A DNA stretch of 48,427 bases from positions 84,156 through 132,582 of the forward strand of contig JACOZP010000008.1 of the NCBI GenBank assembly GCA_016181265.1, in the 5' to 3' direction. The stretch is from Candidatus Woesearchaeota archaeon (GTDB taxonomy: Archaea; Nanobdellota; Nanobdellia; Woesearchaeales; GW2011-AR9). A program made the position numbers and the translations under genes. Under the pieces are notes generated by a model. That model was not told the origin of the DNA. It saw nothing but the letters and a program-made list of their open reading frames with translations, and made no database searches. Below are positions 1 through 48,427 of this stretch, in pieces (the first letter of the stretch is position 1; every line of letters starts with the position of its first letter).

Positions 1-208
1 CTGCCTGGATGGAAAAGAACGCATCTGCCGTATTCCAGGTAGCCTGCGACGTGCGTTATGGGTACGTGAAAGTGATGTGGTGATCATCGAGCCCTGGGAG
101 TTGGGCGGCGACGAGAAAGGCGACGTGGTTTATAAGTATCGGGGAAAAGCAGAAGTGGAATTCTTAAAGAAGAGAGGATATCTTAAGAATTTGGAAGAAG
201 AGTTTTAG
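1..208 (+). CDS. eif1A: translation initiation factor aIF1A, C-terminal part (5' end outside window)
   Basis: This is the carboxy-terminal two thirds of archaeal initiation factor 1A, an OB-fold protein that binds the ribosomal A site and promotes scanning and start selection. The reading frame is open from base 2 and ends in TAG at 206-208. Visible family signatures are CLDGKERICRIPGSLRR, then WVRESDVVIIEPWELGG, and the conserved ending KAEVEFLKKRGYL. The start lies before the window. In many archaea eif1A sits next to rio1 and a KH-domain gene; here those genes are about 13 kb downstream, so the usual cluster is broken. Identification is firm; only the missing N-terminus is unknown. Confidence 0.95.
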   Translation, partial: CLDGKERICRIPGSLRRALWVRESDVVIIEPWELGGDEKGDVVYKYRGKAEVEFLKKRGYLKNLEEEF

Positions 209-297
209 TCTAGCTTGTCCTTCTTTAAACATTATATTCAGGAACAACGTCTCTTCCAGCGAAATACTTAAATATCGTTTTCTTTCACAATCTTAAT

Positions 298-936
298 ATG
301 AAACAACACCATCCTACCTTAAAATTGACTGTCTATACAGTCTTATTTGCTTTGCTTTTTTTTGGTTTACTACAAGTGGCCCTCCAATCACGAGGATATG
401 TTTTCGTTCTTGAAGCGCTCGGAACGTTGGTATTAGCGCTATTGGTATTCGCCGGCTGTCTTGCTTACTACAAAAGCAGAGGAGAACGAATATTTTTCGT
501 TGTCTTCCTCTTAGTTGTTGCTAATCTACTCTTACTGCGAGCATTTACCGGTTCGTTGTATGTGATCATGTTACTGGTTGCGTTCATCGGGTTTGGGATG
601 AGTTTTCCACGCCGAGGAGTGTGCCAGCCGTGTTGTGATCATGAGGGAAAAGAAGAACCACATAGCATGGTCTTTGACTCGCCGAAAACAGAAGAGGCAG
701 AAGTAAAGACGGTGAAGAGAGAGGCAAAGAAAGAAGCCAAATCCGAAGAGAAAACAGAAGACAAGAATGGGGCAACATTCAATCCTGGAAAGTATATGGC
801 GAGCACGAGGGGTAATGTCTTTCACGAAGCGAAATGCGACTGGGCGAAGAAGGTGAGCAAAACTCATCGCTTATGGTTTAATTCTAAGAAAGAAGCAGAA
901 GATAAGAATTATAAGCCACACAGTTGCGTGAATTAA
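298..936 (+). CDS. membrane protein with C-terminal Ada-like metal-binding domain
   Basis: The 212-residue product has three or four hydrophobic segments (about residues 8-27, 31-55, 64-80 and 83-103), a CQPCC cluster near 109-113, a charged Lys/Glu linker (about 125-158), and a C-terminal module from about 163. That module has the spacing F-H-x2-C-x-W-A...W-F-x-S-x2-E-A-x4-Y-x-P-x2-C, as in the small Ada-type metal-binding or competence-protein domain often attached to nucleases or membrane anchors. A TATA-like box (TACTTAAATATC, about 266-277) lies about 25 bases before the ATG, so the transcript is probably almost leaderless. The domain is inferred from pattern; the biological role is unknown. 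Confidence 0.75.
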   Translation: MKQHHPTLKLTVYTVLFALLFFGLLQVALQSRGYVFVLEALGTLVLALLVFAGCLAYYKSRGERIFFVVFLLVVANLLLLRAFTGSLYVIMLLVAFIGFGMSFPRRGVCQPCCDHEGKEEPHSMVFDSPKTEEAEVKTVKREAKKEAKSEEKTEDKNGATFNPGKYMASTRGNVFHEAKCDWAKKVSKTHRLWFNSKKEAEDKNYKPHSCVN

Positions 937-967
937 TTTTTTCATTTGATATTTTTGATTTGATGTC

Positions 968-1420
968 CTATCGATTTTGATCTTTTTCATCTCTCCAAAG
1001 ATGGTATATTAATCCGACTACCGCAAGAGAAATTGCTGCATCTGCCACATTGAATGCCGGCCAAAAACGGAGATCAATGAAATCAACCACATATCCACGA
1101 AAGAATCTGTCGATCAAGTTGCCGATCACTCCTCCTAAAAACAAAGCAGAGAACAGTTGGAGAGAATAGTGTTTTGGAATTTTGTGATAATATAAGATCA
1201 TTCCCAAGCTGACGAGTAGCGAAATTATTCCAAGAATGATTGTTTTGTCTTGAAATAAACCAAAACCAGCACCGGTGTTGGTGATGAGATGAAGGTCAGC
1301 AATGAGAAGGTTCCATTCCGGCCTAAGAATTACAACGAGGAACTTGGTGACTTGATCAAGAAGAACGGTGGCTGCGGTAATGATACTAAAGAATAAGCCA
1401 AAGTTCTGTTTATCTACCAT
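968..1420 (-). CDS. lspA: lipoprotein signal peptidase (signal peptidase II)
   Basis: LspA is a four-helix membrane aspartyl protease that cuts the signal peptide of lipidated preproteins just before the lipobox cysteine. The 150-residue protein has the family blocks in order: DQVTKFLV near residue 22, the NTGAGFG substrate-site motif near 47, GGVIGNLIDR with the first catalytic Asp near 104, and FNVADAAIS with the second near 124. Length matches bacterial LspA (150-170). It overlaps the upstream gene by 7 bases and is probably co-transcribed. LspA is absent from most studied archaea but occurs in some DPANN genomes. Two proteins in this window (7381 and 20976) carry fitting lipoboxes. No Lgt or Lnt homologue is visible here. 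Confidence 0.92.
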   Translation of the reverse strand: MVDKQNFGLFFSIITAATVLLDQVTKFLVVILRPEWNLLIADLHLITNTGAGFGLFQDKTIILGIISLLVSLGMILYYHKIPKHYSLQLFSALFLGGVIGNLIDRFFRGYVVDFIDLRFWPAFNVADAAISLAVVGLIYHLWRDEKDQNR

Positions 1421-1797
1421 AAGCGCTGTTGCTGCCGTTGAGGAGGACTTCCCGTTGTACGTTCCACATTCGCAAGACGTTGGTCAAGAGAAGCGATAAG
1501 CGCTTTAATGGTGTCAAGTTTGCTGTTGATCAATTCTAGATCACGATTGAGATTTTCAGAAGTCGGTGGGGCCACGGGAGAAGAGATTGTTCTTAGTGGA
1601 GCAGCACCAGGGAAGCGGGCAGGAGGAGGGCTTTGCGGCATCTCAAAAGCTGATTTTTCCTCTTCAAACCCGGGCGGAGGAGTGTTGAAGAGATCTGGCT
1701 GTGCCCCCGGGAAATCGTTTCCTAATTCTTTCTGAGCAATCTGATCGAAATCAAGATCGCCGTCTTTACGGTGAAATAGTTTGTCGAATAGACCCAT
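1414..1797 (-). CDS. proline-rich coiled-coil protein of unknown function
   Basis: The 127-residue product is soluble by appearance. It has a basic N-terminus (MGLFDKLFHRKDGD), a low-complexity Pro/Glu/Ala middle (about residues 30-75), and a C-terminal heptad-like helix (about 83-113) ending in a Gln/Arg-rich tail. Proteins of this architecture sit beside envelope or division genes in DPANN genomes, but I do not recognise a named family. A TATA-like CTTTAAATC (minus strand, about 1823-1832) suggests transcription starts next to the ATG and continues into lspA, which overlaps its last bases. Confidence 0.7.
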   Translation of the reverse strand: MGLFDKLFHRKDGDLDFDQIAQKELGNDFPGAQPDLFNTPPPGFEEEKSAFEMPQSPPPARFPGAAPLRTISSPVAPPTSENLNRDLELINSKLDTIKALIASLDQRLANVERTTGSPPQRQQQRLW

Positions 1798-1824
1798 TAG
1801 AAAGGAGAGATAATCTTAATGGAT

Positions 1825-2424
1825 TTAAAGGTTTCTGAAAGTGTATGCTCTTTCTGCGAGTACTGGTTGAAGCTCAGTTACAGGAACTGAATGTCGCGCA
1901 GTATCAGAGATTAAGCGGGCAACAAGAGTTGAAATATCTTGATGTGATAGTACTGCAATCAGTCCTGTTTCTGGTTTCCATCCCCCTTTAGACCAGTCTT
2001 CCATCGAAAAAGCAGCGTAAGGAGTATCAACCCTTAATAAATTAAAGTTTTCCCATCCTGGTTGTTGGAAGAGACGAGGAGGTTCACCATCGAGATAGTC
2101 TAAAGGTAATGGTGTTTCTGTGATCTTGTTAAATATGATTCCGAGATCAAGACCACGTGTTCCACGATCTTCAAATCCTCCCGTCTTAAGATCATTGTAA
2201 AAGGAAATTAATCTGCGGCAATAATCTTCTTTACTTCTCCCAGGATGCACTTGCCAGTATACTGATGAATAACCTAAACCGTCGTAACGCGTTGCATAAA
2301 ATAGAGAATCATCACCACTTCTGAGAGCGATCTTTTCTGCATTGAATTCCGCAACTCGTTCAGTTGTGATCGTCAATGGAGCCATCTCATCATTGAGAAG
2401 ATCGATGCTTATAAGCTTTGTCAA
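1825..2424 (-). CDS. conserved hypothetical protein, partner of the M29-like peptidase
   Basis: A 199-residue soluble protein without membrane segments, cysteine clusters or a motif I can name. Its start overlaps the end of the upstream peptidase-like gene by four bases (ATGA type), so the two are almost certainly translated from one message and may act together. The sequence contains several aromatic patches (YSSVYWQVHPG, WSKGGWKPETG) and an ISTLVARLISDTARH helix near the end. No function can be assigned from sequence alone. Confidence 0.7.
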   Translation of the reverse strand: MTKLISIDLLNDEMAPLTITTERVAEFNAEKIALRSGDDSLFYATRYDGLGYSSVYWQVHPGRSKEDYCRRLISFYNDLKTGGFEDRGTRGLDLGIIFNKITETPLPLDYLDGEPPRLFQQPGWENFNLLRVDTPYAAFSMEDWSKGGWKPETGLIAVLSHQDISTLVARLISDTARHSVPVTELQPVLAERAYTFRNL

Positions 2425-3437
2425 ACAATATATTCCCCATCTTTCATGATCTGCGTTTCACCAATAGATACGTCCTTTACTAAGCAGAAGATGTCGATAT
2501 GATATTTCTGAAAGACTTTCCGACCTAGTTTCTTGCCGTACATGGCGTGTTTTAAGCCTAATGAGAAATGCATCCCGGCGAAACGTTCAAAGGCAGTAGG
2601 TTCGTCGAGACGAGAGTGATATCCAAGATGTTTGTTGAGACCGAAACCGATTTCACGGACCTGAACGGCGTGGTTAACTTCTTCTTCACGGATCAGCTCG
2701 ATTATTTCTTCGAACTCGAGAGGGCCGTTATGACTTACAAGACAGCCATCTTTGATGGTGACAATAAAAGGAGTAGTAAACTGAGTGTGATGATTTTTTC
2801 CTGGAAAGCCGAAAACGAGGAGTTTGCCATTCATCCGGTCTAATTCTTTGGCCTCGGTAAAAATCTCACCAATAGGAAAGCCTGCAGAGATGATCTCTGT
2901 TTCCGTGAAATGACCGGTGTTCTTGATCGGCTTTTCAAAGGAGGAATGAACTTCAAGGACGAGTCCGTCTTTTGATTCAATACGAAGCGAATTGTTTTCA
3001 AGAAGAAGTTTTTCTAAAGTATCTGTCGCTTGGACATAATAGGGCGTATCGTACTTTAACGATTTAATGTAGTTTTCAATTTGTTCTTCAGTGTTATACG
3101 CTAAACGGGCATGTTCGATGACACGATGACCGGCCCGAAAGAGATCAGCACGGAGACGGTGTTTGGTCATGCGAAATGATGTACTTTGGACGAGAATAAC
3201 TAAAGAATGAGGAGGGAGTGCTTGAAGGCGGGAGATGATGGCTTCCTCTGGCTGGAGATCAACATCAATAATCTCATGTGGACCTGCACCGATCACTGTA
3301 CTATATGCTTCTGCAAGAAGTCTAGATAAAACGCTTTTGTGGTCGTAGAGTAAGAGAGCGAACTGGCTTTTAGTGAGATGATAGTTTTTCAGCAAGATAT
3401 CTTGTGCATTTTGCAATGCCTGGTCCTGGATATTCAT
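2421..3437 (-). CDS. M29 (AmpS/aminopeptidase T) family metallopeptidase-like protein
   Basis: M29 enzymes are two-metal aminopeptidases. This 338-residue product shows the family ending in order: a GFPIGEIFTEAKEL segment (about residues 188-201, equivalent to the G-PxGEVF block), REIGFGLN with a candidate Glu ligand (about 262-269), GMHFSLGLKHA with a candidate His ligand (about 288-298), and YHIDIF carrying the paired His and Asp ligands near 313-317. The N-terminal half is the less conserved lobe. A shared palindromic TATA region at 3450-3465 can drive both this gene and the plus-strand gene at 3492. The fold assignment is good; activity is inferred. It could be a specialised archaeal relative rather than a general aminopeptidase. 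Confidence 0.75.
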   Translation of the reverse strand: MNIQDQALQNAQDILLKNYHLTKSQFALLLYDHKSVLSRLLAEAYSTVIGAGPHEIIDVDLQPEEAIISRLQALPPHSLVILVQSTSFRMTKHRLRADLFRAGHRVIEHARLAYNTEEQIENYIKSLKYDTPYYVQATDTLEKLLLENNSLRIESKDGLVLEVHSSFEKPIKNTGHFTETEIISAGFPIGEIFTEAKELDRMNGKLLVFGFPGKNHHTQFTTPFIVTIKDGCLVSHNGPLEFEEIIELIREEEVNHAVQVREIGFGLNKHLGYHSRLDEPTAFERFAGMHFSLGLKHAMYGKKLGRKVFQKYHIDIFCLVKDVSIGETQIMKDGEYIV

Positions 3438-3449
3438 TCCCCAAGCTAT

Positions 3450-3465
3450 TCCAGCAAAACTTTAA
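3450..3465. promoter_or_regulatory. shared divergent TATA region
   Basis: The sequence AACTTTAATAAAGTAT lies between the divergent starts at 3437 (minus) and 3492 (plus). It is nearly palindromic (ACTTTA/TAAAGT), and each strand reads as an archaeal TATA box about 20-30 bases from its start codon. One TBP site may therefore serve both directions. Confidence 0.5.
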
Positions 3466-3491
3466 TAAAGTATCTTCATTATTTTTAAGAG

Positions 3492-3719
3492 ATGGCAACG
3501 GAAAATAAAGATACATCGGAAAAAATAGGATTTCATAAAGGTTCTTTGGCAACACTGACCAAAGAACGTGAGGAGTTATTACGTATCCTCCAAATCGTGG
3601 AACAGTTGATGCAGATGCACGTGAAAGAACTGAAAGACTTAGGTATTGATCTTGTTGCACAAGCAAAAGATGTGCAGAAGTTGAAAGGAAAAAAACCTAT
3701 TGAAGACGTTTTAAAATAA
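3492..3719 (+). CDS. small helical protein of unknown function
   Basis: A 75-residue, highly charged, all-helical protein. A long amphipathic helix (about residues 20-50, TKEREELLRILQIVEQLMQM) is followed by a lysine-rich tail. It has no membrane segment and no cysteines. Its promoter is the shared TATA region just upstream. Length and composition resemble small conserved proteins of DPANN archaea, but no family is recognised. Confidence 0.65.
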   Translation: MATENKDTSEKIGFHKGSLATLTKEREELLRILQIVEQLMQMHVKELKDLGIDLVAQAKDVQKLKGKKPIEDVLK

Positions 3720-3743
3720 AAGACGTTTTATAGTTCTGATCAA

Positions 3744-4178
3744 ATGCTCGTTAGACAAATTGAATATGGTTCTACTGAGTATCACGAAGCAGTCCATTTA
3801 AGAGATTTAATACTACGCCAACCATTGGGATTACATCTTGATCCAAAAGATTTACTAAAAGAAAGAAGCGACCTCCATATTGGCTGTTTTGAAAATAATA
3901 AACTTGTTGGTACTATTAATACTCACTCCTAAAGATAAAGATATTATCCAAATGAGACAGGTTGCCGTAGACAATAAACAGCAACGCAAAGGTGTCGGCT
4001 CAATGTTAGTTACATTTGCTGAGAAAATAGCAAGTCAACATCGTTTTTCAAGAGTTGTCCTCAGTGCGAGGACCATGGTATTAAGCTTTTAGCTCAAAGC
4101 AGGGTATAAAACTATCGGAGAAGAATATATAGCAAAAGCACAAATATTTCTCATATTGAGATGATAAAATTACTTTAG
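3744..4178 (+). pseudogene. decayed GNAT acetyltransferase gene with several frameshifts
   Basis: A GNAT-fold N-acetyltransferase can be pieced together from successive frames. Bases 3744-3932 give the N-terminal half ending in NNKLVGTI. A second frame up to 4092 gives LTPKDKDIIQMRQVAVDNK, then the acetyl-CoA binding loop QQRKGVGSMLVTFAE and VVLSAR. A third frame supplies KAGYKTIGEEYIAKA, and a fourth supplies ISHIEMIKLL, ending in TAG at 4176-4178. Each piece matches its expected place in the family, so at least three indels separate the frames. A single gene of about 145 codons was present and is now broken. Sequencing error is possible but would need several separate faults within 300 bases. 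Confidence 0.75.
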
Positions 4179-4219
4179 AAATCATAAAATAAACTAAAAA
4201 AAGAAAAATCTTTAATTCT

Positions 4220-4918
4220 CTAGCGGCGGAAGAGCATCCCTAAAAGGAAGATCACTACTGCTAGCAAGACAATAACACCAGCGACAAGCCAGACAGTTTG
4301 ACGGCCCTGATCCCAAGAGGAAGAAAGGGTTTTGTCTACTGTTACTGTTGCGGTGACAGCTGATGTTGGCTGAGAAGGTCCAGCATTTAAGGTGCTGACA
4401 ACAACATCTGATTGTTGAGCAGCAGCGGTAGGTGTTGGAGCAGGAACTGCTTCTTTCCAACCATATTCATTGATGGCGACGTTGGAAGCAGCCATACTTT
4501 TTCCTTCAGCAAGGACTTCGGTGATCTCATCACGAACGTCGTTGATGTCATTCTTGAGATCGCGAAGATCATCCAAAAGGTCTTCTTTACTGGCACAATC
4601 CTCTGCGTCTTCGACATCCTCTTTAAGATCACGAACGTCGTCAGCAAGATCATCAAGATCGTCATCAAGATTCTGTAAGCGGAACGCATTGAGATTTTGC
4701 CTTTCGCTGTCATGGTCCATAAGACTTACTTTATATTCGCTTCTGTAATGGAAGAAATCATCTTCCATATCATAAAATTCACTGCGAAGATCTTTGTAAT
4801 CTGCTTTCTCAGAGACTACGCAGAGATCACTATCGCTTCCACCCGCCACAGCGAAGGAGCTAAGCATTAATGATAACACAAATACCATTGCTATTAATCG
4901 TTTAATCATTTCACGCAC
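4220..4918 (-). CDS. secreted, membrane-anchored acidic coiled-coil protein
   Basis: The 232-residue product has an N-terminal signal peptide (about residues 1-25, with cleavage plausible after AVA), a strongly acidic heptad region (about 40-140) with repeated D-D-L-x-D-L-x-x-D patterns, a Pro/Thr/Ala/Val linker (about 155-195), and one C-terminal membrane helix (about 208-229) ending in RR. This suits a stalk on the outer face of the cell held by its C-terminal helix. No enzymatic motif is visible. TATA-like TATATAAAC (minus strand about 4953-4961) lies upstream. Function is unknown; a surface or cell-contact role is inference only. Confidence 0.75.
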   Translation of the reverse strand: MREMIKRLIAMVFVLSLMLSSFAVAGGSDSDLCVVSEKADYKDLRSEFYDMEDDFFHYRSEYKVSLMDHDSERQNLNAFRLQNLDDDLDDLADDVRDLKEDVEDAEDCASKEDLLDDLRDLKNDINDVRDEITEVLAEGKSMAASNVAINEYGWKEAVPAPTPTAAAQQSDVVVSTLNAGPSQPTSAVTATVTVDKTLSSSWDQGRQTVWLVAGVIVLLAVVIFLLGMLFRR

Positions 4919-5014
4919 CCCGATTGGTTTTAGAGGTGTTTTGGAAGAAAAGGCTATATAAACTTTGCGGAATTGAGCTACTTTTGAGTAGTATCCTGGT
5001 GGTTACGAAAGGGT

Positions 5015-5491
5015 CTACAAAATAATTTCCCCGCGGTGTGTTTTGGGCAAGAAGTTAAAGATCTTTCTTTCTTTGTAGGAAGCACAGCCCAGTACATCAT
5101 CTTCATAGGTTACAATGAGCAAACGGTTTTCCTCTCCGAGATCTTTTTTGAGGTCAACGCCGGCAAAATAAGCTCTGGTCTCAATTTTCGTCAGAGGCAA
5201 GACATTCTTTAATGTTACTTTATTCTTGCGTGCTTCGTGGTATAATAACTGTGCACCTTCTTTGCTAAGGCGAAGATGGCCAGGTTTGATTTCACCGAAG
5301 TATAATCCGAGGCGATCAATGTGCAATCTATCTAAATCGATCTGAGCTAATTCTCGGTTGACGACAAAGATGCGATCTTTTTCGTTTTGGAGGTAAGCAT
5401 AATTCTCTTCGAGCGCATAGCCAAACTCTTTGACCAATAGTTCTTTGATCGCTTTGATTTCTCTAGTATTAAGGATTTTAAGTTTCTGCAT
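5015..5491 (-). CDS. PUA-like RNA-binding protein (Fmu/NOL1 C-terminal-domain type)
   Basis: A 158-residue protein resembling the PUA-like RNA-binding domain found at the C-terminus of RsmF/NOL1-type rRNA methyltransferases, but standing alone. It has an N-terminal helix pair (about residues 8-24), the LGLYFGEIKPGHLRLSKEGA block (about 82-101), and a C-terminal strand set that includes RAYFAGVDL and EDDVLGCASYKE. It begins three bases after the stop of the aIF5B gene, so the two form an operon and a translation or ribosome role is likely. No catalytic motif is present. Family assignment is by pattern and moderately sure. Confidence 0.65.
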   Translation of the reverse strand: MQKLKILNTREIKAIKELLVKEFGYALEENYAYLQNEKDRIFVVNRELAQIDLDRLHIDRLGLYFGEIKPGHLRLSKEGAQLLYHEARKNKVTLKNVLPLTKIETRAYFAGVDLKKDLGEENRLLIVTYEDDVLGCASYKERKIFNFLPKTHRGEIIL

Positions 5492-5494
5492 GGT

Positions 5495-7282
5495 CTATCC
5501 CACTCCCCAGACGGGATCATGTTTCCGTTTGATCTCGGCAATCTCTTTGAGAATTTCTAATTCATTTTTGGATAAGTATTTCTTTAGCACTTTTAATTTC
5601 TTAAAGTGTTCTTCTGGGATGTCAGTATACAGGAAATCACCCTCCTGAACTTGACGGCCGATGGTGACGTCATCCATGGCCATAGCTAATTGTTTTCCTT
5701 GTTCAGCAGTATTGATGTTATCTTGGCCTTCTTTCATACTTTTTACGGTCGTAAGCCGTCTGCCATTTTTATCCATAATCGGATCACCCGCACGGATCTT
5801 GCCGACTTCGATCTCTACACCAGCGATGGCGGGATTATTCTGACGGAAGACGTAGCCCTTAAGTAAAAGAAACTTACAGGGTCGGATGAGAGTAGACAAT
5901 TCACGCAGTTCAATCTCTTTTTTGAGATTGCTGATGTGCTGCTCGTAATCCTCAATCACTTTATAGATGACGTCGTGAGCAATAACTTTTAATCCTTTGA
6001 CTTTACAATATTCTTCAATGTCGGGTGGTATGGACACATTGAAGCCAAGCAGAATGCCATAAAACTCATTCTTATCACGGATGGATTCTACTTGGGAGAT
6101 GTCACGTTTGGTAATGGTTCCTAAATTGGCGGAGGAAATAGGGACCTGCTTTTCTTGTAAAAGTACTTTTAATGCTTCTAGACCGCCAATCGTGTCAGCT
6201 TTGATAATAACACCAACTTCGTCGCTTTCTTGGACGAGAACTTCACCGATCTCTTGTTGGACTTCCTCTTTGAGACGAGCGATATCTTCTTCTTTGCCAG
6301 AGCAGGAACGAAGAGGCATGCCTGCAACGGCTTTATCCAAACCGGGGGCGGCGATCTTAACGCCGGTGGCGGCAAATACTTCTTTGACATTTTGGAATTT
6401 ACTTTTTTTCTCCCGCATCTCAGCTAGTTCTGCGGGTTCTAAGAGCGCGCGGATTTTAGTGACAATCGGGCCATCGATTCCGCCGATGACAATAGTATCA
6501 TTGACAGTTAGATGCCCGTTATAAATAATGGTATTAAGGGTTGTCCCAAGACCTTTCTCTTCGGTGACTTCGAGAAGCGTGCCTTTAGCATTTCCCTCTT
6601 CCTCAATCTGCAACTTAGCTTCGAAATATTTTTGTGCTAGACCAGTTAAAACCATGAGGAGTTCAGGGATGCCCTGACCAGTCAATGCGGAAACAGGAAT
6701 AATGGCTAATTGTTTCGTGTAATCCTGCACGCGGTCGAAACGTTCTGCCTGCAATCCTAACTCGTTAAATTTGCCGACAAGGTCGTACATCTTCTTTTCG
6801 AATTCGCCCTGAATAGAATAGTCTAAACTGTTGATTGCCTCTAATAAGAGGGTTTGCTGGTTCCATTTCCAGCCGTGGATGAGATCGATCTTGTTGGCAG
6901 CGATGATGAAAGGAACTTTATGTGCTCGTAAAATTTCAATGGATTCTAAAGTCTGAGGTTTGAATCCTTCATTGATGTCGACGACAAGAATGGCTATGTC
7001 AGCTAAACTGCCACCGCGCTTGCGCAGAGAAGTGAATGCAGCGTGACCTGGCGTGTCGATGGTCAGAAGACCAGGAACGGTCATTTTTCTTCCTGAAAGA
7101 TCGAGCAGTTTGCCGCAGATTTTTTTGATGGTGTCAAGAGGGATAATAGAGACGCCGATGGCTTGGGTGATCGCTCCCGCTTCGCCAGCAGCGACAGCAC
7201 TGCGACGAATCTTGTCAAGGAGAGATGTTTTTCCGTGATCAACATGCCCAACGACGGTTACTAAGACTTTGCGGGTAATCAT
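5495..7282 (-). CDS. infB: translation initiation factor aIF5B (IF-2 type GTPase)
   Basis: aIF5B is the GTPase that promotes ribosomal subunit joining and initiator tRNA placement. The 595-residue protein has G1 GHVDHGKT at residues 12-19, G3 DTPGH at 76-80 and G4 NKID at 130-133. The beta-barrel domain II, domain III (a long stretch around the VIIKADTIGGLEALK block) and domain IV with its linker helix follow. Length matches compact archaeal IF5B, and no intein is present. A TATA-like AAGTATAAATTT (minus strand about 7312-7323) lies upstream. The PUA-like gene follows in the same operon. Identification is firm. Confidence 0.97.
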   Translation of the reverse strand: MITRKVLVTVVGHVDHGKTSLLDKIRRSAVAAGEAGAITQAIGVSIIPLDTIKKICGKLLDLSGRKMTVPGLLTIDTPGHAAFTSLRKRGGSLADIAILVVDINEGFKPQTLESIEILRAHKVPFIIAANKIDLIHGWKWNQQTLLLEAINSLDYSIQGEFEKKMYDLVGKFNELGLQAERFDRVQDYTKQLAIIPVSALTGQGIPELLMVLTGLAQKYFEAKLQIEEEGNAKGTLLEVTEEKGLGTTLNTIIYNGHLTVNDTIVIGGIDGPIVTKIRALLEPAELAEMREKKSKFQNVKEVFAATGVKIAAPGLDKAVAGMPLRSCSGKEEDIARLKEEVQQEIGEVLVQESDEVGVIIKADTIGGLEALKVLLQEKQVPISSANLGTITKRDISQVESIRDKNEFYGILLGFNVSIPPDIEEYCKVKGLKVIAHDVIYKVIEDYEQHISNLKKEIELRELSTLIRPCKFLLLKGYVFRQNNPAIAGVEIEVGKIRAGDPIMDKNGRRLTTVKSMKEGQDNINTAEQGKQLAMAMDDVTIGRQVQEGDFLYTDIPEEHFKKLKVLKKYLSKNELEILKEIAEIKRKHDPVWGVG

Positions 7283-7380
7283 GAAGAGTTCTTTGGGAGT
7301 GTTATTTTTAAATTTATACTTTTTAAGAGCGTTTTTCGAAGACAGTAATTGTTATATAGGATTCTCTTTCAGGAACGTGG

Positions 7381-8601
7381 ATGTTAGAAAGAATAACTCA
7401 TTCTTTGTTGGGAAGAGCCATGCTAACAGGGCTGGCGGCGGCAGTTGTTGCTTGTTCTCCAGGAAGATTATCAGATGCGGATTCAGATGCAAATGTTCGT
7501 GCCCGAGGGGATGATGCTCACACTGTTTATTCTGGACGCGTGAATATTCTACGTGATGTTAATTCAATCGGAGGAAAAGAGGGTGATTCTGAGGGAGAAA
7601 GAGAGGGTAACGAGGGAATTGATACTACGAGAACAAGCCCATCCGCTGAAGAGAGAGCGAATTACAGAGAGGAAGCAGTTCTGAAAGAGAAAGTAGAACT
7701 GGAAGTACAATGTGATGAAACGTCGCCGTGTTATTGCGATTCGCTGAGGACAATACGAGGAACGGTAGCGTATGCTCGACCAGTCGTTTCTGATTATACG
7801 ATCGCGTTCGTGCAAGGAAATGATGACGTTGCTCTGTTAGATATTCCTTCGGAGGAAATTGTTCCCCTTGCTTCGTGGAAGGGAAAAGAATTATTCTTGT
7901 CGGGACATTATCTTTCAGGAGTTGTTAATAAAGAGATGTCAGAAAGTGAATGCCAATTAGTGAACTTAGTTTCGGGAGAAATACTTTATGAGGGAATTTG
8001 TCCAAAAGATATTGATCAGACATTTTATGTTTCGCAAGATGGAGAGGAGCTGGTCGTGGGGAATTCTTTTTTTGCGGAGGAATTAGCTTGGTTAAACAGT
8101 TCAGTGAGTGTCGCTCATCCAAGGTTCAATTACAAGATGGAGACAGTTACATTTGCGGGAGAGACAGGGGATGGCAAGGAAGAATCAATCTATCTTTGGA
8201 AATTTGTGGATGAACTGTTCTTCCCGCTGCCAAAACCAGATGGGGCGAGGGATAGTCATCCATTATTGAAGGATGGTTCTTTGTTATTTACTCGAGATGA
8301 AGGGCAAGGAGTTATCCGTTTGATGCGGTATGATTATGAATGGGATGATATCTTTGAGGAATTTTGGGGGAGCGAGAGTTATACGAAAAGAGCAGCGTTT
8401 AACGGGACGACGCTGGTTTCAGTAGTCGCGGGGAATTTATTGGAGGGATATAATATCAAAACGGGCGAAAAAGGGGTGTTTGATATTGGTGTGGACGGGA
8501 CTGTCCCCGGTCTTGATGCGATGTACGTGGCGTGGGCAAAAGGGGGAATGCTGGTGTATTGCGAATTGAAAGATGGGTGGAAAGGGAAGGAAGATTTTTA
8601 A
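7381..8601 (+). CDS. secreted lipoprotein, probable beta-propeller-like ectodomain
   Basis: A 406-residue product (or 393 if translation starts at the second Met, 7420). Its short N-terminus has a hydrophobic stretch followed by AVVAC, a lipobox with Cys25 as the predicted lipidation site, so it should be a substrate of the LspA encoded at 968-1420. A low-complexity Asp/Arg/Glu region (about 30-105) follows, then a beta-rich ectodomain with repeated strand-turn patterns (for example DVALLDIPSEEIVPLASWKG and ESIYLWKFVDELFF) that resembles WD40/TolB-like propeller blades. A CDETSPCYCDS cysteine group near 117 may form disulfides. Specific function is unknown. Confidence 0.7.
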   Translation: MLERITHSLLGRAMLTGLAAAVVACSPGRLSDADSDANVRARGDDAHTVYSGRVNILRDVNSIGGKEGDSEGEREGNEGIDTTRTSPSAEERANYREEAVLKEKVELEVQCDETSPCYCDSLRTIRGTVAYARPVVSDYTIAFVQGNDDVALLDIPSEEIVPLASWKGKELFLSGHYLSGVVNKEMSESECQLVNLVSGEILYEGICPKDIDQTFYVSQDGEELVVGNSFFAEELAWLNSSVSVAHPRFNYKMETVTFAGETGDGKEESIYLWKFVDELFFPLPKPDGARDSHPLLKDGSLLFTRDEGQGVIRLMRYDYEWDDIFEEFWGSESYTKRAAFNGTTLVSVVAGNLLEGYNIKTGEKGVFDIGVDGTVPGLDAMYVAWAKGGMLVYCELKDGWKGKEDF

Positions 8602-8731
8602 ATAATCCTCTCTTTTTCCTCTTTAAACCCAGCGTTGCAATGCCCTGATGATGACCATGATTTAGGGAGTTATCCGCTGGGGTCATTCTTGAAATGATTC
8701 TATAGATTAAAAAAGAGCAAAAATAAGTTCT
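8602..8731. other. convergent intergenic region with pyrimidine tracts
   Basis: The 130 bases between the convergent genes hold a pyrimidine-rich tract just after 8601 (CCTCTCTTTTTCCTCTTT), suitable as a plus-strand terminator. A run of A residues at 8709-8714 reads as oligo-U on the minus strand. A TGATGATGA string lies at 8645-8653, but no convincing paired D box is present. Confidence 0.4.
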
Positions 8732-10075
8732 TTAAATCTTCAACTCTCTTAACTTCTTCTCAACATAGTCTTTCTTTTCAGCCAGCGCGGTCGGCGAGCC
8801 GCCGCCGTGCCACGTAAACCGTGGTCGCATCTGAATAGGGAAGATGCGTTCATTGGCATCGTCAAAGATGACAGCAGCACCGGTCAGACGAGGCAGTTGA
8901 TTGATCTCTTCTTCCAATCCGTGACGCATATAGCTTTGTGTCAACTGTTGCAATGCTTCAACATCCATCTGTGCGGTGAGACGATGGGCGATAACGGTAT
9001 CTGACTGGGTCATGACGTCGGTATGGATCTTACCTGGTTGCTGTGAGGCGAGGATAAGAGAGATGCCCGGCTGACGACCTTCACGAAGAATGGTAATCAG
9101 CGCATCAGTGGCAGCGGTTTTGCCTTCTTTAGGCAACAGTTCGTGTGCTTCGTCTAAAGCAATCCAAACTAATGGTTCTTTAAGCTGCCCTTCGGCAGAT
9201 TTAGTGAAATAATGCATGGCAGCATCGACTGTTTGGAATTCTTCTGTTTTACGAGCGAGCATGCGCTGGTTGAAAAGGGTACGACAGATCAGCCCGACGA
9301 CGAGCGCCTTGATTTCCCATCCCGAGGACATAGTAGCGTAGGGCGAAACGTCTAAGACGGTAACTTGACCACCGGCAACAAGATCTTTGAGAGATGTTCC
9401 TTCTTTAGAAAATATTTCCCAACCTTTCGCTCTTTCAAATTGGTTGACAACGATGCTTTTGACGACATGATCACTCTCCGTGTCTTTTTTGATGATCTCA
9501 ATGAGATGATCTAAATCATAATTTCCTTCTTTTTCATTCAAACGTTGGACAATTTTAGTGATGAGGACACCTTCCGGAGAATTGGGATGAATGGTAAAAG
9601 CAGTACACCAATCCAATGGATCAACGTCTACTGGTCGTAGGGAAAAAGGAAAATCAGTGGGGATGCCCGAATTTTTGTATTGATAATAAAAGCCTGTAGG
9701 CGTGTATATCTTAACGTCTAATGATTTCGCCTCCATATTCCAATCTTTGAGTAAAGAAGCATCTTGATAGTTAGGATATTTCATGGTCCAATAGATGCCC
9801 ATGGTATCGAGGAGAATAATAGAAAGGTTCTGCTTTATTTCAGGAGGTAAATCAGCTAAACCCTCAGCAATAGCACCCATCGAATATGATTTCCCTGACC
9901 CTCTTTTGCCCACAATAAACATGACATGAGCACTAGCAATGTCCAGATAGACGGGATTAGAGAGGGAAACGGTCTGTCCCATCTGGATATACTGTTTCCC
10001 AATAAGAATCGTCCCATCTTTACCGTATTTTTCTACATCGCGTTTAGAGCGGCCGATGACAACATCAAATACCAT
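8732..10075 (-). CDS. HerA/FtsK-superfamily ATPase (DUF87 type)
   Basis: A 447-residue ATPase of the HerA class. An N-terminal small barrel (residues 1-45, VIGRSKRDVEKYGKDGTILIG) is followed by Walker A GKRGSGKS near 56-63. A Walker B IALDEAHELLP (about 310-320) and the sensor region LASQQPGKIHTDVMTQ (about 343-358) follow. HerA proteins are hexameric DNA translocases, usually paired with the nuclease NurA in DNA end resection. No NurA gene lies nearby, and the next genes are an unknown protein and DnaG primase. It may instead be one of the HerA-like ATPases with another partner. ATPase assignment is firm; the pathway is not. Confidence 0.88.
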   Translation of the reverse strand: MVFDVVIGRSKRDVEKYGKDGTILIGKQYIQMGQTVSLSNPVYLDIASAHVMFIVGKRGSGKSYSMGAIAEGLADLPPEIKQNLSIILLDTMGIYWTMKYPNYQDASLLKDWNMEAKSLDVKIYTPTGFYYQYKNSGIPTDFPFSLRPVDVDPLDWCTAFTIHPNSPEGVLITKIVQRLNEKEGNYDLDHLIEIIKKDTESDHVVKSIVVNQFERAKGWEIFSKEGTSLKDLVAGGQVTVLDVSPYATMSSGWEIKALVVGLICRTLFNQRMLARKTEEFQTVDAAMHYFTKSAEGQLKEPLVWIALDEAHELLPKEGKTAATDALITILREGRQPGISLILASQQPGKIHTDVMTQSDTVIAHRLTAQMDVEALQQLTQSYMRHGLEEEINQLPRLTGAAVIFDDANERIFPIQMRPRFTWHGGGSPTALAEKKDYVEKKLRELKI

Positions 10076-10153
10076 CTGTTAGATGAAAGAAAGCGAGGAT
10101 AAAAATGTTTCCCCGAAGAAGATTTATATTTTGCCACTTTCAAGCAAAGACTT

Positions 10154-10645
10154 ATGGAACAATATATGATGCCGAAAAGGCTGGATTTTAAACATCTGCG
10201 CTTATGTTTAGAAAAGTACCAAGCAAATCGTCTTTTTATTAGAGATTGTGGAGGATACGATACAAACGGCAAATATAGAATGCAAGGTCTTACAAAAGTA
10301 GATGAAGATCTAGAAGGAAGAACTCTTGGTTTTCGAAAGGAAAGGTCCGGATTATATTTGATGATCGATTCGGAGGAAGTGTTTCATTTCCTATTAAAGG
10401 ATTATGATGCAGGGTTTTCTTTGGCTTATGAACGAATCCAACCCACCGAAGATGGAATCGGGAGAATGATAATGTTAAGTACGGGCATTGATCCTTACGA
10501 TCAAAATCTGCCAGAACCACGGAAATCATCCCTACGTAATATTTTTGATAATCACCTCGTAGAAATATCTTTTAAGGGAAGAGTTCATCTTCAATTTCAT
10601 TCTTGGTGGGAGAAACCACATTGGAAGTATTGGATGGTCATATAA
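10154..10645 (+). CDS. hypothetical protein
   Basis: A 163-residue soluble protein without signal peptide, membrane helix or recognised motif. It starts with a helix (about residues 8-30) and continues with short strands, including a RSGLYLMIDSEEVFHFLL segment; the end is aromatic-rich (HSWWEKPHWKYWMVI). It stands alone between two minus-strand genes, with a TATA-like TTTATATTTTG about 30 bases upstream. Codon use looks like that of its neighbours. No function can be inferred. Confidence 0.65.
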   Translation: MEQYMMPKRLDFKHLRLCLEKYQANRLFIRDCGGYDTNGKYRMQGLTKVDEDLEGRTLGFRKERSGLYLMIDSEEVFHFLLKDYDAGFSLAYERIQPTEDGIGRMIMLSTGIDPYDQNLPEPRKSSLRNIFDNHLVEISFKGRVHLQFHSWWEKPHWKYWMVI

Positions 10646-10669
10646 TAAAAGAAAAAGAAGGAGACAGAC

Positions 10670-12067
10670 CTAAAGCTGATCATCTGTCAAAATGGTGACT
10701 TTTGAAGGCTCTTTGATCTTTGCTGAAGTTCCAACGATGAAATTAACGCCTAACTTTTCAGCTAATTTCAAGAGATCAACATCAACAGCACCATCTAAAG
10801 CAAGACCATAGATTCCACCATTAAGGCTTTTAATTGTGGAGCTGAGCTCACTAAGCGGTACTTTCCCCAAGATATTGAGACCAGGATCAAAGATGCATGC
10901 TCCTCTCGTGCCAACAAGATCTTCCATTGTCTTCTTTAATGATTTCTTCTCTTCGGGGGAGAGACCTTTACGAGGTGGTGGAGTCGTAGCACCGCGAGGG
11001 ACAAAAGGTGTAGCTGCTGCTTTGTTTTCCGGAGATGCTACCACTTTTTCTGAGGGAGCACTGCCATTGGCGAATTTAGAGTTCAAAGCTGGACGTGCCG
11101 CAATGGTATTATTTCCGTTCTGTCGATTGTTCTCAAAACGACGTGCAGGTGTCTGGGAAGGAGTGCGCTGGCTTCTGTTGAAGCTGTTCTGTTTTTGGTC
11201 AGGATGATCTTCTCGCAGTGCGCCTTGTTCATCAATTCCCATATCTAAGCGTGCTTGTTCAGCAGTGATTCTACCACGCAAAGATTTATGGATCTCTTTC
11301 TTGGTGATCTCCTCAACTTCTTTACCGTCAGGCGCTTTACAGACAAAATCAATATCAGCGACGCTTAACAGTTCACGAATATTTAAATCTCCGCCGCGGT
11401 CTCCATCAACAAAAACGGTGATTGATTTCTTTCGGCTAAGATCTTTAATTGTCTGAGGACAGGATGTGCCGTTCATAGCAATAGCGTTCTTGAACCCGTG
11501 TTTTAAGAGATTGAGAACATCTGCACGACCTTCAACGACAATGACTTCTTCACTTTCGTCAATAGAAGGACCAGAAGCCAAGCGCTCTGGACCATATTCA
11601 GAAACTTCCATCATCCGTACGGATTGGGCAACTTCATCAGCCAATTCTTGAGAATCAGGGAGCGTCTCTTCAGTCAGTTCACGGAGAAGCTCTTTAGCCC
11701 GGTCGATGACAAACTGACGTTTACTGATGCGAACATCTTCAATCTTATCAACATGAATTTTTGCATTACAAGGACCGATACGTTGGATGATTTCCATCGC
11801 TGCCCCGACAATCGCAGTTTCAGTCTTATCAAGAGAACTAGGAATGATAATTTCTCCAGCAGTACGTCCGCCGTTGGTATTGGTATTGACTTCGATCCTA
11901 CCAATACGACCGCTGCGTTGTAATTCCCGCAATTCTAAGTCGTTGCCAAGCAATCCTTCGGTCTGTCCAAAGATTGCTCCGATGACATCAGGACGGTCAA
12001 CGATACCGTCAATCGTAATTGTCGAATGAATGATATATTTTGCCGCTACTGGGCTTATTTTTGCCAT
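10670..12067 (-). CDS. dnaG: archaeal DnaG-like primase (TOPRIM), RNA-exosome associated
   Basis: The TOPRIM domain is clear: the acidic EVIVVEGRADV (about residues 176-186) and VFVDGDRGGD (about 218-227) hold the metal-binding Glu and Asp-x-Asp. Archaeal DnaG lacks the bacterial zinc and helicase-binding modules; in studied archaea it binds the RNA exosome and can also prime DNA. The N-terminal about 165 residues and the C-terminal domain (about 380-465) fit this form, with a Gln/Asn/Pro-rich linker between. The ATG at 12067 is chosen over an upstream in-frame codon because GGAGGC lies seven bases before it. The long upstream region holds inverted repeats and a candidate RNA. Confidence 0.9.
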   Translation of the reverse strand: MAKISPVAAKYIIHSTITIDGIVDRPDVIGAIFGQTEGLLGNDLELRELQRSGRIGRIEVNTNTNGGRTAGEIIIPSSLDKTETAIVGAAMEIIQRIGPCNAKIHVDKIEDVRISKRQFVIDRAKELLRELTEETLPDSQELADEVAQSVRMMEVSEYGPERLASGPSIDESEEVIVVEGRADVLNLLKHGFKNAIAMNGTSCPQTIKDLSRKKSITVFVDGDRGGDLNIRELLSVADIDFVCKAPDGKEVEEITKKEIHKSLRGRITAEQARLDMGIDEQGALREDHPDQKQNSFNRSQRTPSQTPARRFENNRQNGNNTIAARPALNSKFANGSAPSEKVVASPENKAAATPFVPRGATTPPPRKGLSPEEKKSLKKTMEDLVGTRGACIFDPGLNILGKVPLSELSSTIKSLNGGIYGLALDGAVDVDLLKLAEKLGVNFIVGTSAKIKEPSKVTILTDDQL

Positions 12068-12210
12068 GGTAATGCCTCCAATCAAGCAAGGCTTTTAGAA
12101 CTAGAACTTCCAATAATATACACACTCACGATTCTTGAACCAGACCCAACAATGATGATTGATTGTTGATGAGTGATGAAATGTGAAAGTCCTGTCCTGT
12201 GACTTGCTAT
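12068..12210. other. dnaG upstream region
   Basis: This stretch is the proximal part of the 570-base gene-free region between dnaG and the gene at 12641. It holds the Shine-Dalgarno of dnaG (minus strand GGAGGC, about 12075-12080). A plus-strand GTGATGAAATG string occurs at about 12173-12183, but no matching D box was found. No open frame looks coding. Confidence 0.4.
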
Positions 12211-12307
12211 TATACTAAAATGCCATAAATTCCGAACAAATAATGGCATTTTATATATATAAAATCCCCCTGTAAATATTCGACTATTGGGGAATTTTAG
12301 TATATAT
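12211..12307. repeat. nested inverted repeats with cruciform or three-way-junction potential
   Basis: Three pairings are visible. TAAAATGCCAT (12216-12226) is an exact inverse of ATGGCATTTTA (12243-12253). AAAATCCCC (12261-12269) pairs with GGGGAATTTT (12289-12298) with one extra base. The outer TATACTAAAAT (12211-12221) is an exact inverse of ATTTTAGTATA (12294-12304). The inner left hairpin and the outer stem share bases, so two alternative folds compete. The region lies between dnaG and the candidate RNA at 12315-12391. A role as leader structure or recombination site is speculative. Confidence 0.7.
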
Positions 12308-12314
12308 GATTATG

Positions 12315-12391
12315 AAGCCCGCAGCACTAACCCCTAAGTTCATGGCTTGGCGTTCGCCGTTCACTCCCTTAGGTACTCTCGTGACGGGCTT
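12315..12391 (-). ncRNA. candidate structured RNA, about 77 nt, unknown family
   Basis: On the minus strand a closing stem of seven perfect pairs (AAGCCCG 12391-12385 with CGGGCTT 12321-12315) encloses CAC/GTG. It also encloses six perfect pairs (CCTAAG 12373-12368 with CTTAGG 12338-12333) and an apical GGC-GAAC-GCC hairpin flanked by purine-rich GUGA and UGAA segments that could form a kink. A good minus-strand TATA box (TTTATATACTC, 12423-12413) lies about 27 bases before the first stem base, so a start near 12391 is expected. It is not a tRNA: there is no T-loop sequence and no anticodon arm. It could be a free small RNA or the start of the dnaG leader. Confidence 0.5.
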
Positions 12392-12486
12392 TAAACTCGT
12401 TTTATAGGGTAGAGTATATAAATATTTTGGTCGTATTTTCTATTCAAAGAATTAAATTTTTAGATTAAAAAGGAGAGGAAAAACCC

Positions 12487-12508
12487 CAGCAAACCCGAAG
12501 GTTTGCTG
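12487..12508 (-). terminator. UUCG-capped hairpin followed by a U tract
   Basis: Read on the minus strand, CAGCAAACC-TTCG-GGTTTGCTG forms nine perfect pairs with a stable C(UUCG)G tetraloop and is followed by GGGTTTTTCC. This looks like a terminator or the 3' end of a short RNA. A minus-strand TATA-like ATTTAAATATG at about 12560-12570 could start a transcript near 12535, giving a possible RNA of 50-60 nt. No open frame lies between. Confidence 0.45.
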
Positions 12509-12640
12509 AGGAAAAGAGGTGGTTTTTGAGGTGTGTTTACTACCAAACAATAGTGGTCATATTTAAATGTTTTGTTTAATTTGTTACTTTTAAGTAGTTT
12601 CTTAAAAAGATTTAAATAAAAATAGAAGTCATGGGATGAT

Positions 12641-12883
12641 ATGGTATTGGAACGGAAATTATTGACAAACACATTTGCAATTTTAGGAGGGCTTTTAGGA
12701 ACGTACGTCGGCCTAGAGTATACAATTTCACATGGCCTCATCCAAGAAGGGGTTGTGCCGAGATCTGAAGACTTAAAGATAGCAGGGCTATTGATGACAG
12801 TAAGCGCAGGTCTTGGTGCTGGTGCAAGCGGCCGCCTCGGAGAAGGTTTGGCTGATCTGCTGGGTTATGCTAGGAAGAAGTGA
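12641..12883 (+). CDS. small membrane protein of unknown function
   Basis: The 80-residue product has two hydrophobic glycine-rich segments (about residues 9-28 and 46-62) joined by a polar loop, with a basic C-terminus (YARKK). A TATA-like GATTTAAATAA at about 12608-12618 lies some 25 bases upstream, so the transcript is nearly leaderless. It leads a run of three small genes ending with the HExxH-containing frame at 13214. No family recognised. Confidence 0.6.
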   Translation: MVLERKLLTNTFAILGGLLGTYVGLEYTISHGLIQEGVVPRSEDLKIAGLLMTVSAGLGAGASGRLGEGLADLLGYARKK

Positions 12884-12920
12884 TGCTCGAAGAATATCAA
12901 AGATTAATCGGTGAAAAGAG

Positions 12921-13193
12921 ATGATCGACTTTGCTGCACACGGGTTTCAGACAGGAAGAGTTATTTTGCCAGGGTTAGAACTAGCAGTGGATTTGGCCCC
13001 AAATCAATGGTTTAGATATGATGGAAATAAACTAAACCCAAAAAGATATCAACAAAAATTGGAGCGAGAACTGGACCTAGATTTAAATTTTGAATGGGGA
13101 GATAATTTCTGGAAAGCAATATTATTTGGAGGAAGTGTACAAGGAGGAGGAACTTATCGTATTAAAGTGCATGGCGAAACTCCCACCTCATAA
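12921..13193 (+). CDS. hypothetical protein, probable N-terminal part of a split peptidase-like gene
   Basis: A 90-residue product, DFAAHGFQTGRVILPGLELAVDL at its start and GGSVQGGGTYRIKVHGE near its end, with no membrane segment. The stop is 21 bases before the next start. The downstream frame is open upstream of its own ATG and reads HLISIIVGREMIFSGYNQF across the junction, a strand that would continue naturally from the end of this protein. The two are therefore probably one ancestral gene broken by a shift near 13180-13192, or a pair made by frameshifting. Function is unknown apart from the partner's zinc motif. Confidence 0.5.
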   Translation: MIDFAAHGFQTGRVILPGLELAVDLAPNQWFRYDGNKLNPKRYQQKLERELDLDLNFEWGDNFWKAILFGGSVQGGGTYRIKVHGETPTS

Positions 13194-13213
13194 GTATTAT
13201 TGTAGGAAGGGAA

Positions 13214-13471
13214 ATGATCTTTTCAGGATATAATCAATTTGTGAGGGGGCATGAATCAACCCATGCTCTCCGTTTCTATGGCAAAGAGGATGTATTAATA
13301 AAAGCATTGCAAGCCCACAGGTTTATTCTCAATCCATTTGAAAGATATGAAGACGAAGAGGAACAATGCGATGTAGGGGGTATTTTTGCATTATATCAAA
13401 AAGGATGGATAGAGAAAACACCGAGAGATAGAAGATATCTTCTGAATGATCTTCTCGCCAGCAGACGATAG
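13214..13471 (+). CDS. small HExxH (zincin-like) protein
   Basis: The 85-residue product carries VRGHESTHALRF at residues 10-21, an H-E-x-x-H zinc-peptidase signature, followed by an acidic EDEEEQCDVGGIFALY helix (about 46-61) that could supply a third ligand, as in compact zincins of the ImmA type. A GGAAGGG ribosome site lies three bases before the ATG, so independent translation is possible. Alternatively it is the C-terminal half of a gene starting at 12921 (see that entry). The zinc motif is seen directly; peptidase activity is inference. Confidence 0.55.
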   Translation: MIFSGYNQFVRGHESTHALRFYGKEDVLIKALQAHRFILNPFERYEDEEEQCDVGGIFALYQKGWIEKTPRDRRYLLNDLLASRR

Positions 13472-13504
13472 ATTTTATAATGACAATCTCTTTTATGGGA
13501 AAAA

Positions 13505-14242
13505 ATGACTCAATTCACCTATCAAGAACGCTTCAAGACGATCAAAGGGGTATTCGATGAATTTACAAACAGGACGCTTTTTGAGCTAGAGAGTAAAGGG
13601 GCGTTTGATGAGCTGGTCAGCCCATTGAAAGTAGGTAAAGAGAGCAGTGTTTTCTTGGCAAAAAAGGATGGGCAAAAGGTGATTGTTAAGATTTATTTTA
13701 TCCAGCCGGCGAATTTCCTGAAAATGTTTGATTACATCCGCAAAGATCCGCGGTATCAATATCTACAACAACACCGCCGACAGATCATCTTGGCATGGGC
13801 GCAGCGAGAATTCAAGAATCTACATCGAGCAGTAGAGGCAGGGATTAGATCTCCGAAACCGCTGAATTGGTTGAACCATATCATCATAGAAGAATTTATC
13901 GGCGACGAAGAACCAGCACCACCATTGAAAGATGCGCCGCCAGAGGATCCTCAAAAATTCTATGGTGAAGTGATCAAGAGTATGACAAAGCTATACAAAG
14001 CGGGGCTGATTCATGGCGATCTTTCTTCGTTTAATATCTTAAACTATCGGGAAAAACCTTATTTCATCGATTTCTCACAGGCGACGTTGATAAAAGCGCC
14101 AAACTCAAACGAGTTATTGGTGAGAGATGTGGAGAATATTGTACGCTATTTCAAGAAGTTAGGCGTGAAAGCAGATGCAGAAGAAGTGATGATAAGAATT
14201 GTTGGCAAACATTTAAAAAAGAATTCGCCAGAAAGAGAATAA
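13505..14242 (+). CDS. rio1: RIO1-type atypical serine protein kinase
   Basis: RIO1 kinases act in late small-subunit ribosome maturation. The 245-residue protein has the RIO nucleotide loop GKESSVFLAKKDGQKVIVKIY (about residues 43-63, with the ATP-anchoring Lys), the catalytic loop HGDLSSFNIL near 168-177, and the metal-binding DFSQA near 188. Length is typical for archaeal RIO1. Its last base overlaps the start of the KH-domain gene (TAATG), and that gene order is conserved in archaea. Identification is firm. Confidence 0.95.
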   Translation: MTQFTYQERFKTIKGVFDEFTNRTLFELESKGAFDELVSPLKVGKESSVFLAKKDGQKVIVKIYFIQPANFLKMFDYIRKDPRYQYLQQHRRQIILAWAQREFKNLHRAVEAGIRSPKPLNWLNHIIIEEFIGDEEPAPPLKDAPPEDPQKFYGEVIKSMTKLYKAGLIHGDLSSFNILNYREKPYFIDFSQATLIKAPNSNELLVRDVENIVRYFKKLGVKADAEEVMIRIVGKHLKKNSPERE

Positions 14243-14775
14243 TGGACTCTGAAGAATTTTCTTATGAATTGAAGATCCCGCAAGAACGGGTTGCAGTGCT
14301 AATCGGAAAAGATGGCGTGACCAAGAAAGAGATCGAACAATTAACACATTGCCGATTAGATGTTTCTGCAGAGGGTGATGTCATCATCAAAGGGGAAGAC
14401 GGTATGGAGTTATACATCACCAAAGAAATAGTAAGAGCAGTTGCGCGCGGATTCAATCCAAAGACGGCAATGCTCTTGCATAAGACCGATTATGCCTTAG
14501 AAATGATTGATATGAAAGATATTGCCGGTAAGAGTAAAAATACAATGGAACGATTAAAAGGAAGAGTCATCGGCAAAGGCGGAAAAAGTAGAGAAGAGAT
14601 TGAACGGCTGACGGATTGTTCCATTTCAGTTTATGGTAAAACGATTGGCATCATCGGTGAAACCGATAATGTTGCATTAGCACGACAAGCAGTAGCGATG
14701 TTATTGCAAGGATCGATGCATAAATCCGTCTTCCAATTTTTAGAGAGAAAGAAAAAAGAGATTTTGTTGGGATGA
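14242..14775 (+). CDS. KH-domain RNA-binding protein, Dim2/Pno1 (Krr1) type
   Basis: A 177-residue protein with two KH domains. The first has the GxxG loop IGKDGVTK near residues 22-29, the second IGKGGKSREEIE near 110-121. Archaeal Dim2-like proteins bind the 3' end of 16S rRNA and the initiation factor aIF2 alpha, and they work with RIO1 in small-subunit maturation. It overlaps the rio1 stop by one base and the next gene by four. The pair rio1-KH just before topoisomerase VI is a familiar archaeal arrangement. Confidence 0.92.
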   Translation: MDSEEFSYELKIPQERVAVLIGKDGVTKKEIEQLTHCRLDVSAEGDVIIKGEDGMELYITKEIVRAVARGFNPKTAMLLHKTDYALEMIDMKDIAGKSKNTMERLKGRVIGKGGKSREEIERLTDCSISVYGKTIGIIGETDNVALARQAVAMLLQGSMHKSVFQFLERKKKEILLG

Positions 14776-15368
14776 TAACAGCGATTATTTTTGATCTAAA
14801 CGGAATTTTTTTGAAAAGTGAATTGTTGAATAAACGAGTAGAAGAAAAATGGAATATCCCTAAGGAACAGTTTCTACTTGCACTTACTGAAATTATGGAT
14901 ATTGTCCGCAAACCAGGAGCACCACCTTCTTTCTCTTTATGGCAGCCATATTTCAAACAATGGAAATTGAACATTTCTGAACAGGAATTTTTCACATTCT
15001 GGTTTTCAGGAGAGAAGATGAATACAGAGGTCATTCGATTATCACGAGAACTACATCGAAAGGGAATAAAAGTCTTTATTCTGTCCAATAATTTTAAAGA
15101 AAGAACACAATTTTATAGAGAAAACTTCCCAGAATTATTTACTTCTATTGACAAAGCGTATTTTTCGTGGGAGACGGGTTTTGTAAAGCCGGATGAAAGA
15201 GCATGGTTGAACATATTAGAAGAAAATAGGTTAACACCGAAAGAGTGCTTCTATGTTGATGATTCTCATAAAAATGTTCTTGTAGCAAAAGGGTTAGGGA
15301 TAGACGCTTATTTGTTTGAGGGGTTAAATAACTTGAAGAAAACTATTTGGGAAAATCGAGAAATATAG
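14772..15368 (+). CDS. HAD-superfamily hydrolase with DLNG motif I
   Basis: A 198-residue Rossmann-type HAD protein. Motif I is IIFDLNGIFL (about residues 5-14), motif II is FILSNN near 96-101, motif III is the Lys of FVKPDERAW near 137-145, and motif IV is FYVDDS near 160-165, with an alpha-helical cap between motifs I and II as in subfamily IA. The nucleophile Asp is present, but the second motif-I acid is Asn, which phosphatases normally use as the general acid. It may be a non-phosphatase HAD or a slow one. ATGA overlap with the KH gene shows co-translation. Substrate unknown. Confidence 0.85.
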   Translation: MITAIIFDLNGIFLKSELLNKRVEEKWNIPKEQFLLALTEIMDIVRKPGAPPSFSLWQPYFKQWKLNISEQEFFTFWFSGEKMNTEVIRLSRELHRKGIKVFILSNNFKERTQFYRENFPELFTSIDKAYFSWETGFVKPDERAWLNILEENRLTPKECFYVDDSHKNVLVAKGLGIDAYLFEGLNNLKKTIWENREI

Positions 15369-15419
15369 AAAACACCTAAACCACAATTTTTATAAACGCC
15401 CTCCTTTTTTCTAGGGTGA

Positions 15420-17192
15420 ATGGCGCAGAAGACAGCGGAAGAACTGGCAAAGAAGCAGCGAGAGATTTCTATTGCAGAATTTTTTGAGAAAAACAGGCAT
15501 CTCCTCGGTTTTGACAATCCGCGAAGAGCACTGATGACGGCAGTGAAAGAAGCAGTAGACAATGCTCTTGATGCTTGTGAAGAGGCGAGAATCCTCCCTG
15601 AAGTAAATGTCGAACTGATCCAATTAGAGGAGACACGGTTCAGAGTCATCATCGAAGATAACGGGCCGGGGATTATCCGAGCGCAGCTTCCTAAGATTTT
15701 TGCCAAATTACTATACGGTTCTAAATTTCATAAATTAGCACAAACCAGAGGACAGCAGGGGATTGGTATCTCTGCAGCAGTTCTCTATGGTCAGCTGACG
15801 ACGGGAAAACCGGCAACGATCATTTCTAAGACGGGTAAAGGAGTAAAAGCAATCCAGGTGAAATTAAAGATTAATACGCAGACAAATAGCCCGGATGTTG
15901 TTGAGGAAAAGGAAGTAGATTGGGATGAGAAAGAACAGGGAACGCGCATCGAGATCGATATGGAAGGAGCTTACCTTAAAGGGAGGCAATCCGTCGATGA
16001 ATATTTGAAAGAAACTTCTATCGTCAACCCTCACTGCACGATCATCTATACAAACCCAGAGGCAAACCAATTCATCTTCCCACGCGCGACAGATCAGCTG
16101 CCGCCAGAAGCACGAGAGATCAAACCACACCCTTATGGAGTTGAATTGGGAAGATTGATCAAGATGTTAGAAACATCAACAGCATCAACGTTACAGCAAT
16201 TTCTGACGGAAGAATTTGTCCGAGTCGGTGCGGGAACCGCAAAAGAGATCTGCGCGAGTGCGGGTCTGCTTCCCACTACCAAGACCAAGAATATGAATCG
16301 AGACTTGACGGAGAATTTATTGAAAGGGATCCAGAATACCAAGATCATGGCCCCTCCGACAGACTGTATCTCGCCGATCACCGCTGAACTCTTAGAGAGA
16401 GGGTTGCGGAAAGAGATCAATGCAGAATTTTATTGTTCTACGACTCGACCGCCTGCTGTCTACCGCGGAAACCCATTTATCATTGAAGCGGCATTAGCGT
16501 ATGGAGGGGAGCAGGAGGGAGATACGTCTGTGCGTATCTTACGTTTCGCCAATCGCGTTCCACTTCTGTATCAACAAGGAGCATGTGCTATCACCAGCAG
16601 CATCCAAGCGACGACATGGAGATTATACGGGTTGCAGCAGAGCAAGAATGCGTTGCCGATCGGACCTTGCACTGTCGTTGTCCATATGTCCTCGGTCTGG
16701 GTCCCGTTTACATCAGAATCTAAAGAAGCGTTAGCCCAGTATCCAGAGATCATCAAAGAGATCAAATTAGCGCTACAAGAGTGTGGTCGAAAATTAGCAT
16801 CGTTTGTCAACAAAAAGAGAAGGATCAATGAAGAATCGAAGAAGCGGAGTTATATCGAAAAATACATCCCGCATGTGGCCGATGCGTTAAAAGGAATCGT
16901 CGGACTCACCGACATCCAGAAGAAACAAGTTGAAGACGACCTTTGCACTATCCTTGAGCATACACGAGGAGAATTAGAAGAGATCGGTGTAGATAATCCA
17001 GATTATGACCCAGAATTAGCACAGATCGGTGCAGAAGAGGAAAGTGAGGAATTGATGGACGAAGAGGAAGATATTCCGAAGAAGAAAGGAAAACCGAAAA
17101 AAGAGGAAGAGGATGGTGAAGGAGAGGAGTCGTTCTCAGATTATGAGGACAGCGATAACGATACAGGAGAACGACAGATGAAACTGTCATAA
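15420..17192 (+). CDS. top6B: DNA topoisomerase VI subunit B
   Basis: The ATPase subunit of the type IIB topoisomerase, which relaxes and decatenates DNA together with subunit A. The 590-residue protein shows the GHKL motifs: [10 protein letters not shown] (about residues 44-53, catalytic Glu and Mg-binding Asn), EDNGPG (about 79-84) and [10 protein letters not shown] (about 109-118). The transducer domain with its ATP-sensing Lys follows. The final about 60 residues are a very acidic and Lys-rich tail unlike the compact family core. A TATA-like TTTTTATAAACG lies about 25 bases upstream. Subunit A follows after five bases. Identification is firm. Confidence 0.96.
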
Positions 17193-17197
17193 AAATC

Positions 17198-18307
17198 ATG
17201 GCAACAAAGAAAGAAAATACAATGAGTAAACAAGTCCTGGGCAAGATTAGAGATATCGCCAAAGGAATGTACGATACTATCCGCCTGCAGAAAAAACCAG
17301 AGATTGAGATGCCGATCCGAGCATTAAGTAATGTTTCCTATGATGAAAGAGAAGGATATTTCAAATTATTGAAAAGTGTCAAGTCACGAACATTGACTGC
17401 GTCAACGATCAAAACTTTTGCTCAGACGTTACGGATGATGGAGTTATCCAAACAATTAGTAGAAACAGATGACATCGCTACAAAGAGGGAAGCATATTAT
17501 GTGAGTAAGAACTGGGGGGATGCTCGCTTTCGGGAACAGCCGGAATCAGACACAGTTATGGATGATATCGAAGCGATGATGGGCGTCAATCGTGAACAAA
17601 TCGGGTTTATCCCCGAGGAGAAAGGGGGGGCTGTTGCAGGAGAGTTGACGGTTATCGATCAAGATCAAGATACAGGAAAAGAATTAGAGATTGATTGTAC
17701 GAAGTTTGGGTCAGGAGCATATTCCATTCCCAGTTCAGTAGAACATCTGCGATTCAAAACAAAGGCGAAATTCATCTTGGCGATAGAAACAAGCGGGATG
17801 TTTGAACGTCTGAATAAACATAATTATTGGAAGAAAGCAAACTGTATCTTGATCTCTATGGGAGGAGTTCCGACGCGGGCCTGCAGACGCTTCATCCGCA
17901 AACTTGCCGACGAACAGAAACTTCCAGTGTATGTCTTCTGCGATGGCGATTTCTATGGCTACTTCAATATCTATCGGACATTAAAAGTAGGATCAGGGAA
18001 TGCAGCGCATATCAATGAATATTTCTGTGTACCACAAGCACAATATATCGGCATTACTCCACAGGATATTATTGATTACCAATTGCCGACGCACCCATTA
18101 AAAGAGATCGACATCAAGCGGGCAAGGGATGCATTAAAGAATGATCCTTTTGTCCAGCATTATAAAGCGTGGCAGAAAGCGGCAGACCAGCAAATTAAGA
18201 TGAAAGCGAGGGCAGAGCAGCAGGCATTGGCTAAACATGGGCTTAATTTTGTTATTGATAAATACCTTCCGGATAAGTTAAAAAATCAAAAGACGTGGCT
18301 TCCATGA
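17198..18307 (+). CDS. top6A: DNA topoisomerase VI subunit A (Spo11-like)
   Basis: The 369-residue subunit carries the DNA-cleaving tyrosine in KREAYYVSKNWG (about residues 91-102) of the 5Y-CAP domain. The TOPRIM domain has the ETSGMFERL glutamate near 195 and VYVFCDGDFYGYFNIY near 243-258. The usual D-G-D-P-Y-G reads D-G-D-F-Y-G, a mild departure next to the metal-binding acids. Its stop overlaps the start of the cyclophilin gene (ATGA). It works as an A2B2 complex with the adjacent subunit B. Identification is firm. Confidence 0.96.
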   Translation: MATKKENTMSKQVLGKIRDIAKGMYDTIRLQKKPEIEMPIRALSNVSYDEREGYFKLLKSVKSRTLTASTIKTFAQTLRMMELSKQLVETDDIATKREAYYVSKNWGDARFREQPESDTVMDDIEAMMGVNREQIGFIPEEKGGAVAGELTVIDQDQDTGKELEIDCTKFGSGAYSIPSSVEHLRFKTKAKFILAIETSGMFERLNKHNYWKKANCILISMGGVPTRACRRFIRKLADEQKLPVYVFCDGDFYGYFNIYRTLKVGSGNAAHINEYFCVPQAQYIGITPQDIIDYQLPTHPLKEIDIKRARDALKNDPFVQHYKAWQKAADQQIKMKARAEQQALAKHGLNFVIDKYLPDKLKNQKTWLP

Positions 18308-18882
18308 TGAAGAAAAAGTGGGTGGTGTTGGGGTTACTGGTAGTAGCAGTGTTATTTATGATGTACATGAGAGGTTCTGATACCATGACGCAAAAAAACA
18401 GAATTGTAGTGTTTGAGACAACGAAAGGAACGATCAAGATAGAATTATTTGAAGATATGATGCCGATCACCACCAAAAATTTTGGGGATCTAGTGCAGAA
18501 AGGCTTTTACGATGGAACACGTTTCCATCGAGTTATTCCTCGGTTTATGATTCAAGGAGGAGATCCATTAACTAAAGATGTGAATAAAAAGAAAATGTGG
18601 GGCACGGGCGGTCCGGGATATGAAATCAAAGATGAATTCGTGAAAGGACTATCTAATGTTCGAGGAACAATCTCGATGGCTAATCACGGGCCAAATACAG
18701 GTGGTTCACAATTTTTCATCAATGAGGTTGATAATACATTTCTTGATGGAAAACATTCGGTCTTTGGAAAAGTGGTGGAAGGGATGGATGTTGTCGATAA
18801 GATCGTAAATACACCGCGGGATGCGCAGGATCGGCCATTACAAGACGTAGTGATTACAACAGTAAAGATCATATCTTCTTAA
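18304..18882 (+). CDS. membrane-anchored cyclophilin-type peptidyl-prolyl isomerase
   Basis: The enzyme catalyses cis-trans isomerisation of proline bonds. The 192-residue product begins with a membrane anchor or signal segment (about residues 5-19) after MMKKKW, then a complete cyclophilin fold. Signatures include FHRVIPRFMIQGGDP (about 75-89, catalytic Arg), the GGSQFFI block near 136, and LDGKHSVFGKV near 151. The anchor suggests it works outside the membrane on exported proteins. The ATG at 18304 overlaps the top6A stop by four bases, preferred over a GTG nine bases earlier. It converges with the next minus-strand gene, overlapping by 14 bases. Confidence 0.9.
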   Translation: MMKKKWVVLGLLVVAVLFMMYMRGSDTMTQKNRIVVFETTKGTIKIELFEDMMPITTKNFGDLVQKGFYDGTRFHRVIPRFMIQGGDPLTKDVNKKKMWGTGGPGYEIKDEFVKGLSNVRGTISMANHGPNTGGSQFFINEVDNTFLDGKHSVFGKVVEGMDVVDKIVNTPRDAQDRPLQDVVITTVKIISS

Positions 18883-19483
18883 TTCCAGCGATCATCTCGT
18901 TATAGGCGCTGAGTTCGGGAGGAACAACGATCTTTTGGAGAGCTACGTTCTGGAAGCCGGAATCACTGATAAGAAGACCACCGGCGTTTAGTTTTTTGTA
19001 TATTCTCTTCTCGTATTGCGGGTCAACATCTTTCATGATACGAAAAGAACGTTCAAAATAGATGTCATACTGAGGGAGAGCCGTCGTGAAGATATCGTCT
19101 TGAAGAAATTGCAATGAAACCAGAAGATGGTTCCAATAGAATGAAATGAAGCGATTATCTTGGGAGAAAGTGACTCCTACATCGTCAAGAATGGTAGTGA
19201 TCAAATCAACGTTATCGTTAAGATCAACAAACAAAAGATTGATCTCAGTTAGTTGAGGGAACAGTTTTTCGATAAATAACAGGGGAGTGATAATATCACA
19301 ACCGCAACCAGGATAAAATAAAGTGGGGGCTGCCGGAAGAGGATGATTGATGGGGTTTATTTTTTCAATGTTTTCATAATCAACATCAAAGAAGAATTGT
19401 TTGATTTTCTCTGTTGATGGTGGTCTTTTCTTAATTCCTTTCGGTTTTATTTTTCTGGGGAAAAAGCTGAGGATGTTAGACAT
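18869..19483 (-). CDS. hypothetical protein with methyltransferase-like Rossmann core
   Basis: A 204-residue soluble protein. After a basic N-terminus it has LFYPGCGCDIITPLLF (about residues 56-71), resembling the glycine-rich SAM-binding motif I of class I methyltransferases. INLLFVDLNDN (about 81-91) follows, like motif II with its acidic end. Later come QYDIYFERSF near 137 and a GGLLISDSGF strand near 166. No target-recognition domain is visible. A nucleotide- or SAM-binding role is plausible but the substrate cannot be named. The gene stands alone with its promoter near 19505. Confidence 0.6.
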   Translation of the reverse strand: MSNILSFFPRKIKPKGIKKRPPSTEKIKQFFFDVDYENIEKINPINHPLPAAPTLFYPGCGCDIITPLLFIEKLFPQLTEINLLFVDLNDNVDLITTILDDVGVTFSQDNRFISFYWNHLLVSLQFLQDDIFTTALPQYDIYFERSFRIMKDVDPQYEKRIYKKLNAGGLLISDSGFQNVALQKIVVPPELSAYNEMIAGIKKI

Positions 19484-19538
19484 GTAAATTGCTATTTCTC
19501 AGATAAATATATTAATTTGATCTTCCTGATAGTTTTAT

Positions 19539-19928
19539 ATGTCAAAACTTTTTGAGGTTCTAAAACGAGTACCCTATTTTTGTGTCATTGATATTGTTGT
19601 AACTTTTGATAATGGTTCTGAAGTTAAATCAGGGTTTAAGACTAATTCCACAGCGGCAAGGGTCAAAAGTAAGATCTTGGCGGGGATTGAATTAGATATG
19701 GGAGATTGTCCAGAATTAGCAGGAGGTTCAATGGCTGCGTTCTTAGCAATATTTGAAAATGCAAACTTTACTTACCGTAGGGAATGGAGAGCGGGTTATT
19801 ACATTGAATTAAACAAAGAAGTTTCAGGGATTGCTGGTGTTAAATCCATTCGAATTAAGATTAAACCAACCATCATAAACAGATTATTCAGAAGGGAACG
19901 TTTTGATGAAGAATTCTTTAAGATATAA
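19539..19928 (+). CDS. hypothetical protein
   Basis: A 129-residue soluble protein without recognised motif. It mixes strands (FCVIDIVVTFDNGSEVKSGF) and a helix with ELAGGSMAAFLAIFE, and ends in a basic RLFRRERFDEEFF tail. It stands alone between a minus-strand gene and tRNA-Arg, with an AT-rich promoter-like region (AAATATATTAATTT) about 30 bases upstream. Function unknown. Confidence 0.6.
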   Translation: MSKLFEVLKRVPYFCVIDIVVTFDNGSEVKSGFKTNSTAARVKSKILAGIELDMGDCPELAGGSMAAFLAIFENANFTYRREWRAGYYIELNKEVSGIAGVKSIRIKIKPTIINRLFRRERFDEEFFKI

Positions 19929-20025
19929 TTGCGTTTATTATTAGTTGGTTAATGTGATTTAAGAGGGAGTAATTTGAATATCCTGCCGAAATGTTTAAAA
20001 GTGGTTTTCGGTTTTACTAGCTCAA

Positions 20026-20208
20026 GGACCCGTAGCGTAGCCTGGATATCAGCATTTAACTGATAGGATACATAGCGCGACAGCCTTCTACGAGCAAAGG
20101 CAGGCTTTTGAGTTTGTCAATGCTTTGACGAGAGCTGTAGATCGGGAGTTCAAATGCAGAATTTGGAGTTTTGAACTCTGGCTTCGGCTGATTGTCTCCC
20201 CGGGTCCG
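20026..20208 (+). tRNA. tRNA-Arg(UCU) with three introns
   Basis: The acceptor stem GGACCCG (20026-20032) pairs perfectly with CGGGTCC (20201-20207), G20208 is the discriminator, and CCA is not encoded. A first intron of about 22-24 bases lies in the D-loop (about 20049-20072; its ends are ambiguous because GGATA is repeated), with an internal TATCAG/CTGATA hairpin. The anticodon arm ACAGC-CTTCTA...A-GCTGT reads UCU, with a second intron of 42 bases between positions 37 and 38 (20091-20132). The T-stem GGGAG/CTCCC and loop TTCAAAT are interrupted by a third intron of about 40 bases (20156-20195). A TATA-like TTTAAAAG lies near 19993 and a T run follows at 20211. Confidence 0.88.
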
Positions 20209-20210
20209 CT

Positions 20211-20217
20211 TTTTTTA
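20211..20217 (+). terminator. oligo-T terminator after tRNA-Arg
   Basis: Seven T residues directly follow the tRNA 3' end, the usual archaeal termination signal. They also run into the end of the convergent vapC gene. Confidence 0.6.
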
Positions 20218-20580
20218 ATAGGGCTTCTCTACTTTAATTTCACGAATCTTCTGGAAATCTTTAAGATTACGCGTGATGAGAGTCGCGTTATGGACAAAAG
20301 CGGATGCAGCAATTATGGCATCGGGGAGTGCTATCCCATATTTTCTCCGAAAGTCAGCAGCAATTTGAACGAGGGGATTGCCAACGGTGATTTTCTCAAA
20401 TTGAGAAAGAAAATGGAGAATTTTTTCTCGAACGGCAGCATCTTTACATTGTTGCCCCGATAACAGTTCTGCTTCAGTGATGGCAGAGAAAATGATCTCT
20501 TCATTTTCAGCAAAAAATTGTCGAGATAGTTCAAGTCCTCTGAAGAGATCGATAAAGATATCCGTATCAACGATCTTCAT
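20215..20580 (-). CDS. vapC: VapC-type PIN-domain ribonuclease toxin
   Basis: A 121-residue PIN domain. The acidic metal-binding residues are in place: Asp5 and Asp7 (MKIVDTDIFIDL), Glu36 (ITEAELLSG), Asp88 (GIALPDAIIAAS) and Asp109 (TRNLKDF). VapC toxins cut specific RNAs, often tRNA or rRNA. The ATG overlaps the upstream antitoxin gene by four bases, the usual VapBC layout. The 3' end almost touches the convergent tRNA-Arg gene. Assignment is firm; the RNA target is unknown. Confidence 0.93.
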   Translation of the reverse strand: MKIVDTDIFIDLFRGLELSRQFFAENEEIIFSAITEAELLSGQQCKDAAVREKILHFLSQFEKITVGNPLVQIAADFRRKYGIALPDAIIAASAFVHNATLITRNLKDFQKIREIKVEKPY

Positions 20581-20837
20581 AGTTTTACTCTCTGTGAACG
20601 CCTCTTCCAGCTGTCTCTCGTTTTCGTTACATACTTAACACTATCTTCTTTAATTAATCCGTTCCAAATTCCCGCCGTCTCTTTGAGAAGATTCTCACGG
20701 TTCATCTTAAAAAAGTCAATGCGGCCGCCTTCAATGCTAAAGAAAACAGTATCACCGATGTTAATGTCTTGGATCGTTCTTACATCTTTAGGAATGGTCA
20801 CCTGATAATTCCTAGTAACTTTAGCTATGCCCATCAT
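20577..20837 (-). CDS. vapB: VapB-type antitoxin, AbrB/SpoVT fold
   Basis: An 86-residue protein. Its N-terminal half is a swapped-hairpin AbrB domain: IAKVTRNYQVTIPKDVR, then INIGDTVFF. Its C-terminal half is helical with TAGIWNGLI and is expected to wrap the toxin's active site. Such antitoxins bind their own promoter through the AbrB domain, so the operon is probably self-repressed. A TATA-like TTTATTTAAAC lies about 20 bases upstream. It is paired with vapC by a four-base overlap. Confidence 0.9.
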   Translation of the reverse strand: MMGIAKVTRNYQVTIPKDVRTIQDINIGDTVFFSIEGGRIDFFKMNRENLLKETAGIWNGLIKEDSVKYVTKTRDSWKRRSQRVKL

Positions 20838-20975
20838 AGTTAAATAATGATGATTTTATTTAAACTTTTCTGCAGCAAGGTAAGATGAGCATTCATTTAC
20901 TAACAGGGGGGGGTAACACCTCTTTAAATAAACTATTTGGTTTTAATCGGTTAATACATATCAGAGGTGATATTG

Positions 20976-21410
20976 ATGAAGAAAATAGTTTTAGTGGCGG
21001 GATTAGTTGTGTTGATGCTGTTTGTAGTGGCGTGCGCACCAGGAGAAACACTTGCTGGACAAGCGGTGAAACAGGATAAAACGTGTTTAATTGGGGAACA
21101 GCGCTGTAACTTTGTAAACAAAGCAAGTCTACAATTTAGTTGCGAGATGGTAGCGAATGAAAACTGGCCGGGCGTTAATGGAGATACCTATTGTAAACAG
21201 CAGGAATACCAATTTTGCAGCCACGGTTTCTTTACTGTTCAAAACAAAGTCGGACCAAATGTGTATACACCATTCTCCTGTGGACAAGTCCTTGACGAAG
21301 AAGATTGGAATGCAGAAAACGGTGATTTAACCTCTAAGAAGTTTTCATCCTATCCTAACTTTGAAATTGAGGATGTTATCACAGTATACAGCTGTTGTAA
21401 TTTAAAATAA
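20976..21410 (+). CDS. small secreted lipoprotein
   Basis: A 144-residue product with MKKIVLVAGLVVLMLFVVAC at its start: a type II signal peptide and lipobox (VVAC, Cys20), then a cysteine-rich ectodomain (about nine further Cys), suggesting disulfides outside the cell. The ATG at 20976 is chosen because AGGTGA lies five bases upstream; an earlier GTG has no such site. It is a second likely substrate of LspA. A TATA-like CTTTAAATAAAC lies near 20920-20931. The ectodomain family is not recognised. Confidence 0.78.
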   Translation: MKKIVLVAGLVVLMLFVVACAPGETLAGQAVKQDKTCLIGEQRCNFVNKASLQFSCEMVANENWPGVNGDTYCKQQEYQFCSHGFFTVQNKVGPNVYTPFSCGQVLDEEDWNAENGDLTSKKFSSYPNFEIEDVITVYSCCNLK

Positions 21411-21505
21411 TCATTTTTTATTCTTATTCTTGATTGTCGATATCTTTAAATACCTCCCTTTCCTGAAATGAGGCAATGGGGTTAATCAACAAAGAGGGTG
21501 AGAGG

Positions 21506-21817
21506 ATGGATATTCGTAAAACAAGAACGTGTGAACAATGCAAAAACGTTGTTCCTTTAGATCAGGTGAGGTTGTATCCGAAGGACGAAACTAGAAATCT
21601 GATTCTCTGCGAGCCCTGCTGCACTGATGTAAAGATGAAAGCGGCAGGTAATTTAACAACATCTAAAATAAAACAGCTGGCGCCAGCAGAATTGGTTAAT
21701 TTTCTCTGTACGCGCTGTAATTATCGTTTTAAGGCAGACCGTTCAAAAGCAGGCGTGACTTACAATCTTCATTGCCCTTATTGTGGTAAGAATGACAAGT
21801 TGGAGAAGAAGAAATAA
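21506..21817 (+). CDS. zinc-ribbon protein with two Cys-pair clusters
   Basis: The 103-residue protein carries CEQCKN and CEPCC pairs in its N-terminal half and CTRC and CPYC in its C-terminal half, consistent with two zinc-binding knuckle pairs. The segment FLCTRCNYRFKADRSKAG looks like the rubredoxin-type ribbon of small archaeal proteins. The ATG at 21506 is preferred to one at 21476 because GGTGA lies just upstream. The next gene starts three bases after its stop. A nucleic-acid binding role is likely but unproven. Confidence 0.75.
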   Translation: MDIRKTRTCEQCKNVVPLDQVRLYPKDETRNLILCEPCCTDVKMKAAGNLTTSKIKQLAPAELVNFLCTRCNYRFKADRSKAGVTYNLHCPYCGKNDKLEKKK

Positions 21818-21819
21818 AT

Positions 21820-22587
21820 ATGCTCTATATCCATCAATTGAGTCATCTTACACCGAAGATGGCGGATCTGGAAAGTGTATATTTAGTTCGAGAGATCAAA
21901 GGGAAGACACCTTATCCTTTGAGGGAAGACCAACTTAAAGCTCTCTTTAATGAGTTTTTTGTCTTAGGCAAGGAGATTGGGACGATAGAAAGAGGGTTGG
22001 AATTGGTTGAACCTACAGTAGAACTGGTCAAAGTCTTATTGCAGAAACAATCATCGCTTTATGAAAATATCAATCTACAGCGAGCAGTGCAGATGTTAAA
22101 ATCACTTCCTCTTCATCTTCAAAATAATTTACTATTCCTCCAAGAATTCCAGATTTGGCAGGGCGCAGCGCCGCAGGATGTGGCGTCGCTTTTCAACCGT
22201 GTTCCACAATTGAGGACGATGGAAGAGAAAGTAAAGACGAATGAAGAGATCAAGAAAGTATTCGGCTTTTTATTACGCAACCCGGAGTTTTTCTTTCAAT
22301 ATCAAGACGTCGTTAACGAAGGACAGGTTTCTACAACCAATGGCCTGCAGGAAGGGATGGAAAAAGGCTTTTTCTTCCATGTGACGTTAGAAGAAGCGAC
22401 GAAAAAATTAGACTACGATGCAATCAAAAGAAGAATCCCCCGTGAAGAATTAGATTTTGTGGAAGAGATTGAAAAGAATATTGAATTTATCAAAGAAGCG
22501 ATTGACACAGCATATAAAGCAAATATGAGGGTAGTTAATCTTGTTGTGGTTCTTTATGCATATATAAAATGGCTCAGTGGAAAGTGA
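21820..22587 (+). CDS. hypothetical helical protein, co-transcribed with the zinc-ribbon gene
   Basis: A 255-residue, mainly helical protein of unknown family. It begins MLYIHQLSHLTPKMADLESVYLV and has a long central helical region. Near the C-terminus EELDFVEEIEKNIEFIKEAI forms an amphipathic helix, followed by a hydrophobic stretch (MRVVNLVVVLYAYIKWL) that may dock to a membrane or partner. It starts three bases after the zinc-ribbon gene, so the two share a message. Confidence 0.65.
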   Translation: MLYIHQLSHLTPKMADLESVYLVREIKGKTPYPLREDQLKALFNEFFVLGKEIGTIERGLELVEPTVELVKVLLQKQSSLYENINLQRAVQMLKSLPLHLQNNLLFLQEFQIWQGAAPQDVASLFNRVPQLRTMEEKVKTNEEIKKVFGFLLRNPEFFFQYQDVVNEGQVSTTNGLQEGMEKGFFFHVTLEEATKKLDYDAIKRRIPREELDFVEEIEKNIEFIKEAIDTAYKANMRVVNLVVVLYAYIKWLSGK

Positions 22588-22633
22588 TGTCCTGTAAATA
22601 AACTTTATAAAAGTCATTTTCAAATGAGTATTG

Positions 22634-23698
22634 ATGAATCTTAAAAAGGGGATATCTCTTCTCTCACTGATCGGCACTCTCTTATCTTCTCCTACTTTTG
22701 CAGATGGACCAAAGCGACACCCACTTTACCCCCAAGGAGATCCAAAACAAGTATACACCGAACAGATGCCTAAGAGTATCGAAGCGGTGGTAGGAAAATG
22801 TGGAGATGTTTCTGTAGATCAAGTGGAGCAATCAATTTATGTTAATATTCCAGGATTTTATCTTACATTAGAAAATAGAGTTGGTGACAAAGTTTGTTCT
22901 ACTTTTACGTTTCCGATACGGGCGGGAAGACATTGGGAAAAACATTTCGGCAAAGTAAGTAAAGTGATGGAGACACCAATCGGCGAAGGAACGATCGATG
23001 AGAAGAGATGGAGCGGGACTTTTAGGTATTTTGATGATGTTTGGAAGACGAGATGTGTGCGATATGATGAGGATAGGAGACACCGGAAAGTGTGCGTTGA
23101 AAAAAAGAAAGTATTGGTTCATCGCAAAGGTGACATTATCCGTGAAACAAGCACATTTACGGACGAAGGGAAGCCGATGACTGTACCAATCGAATATAAT
23201 TGGATGCATTCGTTAGGGATGAAGCTTGTCCCAGAAGGAAAAAAGAGTTACACAACTCGGTGCGTCATTCACGCGACAACAGATAGCCATACTGTAGGGA
23301 ATGCAACATCACACTGCTGCGTCGGATTGCGGATCGATGATATGTTACGATTATATGGCCTAGTCCTTCCGGATCAAGAACGAGGAGAGGCACGGAGAAA
23401 TGTTAGATTACGGACGGATTATGCAGTTGTGGAACGGAGCGGTACAGATTTAGTATTACATGCTGACGTGTATGATCGGAAGATGAATTATGTTGGTCTC
23501 GTGCAAGAGGCTCTAGGTGATGCTGGATTCATTCAACTCGACGAACGGCAGGTCAGAGAAGAAGTCCAGAAAGCGGAGAGGCAGTTTGCGGAAGCATATC
23601 CTTTCTTAAGGAAAAAGTTGTTGACAGATAAATTTATCACACGGGAAGAAGTAGGAAAATTGCATTATACTATTCCTATCGAAAGATTGGTAAAATAA
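22634..23698 (+). CDS. secreted YkuD-type L,D-transpeptidase-like protein
   Basis: A 355-residue exported protein (354 from the ATG at 22634). It has a signal peptide (about residues 1-23, with cleavage plausible after TFA), then an N-terminal domain, then a YkuD core. The core shows METPIGEGTI (equivalent to the TPxGxF block) near 112 and VIHATTDSHTVGNATSHCCV near 210-230. The latter aligns with the family's H-G...S-H-G-C signature; His212 and Cys229 fit the catalytic pair, with the usual Gly replaced by Cys. Bacterial members cross-link peptidoglycan, which archaea lack, so the substrate must differ or the gene was acquired. A TATA box (CTTTATAAAAG) lies about 25 bases upstream. Confidence 0.82.
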   Translation: MNLKKGISLLSLIGTLLSSPTFADGPKRHPLYPQGDPKQVYTEQMPKSIEAVVGKCGDVSVDQVEQSIYVNIPGFYLTLENRVGDKVCSTFTFPIRAGRHWEKHFGKVSKVMETPIGEGTIDEKRWSGTFRYFDDVWKTRCVRYDEDRRHRKVCVEKKKVLVHRKGDIIRETSTFTDEGKPMTVPIEYNWMHSLGMKLVPEGKKSYTTRCVIHATTDSHTVGNATSHCCVGLRIDDMLRLYGLVLPDQERGEARRNVRLRTDYAVVERSGTDLVLHADVYDRKMNYVGLVQEALGDAGFIQLDERQVREEVQKAERQFAEAYPFLRKKLLTDKFITREEVGKLHYTIPIERLVK

Positions 23699-23704
23699 GA
23701 GAGT

Positions 23705-24412
23705 TTAAACACTCTTCTCCAATTCCTTCTTCAAAAGAGAATCCAACTTCTGAGGACGGTGACGGCAATAGGATTCCAACTTGCTGGCTTTGCGATGCGC
23801 CCAATCGTATACTTTGTAGGGAGTAGGATGGTTCTTCTTATGCAAGCGTTCTGCCATCAGATTGCGTTCTGCTAATTCATGTAAGAGGACAAATTTTCGT
23901 TCGCGCGGCGTAATGTCGTCGTCAATCCAGACATCTTTCTGCGGGATGAAGCGATAGCGATAATGATGGCCCCCTTCTGTAAAGTCGAGAAAAAAAACAT
24001 CACGGACAAGTTCACCATTGACGACCCAAACATTGATGTTTTTGCTGTACTTCTTAATGAGGTGAGAACGGATTTTTTTGAGAACATCTTTTCCCCGATG
24101 TTGGAAGGTTTGAGAGGCATGACGTTCAGCGCGTTCAATCTGATCTGCTTGAAAAAGCGCAGAATTGTATTTCTTCTTCTGACGGAGAAGACGATTCTCT
24201 TCAAGTAAATGGTCAATATAGTATCTAATTTCTTTATGCTTTGATGATTCATGATCAACCCAAAATTCATTCTTGGGAATCATCGGGAAAACGTAATGCT
24301 GGCCAAAATTCGTGAATTCTTCATCGAGATGTGTTCTGACATAATTTCCATCAACGATCCAGACCGTGAAACCGGATACGACGCTGTGCTTCTTTACGTA
24401 AGGCTTCTTCAT
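23705..24412 (-). CDS. protein of two tandem homologous domains, second with HELAE motif
   Basis: The 235-residue protein contains an internal duplication. Residues about 16-78 (VWIVDGNYVRTHLDEEF...) and about 126-190 (VWVVNGELVRDVFFLDF...) align along their whole length, including the G-x-H-Y strand, the IPKNEFWVD / IPQKDVWID turn, and a following helix. In the second copy that helix reads VLLHELAERNLMAE, a zinc-site-like HE..E. In the first it reads YYIDHLLEENRLL, so the HE pair is missing. Single-domain relatives occur in archaea and phages without known function. One repeat has probably kept metal binding and the other become structural. Confidence 0.6.
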   Translation of the reverse strand: MKKPYVKKHSVVSGFTVWIVDGNYVRTHLDEEFTNFGQHYVFPMIPKNEFWVDHESSKHKEIRYYIDHLLEENRLLRQKKKYNSALFQADQIERAERHASQTFQHRGKDVLKKIRSHLIKKYSKNINVWVVNGELVRDVFFLDFTEGGHHYRYRFIPQKDVWIDDDITPRERKFVLLHELAERNLMAERLHKKNHPTPYKVYDWAHRKASKLESYCRHRPQKLDSLLKKELEKSV

Positions 24413-24472
24413 GGGCAGGCGATTATTATTTTAGGGGATAATAAATCTTGCGAAAAAGAAATGTATATAAAG

Positions 24473-25027
24473 ATGAAAAAAATGAAGAGAATCGTGGAAA
24501 GAAGATTACTTCTCCGTGCCGTCACGATTCGTGATGCACCAATACTTACAAAGTGGTTTAATCATCAGGATAATGTCCGTTTCATGAGCCCAATCATTAG
24601 AGGAAGAAAACACACGCTACGTGAGATCAAGAAAGAGATTAAATCTCTGGATAGGGAATATGAACGATCGTTTATGGTTGTAGAAAAGAAGACGAAGAAA
24701 ACGATCGGTTATGCCGGAATCGATGATATTTTCCAACTGGATAAGAGGGGAGAAATTTATTTTATCATCGGAGATAAAAGTGAACAGGGGAAGGGATACG
24801 GCAAGGAGATTGTTGCTTTATTGTTGGAGTATGCTTTCCATAAGCTGAGATTACATAGTGTTTCTGCATCAGCCGTTGTTGAAAACAAAGCATCGCTCGC
24901 AATCCTGGTGAAATCAGGATTTAAAAGAATTGGAGTTAGAAGAGATTATAATAATATTCAAGGAAAATATGTTGATGAAATGTTGTTTGATTTATTGGAT
25001 AGGGAGTATTTTAGGAAAAGGAAATAG
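24473..25027 (+). CDS. GNAT N-acetyltransferase, RimJ/RimL type
   Basis: A 184-residue GNAT. It opens with the LRAVTIRDAPILTKWFN helix-strand typical of RimJ/RimL-like enzymes. It contains the KTIGYAGIDDI strand and the acetyl-CoA loop EQGKGYGKEIVALLLEYAF near 110-128. It ends with VENKASLAILVKSGFKRIGVRRD. These enzymes acetylate protein N-termini, amino groups or antibiotics; the substrate here is unknown. An upstream ATG at 24251 would overlap the minus-strand gene by 160 bases and is rejected. Confidence 0.85.
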   Translation: MKKMKRIVERRLLLRAVTIRDAPILTKWFNHQDNVRFMSPIIRGRKHTLREIKKEIKSLDREYERSFMVVEKKTKKTIGYAGIDDIFQLDKRGEIYFIIGDKSEQGKGYGKEIVALLLEYAFHKLRLHSVSASAVVENKASLAILVKSGFKRIGVRRDYNNIQGKYVDEMLFDLLDREYFRKRK

Positions 25028-25080
25028 GGCTTTCTTCTTAGAAAACTATATAAATACTCTTCAGTCCAAATGATCTTAAA

Positions 25081-25232
25081 GCGCCCGTTGCTAAGCGGCT
25101 AAAGCAATCGCCTGCAGATCAGCTAGGATGAGCTCTTGGAGCGATGACCAGAAGACAGCGATCATTCGAGGGTTCGAGGGAATTATGAGCTGAATTCGGA
25201 GTTCAGTGGTTCCGAATGTCCCTCCGGGCGCT
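25081..25232 (+). tRNA. tRNA-Cys(GCA) with two introns
   Basis: The acceptor stem GCGCCCG (25081-25087) pairs perfectly with CGGGCGC (25225-25231), and the discriminator U25232 is the expected Cys identity base. The D-arm is GCT...AGC. The anticodon arm ATCGC-CTGCAG...A-GCGAT reads GCA, with a 39-base intron between positions 37 and 38 (25118-25156). The T-stem GAGGG/CCCTC encloses TTCGA, then a second intron of about 40 bases (near 25178-25217) before the loop closes. The T-loop intron contains a TGAATTC...GTTCA-type hairpin. TATA box CTATATAAATAC lies near 25043-25054. CCA is not encoded. Confidence 0.88.
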
Positions 25233-26026
25233 TATTTCTTTTTTAAAATTGTCAAACTAAATTGATATAACGCAAACAGGGAAAGCCCAAATGGAAGATA
25301 GCCTAGGAAGCCAAGAACGGGCATCTCAAAGATTTTCCACCCTCCTACGAAGGGAATGTCGTAATACCACTTGGCAGGCGCCCAGTAGTTCCAAAATTCC
25401 CAGAGAACACCACAGATCAGCGTGCCGACCATCAACGTAAAGAAGAGTTTAGGTTTTCCTTTTCGGAGTTCTGCGAGGATTGATTCTTTCTTATTGAGAT
25501 AGTTGATCGGGTCTAACAAGAAAAACATACTTATCCAGACGAGTGGATAAGTATAAAGCGGGAGAACAAATGGCAGGATTAAGCATAACAAGCCGAGTAA
25601 GATGAAGAGTGAAATTTTTTGAGAGGTAATCTTCATTCTGAATTGAAATCTATTGAAAAGAGAGAAGGAAGACAGGAGATCACTGGTCTCCAAGACTGCA
25701 GGTAGAACGGTTGAGAAAGCGAGAGTGAACATCAGCCATTCGGGCTGACCAACGCCTTCATAGCGCCAATTCTCGACAGAGATGTTAAGTAATTCGTAAA
25801 ACCACCAGAAGATAGCGGAGAGAACGAAGAGAAGCCAAAACCGACGAGGGGAAGTGAAGAGAGATTTTCTTTTCCTATGAAAGACGAGAGCATCAATAAA
25901 GAGAATGTACCCCACCCACAATAATAAGAAGAAAGTGTACGTGGAGAATGGTTCTACCCGGTAAAACAGGAGGATCTCTCCTGTGATCATCAGAATGATC
26001 CCGATGTAACCCCACCACTTGAACAT
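25232..26026 (-). CDS. polytopic membrane protein of unknown function
   Basis: The 264-residue protein has about seven membrane helices. Conserved-looking polar loops include FWWFYELLNISVENWRYEG and VLWEFWNYWAPAKWYYDIP, followed by the KIFEMPVLGFLGYLPFGL segment. The last resembles an uncharacterised membrane family (FEMPLLGFLGFPPFA type) found in bacteria and methanogens. The stop codon overlaps the last base of tRNA-Cys. Function is unknown; the aromatic and acidic residues at one face suggest a ligand or lipid site. Confidence 0.7.
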   Translation of the reverse strand: MFKWWGYIGIILMITGEILLFYRVEPFSTYTFFLLLWVGYILFIDALVFHRKRKSLFTSPRRFWLLFVLSAIFWWFYELLNISVENWRYEGVGQPEWLMFTLAFSTVLPAVLETSDLLSSFSLFNRFQFRMKITSQKISLFILLGLLCLILPFVLPLYTYPLVWISMFFLLDPINYLNKKESILAELRKGKPKLFFTLMVGTLICGVLWEFWNYWAPAKWYYDIPFVGGWKIFEMPVLGFLGYLPFGLSLFALYQFSLTILKKK

Positions 26027-26064
26027 TATTAAAATGATAATGAAGAAGTATTAAAAATTAAGGG

Positions 26065-26307
26065 TTATCTCTCCATTCCCGCGCTCTTAAACTCTTCCAC
26101 TGGCCGTGCTTTCAATTTTTGACAGCGTTCTGATGCCCGAGCAGGATGGTCAAAGATACCATAGAGAGTGAGTAGTGTGCCATCGGCTTTATGGACTTTA
26201 GTCTGTTTGCTACAGGTAACACAACGGAAAACTGCTGTTGGAAGAGTTTTGTATTGAAACATCTGGAAAGAACGGCAGTGTGGGCAGATGGTGACAGAGT
26301 AGGGCAT
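26065..26307 (-). CDS. small zinc-ribbon protein
   Basis: The 80-residue protein has ICPHCRSFQMFQYK and FRCVTCSKQTKVHK, two CxxC knuckles about 20 residues apart forming one zinc ribbon, followed by a charged helix. It resembles small archaeal zinc-ribbon proteins of the DUF1922 kind. It lies upstream of the seven-helix membrane protein on the same strand and may be co-transcribed with it. Confidence 0.7.
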   Translation of the reverse strand: MPYSVTICPHCRSFQMFQYKTLPTAVFRCVTCSKQTKVHKADGTLLTLYGIFDHPARASERCQKLKARPVEEFKSAGMER

Positions 26308-26370
26308 AAGAAGAAGAGAGAACGGTTCCTATAAAAAGGTATTTAAAATGAGAAGACATATTCTTGATAA

Positions 26371-27459
26371 ATGGTCAAAAAAAATATCTCTTCTCTGGAA
26401 CTCGCCGCGTTGATGCAGGAACTTAAGTTCTTGATTAAAGGTAAAATCTCGCAGATTTATCATCAGGAAAATGAAGAAATCCTTTTGCAGCTGCACGTCC
26501 CAGGAAAAGGTAAACAGCTGCTGAAGCTTGTGCCAGGGAAATGGCTCTGTTTAGAGCAAGAGAAAGAAGAGACGCCAATCAAGCCGAGCAGCTTCTGCAT
26601 GCAGCTGCGGAAGTATTTGAGTAATGCGTTTATCAAAAACTTCTCACAAAAAGATGCCGAACGGATAGTGGTGTTAGAATTAGAGAAAGAGGAGACATAT
26701 TATCTGATCATAGAGTTGTTCTCGAAAGGAAACGTCGTACTTGCTGATAAAGATCACGTGATCATTACGGCGTTGGAACGGCAAATCTGGAAAGATCGTA
26801 TGGTCAAGCCACACGAGAAGTACATCTATCCTACGAGCAGCGTGAATTGGAAAACGTTGACGGAGAAAGAAGTAGGACCTATTTTAGGCAGGAGTGAGAA
26901 GAAGAATGTAGCAACAGCGTTGGCAACGGAAATCGGTTTGGGAGGGGTGTATGCAGAAGAAGTCTGTGTAAGAGCAGAGATTGATAAGAATAGGTTGCCT
27001 AAAGAAGTAAAGACAGAGGAAGTGAGGAGAATTGTAAAAACAATCCGTTCTTTGCTAGAGCTGATTGAGAAACCAAAAGGATACATTTACGAGGAGGATA
27101 GCACTCCCTTACCATTAACGGGCAAGAAAGAAAAAGAAATTGTTGCAACCTATAACGAAGCGATCAGCAGATTAAACCCTTTCCAGAAAAAATCCCCCTA
27201 CGAGCAGAAAAAAAATTCATTATTGCGCATGGTGGAAAGCCAGGAAGAATCAATCAAAGAATTACAGCAGAAGATTGAGGATAATGCAACAAAAGGAAAC
27301 AAAATTTATGAGCATTATACCGCTTTACAAAAATTATTGGGGATTGTTAAGGAACTGCGCAAGACAAAAGATTGGAAAGATATCGCTGTCGAATTGAAGA
27401 AGGAGAAGAAAATTAAGTCTGTTGATCTGAAGAATAAGAAGATTGTGGTGGAGTTGTAA
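26371..27459 (+). CDS. NFACT-N (RqcH/NEMF-like) protein lacking the NFACT-R domain
   Basis: RqcH/Tae2 proteins bind stalled 50S subunits carrying peptidyl-tRNA. The 362-residue product begins with the NFACT-N domain (MVKKNISSLELAALMQEL, then CMQLRKYLSNAF and ERIVVLEL; family-typical order). A helix-hairpin-helix segment with IGLGGVYAEEVC near 190 and a C-terminal coiled coil (about 270-345) follow. Full-length relatives of about 650 residues continue with NFACT-R, absent here; the frame simply ends after the coiled coil. NFACT-R may be encoded elsewhere. The next gene overlaps by one base. Confidence 0.85.
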   Translation: MVKKNISSLELAALMQELKFLIKGKISQIYHQENEEILLQLHVPGKGKQLLKLVPGKWLCLEQEKEETPIKPSSFCMQLRKYLSNAFIKNFSQKDAERIVVLELEKEETYYLIIELFSKGNVVLADKDHVIITALERQIWKDRMVKPHEKYIYPTSSVNWKTLTEKEVGPILGRSEKKNVATALATEIGLGGVYAEEVCVRAEIDKNRLPKEVKTEEVRRIVKTIRSLLELIEKPKGYIYEEDSTPLPLTGKKEKEIVATYNEAISRLNPFQKKSPYEQKKNSLLRMVESQEESIKELQQKIEDNATKGNKIYEHYTALQKLLGIVKELRKTKDWKDIAVELKKEKKIKSVDLKNKKIVVEL

Positions 27460-27812
27460 TGAGACCAGAAAATATTTTCTTTATCATCTTTATTGCAACC
27501 ATTCTTGTTGTGCGGATTGGTCTTTATGTGGGCGGCCTATTTGCTGACGATCCTGATCGGATGGGACTCTCGATAAAAGGTATGCGCATCCATCATTGGA
27601 CATATGGGGCGTTGATGGTACCGGTAGGCATATTCTTAGGGAATATTCCGCTGCTCGCAGTTGGTTCTGGACTATTTATTGATGAGTTGACGTATTTGAT
27701 GATGGGAGGCGAAACACATGCAGATAATTATTCTTTTATCTCTTTGATAGGAACAGTATTTTTTGTGGGAGTCGTCTTCTTATTACGAAAGCAGATTGTT
27801 TTCTGGAAATAG
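27459..27812 (+). CDS. small conserved membrane protein (HHWTYG / THADNY motifs)
   Basis: The 117-residue protein has three or four membrane helices. Polar residues sit at conserved-looking places: IHHWTYGALM near 44, LFIDELTYLMMGG near 73 and THADNYSFISLIG near 87. This arrangement recurs in small archaeal and bacterial membrane proteins of unknown function; the His and Asp residues could bind a metal. Its start overlaps the stop of the NFACT gene by one base (TAATG), implying one message. Confidence 0.65.
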   Translation: MRPENIFFIIFIATILVVRIGLYVGGLFADDPDRMGLSIKGMRIHHWTYGALMVPVGIFLGNIPLLAVGSGLFIDELTYLMMGGETHADNYSFISLIGTVFFVGVVFLLRKQIVFWK

Positions 27813-27843
27813 ATTTTTAAGAGAAAATGGTTTGGAGAGACAA

Positions 27844-28455
27844 ATGATCAGACAATCATTCATTTTTCTAGAGAAAATTGGTCGGCAAGGTGAAGAAAAT
27901 ATCTGGAAGCAGGGAATTAGAGATTGGCAGGATTTTCTTCAACGTAAAGAGGTAAACAGAATTTCTGCTCTACGAAAACAATACTATGATCGCAAAATCC
28001 GGGAAGCACAGCAGGCGCTGTTAGAGAATGATAGTGCCTATTTTATCGGAAAGCTGCCCTCTGTGCAGATGTGGAGACTCTATCCTCAGTTCAATGAAGA
28101 ATGTTGTTTTCTGGATATTGAGACGGATTCTTTAGGAAAGATAACAGTAGTCGGTCTTTCGGATTATTATAACACAAAGATATTCGTGAAAGGATTTAAT
28201 CTAGAGAAAAGATTAATTGGGAGTGAGTTGCAGAAGTTCAAACTGGTGGTTACGTTTAATGGAGGAGCGTTTGACTTGCCAAAGTTGAAGAAGGAGTTAG
28301 CAATAGAACTGACAGTTCCTCATCTCGACCTCAAGCCGTTGTGCGTCAACCTCGGGTTGAAAGGCGGGTTAAAAGAGGTGGAGCGAATATTGGAATTGAA
28401 ACGACCAGAGGTGGTTGTTTCTAAGTTAAAACAGGAGATTAAGAAAACGTTATAA
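27844..28455 (+). CDS. RNase H-fold 3'-5' exonuclease, YprB-like
   Basis: A 203-residue protein. The N-terminal helix region is followed by a DEDD-type nuclease core: CFLDIETDSLGKITVVGL with the first acidic pair near residue 96, VTFNGGAFDLPKLK with the middle Asp near 146, and HLDLKPLCVNLGLKGGLK near 167. This matches the YprB/ribonuclease H-like family. The last Asp of the catalytic set is less clear. The ATG at 27844 is chosen because GGAGAG precedes it and the longer frame would overlap the upstream gene. The target nucleic acid is unknown. Confidence 0.78.
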   Translation: MIRQSFIFLEKIGRQGEENIWKQGIRDWQDFLQRKEVNRISALRKQYYDRKIREAQQALLENDSAYFIGKLPSVQMWRLYPQFNEECCFLDIETDSLGKITVVGLSDYYNTKIFVKGFNLEKRLIGSELQKFKLVVTFNGGAFDLPKLKKELAIELTVPHLDLKPLCVNLGLKGGLKEVERILELKRPEVVVSKLKQEIKKTL

Positions 28456-28479
28456 ACAATCCCATATTCTAACATTGTT

Positions 28480-29586
28480 ATGACACACACAGTCACCCCC
28501 TGGGAAGTAAAAGGGGACATTGATTATGGTAAGCTGATGAAAGAGTTTGGACTTCAAGCGTTCCCCCAGCTGCCAAAAGCATTCAATGAGATGGTCTTAT
28601 TTAGAAGAGGGCTAGTCTTCGCCCAACGTGATTTTGAACGGATTATTGCTGCGATGAAAGCGAAGAAACCGTTCGTGGTAATGACCGGATTGATGCCAAG
28701 CGGGAAATTTCATTTCGGCCACAAGATGGTAGCCGACCAATTAGTTTTCTATCAGAAATTAGGGGCAAAAATTTATTTGACGGTAGCAGATGTTGAAGCA
28801 TATAATTCACGGAATCCAAATTTAAAAGAATTACATGAAACAGCGGTGAAAGAGTATCTAGCAAATTATGTCGCACTGGGGTTGGACCTCAAAAGGTGTG
28901 ATTTTTATTTTCAATCAAAACGTTCCACGGATGGAAGAAAAGCGAGCGCGTATTACAGCCTCGCGGCGATGCTTTCCCGTCACGTGACGTTTAATGAATT
29001 TAAAGCAATTTATGGTGAAGTCTCTCCTGGCAAGATGGTGTCAGCGTTATTACAGGCGGCAGATATGCTTCATCCCCAACTGCCAGAATTTGAAGGAGCT
29101 TGTCCGGTGATTGTTCCGGTCGGCGCGGATCAGGATCCTCATCTCCGTCTGGCGCGTGATTTATCACAACGGTATAAAGAATGTTCTTTTATCCAGTTAA
29201 GTTCAACATACCATCAATTTCTACCGGGATTGAAAGGAGGAAAGATGTCTTCGTCCGACCCTACTTCCTATATTGCATTAACTGATTCGCCGGAAGAAGC
29301 GGCGATGAAGATCAAGAAGTATGCGTTTTCGGGGGGCCAGCCAACGATTGAGGAACATCGTATGAAAGGAGGAAACCCGGATATTGATGTGGCGTACCAG
29401 ATGTTGAGATACGGTTTAGAGCCGGATGATGCGAAACTGAAAAAAGTATTTAATGATTACAAGTCAGGAAAGTTATTGACGGGAGAATTGAAACAGATAT
29501 TAATTGAGAAGATAACATTATTTCTGAAAGAACATCAACAGAAGCGTGAAGTAGCTTTGAAGCACGTGGCAAAGTTTATAAACTGA
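28480..29586 (+). CDS. trpS: tryptophanyl-tRNA synthetase
   Basis: TrpRS charges tRNA-Trp. The 368-residue protein has the archaeal/eukaryotic N-terminus (VTPWEVKGDIDYGKLMKEFG), the HIGH-like motif PSGKFHFGH at residues 73-81, and the KMSKS-like loop GGKMSSSD near 254-261. The C-terminal anticodon-binding helices are complete. Length is typical of archaeal TrpRS. A TATA-like TTATAAAC precedes it by about 25 bases, so the transcript is nearly leaderless. Identification is firm. Confidence 0.96.
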   Translation: MTHTVTPWEVKGDIDYGKLMKEFGLQAFPQLPKAFNEMVLFRRGLVFAQRDFERIIAAMKAKKPFVVMTGLMPSGKFHFGHKMVADQLVFYQKLGAKIYLTVADVEAYNSRNPNLKELHETAVKEYLANYVALGLDLKRCDFYFQSKRSTDGRKASAYYSLAAMLSRHVTFNEFKAIYGEVSPGKMVSALLQAADMLHPQLPEFEGACPVIVPVGADQDPHLRLARDLSQRYKECSFIQLSSTYHQFLPGLKGGKMSSSDPTSYIALTDSPEEAAMKIKKYAFSGGQPTIEEHRMKGGNPDIDVAYQMLRYGLEPDDAKLKKVFNDYKSGKLLTGELKQILIEKITLFLKEHQQKREVALKHVAKFIN

Positions 29587-29617
29587 AAGATATTCATTTG
29601 AAGATAGAGGTGATAGG

Positions 29618-29863
29618 ATGGCAAAGCGGAAAAAGAGTCGTCAGAATCGTAGAAAAGTATCTTCTGCTAAAAGGTCTTCATCATCTTGGCATGCTACGCC
29701 GTTGAAAGGGAGTTTTATGGCGACGTCCATCATTGGTTTCTTTATTACGGCATATTTAGTGTATCCGACAAATCCTGATTATGGGGTAGCGTTTATGGTT
29801 GTCTTTATCGCAATGTTTATTGCTTCGTTGATCAGCATGACAAAAGCACCGGTGGTGGAATAG
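29618..29863 (+). CDS. small basic membrane protein
   Basis: The 81-residue product has a Lys/Arg/Ser-rich start (MAKRKKSRQNRRKVSSAKRS) and two membrane helices (about residues 31-47 and 55-73). An AGGTGA ribosome site lies six bases upstream. The next gene starts directly after the stop codon, so the two are translationally coupled. No family recognised. Confidence 0.65.
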   Translation: MAKRKKSRQNRRKVSSAKRSSSSWHATPLKGSFMATSIIGFFITAYLVYPTNPDYGVAFMVVFIAMFIASLISMTKAPVVE

Positions 29864-30295
29864 ATGGCATTAGAATGGAGTTTTCCAGGTAAGAAAGTTC
29901 AATTTTTAAGAATCGAATTGATTACAGTAGGGATTATTGGGTTGTTAGTGTTAATATTAACTTATTTACAGTTTTCAAATCTGCTGTTTGCATTTATGTT
30001 TACAGTTATCTTCTTGGGAATTTACGTCGTTTTGAGTTATCTCTCTCAGTTGATACGTCTTGTTGAAGATCATTATCATGTCACGACAAGCCACTTTGAA
30101 GTGACGCGCAAGACGCGGTTTAGAACCAGACGGGAAAAAGTGCCTTTGAAAGAAATTAGAAAACACAAGCTGGATCATGTTTTTCTGGGTGGTTATCTAG
30201 TCAGCAATCGGAAGAAACGGCATCTGGTCTACTTTAATACAAAAAAGGAATTGAAGCAATTCGAGAGTTTCTTGAAGAAGCATACGAAGAAGTAG
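29864..30295 (+). CDS. membrane protein with PH-like cytoplasmic domain
   Basis: A 143-residue protein with two membrane helices (about residues 18-34 and 42-62), then a cytoplasmic strand-rich domain (YHVTTSHFEVTRKTRFRTRR, VPLKEIRKHKLDHVFLGG, HLVYFNTKKELKQFESFLKK). This order matches the bacterial PH (YdbS-like) membrane family. Role unknown, possibly membrane homeostasis. It is coupled to the preceding gene with no gap and converges with the next. Confidence 0.65.
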   Translation: MALEWSFPGKKVQFLRIELITVGIIGLLVLILTYLQFSNLLFAFMFTVIFLGIYVVLSYLSQLIRLVEDHYHVTTSHFEVTRKTRFRTRREKVPLKEIRKHKLDHVFLGGYLVSNRKKRHLVYFNTKKELKQFESFLKKHTKK

Positions 30296-30299
30296 AGAA

Positions 30300-30593
30300 T
30301 TATTTCTTTCCATCAAATTTCTCTTTGGCTATGCTTTCTTTCCAGAAGACAACGTGGCTGGCACGTTTTTCAAATAAAGCTATGGCAAGCTGGGTGCGGA
30401 TCTGATCTTCGTTGATGCCATGTTTGATAGCAAGCATCTTAGCTTCTTGCAATGCTTCGTCCATCAATTGGAAGTTCTCTTGTCGACAGGATTCTTCAGC
30501 AGCACGTTCTTCCTGTTCAGTAAGATAAATCTCTTCCCAGAGGGGATAGTTACTGCCTTGAATAGTGCGAGGGAAAGTCTTGGAAAAAGCCAT
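30300..30593 (-). CDS. small helical protein of unknown function
   Basis: A 97-residue charged helical protein (LTEQEERAAEESCRQENFQL near its middle). It has no membrane segment and no motif. A minus-strand TATA box (CATATAAATC, about 30633-30624) precedes it; the same AT-rich site reads as a TATA box on the plus strand for the structured leader at 30650. Function unknown. Confidence 0.6.
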   Translation of the reverse strand: MAFSKTFPRTIQGSNYPLWEEIYLTEQEERAAEESCRQENFQLMDEALQEAKMLAIKHGINEDQIRTQLAIALFEKRASHVVFWKESIAKEKFDGKK

Positions 30594-30649
30594 GGAGTAC
30601 AGCGAGAGGATGGATTTTAAAAAGATTTATATGGTGGATTAGTTTATCT

Positions 30650-30810
30650 GTGTAGAAATGAGACTGTTTTTCTCATTTCTTACACGCAAGTATTCCACAA
30701 ATAAATAAATGGTTTGCTTGCAAACTGCCACTCAAAACACTTAATGAAGCAACGACTTCATTAGTGTCCCAGTGAAATATTCTTTTCACTGTGAAGAGTG
30801 GTGGAATACT
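30650..30810 (+). other. multi-hairpin leader upstream of the DUF2391-like gene
   Basis: Five pairings are visible. GTGTA-GAAATGAGA and TCTCATTTC-TTACAC form a hairpin (30650-30685). AGTATTCCAC (30689-30698) is an exact inverse of GTGGAATACT (30801-30810). CCACTC (30728-30733) pairs with GAGTGG (30796-30801). AATGAAG and CTTCATT, extended by ACACT/AGTGT, form a hairpin near 30737-30766, and CAGTGAA/TTCACTG another near 30770-30791. GTTTGC-TT-GCAAAC adds a small one. A plus-strand TATA box (ATTTATAT, 30624-30631) would start a transcript near 30650, giving a branched leader of about 175 nt before the ATG at 30826. It could be a regulatory leader or a remnant of a mobile element. Confidence 0.55.
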
Positions 30811-30825
30811 CCGCGTTTAAAGAAG

Positions 30826-31356
30826 ATGGTGGCCAGAAAAAAGAGAAAAGAAAGCAAGCTTCTTCGAGAAGAGGAGAAGATTGAGAAGTTAGAGAAGAAG
30901 CAGCTGGAAAGCCTGAAAGCGTTGCGGGAAGAAGTGAAGAAAGACGTTGGTACTCACCCTTTAACAAAGATCACGCGGGCTGATGTGGTTAGAAGTTTAA
31001 TCGGTGCTCTTATTGGGACTGTCGGTCATTTTGCATTCTTTTACGGCGTGGAGCTAGCAGAAAAGATCTCATTTGTACGGGCAACTTCATTATATGTTTT
31101 GGATGCTGTGGTGGTATTCCTTTTTATGTATTATTCCGGCTTTAGAAAGGTGAAAGAAGTGAAGATCATGCGGTTTATCCCGCTACGAGCGGCGGTGGTG
31201 TATTTCATTTCATTGATAGTAGTGATCGCAACGTTATTCATCTTTGGCTTAGTCGATACAGAAAGTACATTTGGACATATTTACAAAGCCGTTTCAACGA
31301 CTTTGATACTAGCAGTGTTAGGTGCAAGTACGGCAGATATTTTAGGGAAAGAGTAA
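30826..31356 (+). CDS. DUF2391-like membrane protein with basic coiled-coil N-terminus
   Basis: The product (about 176 residues from the ATG at 30826) starts MVARKKRKESKLLREEEK, a basic then heptad-like region of about 45 residues. Four membrane helices follow, beginning with DVVRSLIGALIGTVGHFAFF. The VRSLIGALIGT segment and topology resemble the DUF2391 family of unknown function. A GTG at 30772 would extend the frame into the leader hairpins and is rejected. The next gene follows after one base. Confidence 0.65.
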   Translation: MVARKKRKESKLLREEEKIEKLEKKQLESLKALREEVKKDVGTHPLTKITRADVVRSLIGALIGTVGHFAFFYGVELAEKISFVRATSLYVLDAVVVFLFMYYSGFRKVKEVKIMRFIPLRAAVVYFISLIVVIATLFIFGLVDTESTFGHIYKAVSTTLILAVLGASTADILGKE

Positions 31357-31357
31357 G

Positions 31358-31750
31358 ATGGTAAATATCAAAGAGCAACTAGCGGAAGTGAGTACTACTT
31401 ATGGAGTAATTGCGGAGAAGTTAGAAGCTCTTATTGAGCTGATGAATCAGAAAGTCGGGGAGACGACTGAAATTAAACAAAATGCAGTGAGAATTATTGG
31501 TTTTATGAGAAGGTTAGTGGGATCTGTTGAGAACATAAAAGATTTTGTGGATAGGATGATTAGAAAGAATAAGCCGCTGGAGATTTCTATTGAGAAACTG
31601 TTTGATACTTTGAGAGATTTAAGCACACTTCTGGGAGTTGTTGCTAAGAAAGGAAAGAGCGATCTGTTGATCAAGAATATCGCTCGAGGGAATGATGAAG
31701 TAAAGAGAATTCTAAATGAACAGAAAGCGCTCCTGCGCAGAGTAGCATAA
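31358..31750 (+). CDS. helical coiled-coil protein of unknown function
   Basis: A 130-residue, entirely helical protein with long amphipathic stretches (LAEVSTTYGVIAEKLEALIE; RIIGFMRRLVGSVENIKDFV). It has no membrane segment and no cysteines. It is coupled to the preceding membrane protein by a one-base gap and may bind it. Its stop codon TAA is inside the left target-site duplication of the adjacent MITE, and the duplication carries the same bases after the element. Confidence 0.6.
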   Translation: MVNIKEQLAEVSTTYGVIAEKLEALIELMNQKVGETTEIKQNAVRIIGFMRRLVGSVENIKDFVDRMIRKNKPLEISIEKLFDTLRDLSTLLGVVAKKGKSDLLIKNIARGNDEVKRILNEQKALLRRVA

Positions 31751-31755
31751 CGCTC

Positions 31756-31907
31756 GGCTCTGTAGAAGATCTCGAAAAAGTCGCTTCGGCCGTTGCGTTC
31801 GTGCTGCTTTTGCTACAACTTCTATAGCTGAGCAGCACCAATAACCTCAGGAAATTCCAGTTCTCACGCAACATCTTGGCCCAAGCAGCGACTTTTTCTA
31901 CAGAGCC
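31756..31907. mobile_element. 152-bp MITE with 9-bp target-site duplication
   Basis: Perfect 12-bp ends, GGCTCTGTAGAA (31756-31767) and TTCTACAGAGCC (31896-31907), continue inward as AAAAAGTCGCT (31775-31785) against AGCGACTTTTT (31887-31897). Further weaker matches (GGCC, GTTGCGT) follow. The left arm has an extra GATCTCG. A central GTGCTGCT...AGCAGCAC hairpin closes the element. The 9-bp direct repeat ATAACGCTC flanks it exactly (31747-31755 and 31908-31916), so this is a transposed element without coding capacity. The parent transposase family cannot be named from the ends alone and is not in the window. It landed at the stop codon of the upstream gene without changing the protein. Confidence 0.9.
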
Positions 31908-31954
31908 ATAACGCTCATAAACTTTAATAAAGAAGATCCCTTTCTAATCACCTT

Positions 31955-32686
31955 ATGCCGTCATTCTGGGTTCATGTCAATCAGGTACTGAAAGAAGCAC
32001 AGGTCGTCATCGAAGTGCTGGATGCACGAACGATCGAGGAAACTCGTAATATTGAGATTGAAGGAAAGATCAGGCGGCTGAATAAGAAGATTATTTATGC
32101 CATTACAAAGTGTGATCTGGTAAAGATCGATGAGTTGAAGATAAAGATCAAGAATTTGCAGCCGAGCGTGTTTATCTCAAGTAGGGACCATCTAGGAACG
32201 ACGATTCTCAAGAAAAAGATTTTGGAATTATCACGCGGGGAGCCAGTGATCGTAGGCGTGGTGGGATATCCTAATGTGGGAAAATCTTCACTGATCAATG
32301 CGCTGGCAGGACGAGCAGCAACGAGGACGTCAGCAGAGAGCGGGTTTACAAAGGGGATGCAGAAAGTAAAGGTTGGACCGAAGATCACCCTGCTGGACAC
32401 GCCTGGAGTTTTTCCACGCATGGAGAAAGATACAGCAAAACATGGGAAGACGGGAGCAGTAGATTTTGCAAAGATCAAAGATCCAGAGATTGCGGCATTG
32501 CATTTGATTGAGGATGAAAAAGAAAAAATTAAAGATCATTATAAAATTGTTGAAGATGATCCAGAAGAGATTTTAAGCGTCTTATCCCGAAAGTGGAAGC
32601 GATTACAGAAAGGAGGGGGTCCGGATCTGGAAGCGACGGCACGGCAATTGTTAAAAGATTGGCAGACCGGAAAGATACAACGATGA
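31955..32686 (+). CDS. circularly permuted ribosome-assembly GTPase (YlqF/RbgA-Nog2 type)
   Basis: The 243-residue GTPase has its motifs in permuted order: G4 TKCDLV near residues 51-56, then G1 GYPNVGKSS near 101-109, and G3 DTPGV near 148-152. The N-terminal VNQVLKEAQVVIEVLDARTI is the family opening. Relatives bind the large ribosomal subunit during assembly. The TATA-like ACTTTAATAAAG lies about 25 bases upstream, just beyond the MITE. The next gene overlaps by four bases. Confidence 0.92.
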   Translation: MPSFWVHVNQVLKEAQVVIEVLDARTIEETRNIEIEGKIRRLNKKIIYAITKCDLVKIDELKIKIKNLQPSVFISSRDHLGTTILKKKILELSRGEPVIVGVVGYPNVGKSSLINALAGRAATRTSAESGFTKGMQKVKVGPKITLLDTPGVFPRMEKDTAKHGKTGAVDFAKIKDPEIAALHLIEDEKEKIKDHYKIVEDDPEEILSVLSRKWKRLQKGGGPDLEATARQLLKDWQTGKIQR

Positions 32687-33219
32687 AGGAAAGGATCGTA
32701 AGATTGCGCAACGCCATCCGCTACCACCGAGATCAGAAGGGTGATGATCGCTGCTGGCTAGATGATCGCTTAGTATGGGAAATCTTTTCTGGAGAGAAGG
32801 TTAACACCTTGCCTTCTTATGAAGAGGGGATGAGGAAGTGCAGGGCTTACTTTACATTGAGAAGTGCGGATCACCAGGATCAAACTCCGGAAGATGTGAT
32901 TCTTGATAAAGAAAGATGGGATGAAGATGTTATGATGATGGATGGGCAGCAACTAGAACAGGAACTGAGAAGACTAGAGAGTGCTATCCAAACATTTTAT
33001 AGTGTCACTGATAGTGAAAGGACAATTGATGATGACCGAAAGTTATACGGCGTTCTCCCAGAAAAGATACCTGCAGATTTTCGACTCCCCTCGGAGAAAG
33101 ATTTTTTAGGTCTAGGGAGTGAAAAGAAGGGTTGTCCACAGTTCTGGAGAAGCCACATGCATTGTCAAGGAAAACACAATATCCATCAATGGGGGCCTTG
33201 TAAGGATGGAAATAGATGA
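32683..33219 (+). CDS. conserved hypothetical protein
   Basis: A 178-residue soluble protein. The start RNAIRYHRDQKGDDRCWLDD is shared with a small uncharacterised family known also in bacteria. It continues with acidic helices (YEEGMRKCRAYFTLRSADHQ) and ends in a C/H/W-rich segment (GCPQFWRSHMHCQGKH...WGPC) that could bind a metal. ATGA overlap with the GTPase gene indicates co-translation; the rhodanese frame starts inside its last codons. Function unknown. Confidence 0.7.
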   Translation: MKERIVRLRNAIRYHRDQKGDDRCWLDDRLVWEIFSGEKVNTLPSYEEGMRKCRAYFTLRSADHQDQTPEDVILDKERWDEDVMMMDGQQLEQELRRLESAIQTFYSVTDSERTIDDDRKLYGVLPEKIPADFRLPSEKDFLGLGSEKKGCPQFWRSHMHCQGKHNIHQWGPCKDGNR

Positions 33220-33496
33220 GATTTGTGCCGAGGAAGCAAAGGATAGAATAAAAAATAATAGGAATATTGTAATCCTCGATGTGCGTACACCAGAAGAATT
33301 TGAGGAAGAGCATTTGCCTCATGCAGTGAATATTAATATTTATGCTGATGATTTTGAAGAAAGAATTAGTCGATTAGAGCGCACGAAGACATATCTTGTG
33401 CATTGTAAATCTGGCGGGCGGAGCAGGGCAGCGGTGGAATTAATGTTAGAACTAGGATTCACGGATGTAACAAATGTTGTAGGATGGATGTTTTAG
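33206..33496 (+). CDS. single-domain rhodanese
   Basis: A 96-residue rhodanese. VILDVRTPEEFEEEHLPHAV is the conserved N-terminal block and HCKSGGRSRAA holds the six-residue active loop CKSGGRS with the sulfur-accepting Cys. The C-terminus GFTDVTNVVGWMF ends a few residues short of the common G-M-x-A-W. The ATG at 33206 overlaps the upstream gene by 14 bases. The enzyme transfers sulfane sulfur; the partner is unknown. Confidence 0.9.
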   Translation: MEIDEICAEEAKDRIKNNRNIVILDVRTPEEFEEEHLPHAVNINIYADDFEERISRLERTKTYLVHCKSGGRSRAAVELMLELGFTDVTNVVGWMF

Positions 33497-33505
33497 GAGG
33501 GGTTT

Positions 33506-33784
33506 ATGGAGCTTAATGAATTGCAGCGGAAGCAAGAGGAATATGATACTAATTATTGGCAACACAATGCTTCTCAGTTAGAAAAGATACGACATATTAC
33601 ACTCCATCTGGGAAAGTTGTTGGGAAAGCTATCTACTTATTGTGAAAGAGAAGAGCATGGTGAAGAATATCCAACAACACAGATTGAGAAAGAGGTTATC
33701 CCTGATCTGTTAGTGTATTGTCTGCAATTGGCAAGTATTCTGTACATTTTAGGCGAGAAAACTTTTAATACTAGTTACTATTAA
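33506..33784 (+). CDS. MazG-like nucleotide pyrophosphohydrolase-type protein, 3' end in inverted repeat
   Basis: The 92-residue protein is helical. KIRHITLHLGKLLGKLSTYC and later EKEVIPDLLVYCLQLASIL follow the E-x-x-E...D helix pattern of MazG-type NTP pyrophosphohydrolases, although the usual double acidic pair is not complete. AGGAGG precedes the ATG. The last codons (LGEKTFNTSYY and stop) lie inside the left inverted repeat of the AT-rich island, so its C-terminus may have been replaced by insertion of that island. Confidence 0.6.
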   Translation: MELNELQRKQEEYDTNYWQHNASQLEKIRHITLHLGKLLGKLSTYCEREEHGEEYPTTQIEKEVIPDLLVYCLQLASILYILGEKTFNTSYY

Positions 33785-33791
33785 CTTATTT

Positions 33792-34423
33792 ATGACTAAA
33801 TTTACTCAGCTTGTTGATGATATTAACAATAGAATCAGCCTTACTTTCACAGTTGGAATTTTTTATACTGATGGTAGAGTTTTTTTTAAAAACACATGGG
33901 GGAGAAAACTACTTAGAATTAGTGTCAAAATGGGGCTCATTAATCTTCTTGTATATTCTTGCCTATATCATGTTTCAAAGATCAAGAAATGGAACTAGGA
34001 AAAATATTTTACTGGCGAAGTTTACAAGATTATTTTTAGAGTTAAATCTTGTCTTAATGGGCTTGATAGTTTTTTATTTTGGATTCATAAAAAATGTTGA
34101 TTCATGGAACAATATCTTTGAATTTTTATTTTCAAAAATAATGTATGGGATGATATTTCTTGTTGGTTTAATAGTGCCGTTGATATTAATATTGATATTT
34201 TTATTTATCCATCTTGTTTACTTTAATCGTTCTTCAACTACCATTAATTGATGAACTTGGATTAAGAGCAATGGTTGTAAAAGCATTTTTCAACGCTACT
34301 GGCTGGATTCCATTTATAATTTTGTTTATAATAATTAATCTTGTTATAATAATTTTAACTTACTTTGGTGTTTCATTATCCATATATAAAATATTCAAAG
34401 AATTAAAGATAACACTTGAATGA
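33792..34423 (+). pseudogene. membrane protein gene interrupted by two frameshifts
   Basis: Three consecutive frames give one plausible membrane protein of about 210 residues. MTKFTQLVDDINNRISLTF comes from 33792. EFFLKTHGGENYLELVSKWG and several membrane helices come from the second frame (to 34251). LIDELGLRAMVVKAFFNATG with a last pair of helices comes from the third (to 34423). Both transitions are +1 and each lies near a run of T residues (about 33856-33891 and near 34200-34215). This may be real decay or an assembly error in homopolymers. The gene lies inside the AT-rich island. Confidence 0.55.
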
Positions 34424-34424
34424 A

Positions 34425-35189
34425 TTATTCATTCTTCTTTAATATTAAGCAAGATTCATTGTTTAAAAATTTAAATCCAACCGTTTCTTCAATTAATATA
34501 TTAATCTTTAAGTCAAAGTCTTCGTCTGCTAATTGAGGAAGTTGTTTTATTATTTTTTCTTTATCTAACTTCTCAAATATTCGAATCTTAAGTTCACTTT
34601 TAGTTAAAATTTCCCCAAAAGATTTACTATTAAGTAGGATGGTTGTTCCTTTAGGAACAGAGTCATGATAAAAAACAACTTTTTCTTTCCATATTCCAAT
34701 TCTATGCGACCATTCTCTGTCTTCTTTTAAATCAGAACCAGTATCATAAAAATTACGGCTTCCATCAAAATCAGTAATAATGGTATCAAAATGAATTTTA
34801 TTCAATTTTTCGGATATTTTTTCTATTAAATCCCCACTAAAACTAATAGTTTCAATATTTTCTTTGGATACAATTTTTCTAATTATTTCTTTTAATTCAA
34901 CTCTTGCAATTGACAGACCATAATTAGTTGCCATGGAATCAGTTCCCCAAGAAGCATTCAATTTTGAGTCATCTACTAGCCAACCCCTATCTAAGATTTC
35001 ATTAACTCCTACTTTAAAGAACTCAGTTTCTTTACTGGATTCGTCAACAGTTTTTACTGAGAATATCTTTCTAAGGAAATTTTCATCCCTAAAAGATTTA
35101 CGGACTAATCTTTTCAGTTCCGCTACTTTTGAATCATTAAGAGGCATTTTTTTGATTATTTCTTCATCCATTTTGTTCTTCTCCATCAT
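34425..35189 (-). CDS. hypothetical protein, last gene of the island operon
   Basis: A 254-residue soluble protein of unknown family, Lys/Glu/Ile-rich like the rest of the island. It has a helical N-terminus (VAELKRLVRKSFRDENFLRK), a mid-region (TIITDFDGSRNFYDTGSDL), and a beta-rich end (KGTTILLNSKSFGEILT; KFLNNESCLILKK). No catalytic motif is recognised. It overlaps the upstream membrane gene by 26 bases, so the operon order 35541-35164-34425 is fixed. Codon use is distinct from flanking genes and suggests recent transfer. Confidence 0.6.
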   Translation of the reverse strand: MMEKNKMDEEIIKKMPLNDSKVAELKRLVRKSFRDENFLRKIFSVKTVDESSKETEFFKVGVNEILDRGWLVDDSKLNASWGTDSMATNYGLSIARVELKEIIRKIVSKENIETISFSGDLIEKISEKLNKIHFDTIITDFDGSRNFYDTGSDLKEDREWSHRIGIWKEKVVFYHDSVPKGTTILLNSKSFGEILTKSELKIRIFEKLDKEKIIKQLPQLADEDFDLKINILIEETVGFKFLNNESCLILKKNE

Positions 35190-35544
35190 TATTTTTAGGG
35201 ATAGTTAATGAGATGTTTTCGTTTTCGTTTTTTACTTGCGCACTACCGAAATAATAATTAGTGTTGTAAGTAATATGTTGATGTATCACCCCTCCCTGTG
35301 AAGCTCGTGTTTGTGGACTATTCTCAGCATATTCTTGGCTTTGATCTCCCTCTTTTTCAGAAGTTTTGAATAAATTATAAAGCTCTTCTAGCCATTTAAT
35401 TACATCAGACAAAGATACAATTGTTCCAGCAGCAACAAATAAAATCCCCGTTAAAGTTTCTTTTTGGTATATTATGAGATAAGATCCAATTATTATTGAT
35501 AGTGCAACAATAGCTGCTGCTTTAAAATTTATCCTTTCACTCAT
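35164..35544 (-). CDS. small membrane protein, middle gene of the island operon
   Basis: The 126-residue protein has two close membrane helices (about residues 9-26 and 30-50), a short amphipathic helix (IKWLEELYNLFK), and a Gln/Asn/Ser-rich hydrophilic tail with HQHITYNTNYYFG. It overlaps the upstream gene by four bases and the downstream one by 26. The layout, two helices plus a long soluble tail, recalls small effector or anchor proteins of immune systems, but no family is recognised and that role is speculative. Confidence 0.6.
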   Translation of the reverse strand: MSERINFKAAAIVALSIIIGSYLIIYQKETLTGILFVAAGTIVSLSDVIKWLEELYNLFKTSEKEGDQSQEYAENSPQTRASQGGVIHQHITYNTNYYFGSAQVKNENENISLTIPKNNDGEEQNG

Positions 35545-36623
35545 TTTTCAATCCACTCTCTAATTGGATAAGATATTAAGATTCCCAAACAAATTAATGC
35601 CAAAGCTTCTGCCCATTTTAATAAAGATGAAATGGAATCTCTAGTCTTACAAATTCCATATTGATTTTCAGAAGATTTTCTTGCAATATCAAGAGCATTA
35701 TTACATTCTTGAACTTCTTCTCTTATTTTACTCCTTTCTTGATAAATGGATTGAACATTATTCTTAGCTTCTTCAATAGTATTGACGTCATGGACTTCTT
35801 CCCTTAAAATCCAAGAATTTTCTGTTCCATTGTAAACTCTTGCAGAATCCAATAAATCTATTTTGGCTTCATAAGGTAGAATAATACACAATTCATTATT
35901 TACTAATAGTTTAGAAGATTCTTCCACACATTGTTGTAATTTCCAAATTTCAAGTTCGTAATCAACTCTCCATCCTAACCAAAAAGCATTATAAGCATGA
36001 ATTAAAGACTGATTTATCTCTTTCACATTACCACTTTCTTCAAGTTCTTCTCTTCCTCTATTGTTATCAGCTCTTATCTTCTCAGCTTCAGTCTTTGGAA
36101 TTTGTAATTCAGAGATTTCTGTAAATGTTCTGTCTAAAAGACCTCTTGCTTTATCTATTAATTCTTCTCTCTTCTCTGGAATGTTAAGTGTATCATGGCA
36201 TAATTTTTCATCATAAAGTAAATTGATATCTCTTAAATTGTCATCTTTTGAGATATAAATAGTTTCATGATTACAACCATCAGATTTTACAGTTAAGATG
36301 ATATTCATTTCAATAGGGATCCATGCTGTTAATGAATAGGAACCAATATTATTCTCCCAATCTATTTTAGCCAATTCAATAGTATTAGCTCTTGATAATT
36401 GACGAAGGTTGTAATAAGGATAATAAGCAGAGACATATTCTGGATAATTTGAAGAATCATTGACATCCGTTGTAATTTTTCCATTTACTGTAAACCAGAA
36501 CCCCTCTTTAACAGAATCATTAGGAATAAAGAAGTTTAAAAGTATAAATAAGAGAATTATAATTACCAGAAAAATTATTAAGCTATAAGTGATTATTTTT
36601 TTAACTGGTCTCTTATTTTTCAA
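35541..36623 (-). CDS. bitopic membrane protein with large external domain, first gene of the island operon
   Basis: The 360-residue protein has an N-terminal membrane helix (about residues 12-33), a large extra-membrane domain with several cysteines (CNHETIY, EKLCHDT, LQQCVEES, ELCIILP), a helical region near the end (IREEVQECNNALDIARKS), and a final membrane helix (about 340-355). It is the first gene of a three-gene overlapping operon inside the AT-rich island. An inverse copy of the island-end block (GGCGAGAAAACTTT) lies just upstream of its start at 36622-36635. No function is known; a sensor role is possible. Confidence 0.6.
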   Translation of the reverse strand: MKNKRPVKKIITYSLIIFLVIIILLFILLNFFIPNDSVKEGFWFTVNGKITTDVNDSSNYPEYVSAYYPYYNLRQLSRANTIELAKIDWENNIGSYSLTAWIPIEMNIILTVKSDGCNHETIYISKDDNLRDINLLYDEKLCHDTLNIPEKREELIDKARGLLDRTFTEISELQIPKTEAEKIRADNNRGREELEESGNVKEINQSLIHAYNAFWLGWRVDYELEIWKLQQCVEESSKLLVNNELCIILPYEAKIDLLDSARVYNGTENSWILREEVHDVNTIEEAKNNVQSIYQERSKIREEVQECNNALDIARKSSENQYGICKTRDSISSLLKWAEALALICLGILISYPIREWIEK

Positions 36624-36848
36624 AGTTTTCTCGCCCCACTTCTTTAATAGTATCTCAGTATTAAGTTACTTTAAATAACTTATTATCTCACAGTTAGTTT
36701 TCTCGCCCTAGTAAAAAGTTAAAAGAGTGCCCGAGTAATATGTCGCTTAACAACGATTAAACGAGAATATCCAGAGACTATATCCGAAGAATGACTAGTC
36801 AACCTCCATAATCTATTTAAAGCAGTTTTGTCAAGGAGATATTAAATT
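36624..36848. other. non-coding right flank of the AT-rich island
   Basis: This 225-base stretch holds two copies of GTTTTCTCGCCC (36625-36636 and 36697-36708), the AT palindrome block (36644-36664), and a TAACTT hairpin near 36665-36681. A TATA-like CTATTTAAAG near 36812 belongs to the DoxX gene. No open frame looks coding. Confidence 0.55.
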
Positions 36849-37274
36849 ATGAATGAGGTGTTGTCTATGAGTTATTTACAGAAATATGCAGATAAGTATA
36901 AAGCAGTTCTTTATGTTGTGTTTAGAGTATTAGTCGGCGGCGTCTTTATGATCCATGGCGCACAGAAGTTGTTCGGTTGGCTGGGTGGACAGAAAGTTCC
37001 AGAACTTATGAGCTTGATGGGCGCAGCAGGGGTCATCGAGTTTTTTGGCGGGCTGTTAGTATTGCTGGGATTGTTTACACGCTTGGCAGCGCTGGTTGGC
37101 GGAGTAGAAATGCTCGTCGCGTTCTTTATGGTCCATTTTCCGAATGGTTGGAATCCTGTTGCAAATAAAGGCGAAGCAGCATTGCTCTACTTTGCGGCGT
37201 TCCTTGTGTTGTTTGTGTATGGTAACCAGAAATGGAATGTTGAACAAAGCTTGTTGGGAAAGGAAACGTTTTAA
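36849..37274 (+). CDS. DoxX-family membrane protein
   Basis: The 141-residue protein has four membrane helices and the family signatures RVLVGGVFMIHGAQKLFGWLG near its start, EFFGGLLVLLGLFTRLAAL near 59-77, and a long last helix. DoxX-like proteins are membrane components linked in other organisms to thiol redox or quinone-related processes. Two starts are possible: 36849 (AAGGAGAT eight bases upstream) and 36867 (GAGGTG six bases upstream). It is the first ordinary gene to the right of the island. Confidence 0.88.
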   Translation: MNEVLSMSYLQKYADKYKAVLYVVFRVLVGGVFMIHGAQKLFGWLGGQKVPELMSLMGAAGVIEFFGGLLVLLGLFTRLAALVGGVEMLVAFFMVHFPNGWNPVANKGEAALLYFAAFLVLFVYGNQKWNVEQSLLGKETF

Positions 37275-37300
37275 GTTTTCTTTTTTATTTTTTTTATTTT

Positions 37301-38209
37301 ATGGCTGAAGGAAGCTTACTTGTGGCTGGATTAGGAGGAGGGTTAGATGCTGTAAATGCTTCTCTTCTGTTCTATGCTGCGAAAGGAGAGAGTAAAAAAG
37401 TAATTCTCGGGTCTTCCCGTACTGCTGATCTTTCGCGGATTGACCGCCATAGCCTTCTTGGAGAGAGTGTGACATTAATCAATGGTGATAGCCACATTAA
37501 TTCGAGAGGGAGATATCCTGAGCCGCGCCTCGCAGCTCTTCTTAATGAGCCCATTCTTTATTTTGCGCGAGAGTATGATCAAAAAAGAGATCTTTCACGG
37601 ATGAGAACCGGGATAGAAACAGCACGAAAACAGTTAGGGATCGCGGAGATGATTTTTGTAGATGGTGGAGGAGATAGCCTCGTCTTGCGCACGGGAGATG
37701 CGATTGCGGTCAGCGAAGAACAGGATCCTTTTGCAGGGGGAGATGCAGATGTTTTAGCTGGATTAGCGGGCTTATCGCAAACATATTTGGGGGTTGTTGC
37801 TGTTGGACTTGATGTTGATGAGCGACGATTTCAAGAAAATATCGCACTTCTCGCTCAACGCGGCGGTTATTTTGGAAGAGTGAACCTAAAGACGGGAGAT
37901 AAAGAAGATTATACTTTAGACCACATTCTTTCTTTTGAAAAAGGATACCTTGAACGATACTTTGAACTAGCGGAAAATGTGTTGGTCTTATCTGAGCGCG
38001 ACCAGAATGATCCTACAAAGATGAAATCACATACAGCGGTTGTAACCTATCATGCGATGAAAGGAAATTTCGGTGTGCAAAGAACATATGTGGACTGGGA
38101 ACCAGAAGTAGAAGGAAGAAGAGGTGTGATTGTTAAATCGGAGCATTGCTGGATGTATTTTGTAGATGCAGGGATGATTCATCCATTGAAATTGGAATTG
38201 AATAAATAG
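37301..38209 (+). CDS. DUF1152-family protein
   Basis: The 302-residue protein matches the DUF1152 outline. It has a glycine-rich LLVAGLGGGLDAVNASLLFY start (about residues 6-25), IFVDGGGDSLVLRTGDAI near 128-145, and AVGLDVDERRF near 166. These Asp/Gly-rich loops suggest nucleotide or metal binding, but the biochemical role is unknown. Length is close to the family norm. It converges with hef, eleven bases away. Confidence 0.8.
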   Translation: MAEGSLLVAGLGGGLDAVNASLLFYAAKGESKKVILGSSRTADLSRIDRHSLLGESVTLINGDSHINSRGRYPEPRLAALLNEPILYFAREYDQKRDLSRMRTGIETARKQLGIAEMIFVDGGGDSLVLRTGDAIAVSEEQDPFAGGDADVLAGLAGLSQTYLGVVAVGLDVDERRFQENIALLAQRGGYFGRVNLKTGDKEDYTLDHILSFEKGYLERYFELAENVLVLSERDQNDPTKMKSHTAVVTYHAMKGNFGVQRTYVDWEPEVEGRRGVIVKSEHCWMYFVDAGMIHPLKLELNK

Positions 38210-38219
38210 AATGTACCAG

Positions 38220-40424
38220 TTATTTCTTAGGGTATTTCTCTTCAAATAATTGTAACAAGCGTTCAGCAGTTTTTCCACCAATGCCTTCTACTGTTGTCAG
38301 CTCTTCTTTAGAAGCATTAACAATATTTTTTAATGATCCGAAATGTTCTAATAATTTAGCAGCATTAATGGAGCCAATGGAAGGGAGGGAGGAGACAATG
38401 AATTCCATCTGTTCTTGCATAGATTTCGGCTTACGGTCATGTAACGTGAAGTCCCGGCTTTTATCTTGTTCACGTTTGGCCATGACGGCAAGAAGAGCAG
38501 CAGTATCTTGTGGGTTCTTACTAGAGATGATAGGAATATGGAAGTCAAGTGCTAGCGAAGCAATCATCCCACGGACAGCATTGGGGTGAATGTTGCGCAC
38601 GGAATATAGATCTTCCTCACCTTCGATGATGATGACGGCTTTAGTGAAGTTCTGTTTTAATTCGCGGGCTTGATCTAACAAACGGCCGTCAATGATAGAA
38701 GCGACAAAATCAGGGACTTTCTTTAGTTCCACGCCTACGGTTCCAGAGATAACATAATCAGCAGAGTTCAGTTGTGCAGTCTTAACAGAAAGTCCGAGAT
38801 CGATCAGTTCTTTGACGACGCGATTATTTTTCTCACGATGGTCAGCAAGAACGGCAACAACTGTCTCCGACGGGATATATTGCTTAAGCGTAGCGTTTTG
38901 ATCGTTCTGCTTGCCAAAGAGAGCGAATTCTTTTTTGAGTGTTTCTAAGTTGCGATACATGCGTTTTTCTTTGTGATGAGAAGCCCAACGATAAATCTCA
39001 TCACGAGTCTTGACAGTCATGAGAACGGTGACCTCTCCTTGTTCAAGGCGACCTGTTCTGCCGCGACGTTGGATAGAGCGGATGGCACTAGGAACTGGTT
39101 CATAGAAGATAACTTTGTCGACCTTAGGGATGTCTAGGCCTTCTTCTGCGACGGAGGTAGCGATGAGGACATTAAATTCGCCGTTGCGGAAATGGTCGAG
39201 AATCTCTTTCTGTTCTTTCTGCGAGAAACCGAGACCATTTCTCTTGGCTTGACCGACGAAGATATGATTGGGAATATGAGTGATGTTTAATTGCTGAACG
39301 ATAGTTTCAGCAGAATCACGGAACTGAGTGAAGATGATGATTTTCGCGTCTTTGTTGTGAGAAATTTGTTCCGTGACCAGCTCGCTAAGCTTGATGAGTT
39401 TAGGATGTTGAATGTTCTGTTTGACGAGTTCTTGAGTTTGATAGAAGGCCATCTTAAAATGCGGATCGAGCACGAGATTTTGGACAGCTTTGACTTTTGT
39501 GGTGAGAGCTTCCTGTTGAAGTTTAGAAAGATAGATGTGAAGCGGGATGATGCCTTGCGTCTCAATGAGTTCGATGGCGTGGTCTATTTTCAGCGCTTCA
39601 GCGAGGAGGGAGATGGAACGCATGATGTCAAAATCACGTTCTCCGGAGGAGAGACGTTGGTGGAGTTCGGCTTGAATGGCAAGCAGTTCTGATTTTCCAA
39701 GATCTTCTGAGCGGGCATAGCCTTTGTTTTGGACTTCTAACAGTTTGCTTTTCTTGCAGTCGAGGAGAATTTTCTGGACTTTCTGAAATTCGATGGGGAA
39801 GTTTACGGGTATCCAATTCATCTCTACGTGTTGGATGTATGGTTTGACGTCGGGGTCTTTTTCGGTGCGGACTTCGACGCGTTCAATGTGAAGATTTTGA
39901 CAGACTTCTTTGATCTTTTCTAGGTCGCTACCGGGAGAGGCGGTGAGGGCGAGGATGCGAGAATATTTGGCATTTTTTTCGTATTGTTTGGCGACCCAGA
40001 CGTAGGCATATTCTCCTGTGGCGTGATGGGCTTCGTCAAGGACGAGGAGAGAAACGTCTTCTAGTCTTATCCTGCGGTTGATTGTATCGTTCTCTAATCC
40101 TTGCGGAGTACTGATGATGATTTGTGATGTCTTCCAGAGTTCGGCACGCTTTTCGGGTCTAACACTGCCGGTGAAGAGGGTGATGTTCTCCGAAGGGAGG
40201 TTGAGATGTTTACGAAAAGTGTCAACGTGCTGTTCACAGAGTGGTTTGGTAGGGGCGAGAAGGAGGATTTTTGATTGAGGGTAGTGATGGAGGCGCTGGA
40301 CAGCAAGGAGCAGGGCTAACGCAGTTTTTCCTAAACCAGTAGGAAGAACAACTAATGTATTCTTGCTGGCGGCAGTGCCTAAGATGGTCTGCTGGTACAG
40401 GCGAGGGGTGAAATCTTTGAGCAT
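38220..40424 (-). CDS. hef: Hef-type SF2 helicase / XPF-family nuclease
   Basis: Hef processes stalled replication forks. The 734-residue protein has the helicase half (PTGLGKT at residues 28-34, DEAHHA near 130, SVAEEGLDIPKVDKVIF near 422, and the arginine-finger block QRRGRTGR near 456). An ERCC4 nuclease domain from about 530 follows, then tandem HhH (LPSIGSINAAKLLEHFGSL, VEGIGGKTAERLL near 660-728). The nuclease signature usually V-E-R-K-x3-D reads V-E-L-K-K-V-P-D here, with Arg replaced by Leu; the acidic ends are kept. Activity may be altered. The helicase half looks intact. Confidence 0.93.
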   Translation of the reverse strand: MLKDFTPRLYQQTILGTAASKNTLVVLPTGLGKTALALLLAVQRLHHYPQSKILLLAPTKPLCEQHVDTFRKHLNLPSENITLFTGSVRPEKRAELWKTSQIIISTPQGLENDTINRRIRLEDVSLLVLDEAHHATGEYAYVWVAKQYEKNAKYSRILALTASPGSDLEKIKEVCQNLHIERVEVRTEKDPDVKPYIQHVEMNWIPVNFPIEFQKVQKILLDCKKSKLLEVQNKGYARSEDLGKSELLAIQAELHQRLSSGERDFDIMRSISLLAEALKIDHAIELIETQGIIPLHIYLSKLQQEALTTKVKAVQNLVLDPHFKMAFYQTQELVKQNIQHPKLIKLSELVTEQISHNKDAKIIIFTQFRDSAETIVQQLNITHIPNHIFVGQAKRNGLGFSQKEQKEILDHFRNGEFNVLIATSVAEEGLDIPKVDKVIFYEPVPSAIRSIQRRGRTGRLEQGEVTVLMTVKTRDEIYRWASHHKEKRMYRNLETLKKEFALFGKQNDQNATLKQYIPSETVVAVLADHREKNNRVVKELIDLGLSVKTAQLNSADYVISGTVGVELKKVPDFVASIIDGRLLDQARELKQNFTKAVIIIEGEEDLYSVRNIHPNAVRGMIASLALDFHIPIISSKNPQDTAALLAVMAKREQDKSRDFTLHDRKPKSMQEQMEFIVSSLPSIGSINAAKLLEHFGSLKNIVNASKEELTTVEGIGGKTAERLLQLFEEKYPKK

Positions 40425-40481
40425 GGGTTATTTTTAACATAAGTTTTTATATAGTTTTGTTGGGTGGAGAAGCGAGAGCGT

Positions 40482-41399
40482 TCATTTTAATCCCAACTTG
40501 TCAAGCAACGAAAATGCTTCTTTGTCGAATTTGGAGAAAGCAAACCACTTCTTGCCTAGATCTTTTAGTGAAGCACCAAAATGGTATACTTCTTTGTTAT
40601 CGATGATAATAAATCGATCATGTGACTGTTTAAATTCTGTTATTTTTATAGGTGGATATTGAGAATTGTGTTTTACTAAATCGAGAGATAATTGTTTTGA
40701 TATCTCTTTGGTGAATATTATTACTTTCACTTCTTTATTTCTTTTGTTCAACAACGTTAAAACTGAATCGTCAATGTAATTGTCAATGATAATTATCGAT
40801 TTATCTGCGGTTCTGATAATATCTGAGACGAATTTGTAGGCATCAAAGATCTGCCCATCAAAGAATATGCCTTTTTCTGGTTTTAAGTCTTTACTTTGGA
40901 TGGCATCAAATACTTGTTCGAACTTTTGGTCGTGGATTACTTGTTTTCTTTCAACATTATCTAGTCGTTGGAAGATTTGAGCATTAGACGCAATGAATCT
41001 TCGCATGGCGACAAAGGCACTCATGATTTGGATGCTAATTTTAACCGCAGTATCACTTTTGAGGACAGCGGAGAGCATGGCTACTCCTTGTTCAGTGAAA
41101 ACATAAGGCAAATATCTTCTCCCACCTCGTGGATCATTAGGCGCCATATTCTGCAACTCCAGAGGGATTATATTTGAGGTCGCAAATTGCGACCTCAAGA
41201 TTTCAAATTCAGAATCTGTTAATTGAAACATAAATTCAGATGGAAATCGCTCACTATTTCTTCTAACTTGTTCATTTAATCGTTTTGTTTCTACATCATA
41301 GAGCTTTGCAAGATCAGTATCTAGCATTACCTGCAAACCCCTTACGGAATAAATCTTGCTTTTAATGTTGTCCGTGGTTATTAGTGAGTTGTTTTCCAT
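40482..41399 (-). CDS. ORF6N-domain protein with C-terminal PLD-like domain
   Basis: The 305-residue protein opens with the ORF6N DNA-binding domain (IYSVRGLQVMLDTDLAKLYD, then RFPSEFMFQLT and RYLPYVFTEQGVAMLSAVL), common in phages and mobile elements. A coiled region follows. From about residue 185 a phospholipase D-like fold ends in QSHDRFIIIDNKEVYHFGAS, which holds the single H-x-K/R-like catalytic site. Similar two-domain proteins occur in bacteria near mobile genes. It ends the unit that starts with the recombinase; only three bases separate them. Confidence 0.85.
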   Translation of the reverse strand: MENNSLITTDNIKSKIYSVRGLQVMLDTDLAKLYDVETKRLNEQVRRNSERFPSEFMFQLTDSEFEILRSQFATSNIIPLELQNMAPNDPRGGRRYLPYVFTEQGVAMLSAVLKSDTAVKISIQIMSAFVAMRRFIASNAQIFQRLDNVERKQVIHDQKFEQVFDAIQSKDLKPEKGIFFDGQIFDAYKFVSDIIRTADKSIIIIDNYIDDSVLTLLNKRNKEVKVIIFTKEISKQLSLDLVKHNSQYPPIKITEFKQSHDRFIIIDNKEVYHFGASLKDLGKKWFAFSKFDKEAFSLLDKLGLK

Positions 41400-41402
41400 A
41401 TT

Positions 41403-42263
41403 TTATGTTATAAGATGAAGATTTGAGTGGTTCTGTTCTTTATGCTGCAAACTATCGTATGGACTTTTGACGTTGCATAGATTAGCTGCGGCGAGATGAA
41501 CATAAATCATCGTAGTATTGATGTTATTGTGACCTAACAAAGGTTGTACTTCTAAAGGAGAATAACCATTTTGAATCAAATGTGTAGCAAAAGAATGTCT
41601 TAACATATGGGGATGGACGTTCTTGCTGATTTTTGCGTTTTTTACTGCTCTCTTTAATATTTCACGAATTGATGAATCATCATAAGGAGAATTATTCCAA
41701 CCAGTGAACAACCAACATTCTGGAAGTTTATTTTTGATATATTGTTGTAATTCTTCTTGAAGAGAATGAGCAATTATAAAAGGGCGGTCTTTTCCTCCTT
41801 TACCATTCCTTACCCAACCATAACCTTCTTTGATATTTAAATGGTCTATTTTTAGGTTTAACAGTTCTCCAACTCTTAATCCAGAAGAGTACAACAAACG
41901 AATCATGAGAGAGTGTTTAGGATTCTTTATGGAAGAAATTAGAGTTATCGTTTCTTCCTTAGTCAAGAAATCAGGCAATCGTCTACTTACTTTAGAATAT
42001 CTTAAGTTAATGGTTAATCTACGGTGCAATATTTCTTCGTAGAAGAACTTAAGAGCATTGAGATAAACATTCAATGTATTTCCGGGAGCACCGTTATGGA
42101 TTAGAACATCTAAGAAATCTTTAATATCTTTCTTACATAACGATAAAGGTTCTTTGCCTGATTTACGAAAGAATCGTTCAACGCATTGTTGGTAGGTTTG
42201 AATTGTTCTTGGTCTTAGACCACGACGCAATCCTTCCTTTCTGATCAGATCATTAATGTCCAC
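41403..42263 (-). CDS. tyrosine recombinase / XerA-like integrase
   Basis: The 286-residue enzyme has a SAM-like N-terminal core-binding domain and a C-terminal catalytic domain. The residues are Arg130 (SSGLRVGELL), Lys157 (GKGGKD), His219 and Arg222 (HMLRHSFATHL), His245 (LLGHNN) and the nucleophile Tyr254 (TMIYVH). It could be the chromosomal XerA or an integrase; its place between an ORF6N protein and a repeat-rich region favours a mobile origin. A minus-strand TATA box (CTATTTAAACG, about 42296-42286) fits a leaderless start at 42263. Confidence 0.9.
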   Translation of the reverse strand: MDINDLIRKEGLRRGLRPRTIQTYQQCVERFFRKSGKEPLSLCKKDIKDFLDVLIHNGAPGNTLNVYLNALKFFYEEILHRRLTINLRYSKVSRRLPDFLTKEETITLISSIKNPKHSLMIRLLYSSGLRVGELLNLKIDHLNIKEGYGWVRNGKGGKDRPFIIAHSLQEELQQYIKNKLPECWLFTGWNNSPYDDSSIREILKRAVKNAKISKNVHPHMLRHSFATHLIQNGYSPLEVQPLLGHNNINTTMIYVHLAAANLCNVKSPYDSLQHKEQNHSNLHLIT

Positions 42264-42306
42264 GAGGATTTTCTTATTGCTTTTCGTTTAAATAGCTTAG
42301 CCGGAG

Positions 42307-42399
42307 TTGTCCAGTGCGGGAGTGGCTTGGTATTTTGTGGTATTATGAGCTGAATGTTAAGAATTCTTGGAGATAGAGGTTTGTCCAGTGAGTGTCTTG
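42307..42399. repeat. direct repeat TTGTCCAGTG next to the recombinase gene
   Basis: TTGTCCAGTG occurs at 42307-42316 and again at 42381-42390. Each copy is followed by a closely similar AGTGxCTTG (42321-42329 after a CGGG insert; 42391-42399 directly). A partial inverse, GACTGGATAA, follows at about 42401-42410, making the second copy part of an imperfect hairpin. The position just upstream of the recombinase is suitable for recombination core sites, but no crossover product is visible, so this stays a candidate. Confidence 0.45.
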
Positions 42400-42410
42400 T
42401 GACTGGATAA

Positions 42411-42499
42411 GTAGTAACAGATTTTAGAGTTATGGCCCACGGGATTTTACGCGTTTAGCGCGTATACCCCGGTAAAACTTCGTTTTAGGGATATAAAGA
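42411..42499. other. non-coding region with hairpins left of cassette 1
   Basis: It contains a hairpin ACGCG-TTTAG-CGCGT (42449-42463), extended by CGGG/CCCG with an internal loop, and AAAAC-TTC-GTTTT (42474-42486), a five-pair stem with a TTC triloop. A related GTAAAGTTTCGTTTTGC occurs inverted in the right arm of cassette 1. No open frame is convincing. Confidence 0.5.
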
Positions 42500-42576
42500 G
42501 TTATGTGCAATAAATCAGGAGTACTTTAAGAAAAATCTAAGAGGGCAATTTCTCGACTAACTAATGGGGGTCGCCG

Positions 42577-43857
42577 TTACGTCACTTGATCGCAAGCTAT
42601 CTCTGTATCTTCATTAACTTCCAAAGTTGGAACCCCTAGTTTTGCATAATTCTCCAGAAATGCAACAAAAAATCCATCTACTGGTTTTATCCTCCATTTA
42701 TTATATCTCTTGCATAACGCCGCAAGGCCAACAGTGTCATTACCTGTATGATAAAACATTTCACGGTAGACTTCCTGATAATCCTCTGGTGTAAATGAAG
42801 CCGGAATGCCTGTAAAGCGCTCCAAAACTTCTACTTTTCCCGGATTATCACGAAATAATGCATGCCGATACACACTTGGTATTATCCATTGAAGCTTCTC
42901 TTCAGCAGCAAAAACATCTCGAGCTTTCAACCCAGTTATTTTCTCCAACATCTCAAATTGGGGTGCTGGATCATCAAGATGAAAAGCGAAATTAGCCATC
43001 TGTTCGAAAGCCCCTCTAGCTACTTCATATTCCGGTTTTATTCCTGATACCTCATGCAACCATAACAAGCCACTAAAAACATTTACATATTTCCAAAGGC
43101 CATCCATATAGCCGCACCCTCTATTTTCCACCTGAAGCAAGCGTTGGTACACTTTATGAGCAATTTCTGCATTTGGAGCTTCTTCTGTTGCAGCATAAAC
43201 TATTTTTGCACCTCCAAAAAATGGAAAAAAGTCACCAACATAAGCAATCCATGTACACCCATCTTCATTCGTCAATTTATGGTATTGCCGCTGAATTAGT
43301 CTTCTTTTCTCTTTCGGAGATTCCGGTAATGTAGTAAGAAAATGTTCTAAATCTTTATCTTGGCTAATCTCTCGTTCAACAGATTCGATTCCGCCGCGCC
43401 GTTCTATTTCTGCTCTTGTAGCCTCACGACAAGAAGTTAAATATGCCAAACTACCAAGTTCTCGTCGGGGAGGTGAGTCTTTCACTTGTTCTCCAATCTC
43501 CGCTGCTCCCCCTTCGACAAGATTTACTTGAAAAGCAAGATAGGGAGAATTTTTTTGCATTGCCTCTTCTCGCAGGACCTTCAAAAATTCTTTGGGAATA
43601 GGTATGCCACTCACTTCAGCAATAGCAGCACATTCTTTCAGATAATCAAAGTAAATTGCTTCGAAATGGATTTCCACAGCTTCACGAGAAGTACTATGGG
43701 TCAAACCTTTCTGACGGCATTCTGGCCAAGTATATCTTAAAAAGTCACCCGTCAGTTTTTGACGATAATAATCTTCAATTCCAGTCTTAATATCGGCTGT
43801 TGGAATAGCGTAACGTTGCGCAAATTCCTGAAAGTGATCCTCTAAAGTAAGTTCCAT
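42577..43857 (-). CDS. helical-repeat protein of unknown function (cassette 1)
   Basis: The product (426 residues from the ATG at 43857) is almost fully helical. In its C-terminal half units of about 45-60 residues recur, built round EMLEKITGLKARDVF and EVLERFTGIPASFTPEDYQE, with similar but weaker units upstream (HEVSGIKPEYEVARGAFEQM). Such L-x-x-x-T-G-I/L repeats suggest an alpha-solenoid binding protein. No catalytic motif is seen. It is divergent from the TrmB regulator and shares a short promoter region with a palindrome, so that regulator probably controls it. The stop lies in the left inverted repeat. Confidence 0.7.
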   Translation of the reverse strand: MELTLEDHFQEFAQRYAIPTADIKTGIEDYYRQKLTGDFLRYTWPECRQKGLTHSTSREAVEIHFEAIYFDYLKECAAIAEVSGIPIPKEFLKVLREEAMQKNSPYLAFQVNLVEGGAAEIGEQVKDSPPRRELGSLAYLTSCREATRAEIERRGGIESVEREISQDKDLEHFLTTLPESPKEKRRLIQRQYHKLTNEDGCTWIAYVGDFFPFFGGAKIVYAATEEAPNAEIAHKVYQRLLQVENRGCGYMDGLWKYVNVFSGLLWLHEVSGIKPEYEVARGAFEQMANFAFHLDDPAPQFEMLEKITGLKARDVFAAEEKLQWIIPSVYRHALFRDNPGKVEVLERFTGIPASFTPEDYQEVYREMFYHTGNDTVGLAALCKRYNKWRIKPVDGFFVAFLENYAKLGVPTLEVNEDTEIACDQVT

Positions 43858-43887
43858 TTTAATCACTTCGCAATAAAAATCAAGCCC

Positions 43888-43942
43888 TATATATATTAAT
43901 GTAATAAGTAAAACTTATGACAAAAACGAAAACTATAAAAGG
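43888..43942. promoter_or_regulatory. divergent promoters with palindromic operator
   Basis: The minus-strand TATA box (TAATATATATAGG, about 43899-43887) serves the helical-repeat gene and the plus-strand ACTATAAAAG (about 43932-43941) serves the TrmB-like gene; both genes start about 22-30 bases later. Exactly between them lies ATAAGT-AAA-ACTTAT (43904-43918), a perfect six-base inverted repeat with a three-base spacer. It is a good candidate for binding by the dimeric TrmB-family regulator to control both genes. Confidence 0.6.
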
Positions 43943-43963
43943 AACAGGTGTTTTTAATAGGGA

Positions 43964-44704
43964 ATGGACACGGCATTATTAGAAGAATTAGGACTTACCA
44001 AAAACGAAATCAAAGTTTACTTAGCCCTGTTGGAATTAGGAAGCACTGCCGCTGGCTCTTTAATCAAAAAAGTAGGAATGCATCGAGCAGCAGTTTACGA
44101 TATCATTGATTTGCTAACAGGCAAAGGCCTTGTTTCTTACGTTATTAAAGCTAACAGAAAGTATTTTGAGGCTCAAGATCCGGATAGATTGCTAGAATAT
44201 CTTGAATCTAAGAAACAAGATTTAATAGATAAAGAAGAAAAACTTAAACAATTTCTTCCAGAACTTCAATTAAAAAGAAAGCTCTCCAAAGAAGAACAGG
44301 AGGGAACTCTCTACAAAAGTAAGAAAGGTCTCAAATCTATCTTTGAAGATATTCTAAAAGAGGGAAAGCCTTGGTTTGTTTTTGGAGCAACTGGAGAATT
44401 TAAAGAGTTATTTCACGCTTACTTTATCCATTTTCATGAAAGAAGAATAGAATTAAAAATCCCACTAAAAATAATCTTTAATGAGGTGGTCAGAAAGCAA
44501 AAAAGAGAAGAAGAATTAAAATTATCTCAAATAAAATATCTTCCAAAATCATACCTAAGTCCTTCTACTACATATATTTATGGTGATAAAGTTGCTATTA
44601 TCAACTGGTCATCTGATCCCATAGCTTTTCTAATGAGAAGCAAACAAGTAGCAGATTCTTATAGGAGTTTCTTTGACATTCTTTGGAAAACGGCGACCCC
44701 CTAG
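43964..44704 (+). CDS. TrmB-family transcriptional regulator (cassette 1)
   Basis: The 246-residue protein has the TrmB winged-helix domain: LEELGLTKNEIKVYLALLEL (residues 6-25), GMHRAAVYDIIDLLTGKGLV near 38-57, and the wing with ANRKYFEAQDP. A coiled-coil helix (LIDKEEKLKQFLPEL) and a C-terminal ligand-binding domain follow, with IYGDKVAIINWSSDP near 208. TrmB proteins sense sugars or other metabolites in archaea; the ligand here is unknown. It is divergent from the helical-repeat gene. Its last codons are formed by the inverted-repeat block AACGGCGACCCCC. Confidence 0.9.
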   Translation: MDTALLEELGLTKNEIKVYLALLELGSTAAGSLIKKVGMHRAAVYDIIDLLTGKGLVSYVIKANRKYFEAQDPDRLLEYLESKKQDLIDKEEKLKQFLPELQLKRKLSKEEQEGTLYKSKKGLKSIFEDILKEGKPWFVFGATGEFKELFHAYFIHFHERRIELKIPLKIIFNEVVRKQKREEELKLSQIKYLPKSYLSPSTTYIYGDKVAIINWSSDPIAFLMRSKQVADSYRSFFDILWKTATP

Positions 44705-44811
44705 ACGCAAAACGAAACTTTACTCTCATAGGAAATTGCCCTTGTACTCCTGATTTACTCGCCTCCGCTTCGCTACGGCGCCCCTACATAAAGTAGGGGG
44801 CACATAACATC

Positions 44812-45623
44812 GTTAATCTCAATCGCTTCGGGGCAAAATTTACGGATGGGGCAAGAATTGTTACTACTTCTAAAAGACTAAGAAATCGAAAGATTTAAAT
44901 ACTTGCTCTATCTTTTTATATCAGGAGGCAAATAAAATGAATGAAAATCTTGTAAAAAGAATTGGAAAGACAGGACTTTATGTAGTTCAGGGAGATATTA
45001 CTCAAATTCCAACTGATGCGATTATGACTGCAATTAATTCTGAAGGTATGTGGTATGGTGGAGTTGATGGCGCAATTAAGAGAGTTGCTGGAAATCAATA
45101 TCATTCACAAGCATCAAAAGCTATGCCTCTTAGTGACTTGCAAACAGTAATTGCAAAAGGTAACGCATTAAAACATAGAGGAAAATTCAACGATGTTGTT
45201 TTTGTTGTTGATGATTTAGAGTCATCTTTAGATAAAGTTGTTTATACAGGTTTAGAGGCAGCACATCAAGAGGGTTATGGTCAATTACTCATCCCAGCAA
45301 TAAGAATGGGTGTAATGGCTGGTGCTGTAGAAAAAACTCCTGAAGAAACAATTGCCAGATTAGGACAGGGCATAGAAAGATTTATGCACCAATACGGAAA
45401 ACAAACTAAATTAGAAAATCTAACATTTGTAGTCTACAGCGATCCTAACACGGCAGGACAATTGACAAATGGATTAGGAAAAGTTTCACTTAACTAATCA
45501 CACAATTCTTGCCCTTTATTCTTTTTTCTTTATTGAACTTCGTTCTCGATAGAAACTAATTTTGCCCCTACGCGACTTTTCGGTCGAAATTTTTCCACAC
45601 TTCGTATGGAAAAAGAGATTAAC
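44812..45623. mobile_element. gene cassette 2, bracketed by block-wise inverted repeats
   Basis: Three exactly matching blocks occur in mirrored order. GTTAATCTC is at 44812-44820 (inverse 45615-45623), GGGGCAAAATT at 44830-44840 (45558-45568) and GGGCAAGAATTGT at 44849-44861 (45502-45514). The left arm is 50 bases, the right arm 122. The extra length holds hairpins TTTTTCCA/TGGAAAAA (45590-45614), CGAC/GTCG (45573-45586) and GAAC-TTC-GTTC (45535-45545). The cassette abuts cassette 1 (three-base gap) and contains one gene, the macro-domain protein. There is no transposase. The bracket fits one gene with its promoter very closely. Confidence 0.72.
44937..45497 (+). CDS. macro-domain protein (cassette 2)
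   Basis: The 186-residue protein is a macro domain, a fold that binds ADP-ribose or related nucleotides. It shows VVQGDITQIPTDAIMTAINS (about residues 17-36), the glycine-rich GGVDGAIKRVAG loop (about 41-52), and PAIRMGVMAGAVEKTPEETI near 121-140. A strong ribosome site (AGGAGG) lies eight bases before the ATG, and a TATA-like GATTTAAATAC near 44891-44901 gives a short leader. Inverted repeats surround the unit. Possible roles include removing ADP-ribose from targets, but no ADP-ribosyl transferase gene is nearby. Confidence 0.85.
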   Translation: MNENLVKRIGKTGLYVVQGDITQIPTDAIMTAINSEGMWYGGVDGAIKRVAGNQYHSQASKAMPLSDLQTVIAKGNALKHRGKFNDVVFVVDDLESSLDKVVYTGLEAAHQEGYGQLLIPAIRMGVMAGAVEKTPEETIARLGQGIERFMHQYGKQTKLENLTFVVYSDPNTAGQLTNGLGKVSLN

Positions 45624-45690
45624 AGGAATTATGCCTAGTTTTTCCACCTCCCCAGATAGTTTTATTAATATCTTCTCTTCCACCATATCA

Positions 45691-45984
45691 ATGGATATTG
45701 CACAAGTACTGGGATGGATCGCTACAGTCCTCTTTTCGATTATGGTCATCCCTCAGATGGTTAAAACGATTAAATCGAAAGACACAAACGGGGTTAGCTT
45801 GCTCCTCTTTGTTATATTCCTCATCGCCAATATCATCGCCTTGACTTATGCGATCATGATTTCGCAACCGCCGCTAATCATCAAGTATATCATCGCGATT
45901 ATAACGACTGTAGCGTATATTATCATATTTTTGTATTATTATCAGAAAAAGAAAAAAAGTCAAGTTGTAATGGTTAATCCTTAG
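45691..45984 (+). CDS. SemiSWEET-type PQ-loop transporter
   Basis: The 97-residue protein has three membrane helices and the PQ motif: VLGWIATVLFSIMVIPQMVK (about residues 6-25), then TNGVSLLLFVIFLIAN. SemiSWEETs dimerise and transport sugars or similar small molecules. The ATG at 45691 matches the usual family start and is about 30 bases after a TATA-like TTTATTAATATC, giving a nearly leaderless transcript; earlier in-frame ATGs at 45562 and 45631 lie in or near the cassette 2 repeat. It overlaps the convergent metal-transporter gene by four bases. Confidence 0.85.
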   Translation: MDIAQVLGWIATVLFSIMVIPQMVKTIKSKDTNGVSLLLFVIFLIANIIALTYAIMISQPPLIIKYIIAIITTVAYIIIFLYYYQKKKKSQVVMVNP

Positions 45985-46667
45985 AATACTTGCCCTAATA
46001 CTGCACCAATCCCGTATCCCACTAATGCAGTAACGATACCAATAATTGCCATTTCCAGACCGTTCTTAAGCCAGCTTCCGATGGTAAATTTCGCTTTAAT
46101 TGCGCCGGTGAGGAACAAAGCGATTGTTGATGCAACCAGAGAGATAAGTATACCCATTTGGACGGAGACAAAAAAGAAGGGAAGTAAAGGTATTGTTGAA
46201 CCGATGATGGAAGATATGCCAACGACAAATGCGGAATGGATTGGACCGCCAATCTGACGGGTAGAAAGATTTAATTCTTCCGTCATCATGGTTTCCAACC
46301 ATAATCGTTTAGAGGAAGTAATCTTAGTAACGATCTGATCGAGTAGTTTCCCTCGGAAACCTTTGCGTTGGTAAATCTTATAAATTTCACGACGTTCTTC
46401 ATTCGGAATCTCTTTAATCTCTCTTCTTTCACGTTCACGTTCGGAATAATAGTATTGATTGTATGCTTTTGTAGAAGTGTAGGCGACTGCCGCCATGGAT
46501 AATGATTCCGCTAAATTAGCAGCAATGCCCGCGATGATAATAACTCTTGTCTCATTAGTCGCGGCAGCAATGGCAAGAACGACGCCCAGGACGTTGACTA
46601 CACCATCTTGTCCACCGAGAATAATATCTCGAAATTGTGAACCGAGAGAGTTATTCTTCTTTTCCAT
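45981..46667 (-). CDS. VIT1/CCC1-family iron or manganese transporter
   Basis: The 228-residue protein has five membrane helices. The first helix GGQDGVVNVLGVVLAIAAAT and the AANLAESLSMAAVAYTSTKA segment hold the conserved Asp, Asn, Glu and Met of the family. A charged cytoplasmic helix pair follows (ERERERREIKEIPNEERREI; TMMTEELNL) and matches the metal-binding region. Relatives move Fe2+ or Mn2+ out of the cytosol. Length is typical. Identification is good. Confidence 0.9.
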   Translation of the reverse strand: MEKKNNSLGSQFRDIILGGQDGVVNVLGVVLAIAAATNETRVIIIAGIAANLAESLSMAAVAYTSTKAYNQYYYSERERERREIKEIPNEERREIYKIYQRKGFRGKLLDQIVTKITSSKRLWLETMMTEELNLSTRQIGGPIHSAFVVGISSIIGSTIPLLPFFFVSVQMGILISLVASTIALFLTGAIKAKFTIGSWLKNGLEMAIIGIVTALVGYGIGAVLGQVF

Positions 46668-46704
46668 GAAAGAAGAGGAACGTAAAATATGTTTAAAAGG
46701 CTAT

Positions 46705-47013
46705 CTATTTAGGAAGATTCTGTTTACCAGTGATAATAACGACTGATCCCTCACGGGCGATAGATACTTCTTCAAGATTGTTGATGATAAGATCATTTCC
46801 CATCAAGTAATAGGAGATATTACGTAGTTCACGGACGCGGATCTTTTCAATGTTAGGAATATCTAAAACTTCAAACGGAGCTCTGCCTTTGAGATGAGGA
46901 TTATTCTCATCAAATAAGCCGATGAACGCGGACCAGGTTTCTTCTTTTGTTTCGCTCGGCTTGCGGCTGACTGTGACACTTTTCACTTTGAATTTCTTTT
47001 GAAAATCTTTCAT
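46705..47013 (-). CDS. hypothetical protein
   Basis: A 102-residue soluble protein, basic at the start (MKDFQKKFKVKSVTVSRKPS) and beta-rich later (ISYYLMGNDLIINNLEEVSI, EGSVVIITGK). No motif is recognised. It is separated from the upstream small membrane gene by three bases and probably belongs to the operon starting at 48105. Confidence 0.6.
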   Translation of the reverse strand: MKDFQKKFKVKSVTVSRKPSETKEETWSAFIGLFDENNPHLKGRAPFEVLDIPNIEKIRVRELRNISYYLMGNDLIINNLEEVSIAREGSVVIITGKQNLPK

Positions 47014-47016
47014 AGT

Positions 47017-47367
47017 CTACTTGATGAAGCCGCGGCTTTTAAAGATTACGAAAATCTCTTTCTTGTGGAGATAATGAGAAAGGACAAAACCTCCCGCAAA
47101 AAGGAGAAGGCTGAAGATCCGGCTTGTCCAGAAACTGCCAAGGAGGTAACCGACGAGAAAGCCGATGATAATCAAGATAAAAGGAAGAATTGGTTCTTTG
47201 CAGCGTTTCTGGTAGAAGATGCGCCCGGCAAGCGCACCGGATAGCAAAACAGTAAGATAACTGAAGAAAGGATTGCGTAGACCAACAGCTAATAATAAGC
47301 CCAATACAAGGAAGAAGAGAGTAAAAGCTTCCGCCCAGTGCTCGTACCAAATATGTTCTCCTTTCAT
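47017..47367 (-). CDS. small membrane protein
   Basis: The 116-residue protein has four or five hydrophobic segments with short basic loops (AGRIFYQKRCKEPIL; SHYLHKKEIFVIFK). It starts directly after the stop of the M50-like gene without a gap, so it is translationally coupled to it and may be a partner. No family recognised. Confidence 0.6.
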   Translation of the reverse strand: MKGEHIWYEHWAEAFTLFFLVLGLLLAVGLRNPFFSYLTVLLSGALAGRIFYQKRCKEPILPFILIIIGFLVGYLLGSFWTSRIFSLLLFAGGFVLSHYLHKKEIFVIFKSRGFIK

Positions 47368-48105
47368 TTATTTCTCCGAACCGATGAGGAGGTAGAAAAT
47401 TCCCATCCCAGCTCCAAGGATTACACCGATAACAAGTCCGACAGTTGTCCTACTCAGAAGTAAGAGACTAGCAAGAACGACCAGGATAATACCTAAGTAG
47501 TAGAGGGGGCGTGAGCCAAAGAAGATCTGAAGACCATCCAGCTGGGGTAGAGGGAGAAGAGAGAAAAAGGCCATCACCAGATTGATAATTATTCCTTTGC
47601 TAAATGAATAACTCGCAGGAGAAAAATGCAAACCGATAGCGAACAGGAGAGCAGCAATCAGATTACCATAAATACCCCAGAGAGAGACCATGGCATTATC
47701 TTTATAGGAAAAGCCGTACCTAAACTCGCCGAGGCGCTGTTTAACCATCAAATTAGCAACAACTGTTCCAACAATGATGATAGGGAGACGGCCAAGGCTA
47801 AGGAAGATGAGGACGAGCATGATCAGCAGACCAGTCCACCAAATCCTGAATTCAGCATTATAGCCTTGAGAGATAGCATACATTTTCTGACAGGCAATTC
47901 GAAAGAAGAGGCTGACAAGGGCAACGAGAGTGACAAGAAGGAAATGTTGGATGCCAAGGGTAGCATCGAATGTTCCAGTACCCCAATCACGAAAAGAGAA
48001 GATGAATCCGATTAGAAGAATGCTAAGGAGGAGATGAAGTGCTTCTGTATGTGAAAAACGAAGGAAATCTTTTATGCGCGCCCAGAATTCCTGCTTGCTG
48101 ACCAT
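47368..48105 (-). CDS. M50 site-2-protease-like membrane protein without the HExxH motif
   Basis: The 245-residue protein has about seven membrane helices and the topology of archaeal M50 proteases. The later motif LLPLPQLDGLQIFFGSRPL (about residues 186-204) keeps the family's PxxDG with its metal-binding Asp. Where HExxH is expected, before GYNAEFRIWWTGLL, the sequence reads FFRIACQKMYAISQ (about 67-80), so H-E-x-x-H is replaced by R-I-A-C-Q. It therefore should not bind zinc there and is likely a non-catalytic relative. The next gene follows without a gap. Confidence 0.7.
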   Translation of the reverse strand: MVSKQEFWARIKDFLRFSHTEALHLLLSILLIGFIFSFRDWGTGTFDATLGIQHFLLVTLVALVSLFFRIACQKMYAISQGYNAEFRIWWTGLLIMLVLIFLSLGRLPIIIVGTVVANLMVKQRLGEFRYGFSYKDNAMVSLWGIYGNLIAALLFAIGLHFSPASYSFSKGIIINLVMAFFSLLPLPQLDGLQIFFGSRPLYYLGIILVVLASLLLLSRTTVGLVIGVILGAGMGIFYLLIGSEK

Positions 48106-48148
48106 ACGAGGAATAAAGAGAAAGGAGTATATAAATGATTTGCTGCTC

Positions 48149-48427
48149 TTATTTTTTCTTTAAGAGCCAAGTTTTAGAAGACCCTTCACCGCGCTGCAAT
48201 TTTTCTTCGGAGCACAAGATAAATTTTTCTGATAATGGCAGCTCCCATTGGTCTCGGCTTAGGATAAGCAGTGTTCCTTCCGCTTTTAATAACAGTCCCG
48301 CTTGATAATATAACTCATTAATCTTCTCTTCGTCTTTAGATGTAATGGTAAAGATCATTCGATCAATACTGCTCTCGGTGTAACGGGCATCAAGATCTTC
48401 TAATGAATGACGTTGGATGTCGATATT
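48149..48427 (-). CDS. probable RNA methyltransferase, C-terminal part (5' end outside window)
   Basis: The frame is open from 48427 to a stop at 48149, giving about 92 residues without a start. It begins QRHSLEDLDARYTESSIDR and continues through ELYYQAGLLLKAEGTLLILS, a helix-strand pair typical of the end of a class I Rossmann methyltransferase. The end RGEGSSKTWLLKKK resembles UPF0020/THUMP-type RNA methylases. The SAM-binding motifs lie outside the window. An internal ATG at 48358 is probably not the start. Assignment is tentative. Confidence 0.45.
   Translation of the reverse strand, partial: NIDIQRHSLEDLDARYTESSIDRMIFTITSKDEEKINELYYQAGLLLKAEGTLLILSRDQWELPLSEKFILCSEEKLQRGEGSSKTWLLKKK

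Follow-up and report, generated by a model that had tools for sequence, protein, structure and literature searches.

An array of putative integron-like gene cassettes with specifically complementary ends in a DPANN family

In the window analysed here, the whole 48,427-nucleotide stretch of Woesearchaeota DNA, two divergent genes at 42500-44808 are enclosed by sequence blocks that recur in mirrored order, which raises the question of what kind of element these blocks delimit. The preliminary description had listed four exact inverted blocks of 9, 14, 10 and 13 bases; their positions and three of the lengths stood, the third block being 11 nt rather than 10 nt long (Table 1). Including a fifth match of 8 nt, the blocks form a colinear chain of 55 matched bases, compared to a maximum of 29 in 3000 dinucleotide shuffles and of 46 in 3000 random window pairs of equal spacing, in agreement with the earlier judgment that four such blocks exceed chance. 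The spacers between them are unequal in length, as had been described, and the innermost blocks do lie at the 3' ends of both genes: the right copy of B4 (B4') encodes the last codons of a TrmB-like gene (T-A-T-P; stop codon at 44702-44704), and the left copy shares 2 nt with the stop codon of the opposite gene. The two additional hairpins reported for the right arm were also found, between B1 and B2 and in that arm alone (~44761-44780 and 44781-44799; DNA fold z = -3.6 for 44761-44799). RNA folding of single arms was no better than that of shuffles, and the arm DNA used as a query against its own genome matched only the arms themselves.

We read this locus as an integron-like array of movable gene cassettes, headed by the one at 42500-44808, and propose that the two ends of a cassette would pair with each other in single-stranded DNA or in an excised circle. 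We give this combined reading, with either form of pairing allowed, a probability of about 0.72. On the sequence evidence presented below, an integron-like array is very probable, while a role of the cassette ends in pairing as a single strand, which presupposes a single-stranded substrate, is somewhat favoured. The earlier suggestion of a cassette that is mobile through recombination at its ends thus gains support from its likely status as a unit of an array that carries recombinase-type sites and lies beside a tyrosine recombinase gene. This neighbouring gene, likely to encode the enzyme involved, had escaped the preliminary description, as had a second cassette with mirrored blocks of its own (44812-45623) and an outer 11-nt match.

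Table 1. Features of the array locus (positions are those of the window; two positions separated by a slash are the left and right copies of a block; both copies of B2 to B4 are given on the + strand).
Feature	Position	Strand	Remarks
Tyrosine recombinase, 286 aa, presumed cassette recombinase	41403..42263	-	Pfam Phage_integrase 2.6e-40 and SAM-like N-domain
TTGTCCAGTG repeat 1	42307..42316	+	~45 nt upstream of recombinase start
TTGTCCAGTG repeat 2	42381..42390	+	direct repeat; second copy likewise in L007, L012 and L017
AttI-like core site S1, GGATATAAAGA joined to GTTATGTGC	42489..42508	+	aligns with core sites at the same position beside relatives' recombinases
Block B1, GTTATGTGC	42500-42508 / 44800-44808		9 nt, exact inverted match
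Block B2, TAAATCAGGAGTAC	42511-42524 / 44744-44757 (B2')		14 nt, exact inverted match
Block B3, AGGGCAATTTC	42542-42552 / 44732-44742 (B3')		11 nt, exact inverted match
Block B4, GGGGGTCGCCGTT	42566-42578 / 44689-44701 (B4')		13 nt, exact inverted match; left copy at junction with cargo
Cargo gene A of cassette 1, 429 aa	42577..43866	-	ORF; no Pfam family above cut-off
Cargo gene B of cassette 1, TrmB-like regulator, 246 aa	43964..44704	+	Pfam TrmB 8e-14
Outer right-arm hairpin, CCCCTAC-ATAAA-GTAGGGG	44781-44799	+	TTTA-type loop on the other strand, conserved
Inter-cassette site S2: R'' GCACATAAC (cassette 1), ATC, R' GTTAATCTC (cassette 2), AAT	44800..44823	+	single ACATAACATCGTTATGTNNAAT match of its own genome within 3 mismatches
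Cassette 2	44812..45623	+	own mirrored blocks 44830-44840 / 45558-45568 and 44849-44861 / 45502-45514
Macro-domain protein, 186 aa, cassette 2 cargo	44937..45497	+	Pfam Macro 1.4e-5
Site S3	45590..45640	+	hairpin 45590-45614, then R'' GAGATTAAC at 45615-45623, then degenerate R'

The recombinase reading frame is open, and relatives of the protein were found in 47 of 59 related genomes. A scan of genome contigs gave one close relative, in Woesearchaeota UBA10192, the nearest named organism, with 59% identity in the recombinase. Its closest solved structure is the XerA-like 4A8E. With the NCBIfam XerA model (NF040815), it scored 211, just below the cut-off of 220, and it is the sole match to this model in its own genome, which is 89% complete. 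The score with the integron integrase model TIGR02249 was 186, below the cut-off of 265 and obtained in two pieces. Alignment with IntI4 (2A3V) likewise fell into two pieces, with 19 residues of the recombinase opposite 62 of IntI4; the IntI-specific insertion, an additional domain near patch III, is missing. Because the recombinase is XerA-like and lacks this insertion, we regard the system as integron-like and outside the IntI family. An ORF6N-domain protein is encoded at 40482-41399, between the recombinase and a Hef-type helicase, and is missing from that place in the sister species G002.

Upstream of the recombinase gene, the motif TTGTCCAGTG occurs twice. This motif or a close variant was found ~45-65 nt (108 nt in one case) upstream of 15 of the 19 recombinase genes examined, including the present one, and is probably an arm site of the recombinase or an operator. 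In several relatives the motif is followed by a core site resembling GCWTATANNNAGTTATGC, and a similar core site precedes a number of homologous recombinase genes by ~150-420 nt, as would be expected of a putative attI. In the window, the right half of the attI-like site S1 (R', 42500-42508) belongs to cassette 1 and is the left copy of B1. Since S1 spans 42489-42508, B1 would be half of a recombination site, and we consider the outer blocks to be putative recombination half-sites. The outer match, an exact mirrored 11 nt (AAGTAGTAACA, 42409-42419/44859-44869), lies beyond the four blocks; GTAGTAACTACTT occurs in the attI region of G002, so the match may belong to the attI region rather than to cassette 1.

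Comparison across the family revealed a common grammar of sites. Cassettes start with R' (GTTAWGTNN-AAT) and end with its complement R'', and neighbouring cassettes abut as R''-ATC-R', with the ATC centre present in 87 of 91 sites and the AAT tail in 85. The site ACATAACATCGTTATGTNNAAT, with up to 3 mismatches allowed, was found in 29 of 49 family genomes; ~118 sites were counted among the matches listed for it, compared to ~7 for the reversed control. These sites are rare outside the family, and order-level relatives are nearly devoid of them. Orientation was uniform within every locus (94 sites in 32 loci, none mixed), and in one genome (G008) a long array with near-identical ACATAACATCGTTATGTNNAAT sites adjoins the recombinase gene. 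All genomes compared were assemblies, many of them fragmented, and in many cases the contig that carries an array has no recombinase gene. By a strict criterion, at least 57 of the 91 sites have a hairpin with a TTTA-type loop on their R'' side; the right arm of cassette 1, described earlier as having gained hairpins, thus carries the R''-side hairpin typical of these sites, and right-side hairpins are the rule across cassettes. An initial weight matrix built from early guesses of the core was abandoned for the ACATAACATCGTTATGTNNAAT pattern because it yielded many false hits. Viral contigs yielded 16 single site matches and no array in the stretches read, and we took these matches as due to chance.

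Two familiar kinds of element were considered and rejected, in line with the preliminary description. An insertion sequence or transposon would have a transposase between its terminal inverted repeats; there is none here, the cargo being a protein without family and a TrmB-like regulator. In a simple invertible segment of the shufflon or invertase type, the end sites would be inverted copies; S1 and S2 are not, and their orientation is shared, as judged from the AAT tail of both together with the ATC centre of S2 and the R' half of S1. No target duplication was seen at an empty site.

Cassette 2 follows the same plan, with a predicted end-to-end DNA pairing of -24.2 kcal/mol compared to a mean of -8.4 kcal/mol for mismatched ends, although it ranked only 6th of 44 in the arm alignment test. 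The R'' of S3, GAGATTAAC, is the exact complement of the R' of cassette 2, and S3 is probably the end of this cassette. A third cassette with a PQ-loop gene may follow.

The layout R'-NN-AAT-B2-B3-B4-cargo-B4'-B3'-B2'-hairpin-NN-R'' was uniform across genera, B2 beginning directly after the AAT tail in most cassettes. In related genomes, where the preliminary description had proposed to look for the blocks at the ends of other genes, matched arms were found around many cassettes. Arms of the same cassette scored 68.3, compared to 41.6 (sd 8.8) for mismatched arms, in a set of 59 cassettes that succeeded a first set of 44; the own arm ranked first in 40 of the 59, and none of 20,000 permutations reached the observed total. 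Arms that face each other across one site scored 42.2, which is the null value. The bacterial attC model, in which neighbouring arms pair across a site, was rejected on this score, and with no match between the arms on either side of a site, the layout differs from that of bacterial attC. Predicted DNA hybridisation gave the same picture, with -28.6 kcal/mol for own arms against -8.4 kcal/mol (sd 2.5) for mismatched ones and -38.2 kcal/mol for cassette 1, the pairing being specific in 54 of the 59 cassettes.

This matching extends into the sites themselves. R' and the adjoining NN are complementary to the R'' of the same cassette at all nine bases in 35 of 55 cassettes, and likewise in cassettes 1 and 2, whereas the same was true within one site for only 2 of 91. 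At the variable R'/R'' positions, a mean of 3.42 out of 4 matched, compared to a permutation null of 2.00 (sd 0.12). Because R' and R'' match within a cassette and not within a site, neighbouring cassettes are independent units joined at ATC. The blocks vary among cassettes, stay matched within each and, as arms, occur with different cargo, and the alternative of conserved coding or terminator sequence at orthologous genes therefore fails. Furthermore, comparison of related cassettes showed 8 double and no single changes at paired positions in one pair (L044_103 and L046_5581), 3 double and no single changes in another (L041_8352 and L043_1364), and 7 double and 11 single changes in a third (L025_6901 and L042_4787); in several other pairs, one-sided changes outnumber double ones, some with poor arm alignments. 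The sequences show cassette ends that are specifically complementary and co-varying, as a functional stem would be.

The sequences also show exchange of cargo at B4. The TrmB-like gene of cassette 1 has a 96% relative in G002, at another place, with another partner gene and within other arms; on one side the homology ends within B4 (AAAACGGCGACC), and on the other it reaches five codons into the divergent partner. Two cassettes of different genomes (L025I_1399 of G008 and L042_3394 of G013) have both arms in common (~95% and ~91% identity) and carry cargo without homology, and the similarity of re-used arms ends at B4 in relatives. Cargo gene A has no relatives in the 58 related genomes searched. 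The cargo of 85 proteins includes PIN and ribbon-helix-helix proteins, regulators of the AsnC and TrmB types, methyltransferases, MFS transporters and a tRNA synthetase. Cassette genes were counted in both orientations, 30 in one and 45 in the other. A TATA-like sequence was seen by eye between the divergent genes of cassette 1, and gene pairs of this kind seem to carry their own promoters. A Hef-type helicase gene adjoins the recombinase or the array in G000, G002, G011, G028, G029, G059, G060 and G066, and cassette content differs among the arrays examined. As this neighbour recurs while the cassettes differ, the chromosomal place is stable and its content fluid.

Some further cassettes deserve mention. 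The TrmB-type cassette of G002 (L090 3430-3470 and 6500-6650) lies without a recombinase near an apparent tRNA gene, and the two halves of its site R''-AGGAATTCCATAC-R' match each other. TrmB-like regulators are strongly expanded in the family, with matches in 42 of 49 genomes, some with more than 10. One cassette occurs twice in the L025 array (minus strand, 6002-6900 and 9959-10857) with 93.5% identity. Two cassettes of ~310 bp, in L025 (5691-6001, minus-strand reading) and L044 (3143-3454), lack a gene of at least 70 aa and are possibly empty; the one in L025 has mirrored end blocks and inner hairpins.

In the mechanism that we propose, the adjacent XerA-like tyrosine recombinase would act on these sites to fill and reshuffle the array. 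Recombination would take place at R''-ATC-R', with the exchange point most likely in the central ATC, and new cassettes would probably enter at the attI-like site beside the recombinase gene; such excision, circle formation and insertion are steps that we infer from assembled sequences. B1 to B4 would be the two strands of a stem belonging to the cassette itself, its ends pairing in single-stranded DNA with the gene or genes as the loop; alternatively, the two arms would meet as an interrupted palindrome in an excised circle. The right-arm hairpin would form an asymmetric side branch and may give polarity. In bacteria, attC sites recombine as folded single strands in which bulges determine the choice of strand (PMC2727003), and by analogy the one-sided hairpin here could play the part of these bulges. 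End pairing would make each cassette a unit among many near-identical sites. A more far-reaching version, which we hold tentatively and at slightly less than even odds, is that these arrays represent a distinct DPANN cassette class, in which the whole cassette forms one very large foldback substrate for recombination, with the gene looped out; the recombinase would recognise the two ends of a cassette by their own pairing rather than by a conserved attC, and new genes would be taken up between the innermost paired blocks.

The same data could be read without single-stranded pairing, if the recombinase moved duplex sites in the manner of Xer/dif and the mirrored arms played no part in recombination, being traces of cassette birth through inverted duplication or conversion. 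The R''-ATC-R' core is near-palindromic and usable as a duplex by an Xer-type enzyme, the recombinase is XerA-like, and local conversion between arms could produce double changes. Such conversion would however have to spare the spacers, which differ in length and sequence while only blocks of 9-17 nt are kept matched, and the layout uniform across genera and the specificity of pairing in most cassettes also speak against it, so that we judge this explanation unlikely. The preliminary description had itself offered a stem formed over a long distance, with hairpins at its side, as single-stranded DNA or RNA; its stem agrees with the specific, co-varying complementarity of each cassette's ends, and of its two nucleic acids DNA is favoured over RNA, given that wobble-type mismatches are not enriched on either strand (7 and 9 of 53 stem mismatches, a share equal to that of mismatched pairs) and that no Rfam family matches, although sequence cannot fully tell DNA from RNA stems apart and no strand could be assigned from wobble asymmetry. 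Paired ends that act in RNA, for instance by forming a long-range stem and thereby insulating or stabilising cassette transcripts or terminating transcription, would suit the hairpins and gene 3' ends near the arms. Yet one transcript would rarely span both arms, since cassette genes run in both directions, and the complementarity continues into the recombination half-sites, which makes a role in RNA very improbable.

A separate doubt concerns the array in the window itself, which might be a degenerate, inactive relic of an inherited system, an idea compatible with integron-like cassettes in the family at large. The degenerate S3 and the presence of just one site within 3 mismatches in this genome point in that direction, whereas the open recombinase frame, the complete end matches kept by both cassettes, the different content at the same place in the sister species and the near-identical TrmB-like gene in another cassette there do not; we regard a relic as doubtful.

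Among known systems, archaeal XerA resolves chromosome dimers at one dif site, whereas here an array of sites with cargo is attached, and the pdif sites of dif modules stand in alternating orientation, whereas sites here keep one orientation per locus and the module ends are complementary. XerA proteins (4A8E, 5HXY; NF040815) are nevertheless the closest protein relatives of the array recombinase. The dif/pdif modules of Acinetobacter plasmids (PMC13141974) are similar in that gene modules bounded by Xer-type sites are exchanged as units, but consist of C and D modules with pdif sites served by the host XerC/XerD, in contrast to the dedicated neighbouring recombinase presumed here. Atypical integrative elements with strand-biased circularization (PMC9345347) offer a tyrosine-recombinase element with a strand preference, and with it a precedent for single-strand handling, but form one large element that is not known to have a cassette array or cassette-specific arms.

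Integrons of bacteria and archaea (PMC9668308; PMC2727003) resemble the present system, with a recombinase next to an attI-like site, diverse accessory genes arranged in an array, R''/R' half-sites of the AAC...GTT form, a single site orientation and folded complementary DNA, which is suggested here as well. They differ in several respects. Most sites here are R''-ATC-R' (17 nt) and not the R''-L''...L'-R' hairpin of an attC (~57-142 nt) at a gene end; complementarity joins the two ends of a cassette with the gene inside, whereas theirs resides in an attC beside the gene; and genes occur in both orientations, whereas those of the IntI type are mostly promoterless, in one orientation and read from Pc. 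The IntI-specific domain, which the present recombinase lacks, serves as a criterion for integrons (PMC9668308), and by this criterion the system is not a standard integron, yet it appears to work like one. As far as open-access papers show, no such system has been described, and the own-arm design was not found for known integrons. Integrons have been reported for 75 archaeal genomes, among which there were only six IntI genes (PMC9668308). Screens demanding IntI and a bacterial-type attC would probably miss the present system, although over half of the genomes in one DPANN family have its site, and there it would offer small-genome archaea a standing route of gene exchange for toxin-antitoxin-type, regulator, methyltransferase, transporter and tRNA synthetase cargo. 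With end pairing, two questions also become testable, namely how a recombinase singles out one cassette when many sites are alike and how a gene turns into a cassette.

Sites of a longer kind were observed in one genome, G012, where an array (L031 1005-1124, 2470-2572 and 3756-3932) has attC-like sites of ~95-170 nt with 11-bp complementary ends. This array also has cassette-specific mirrored blocks, and another contig of the same genome carries the short R''-ATC-R' sites.
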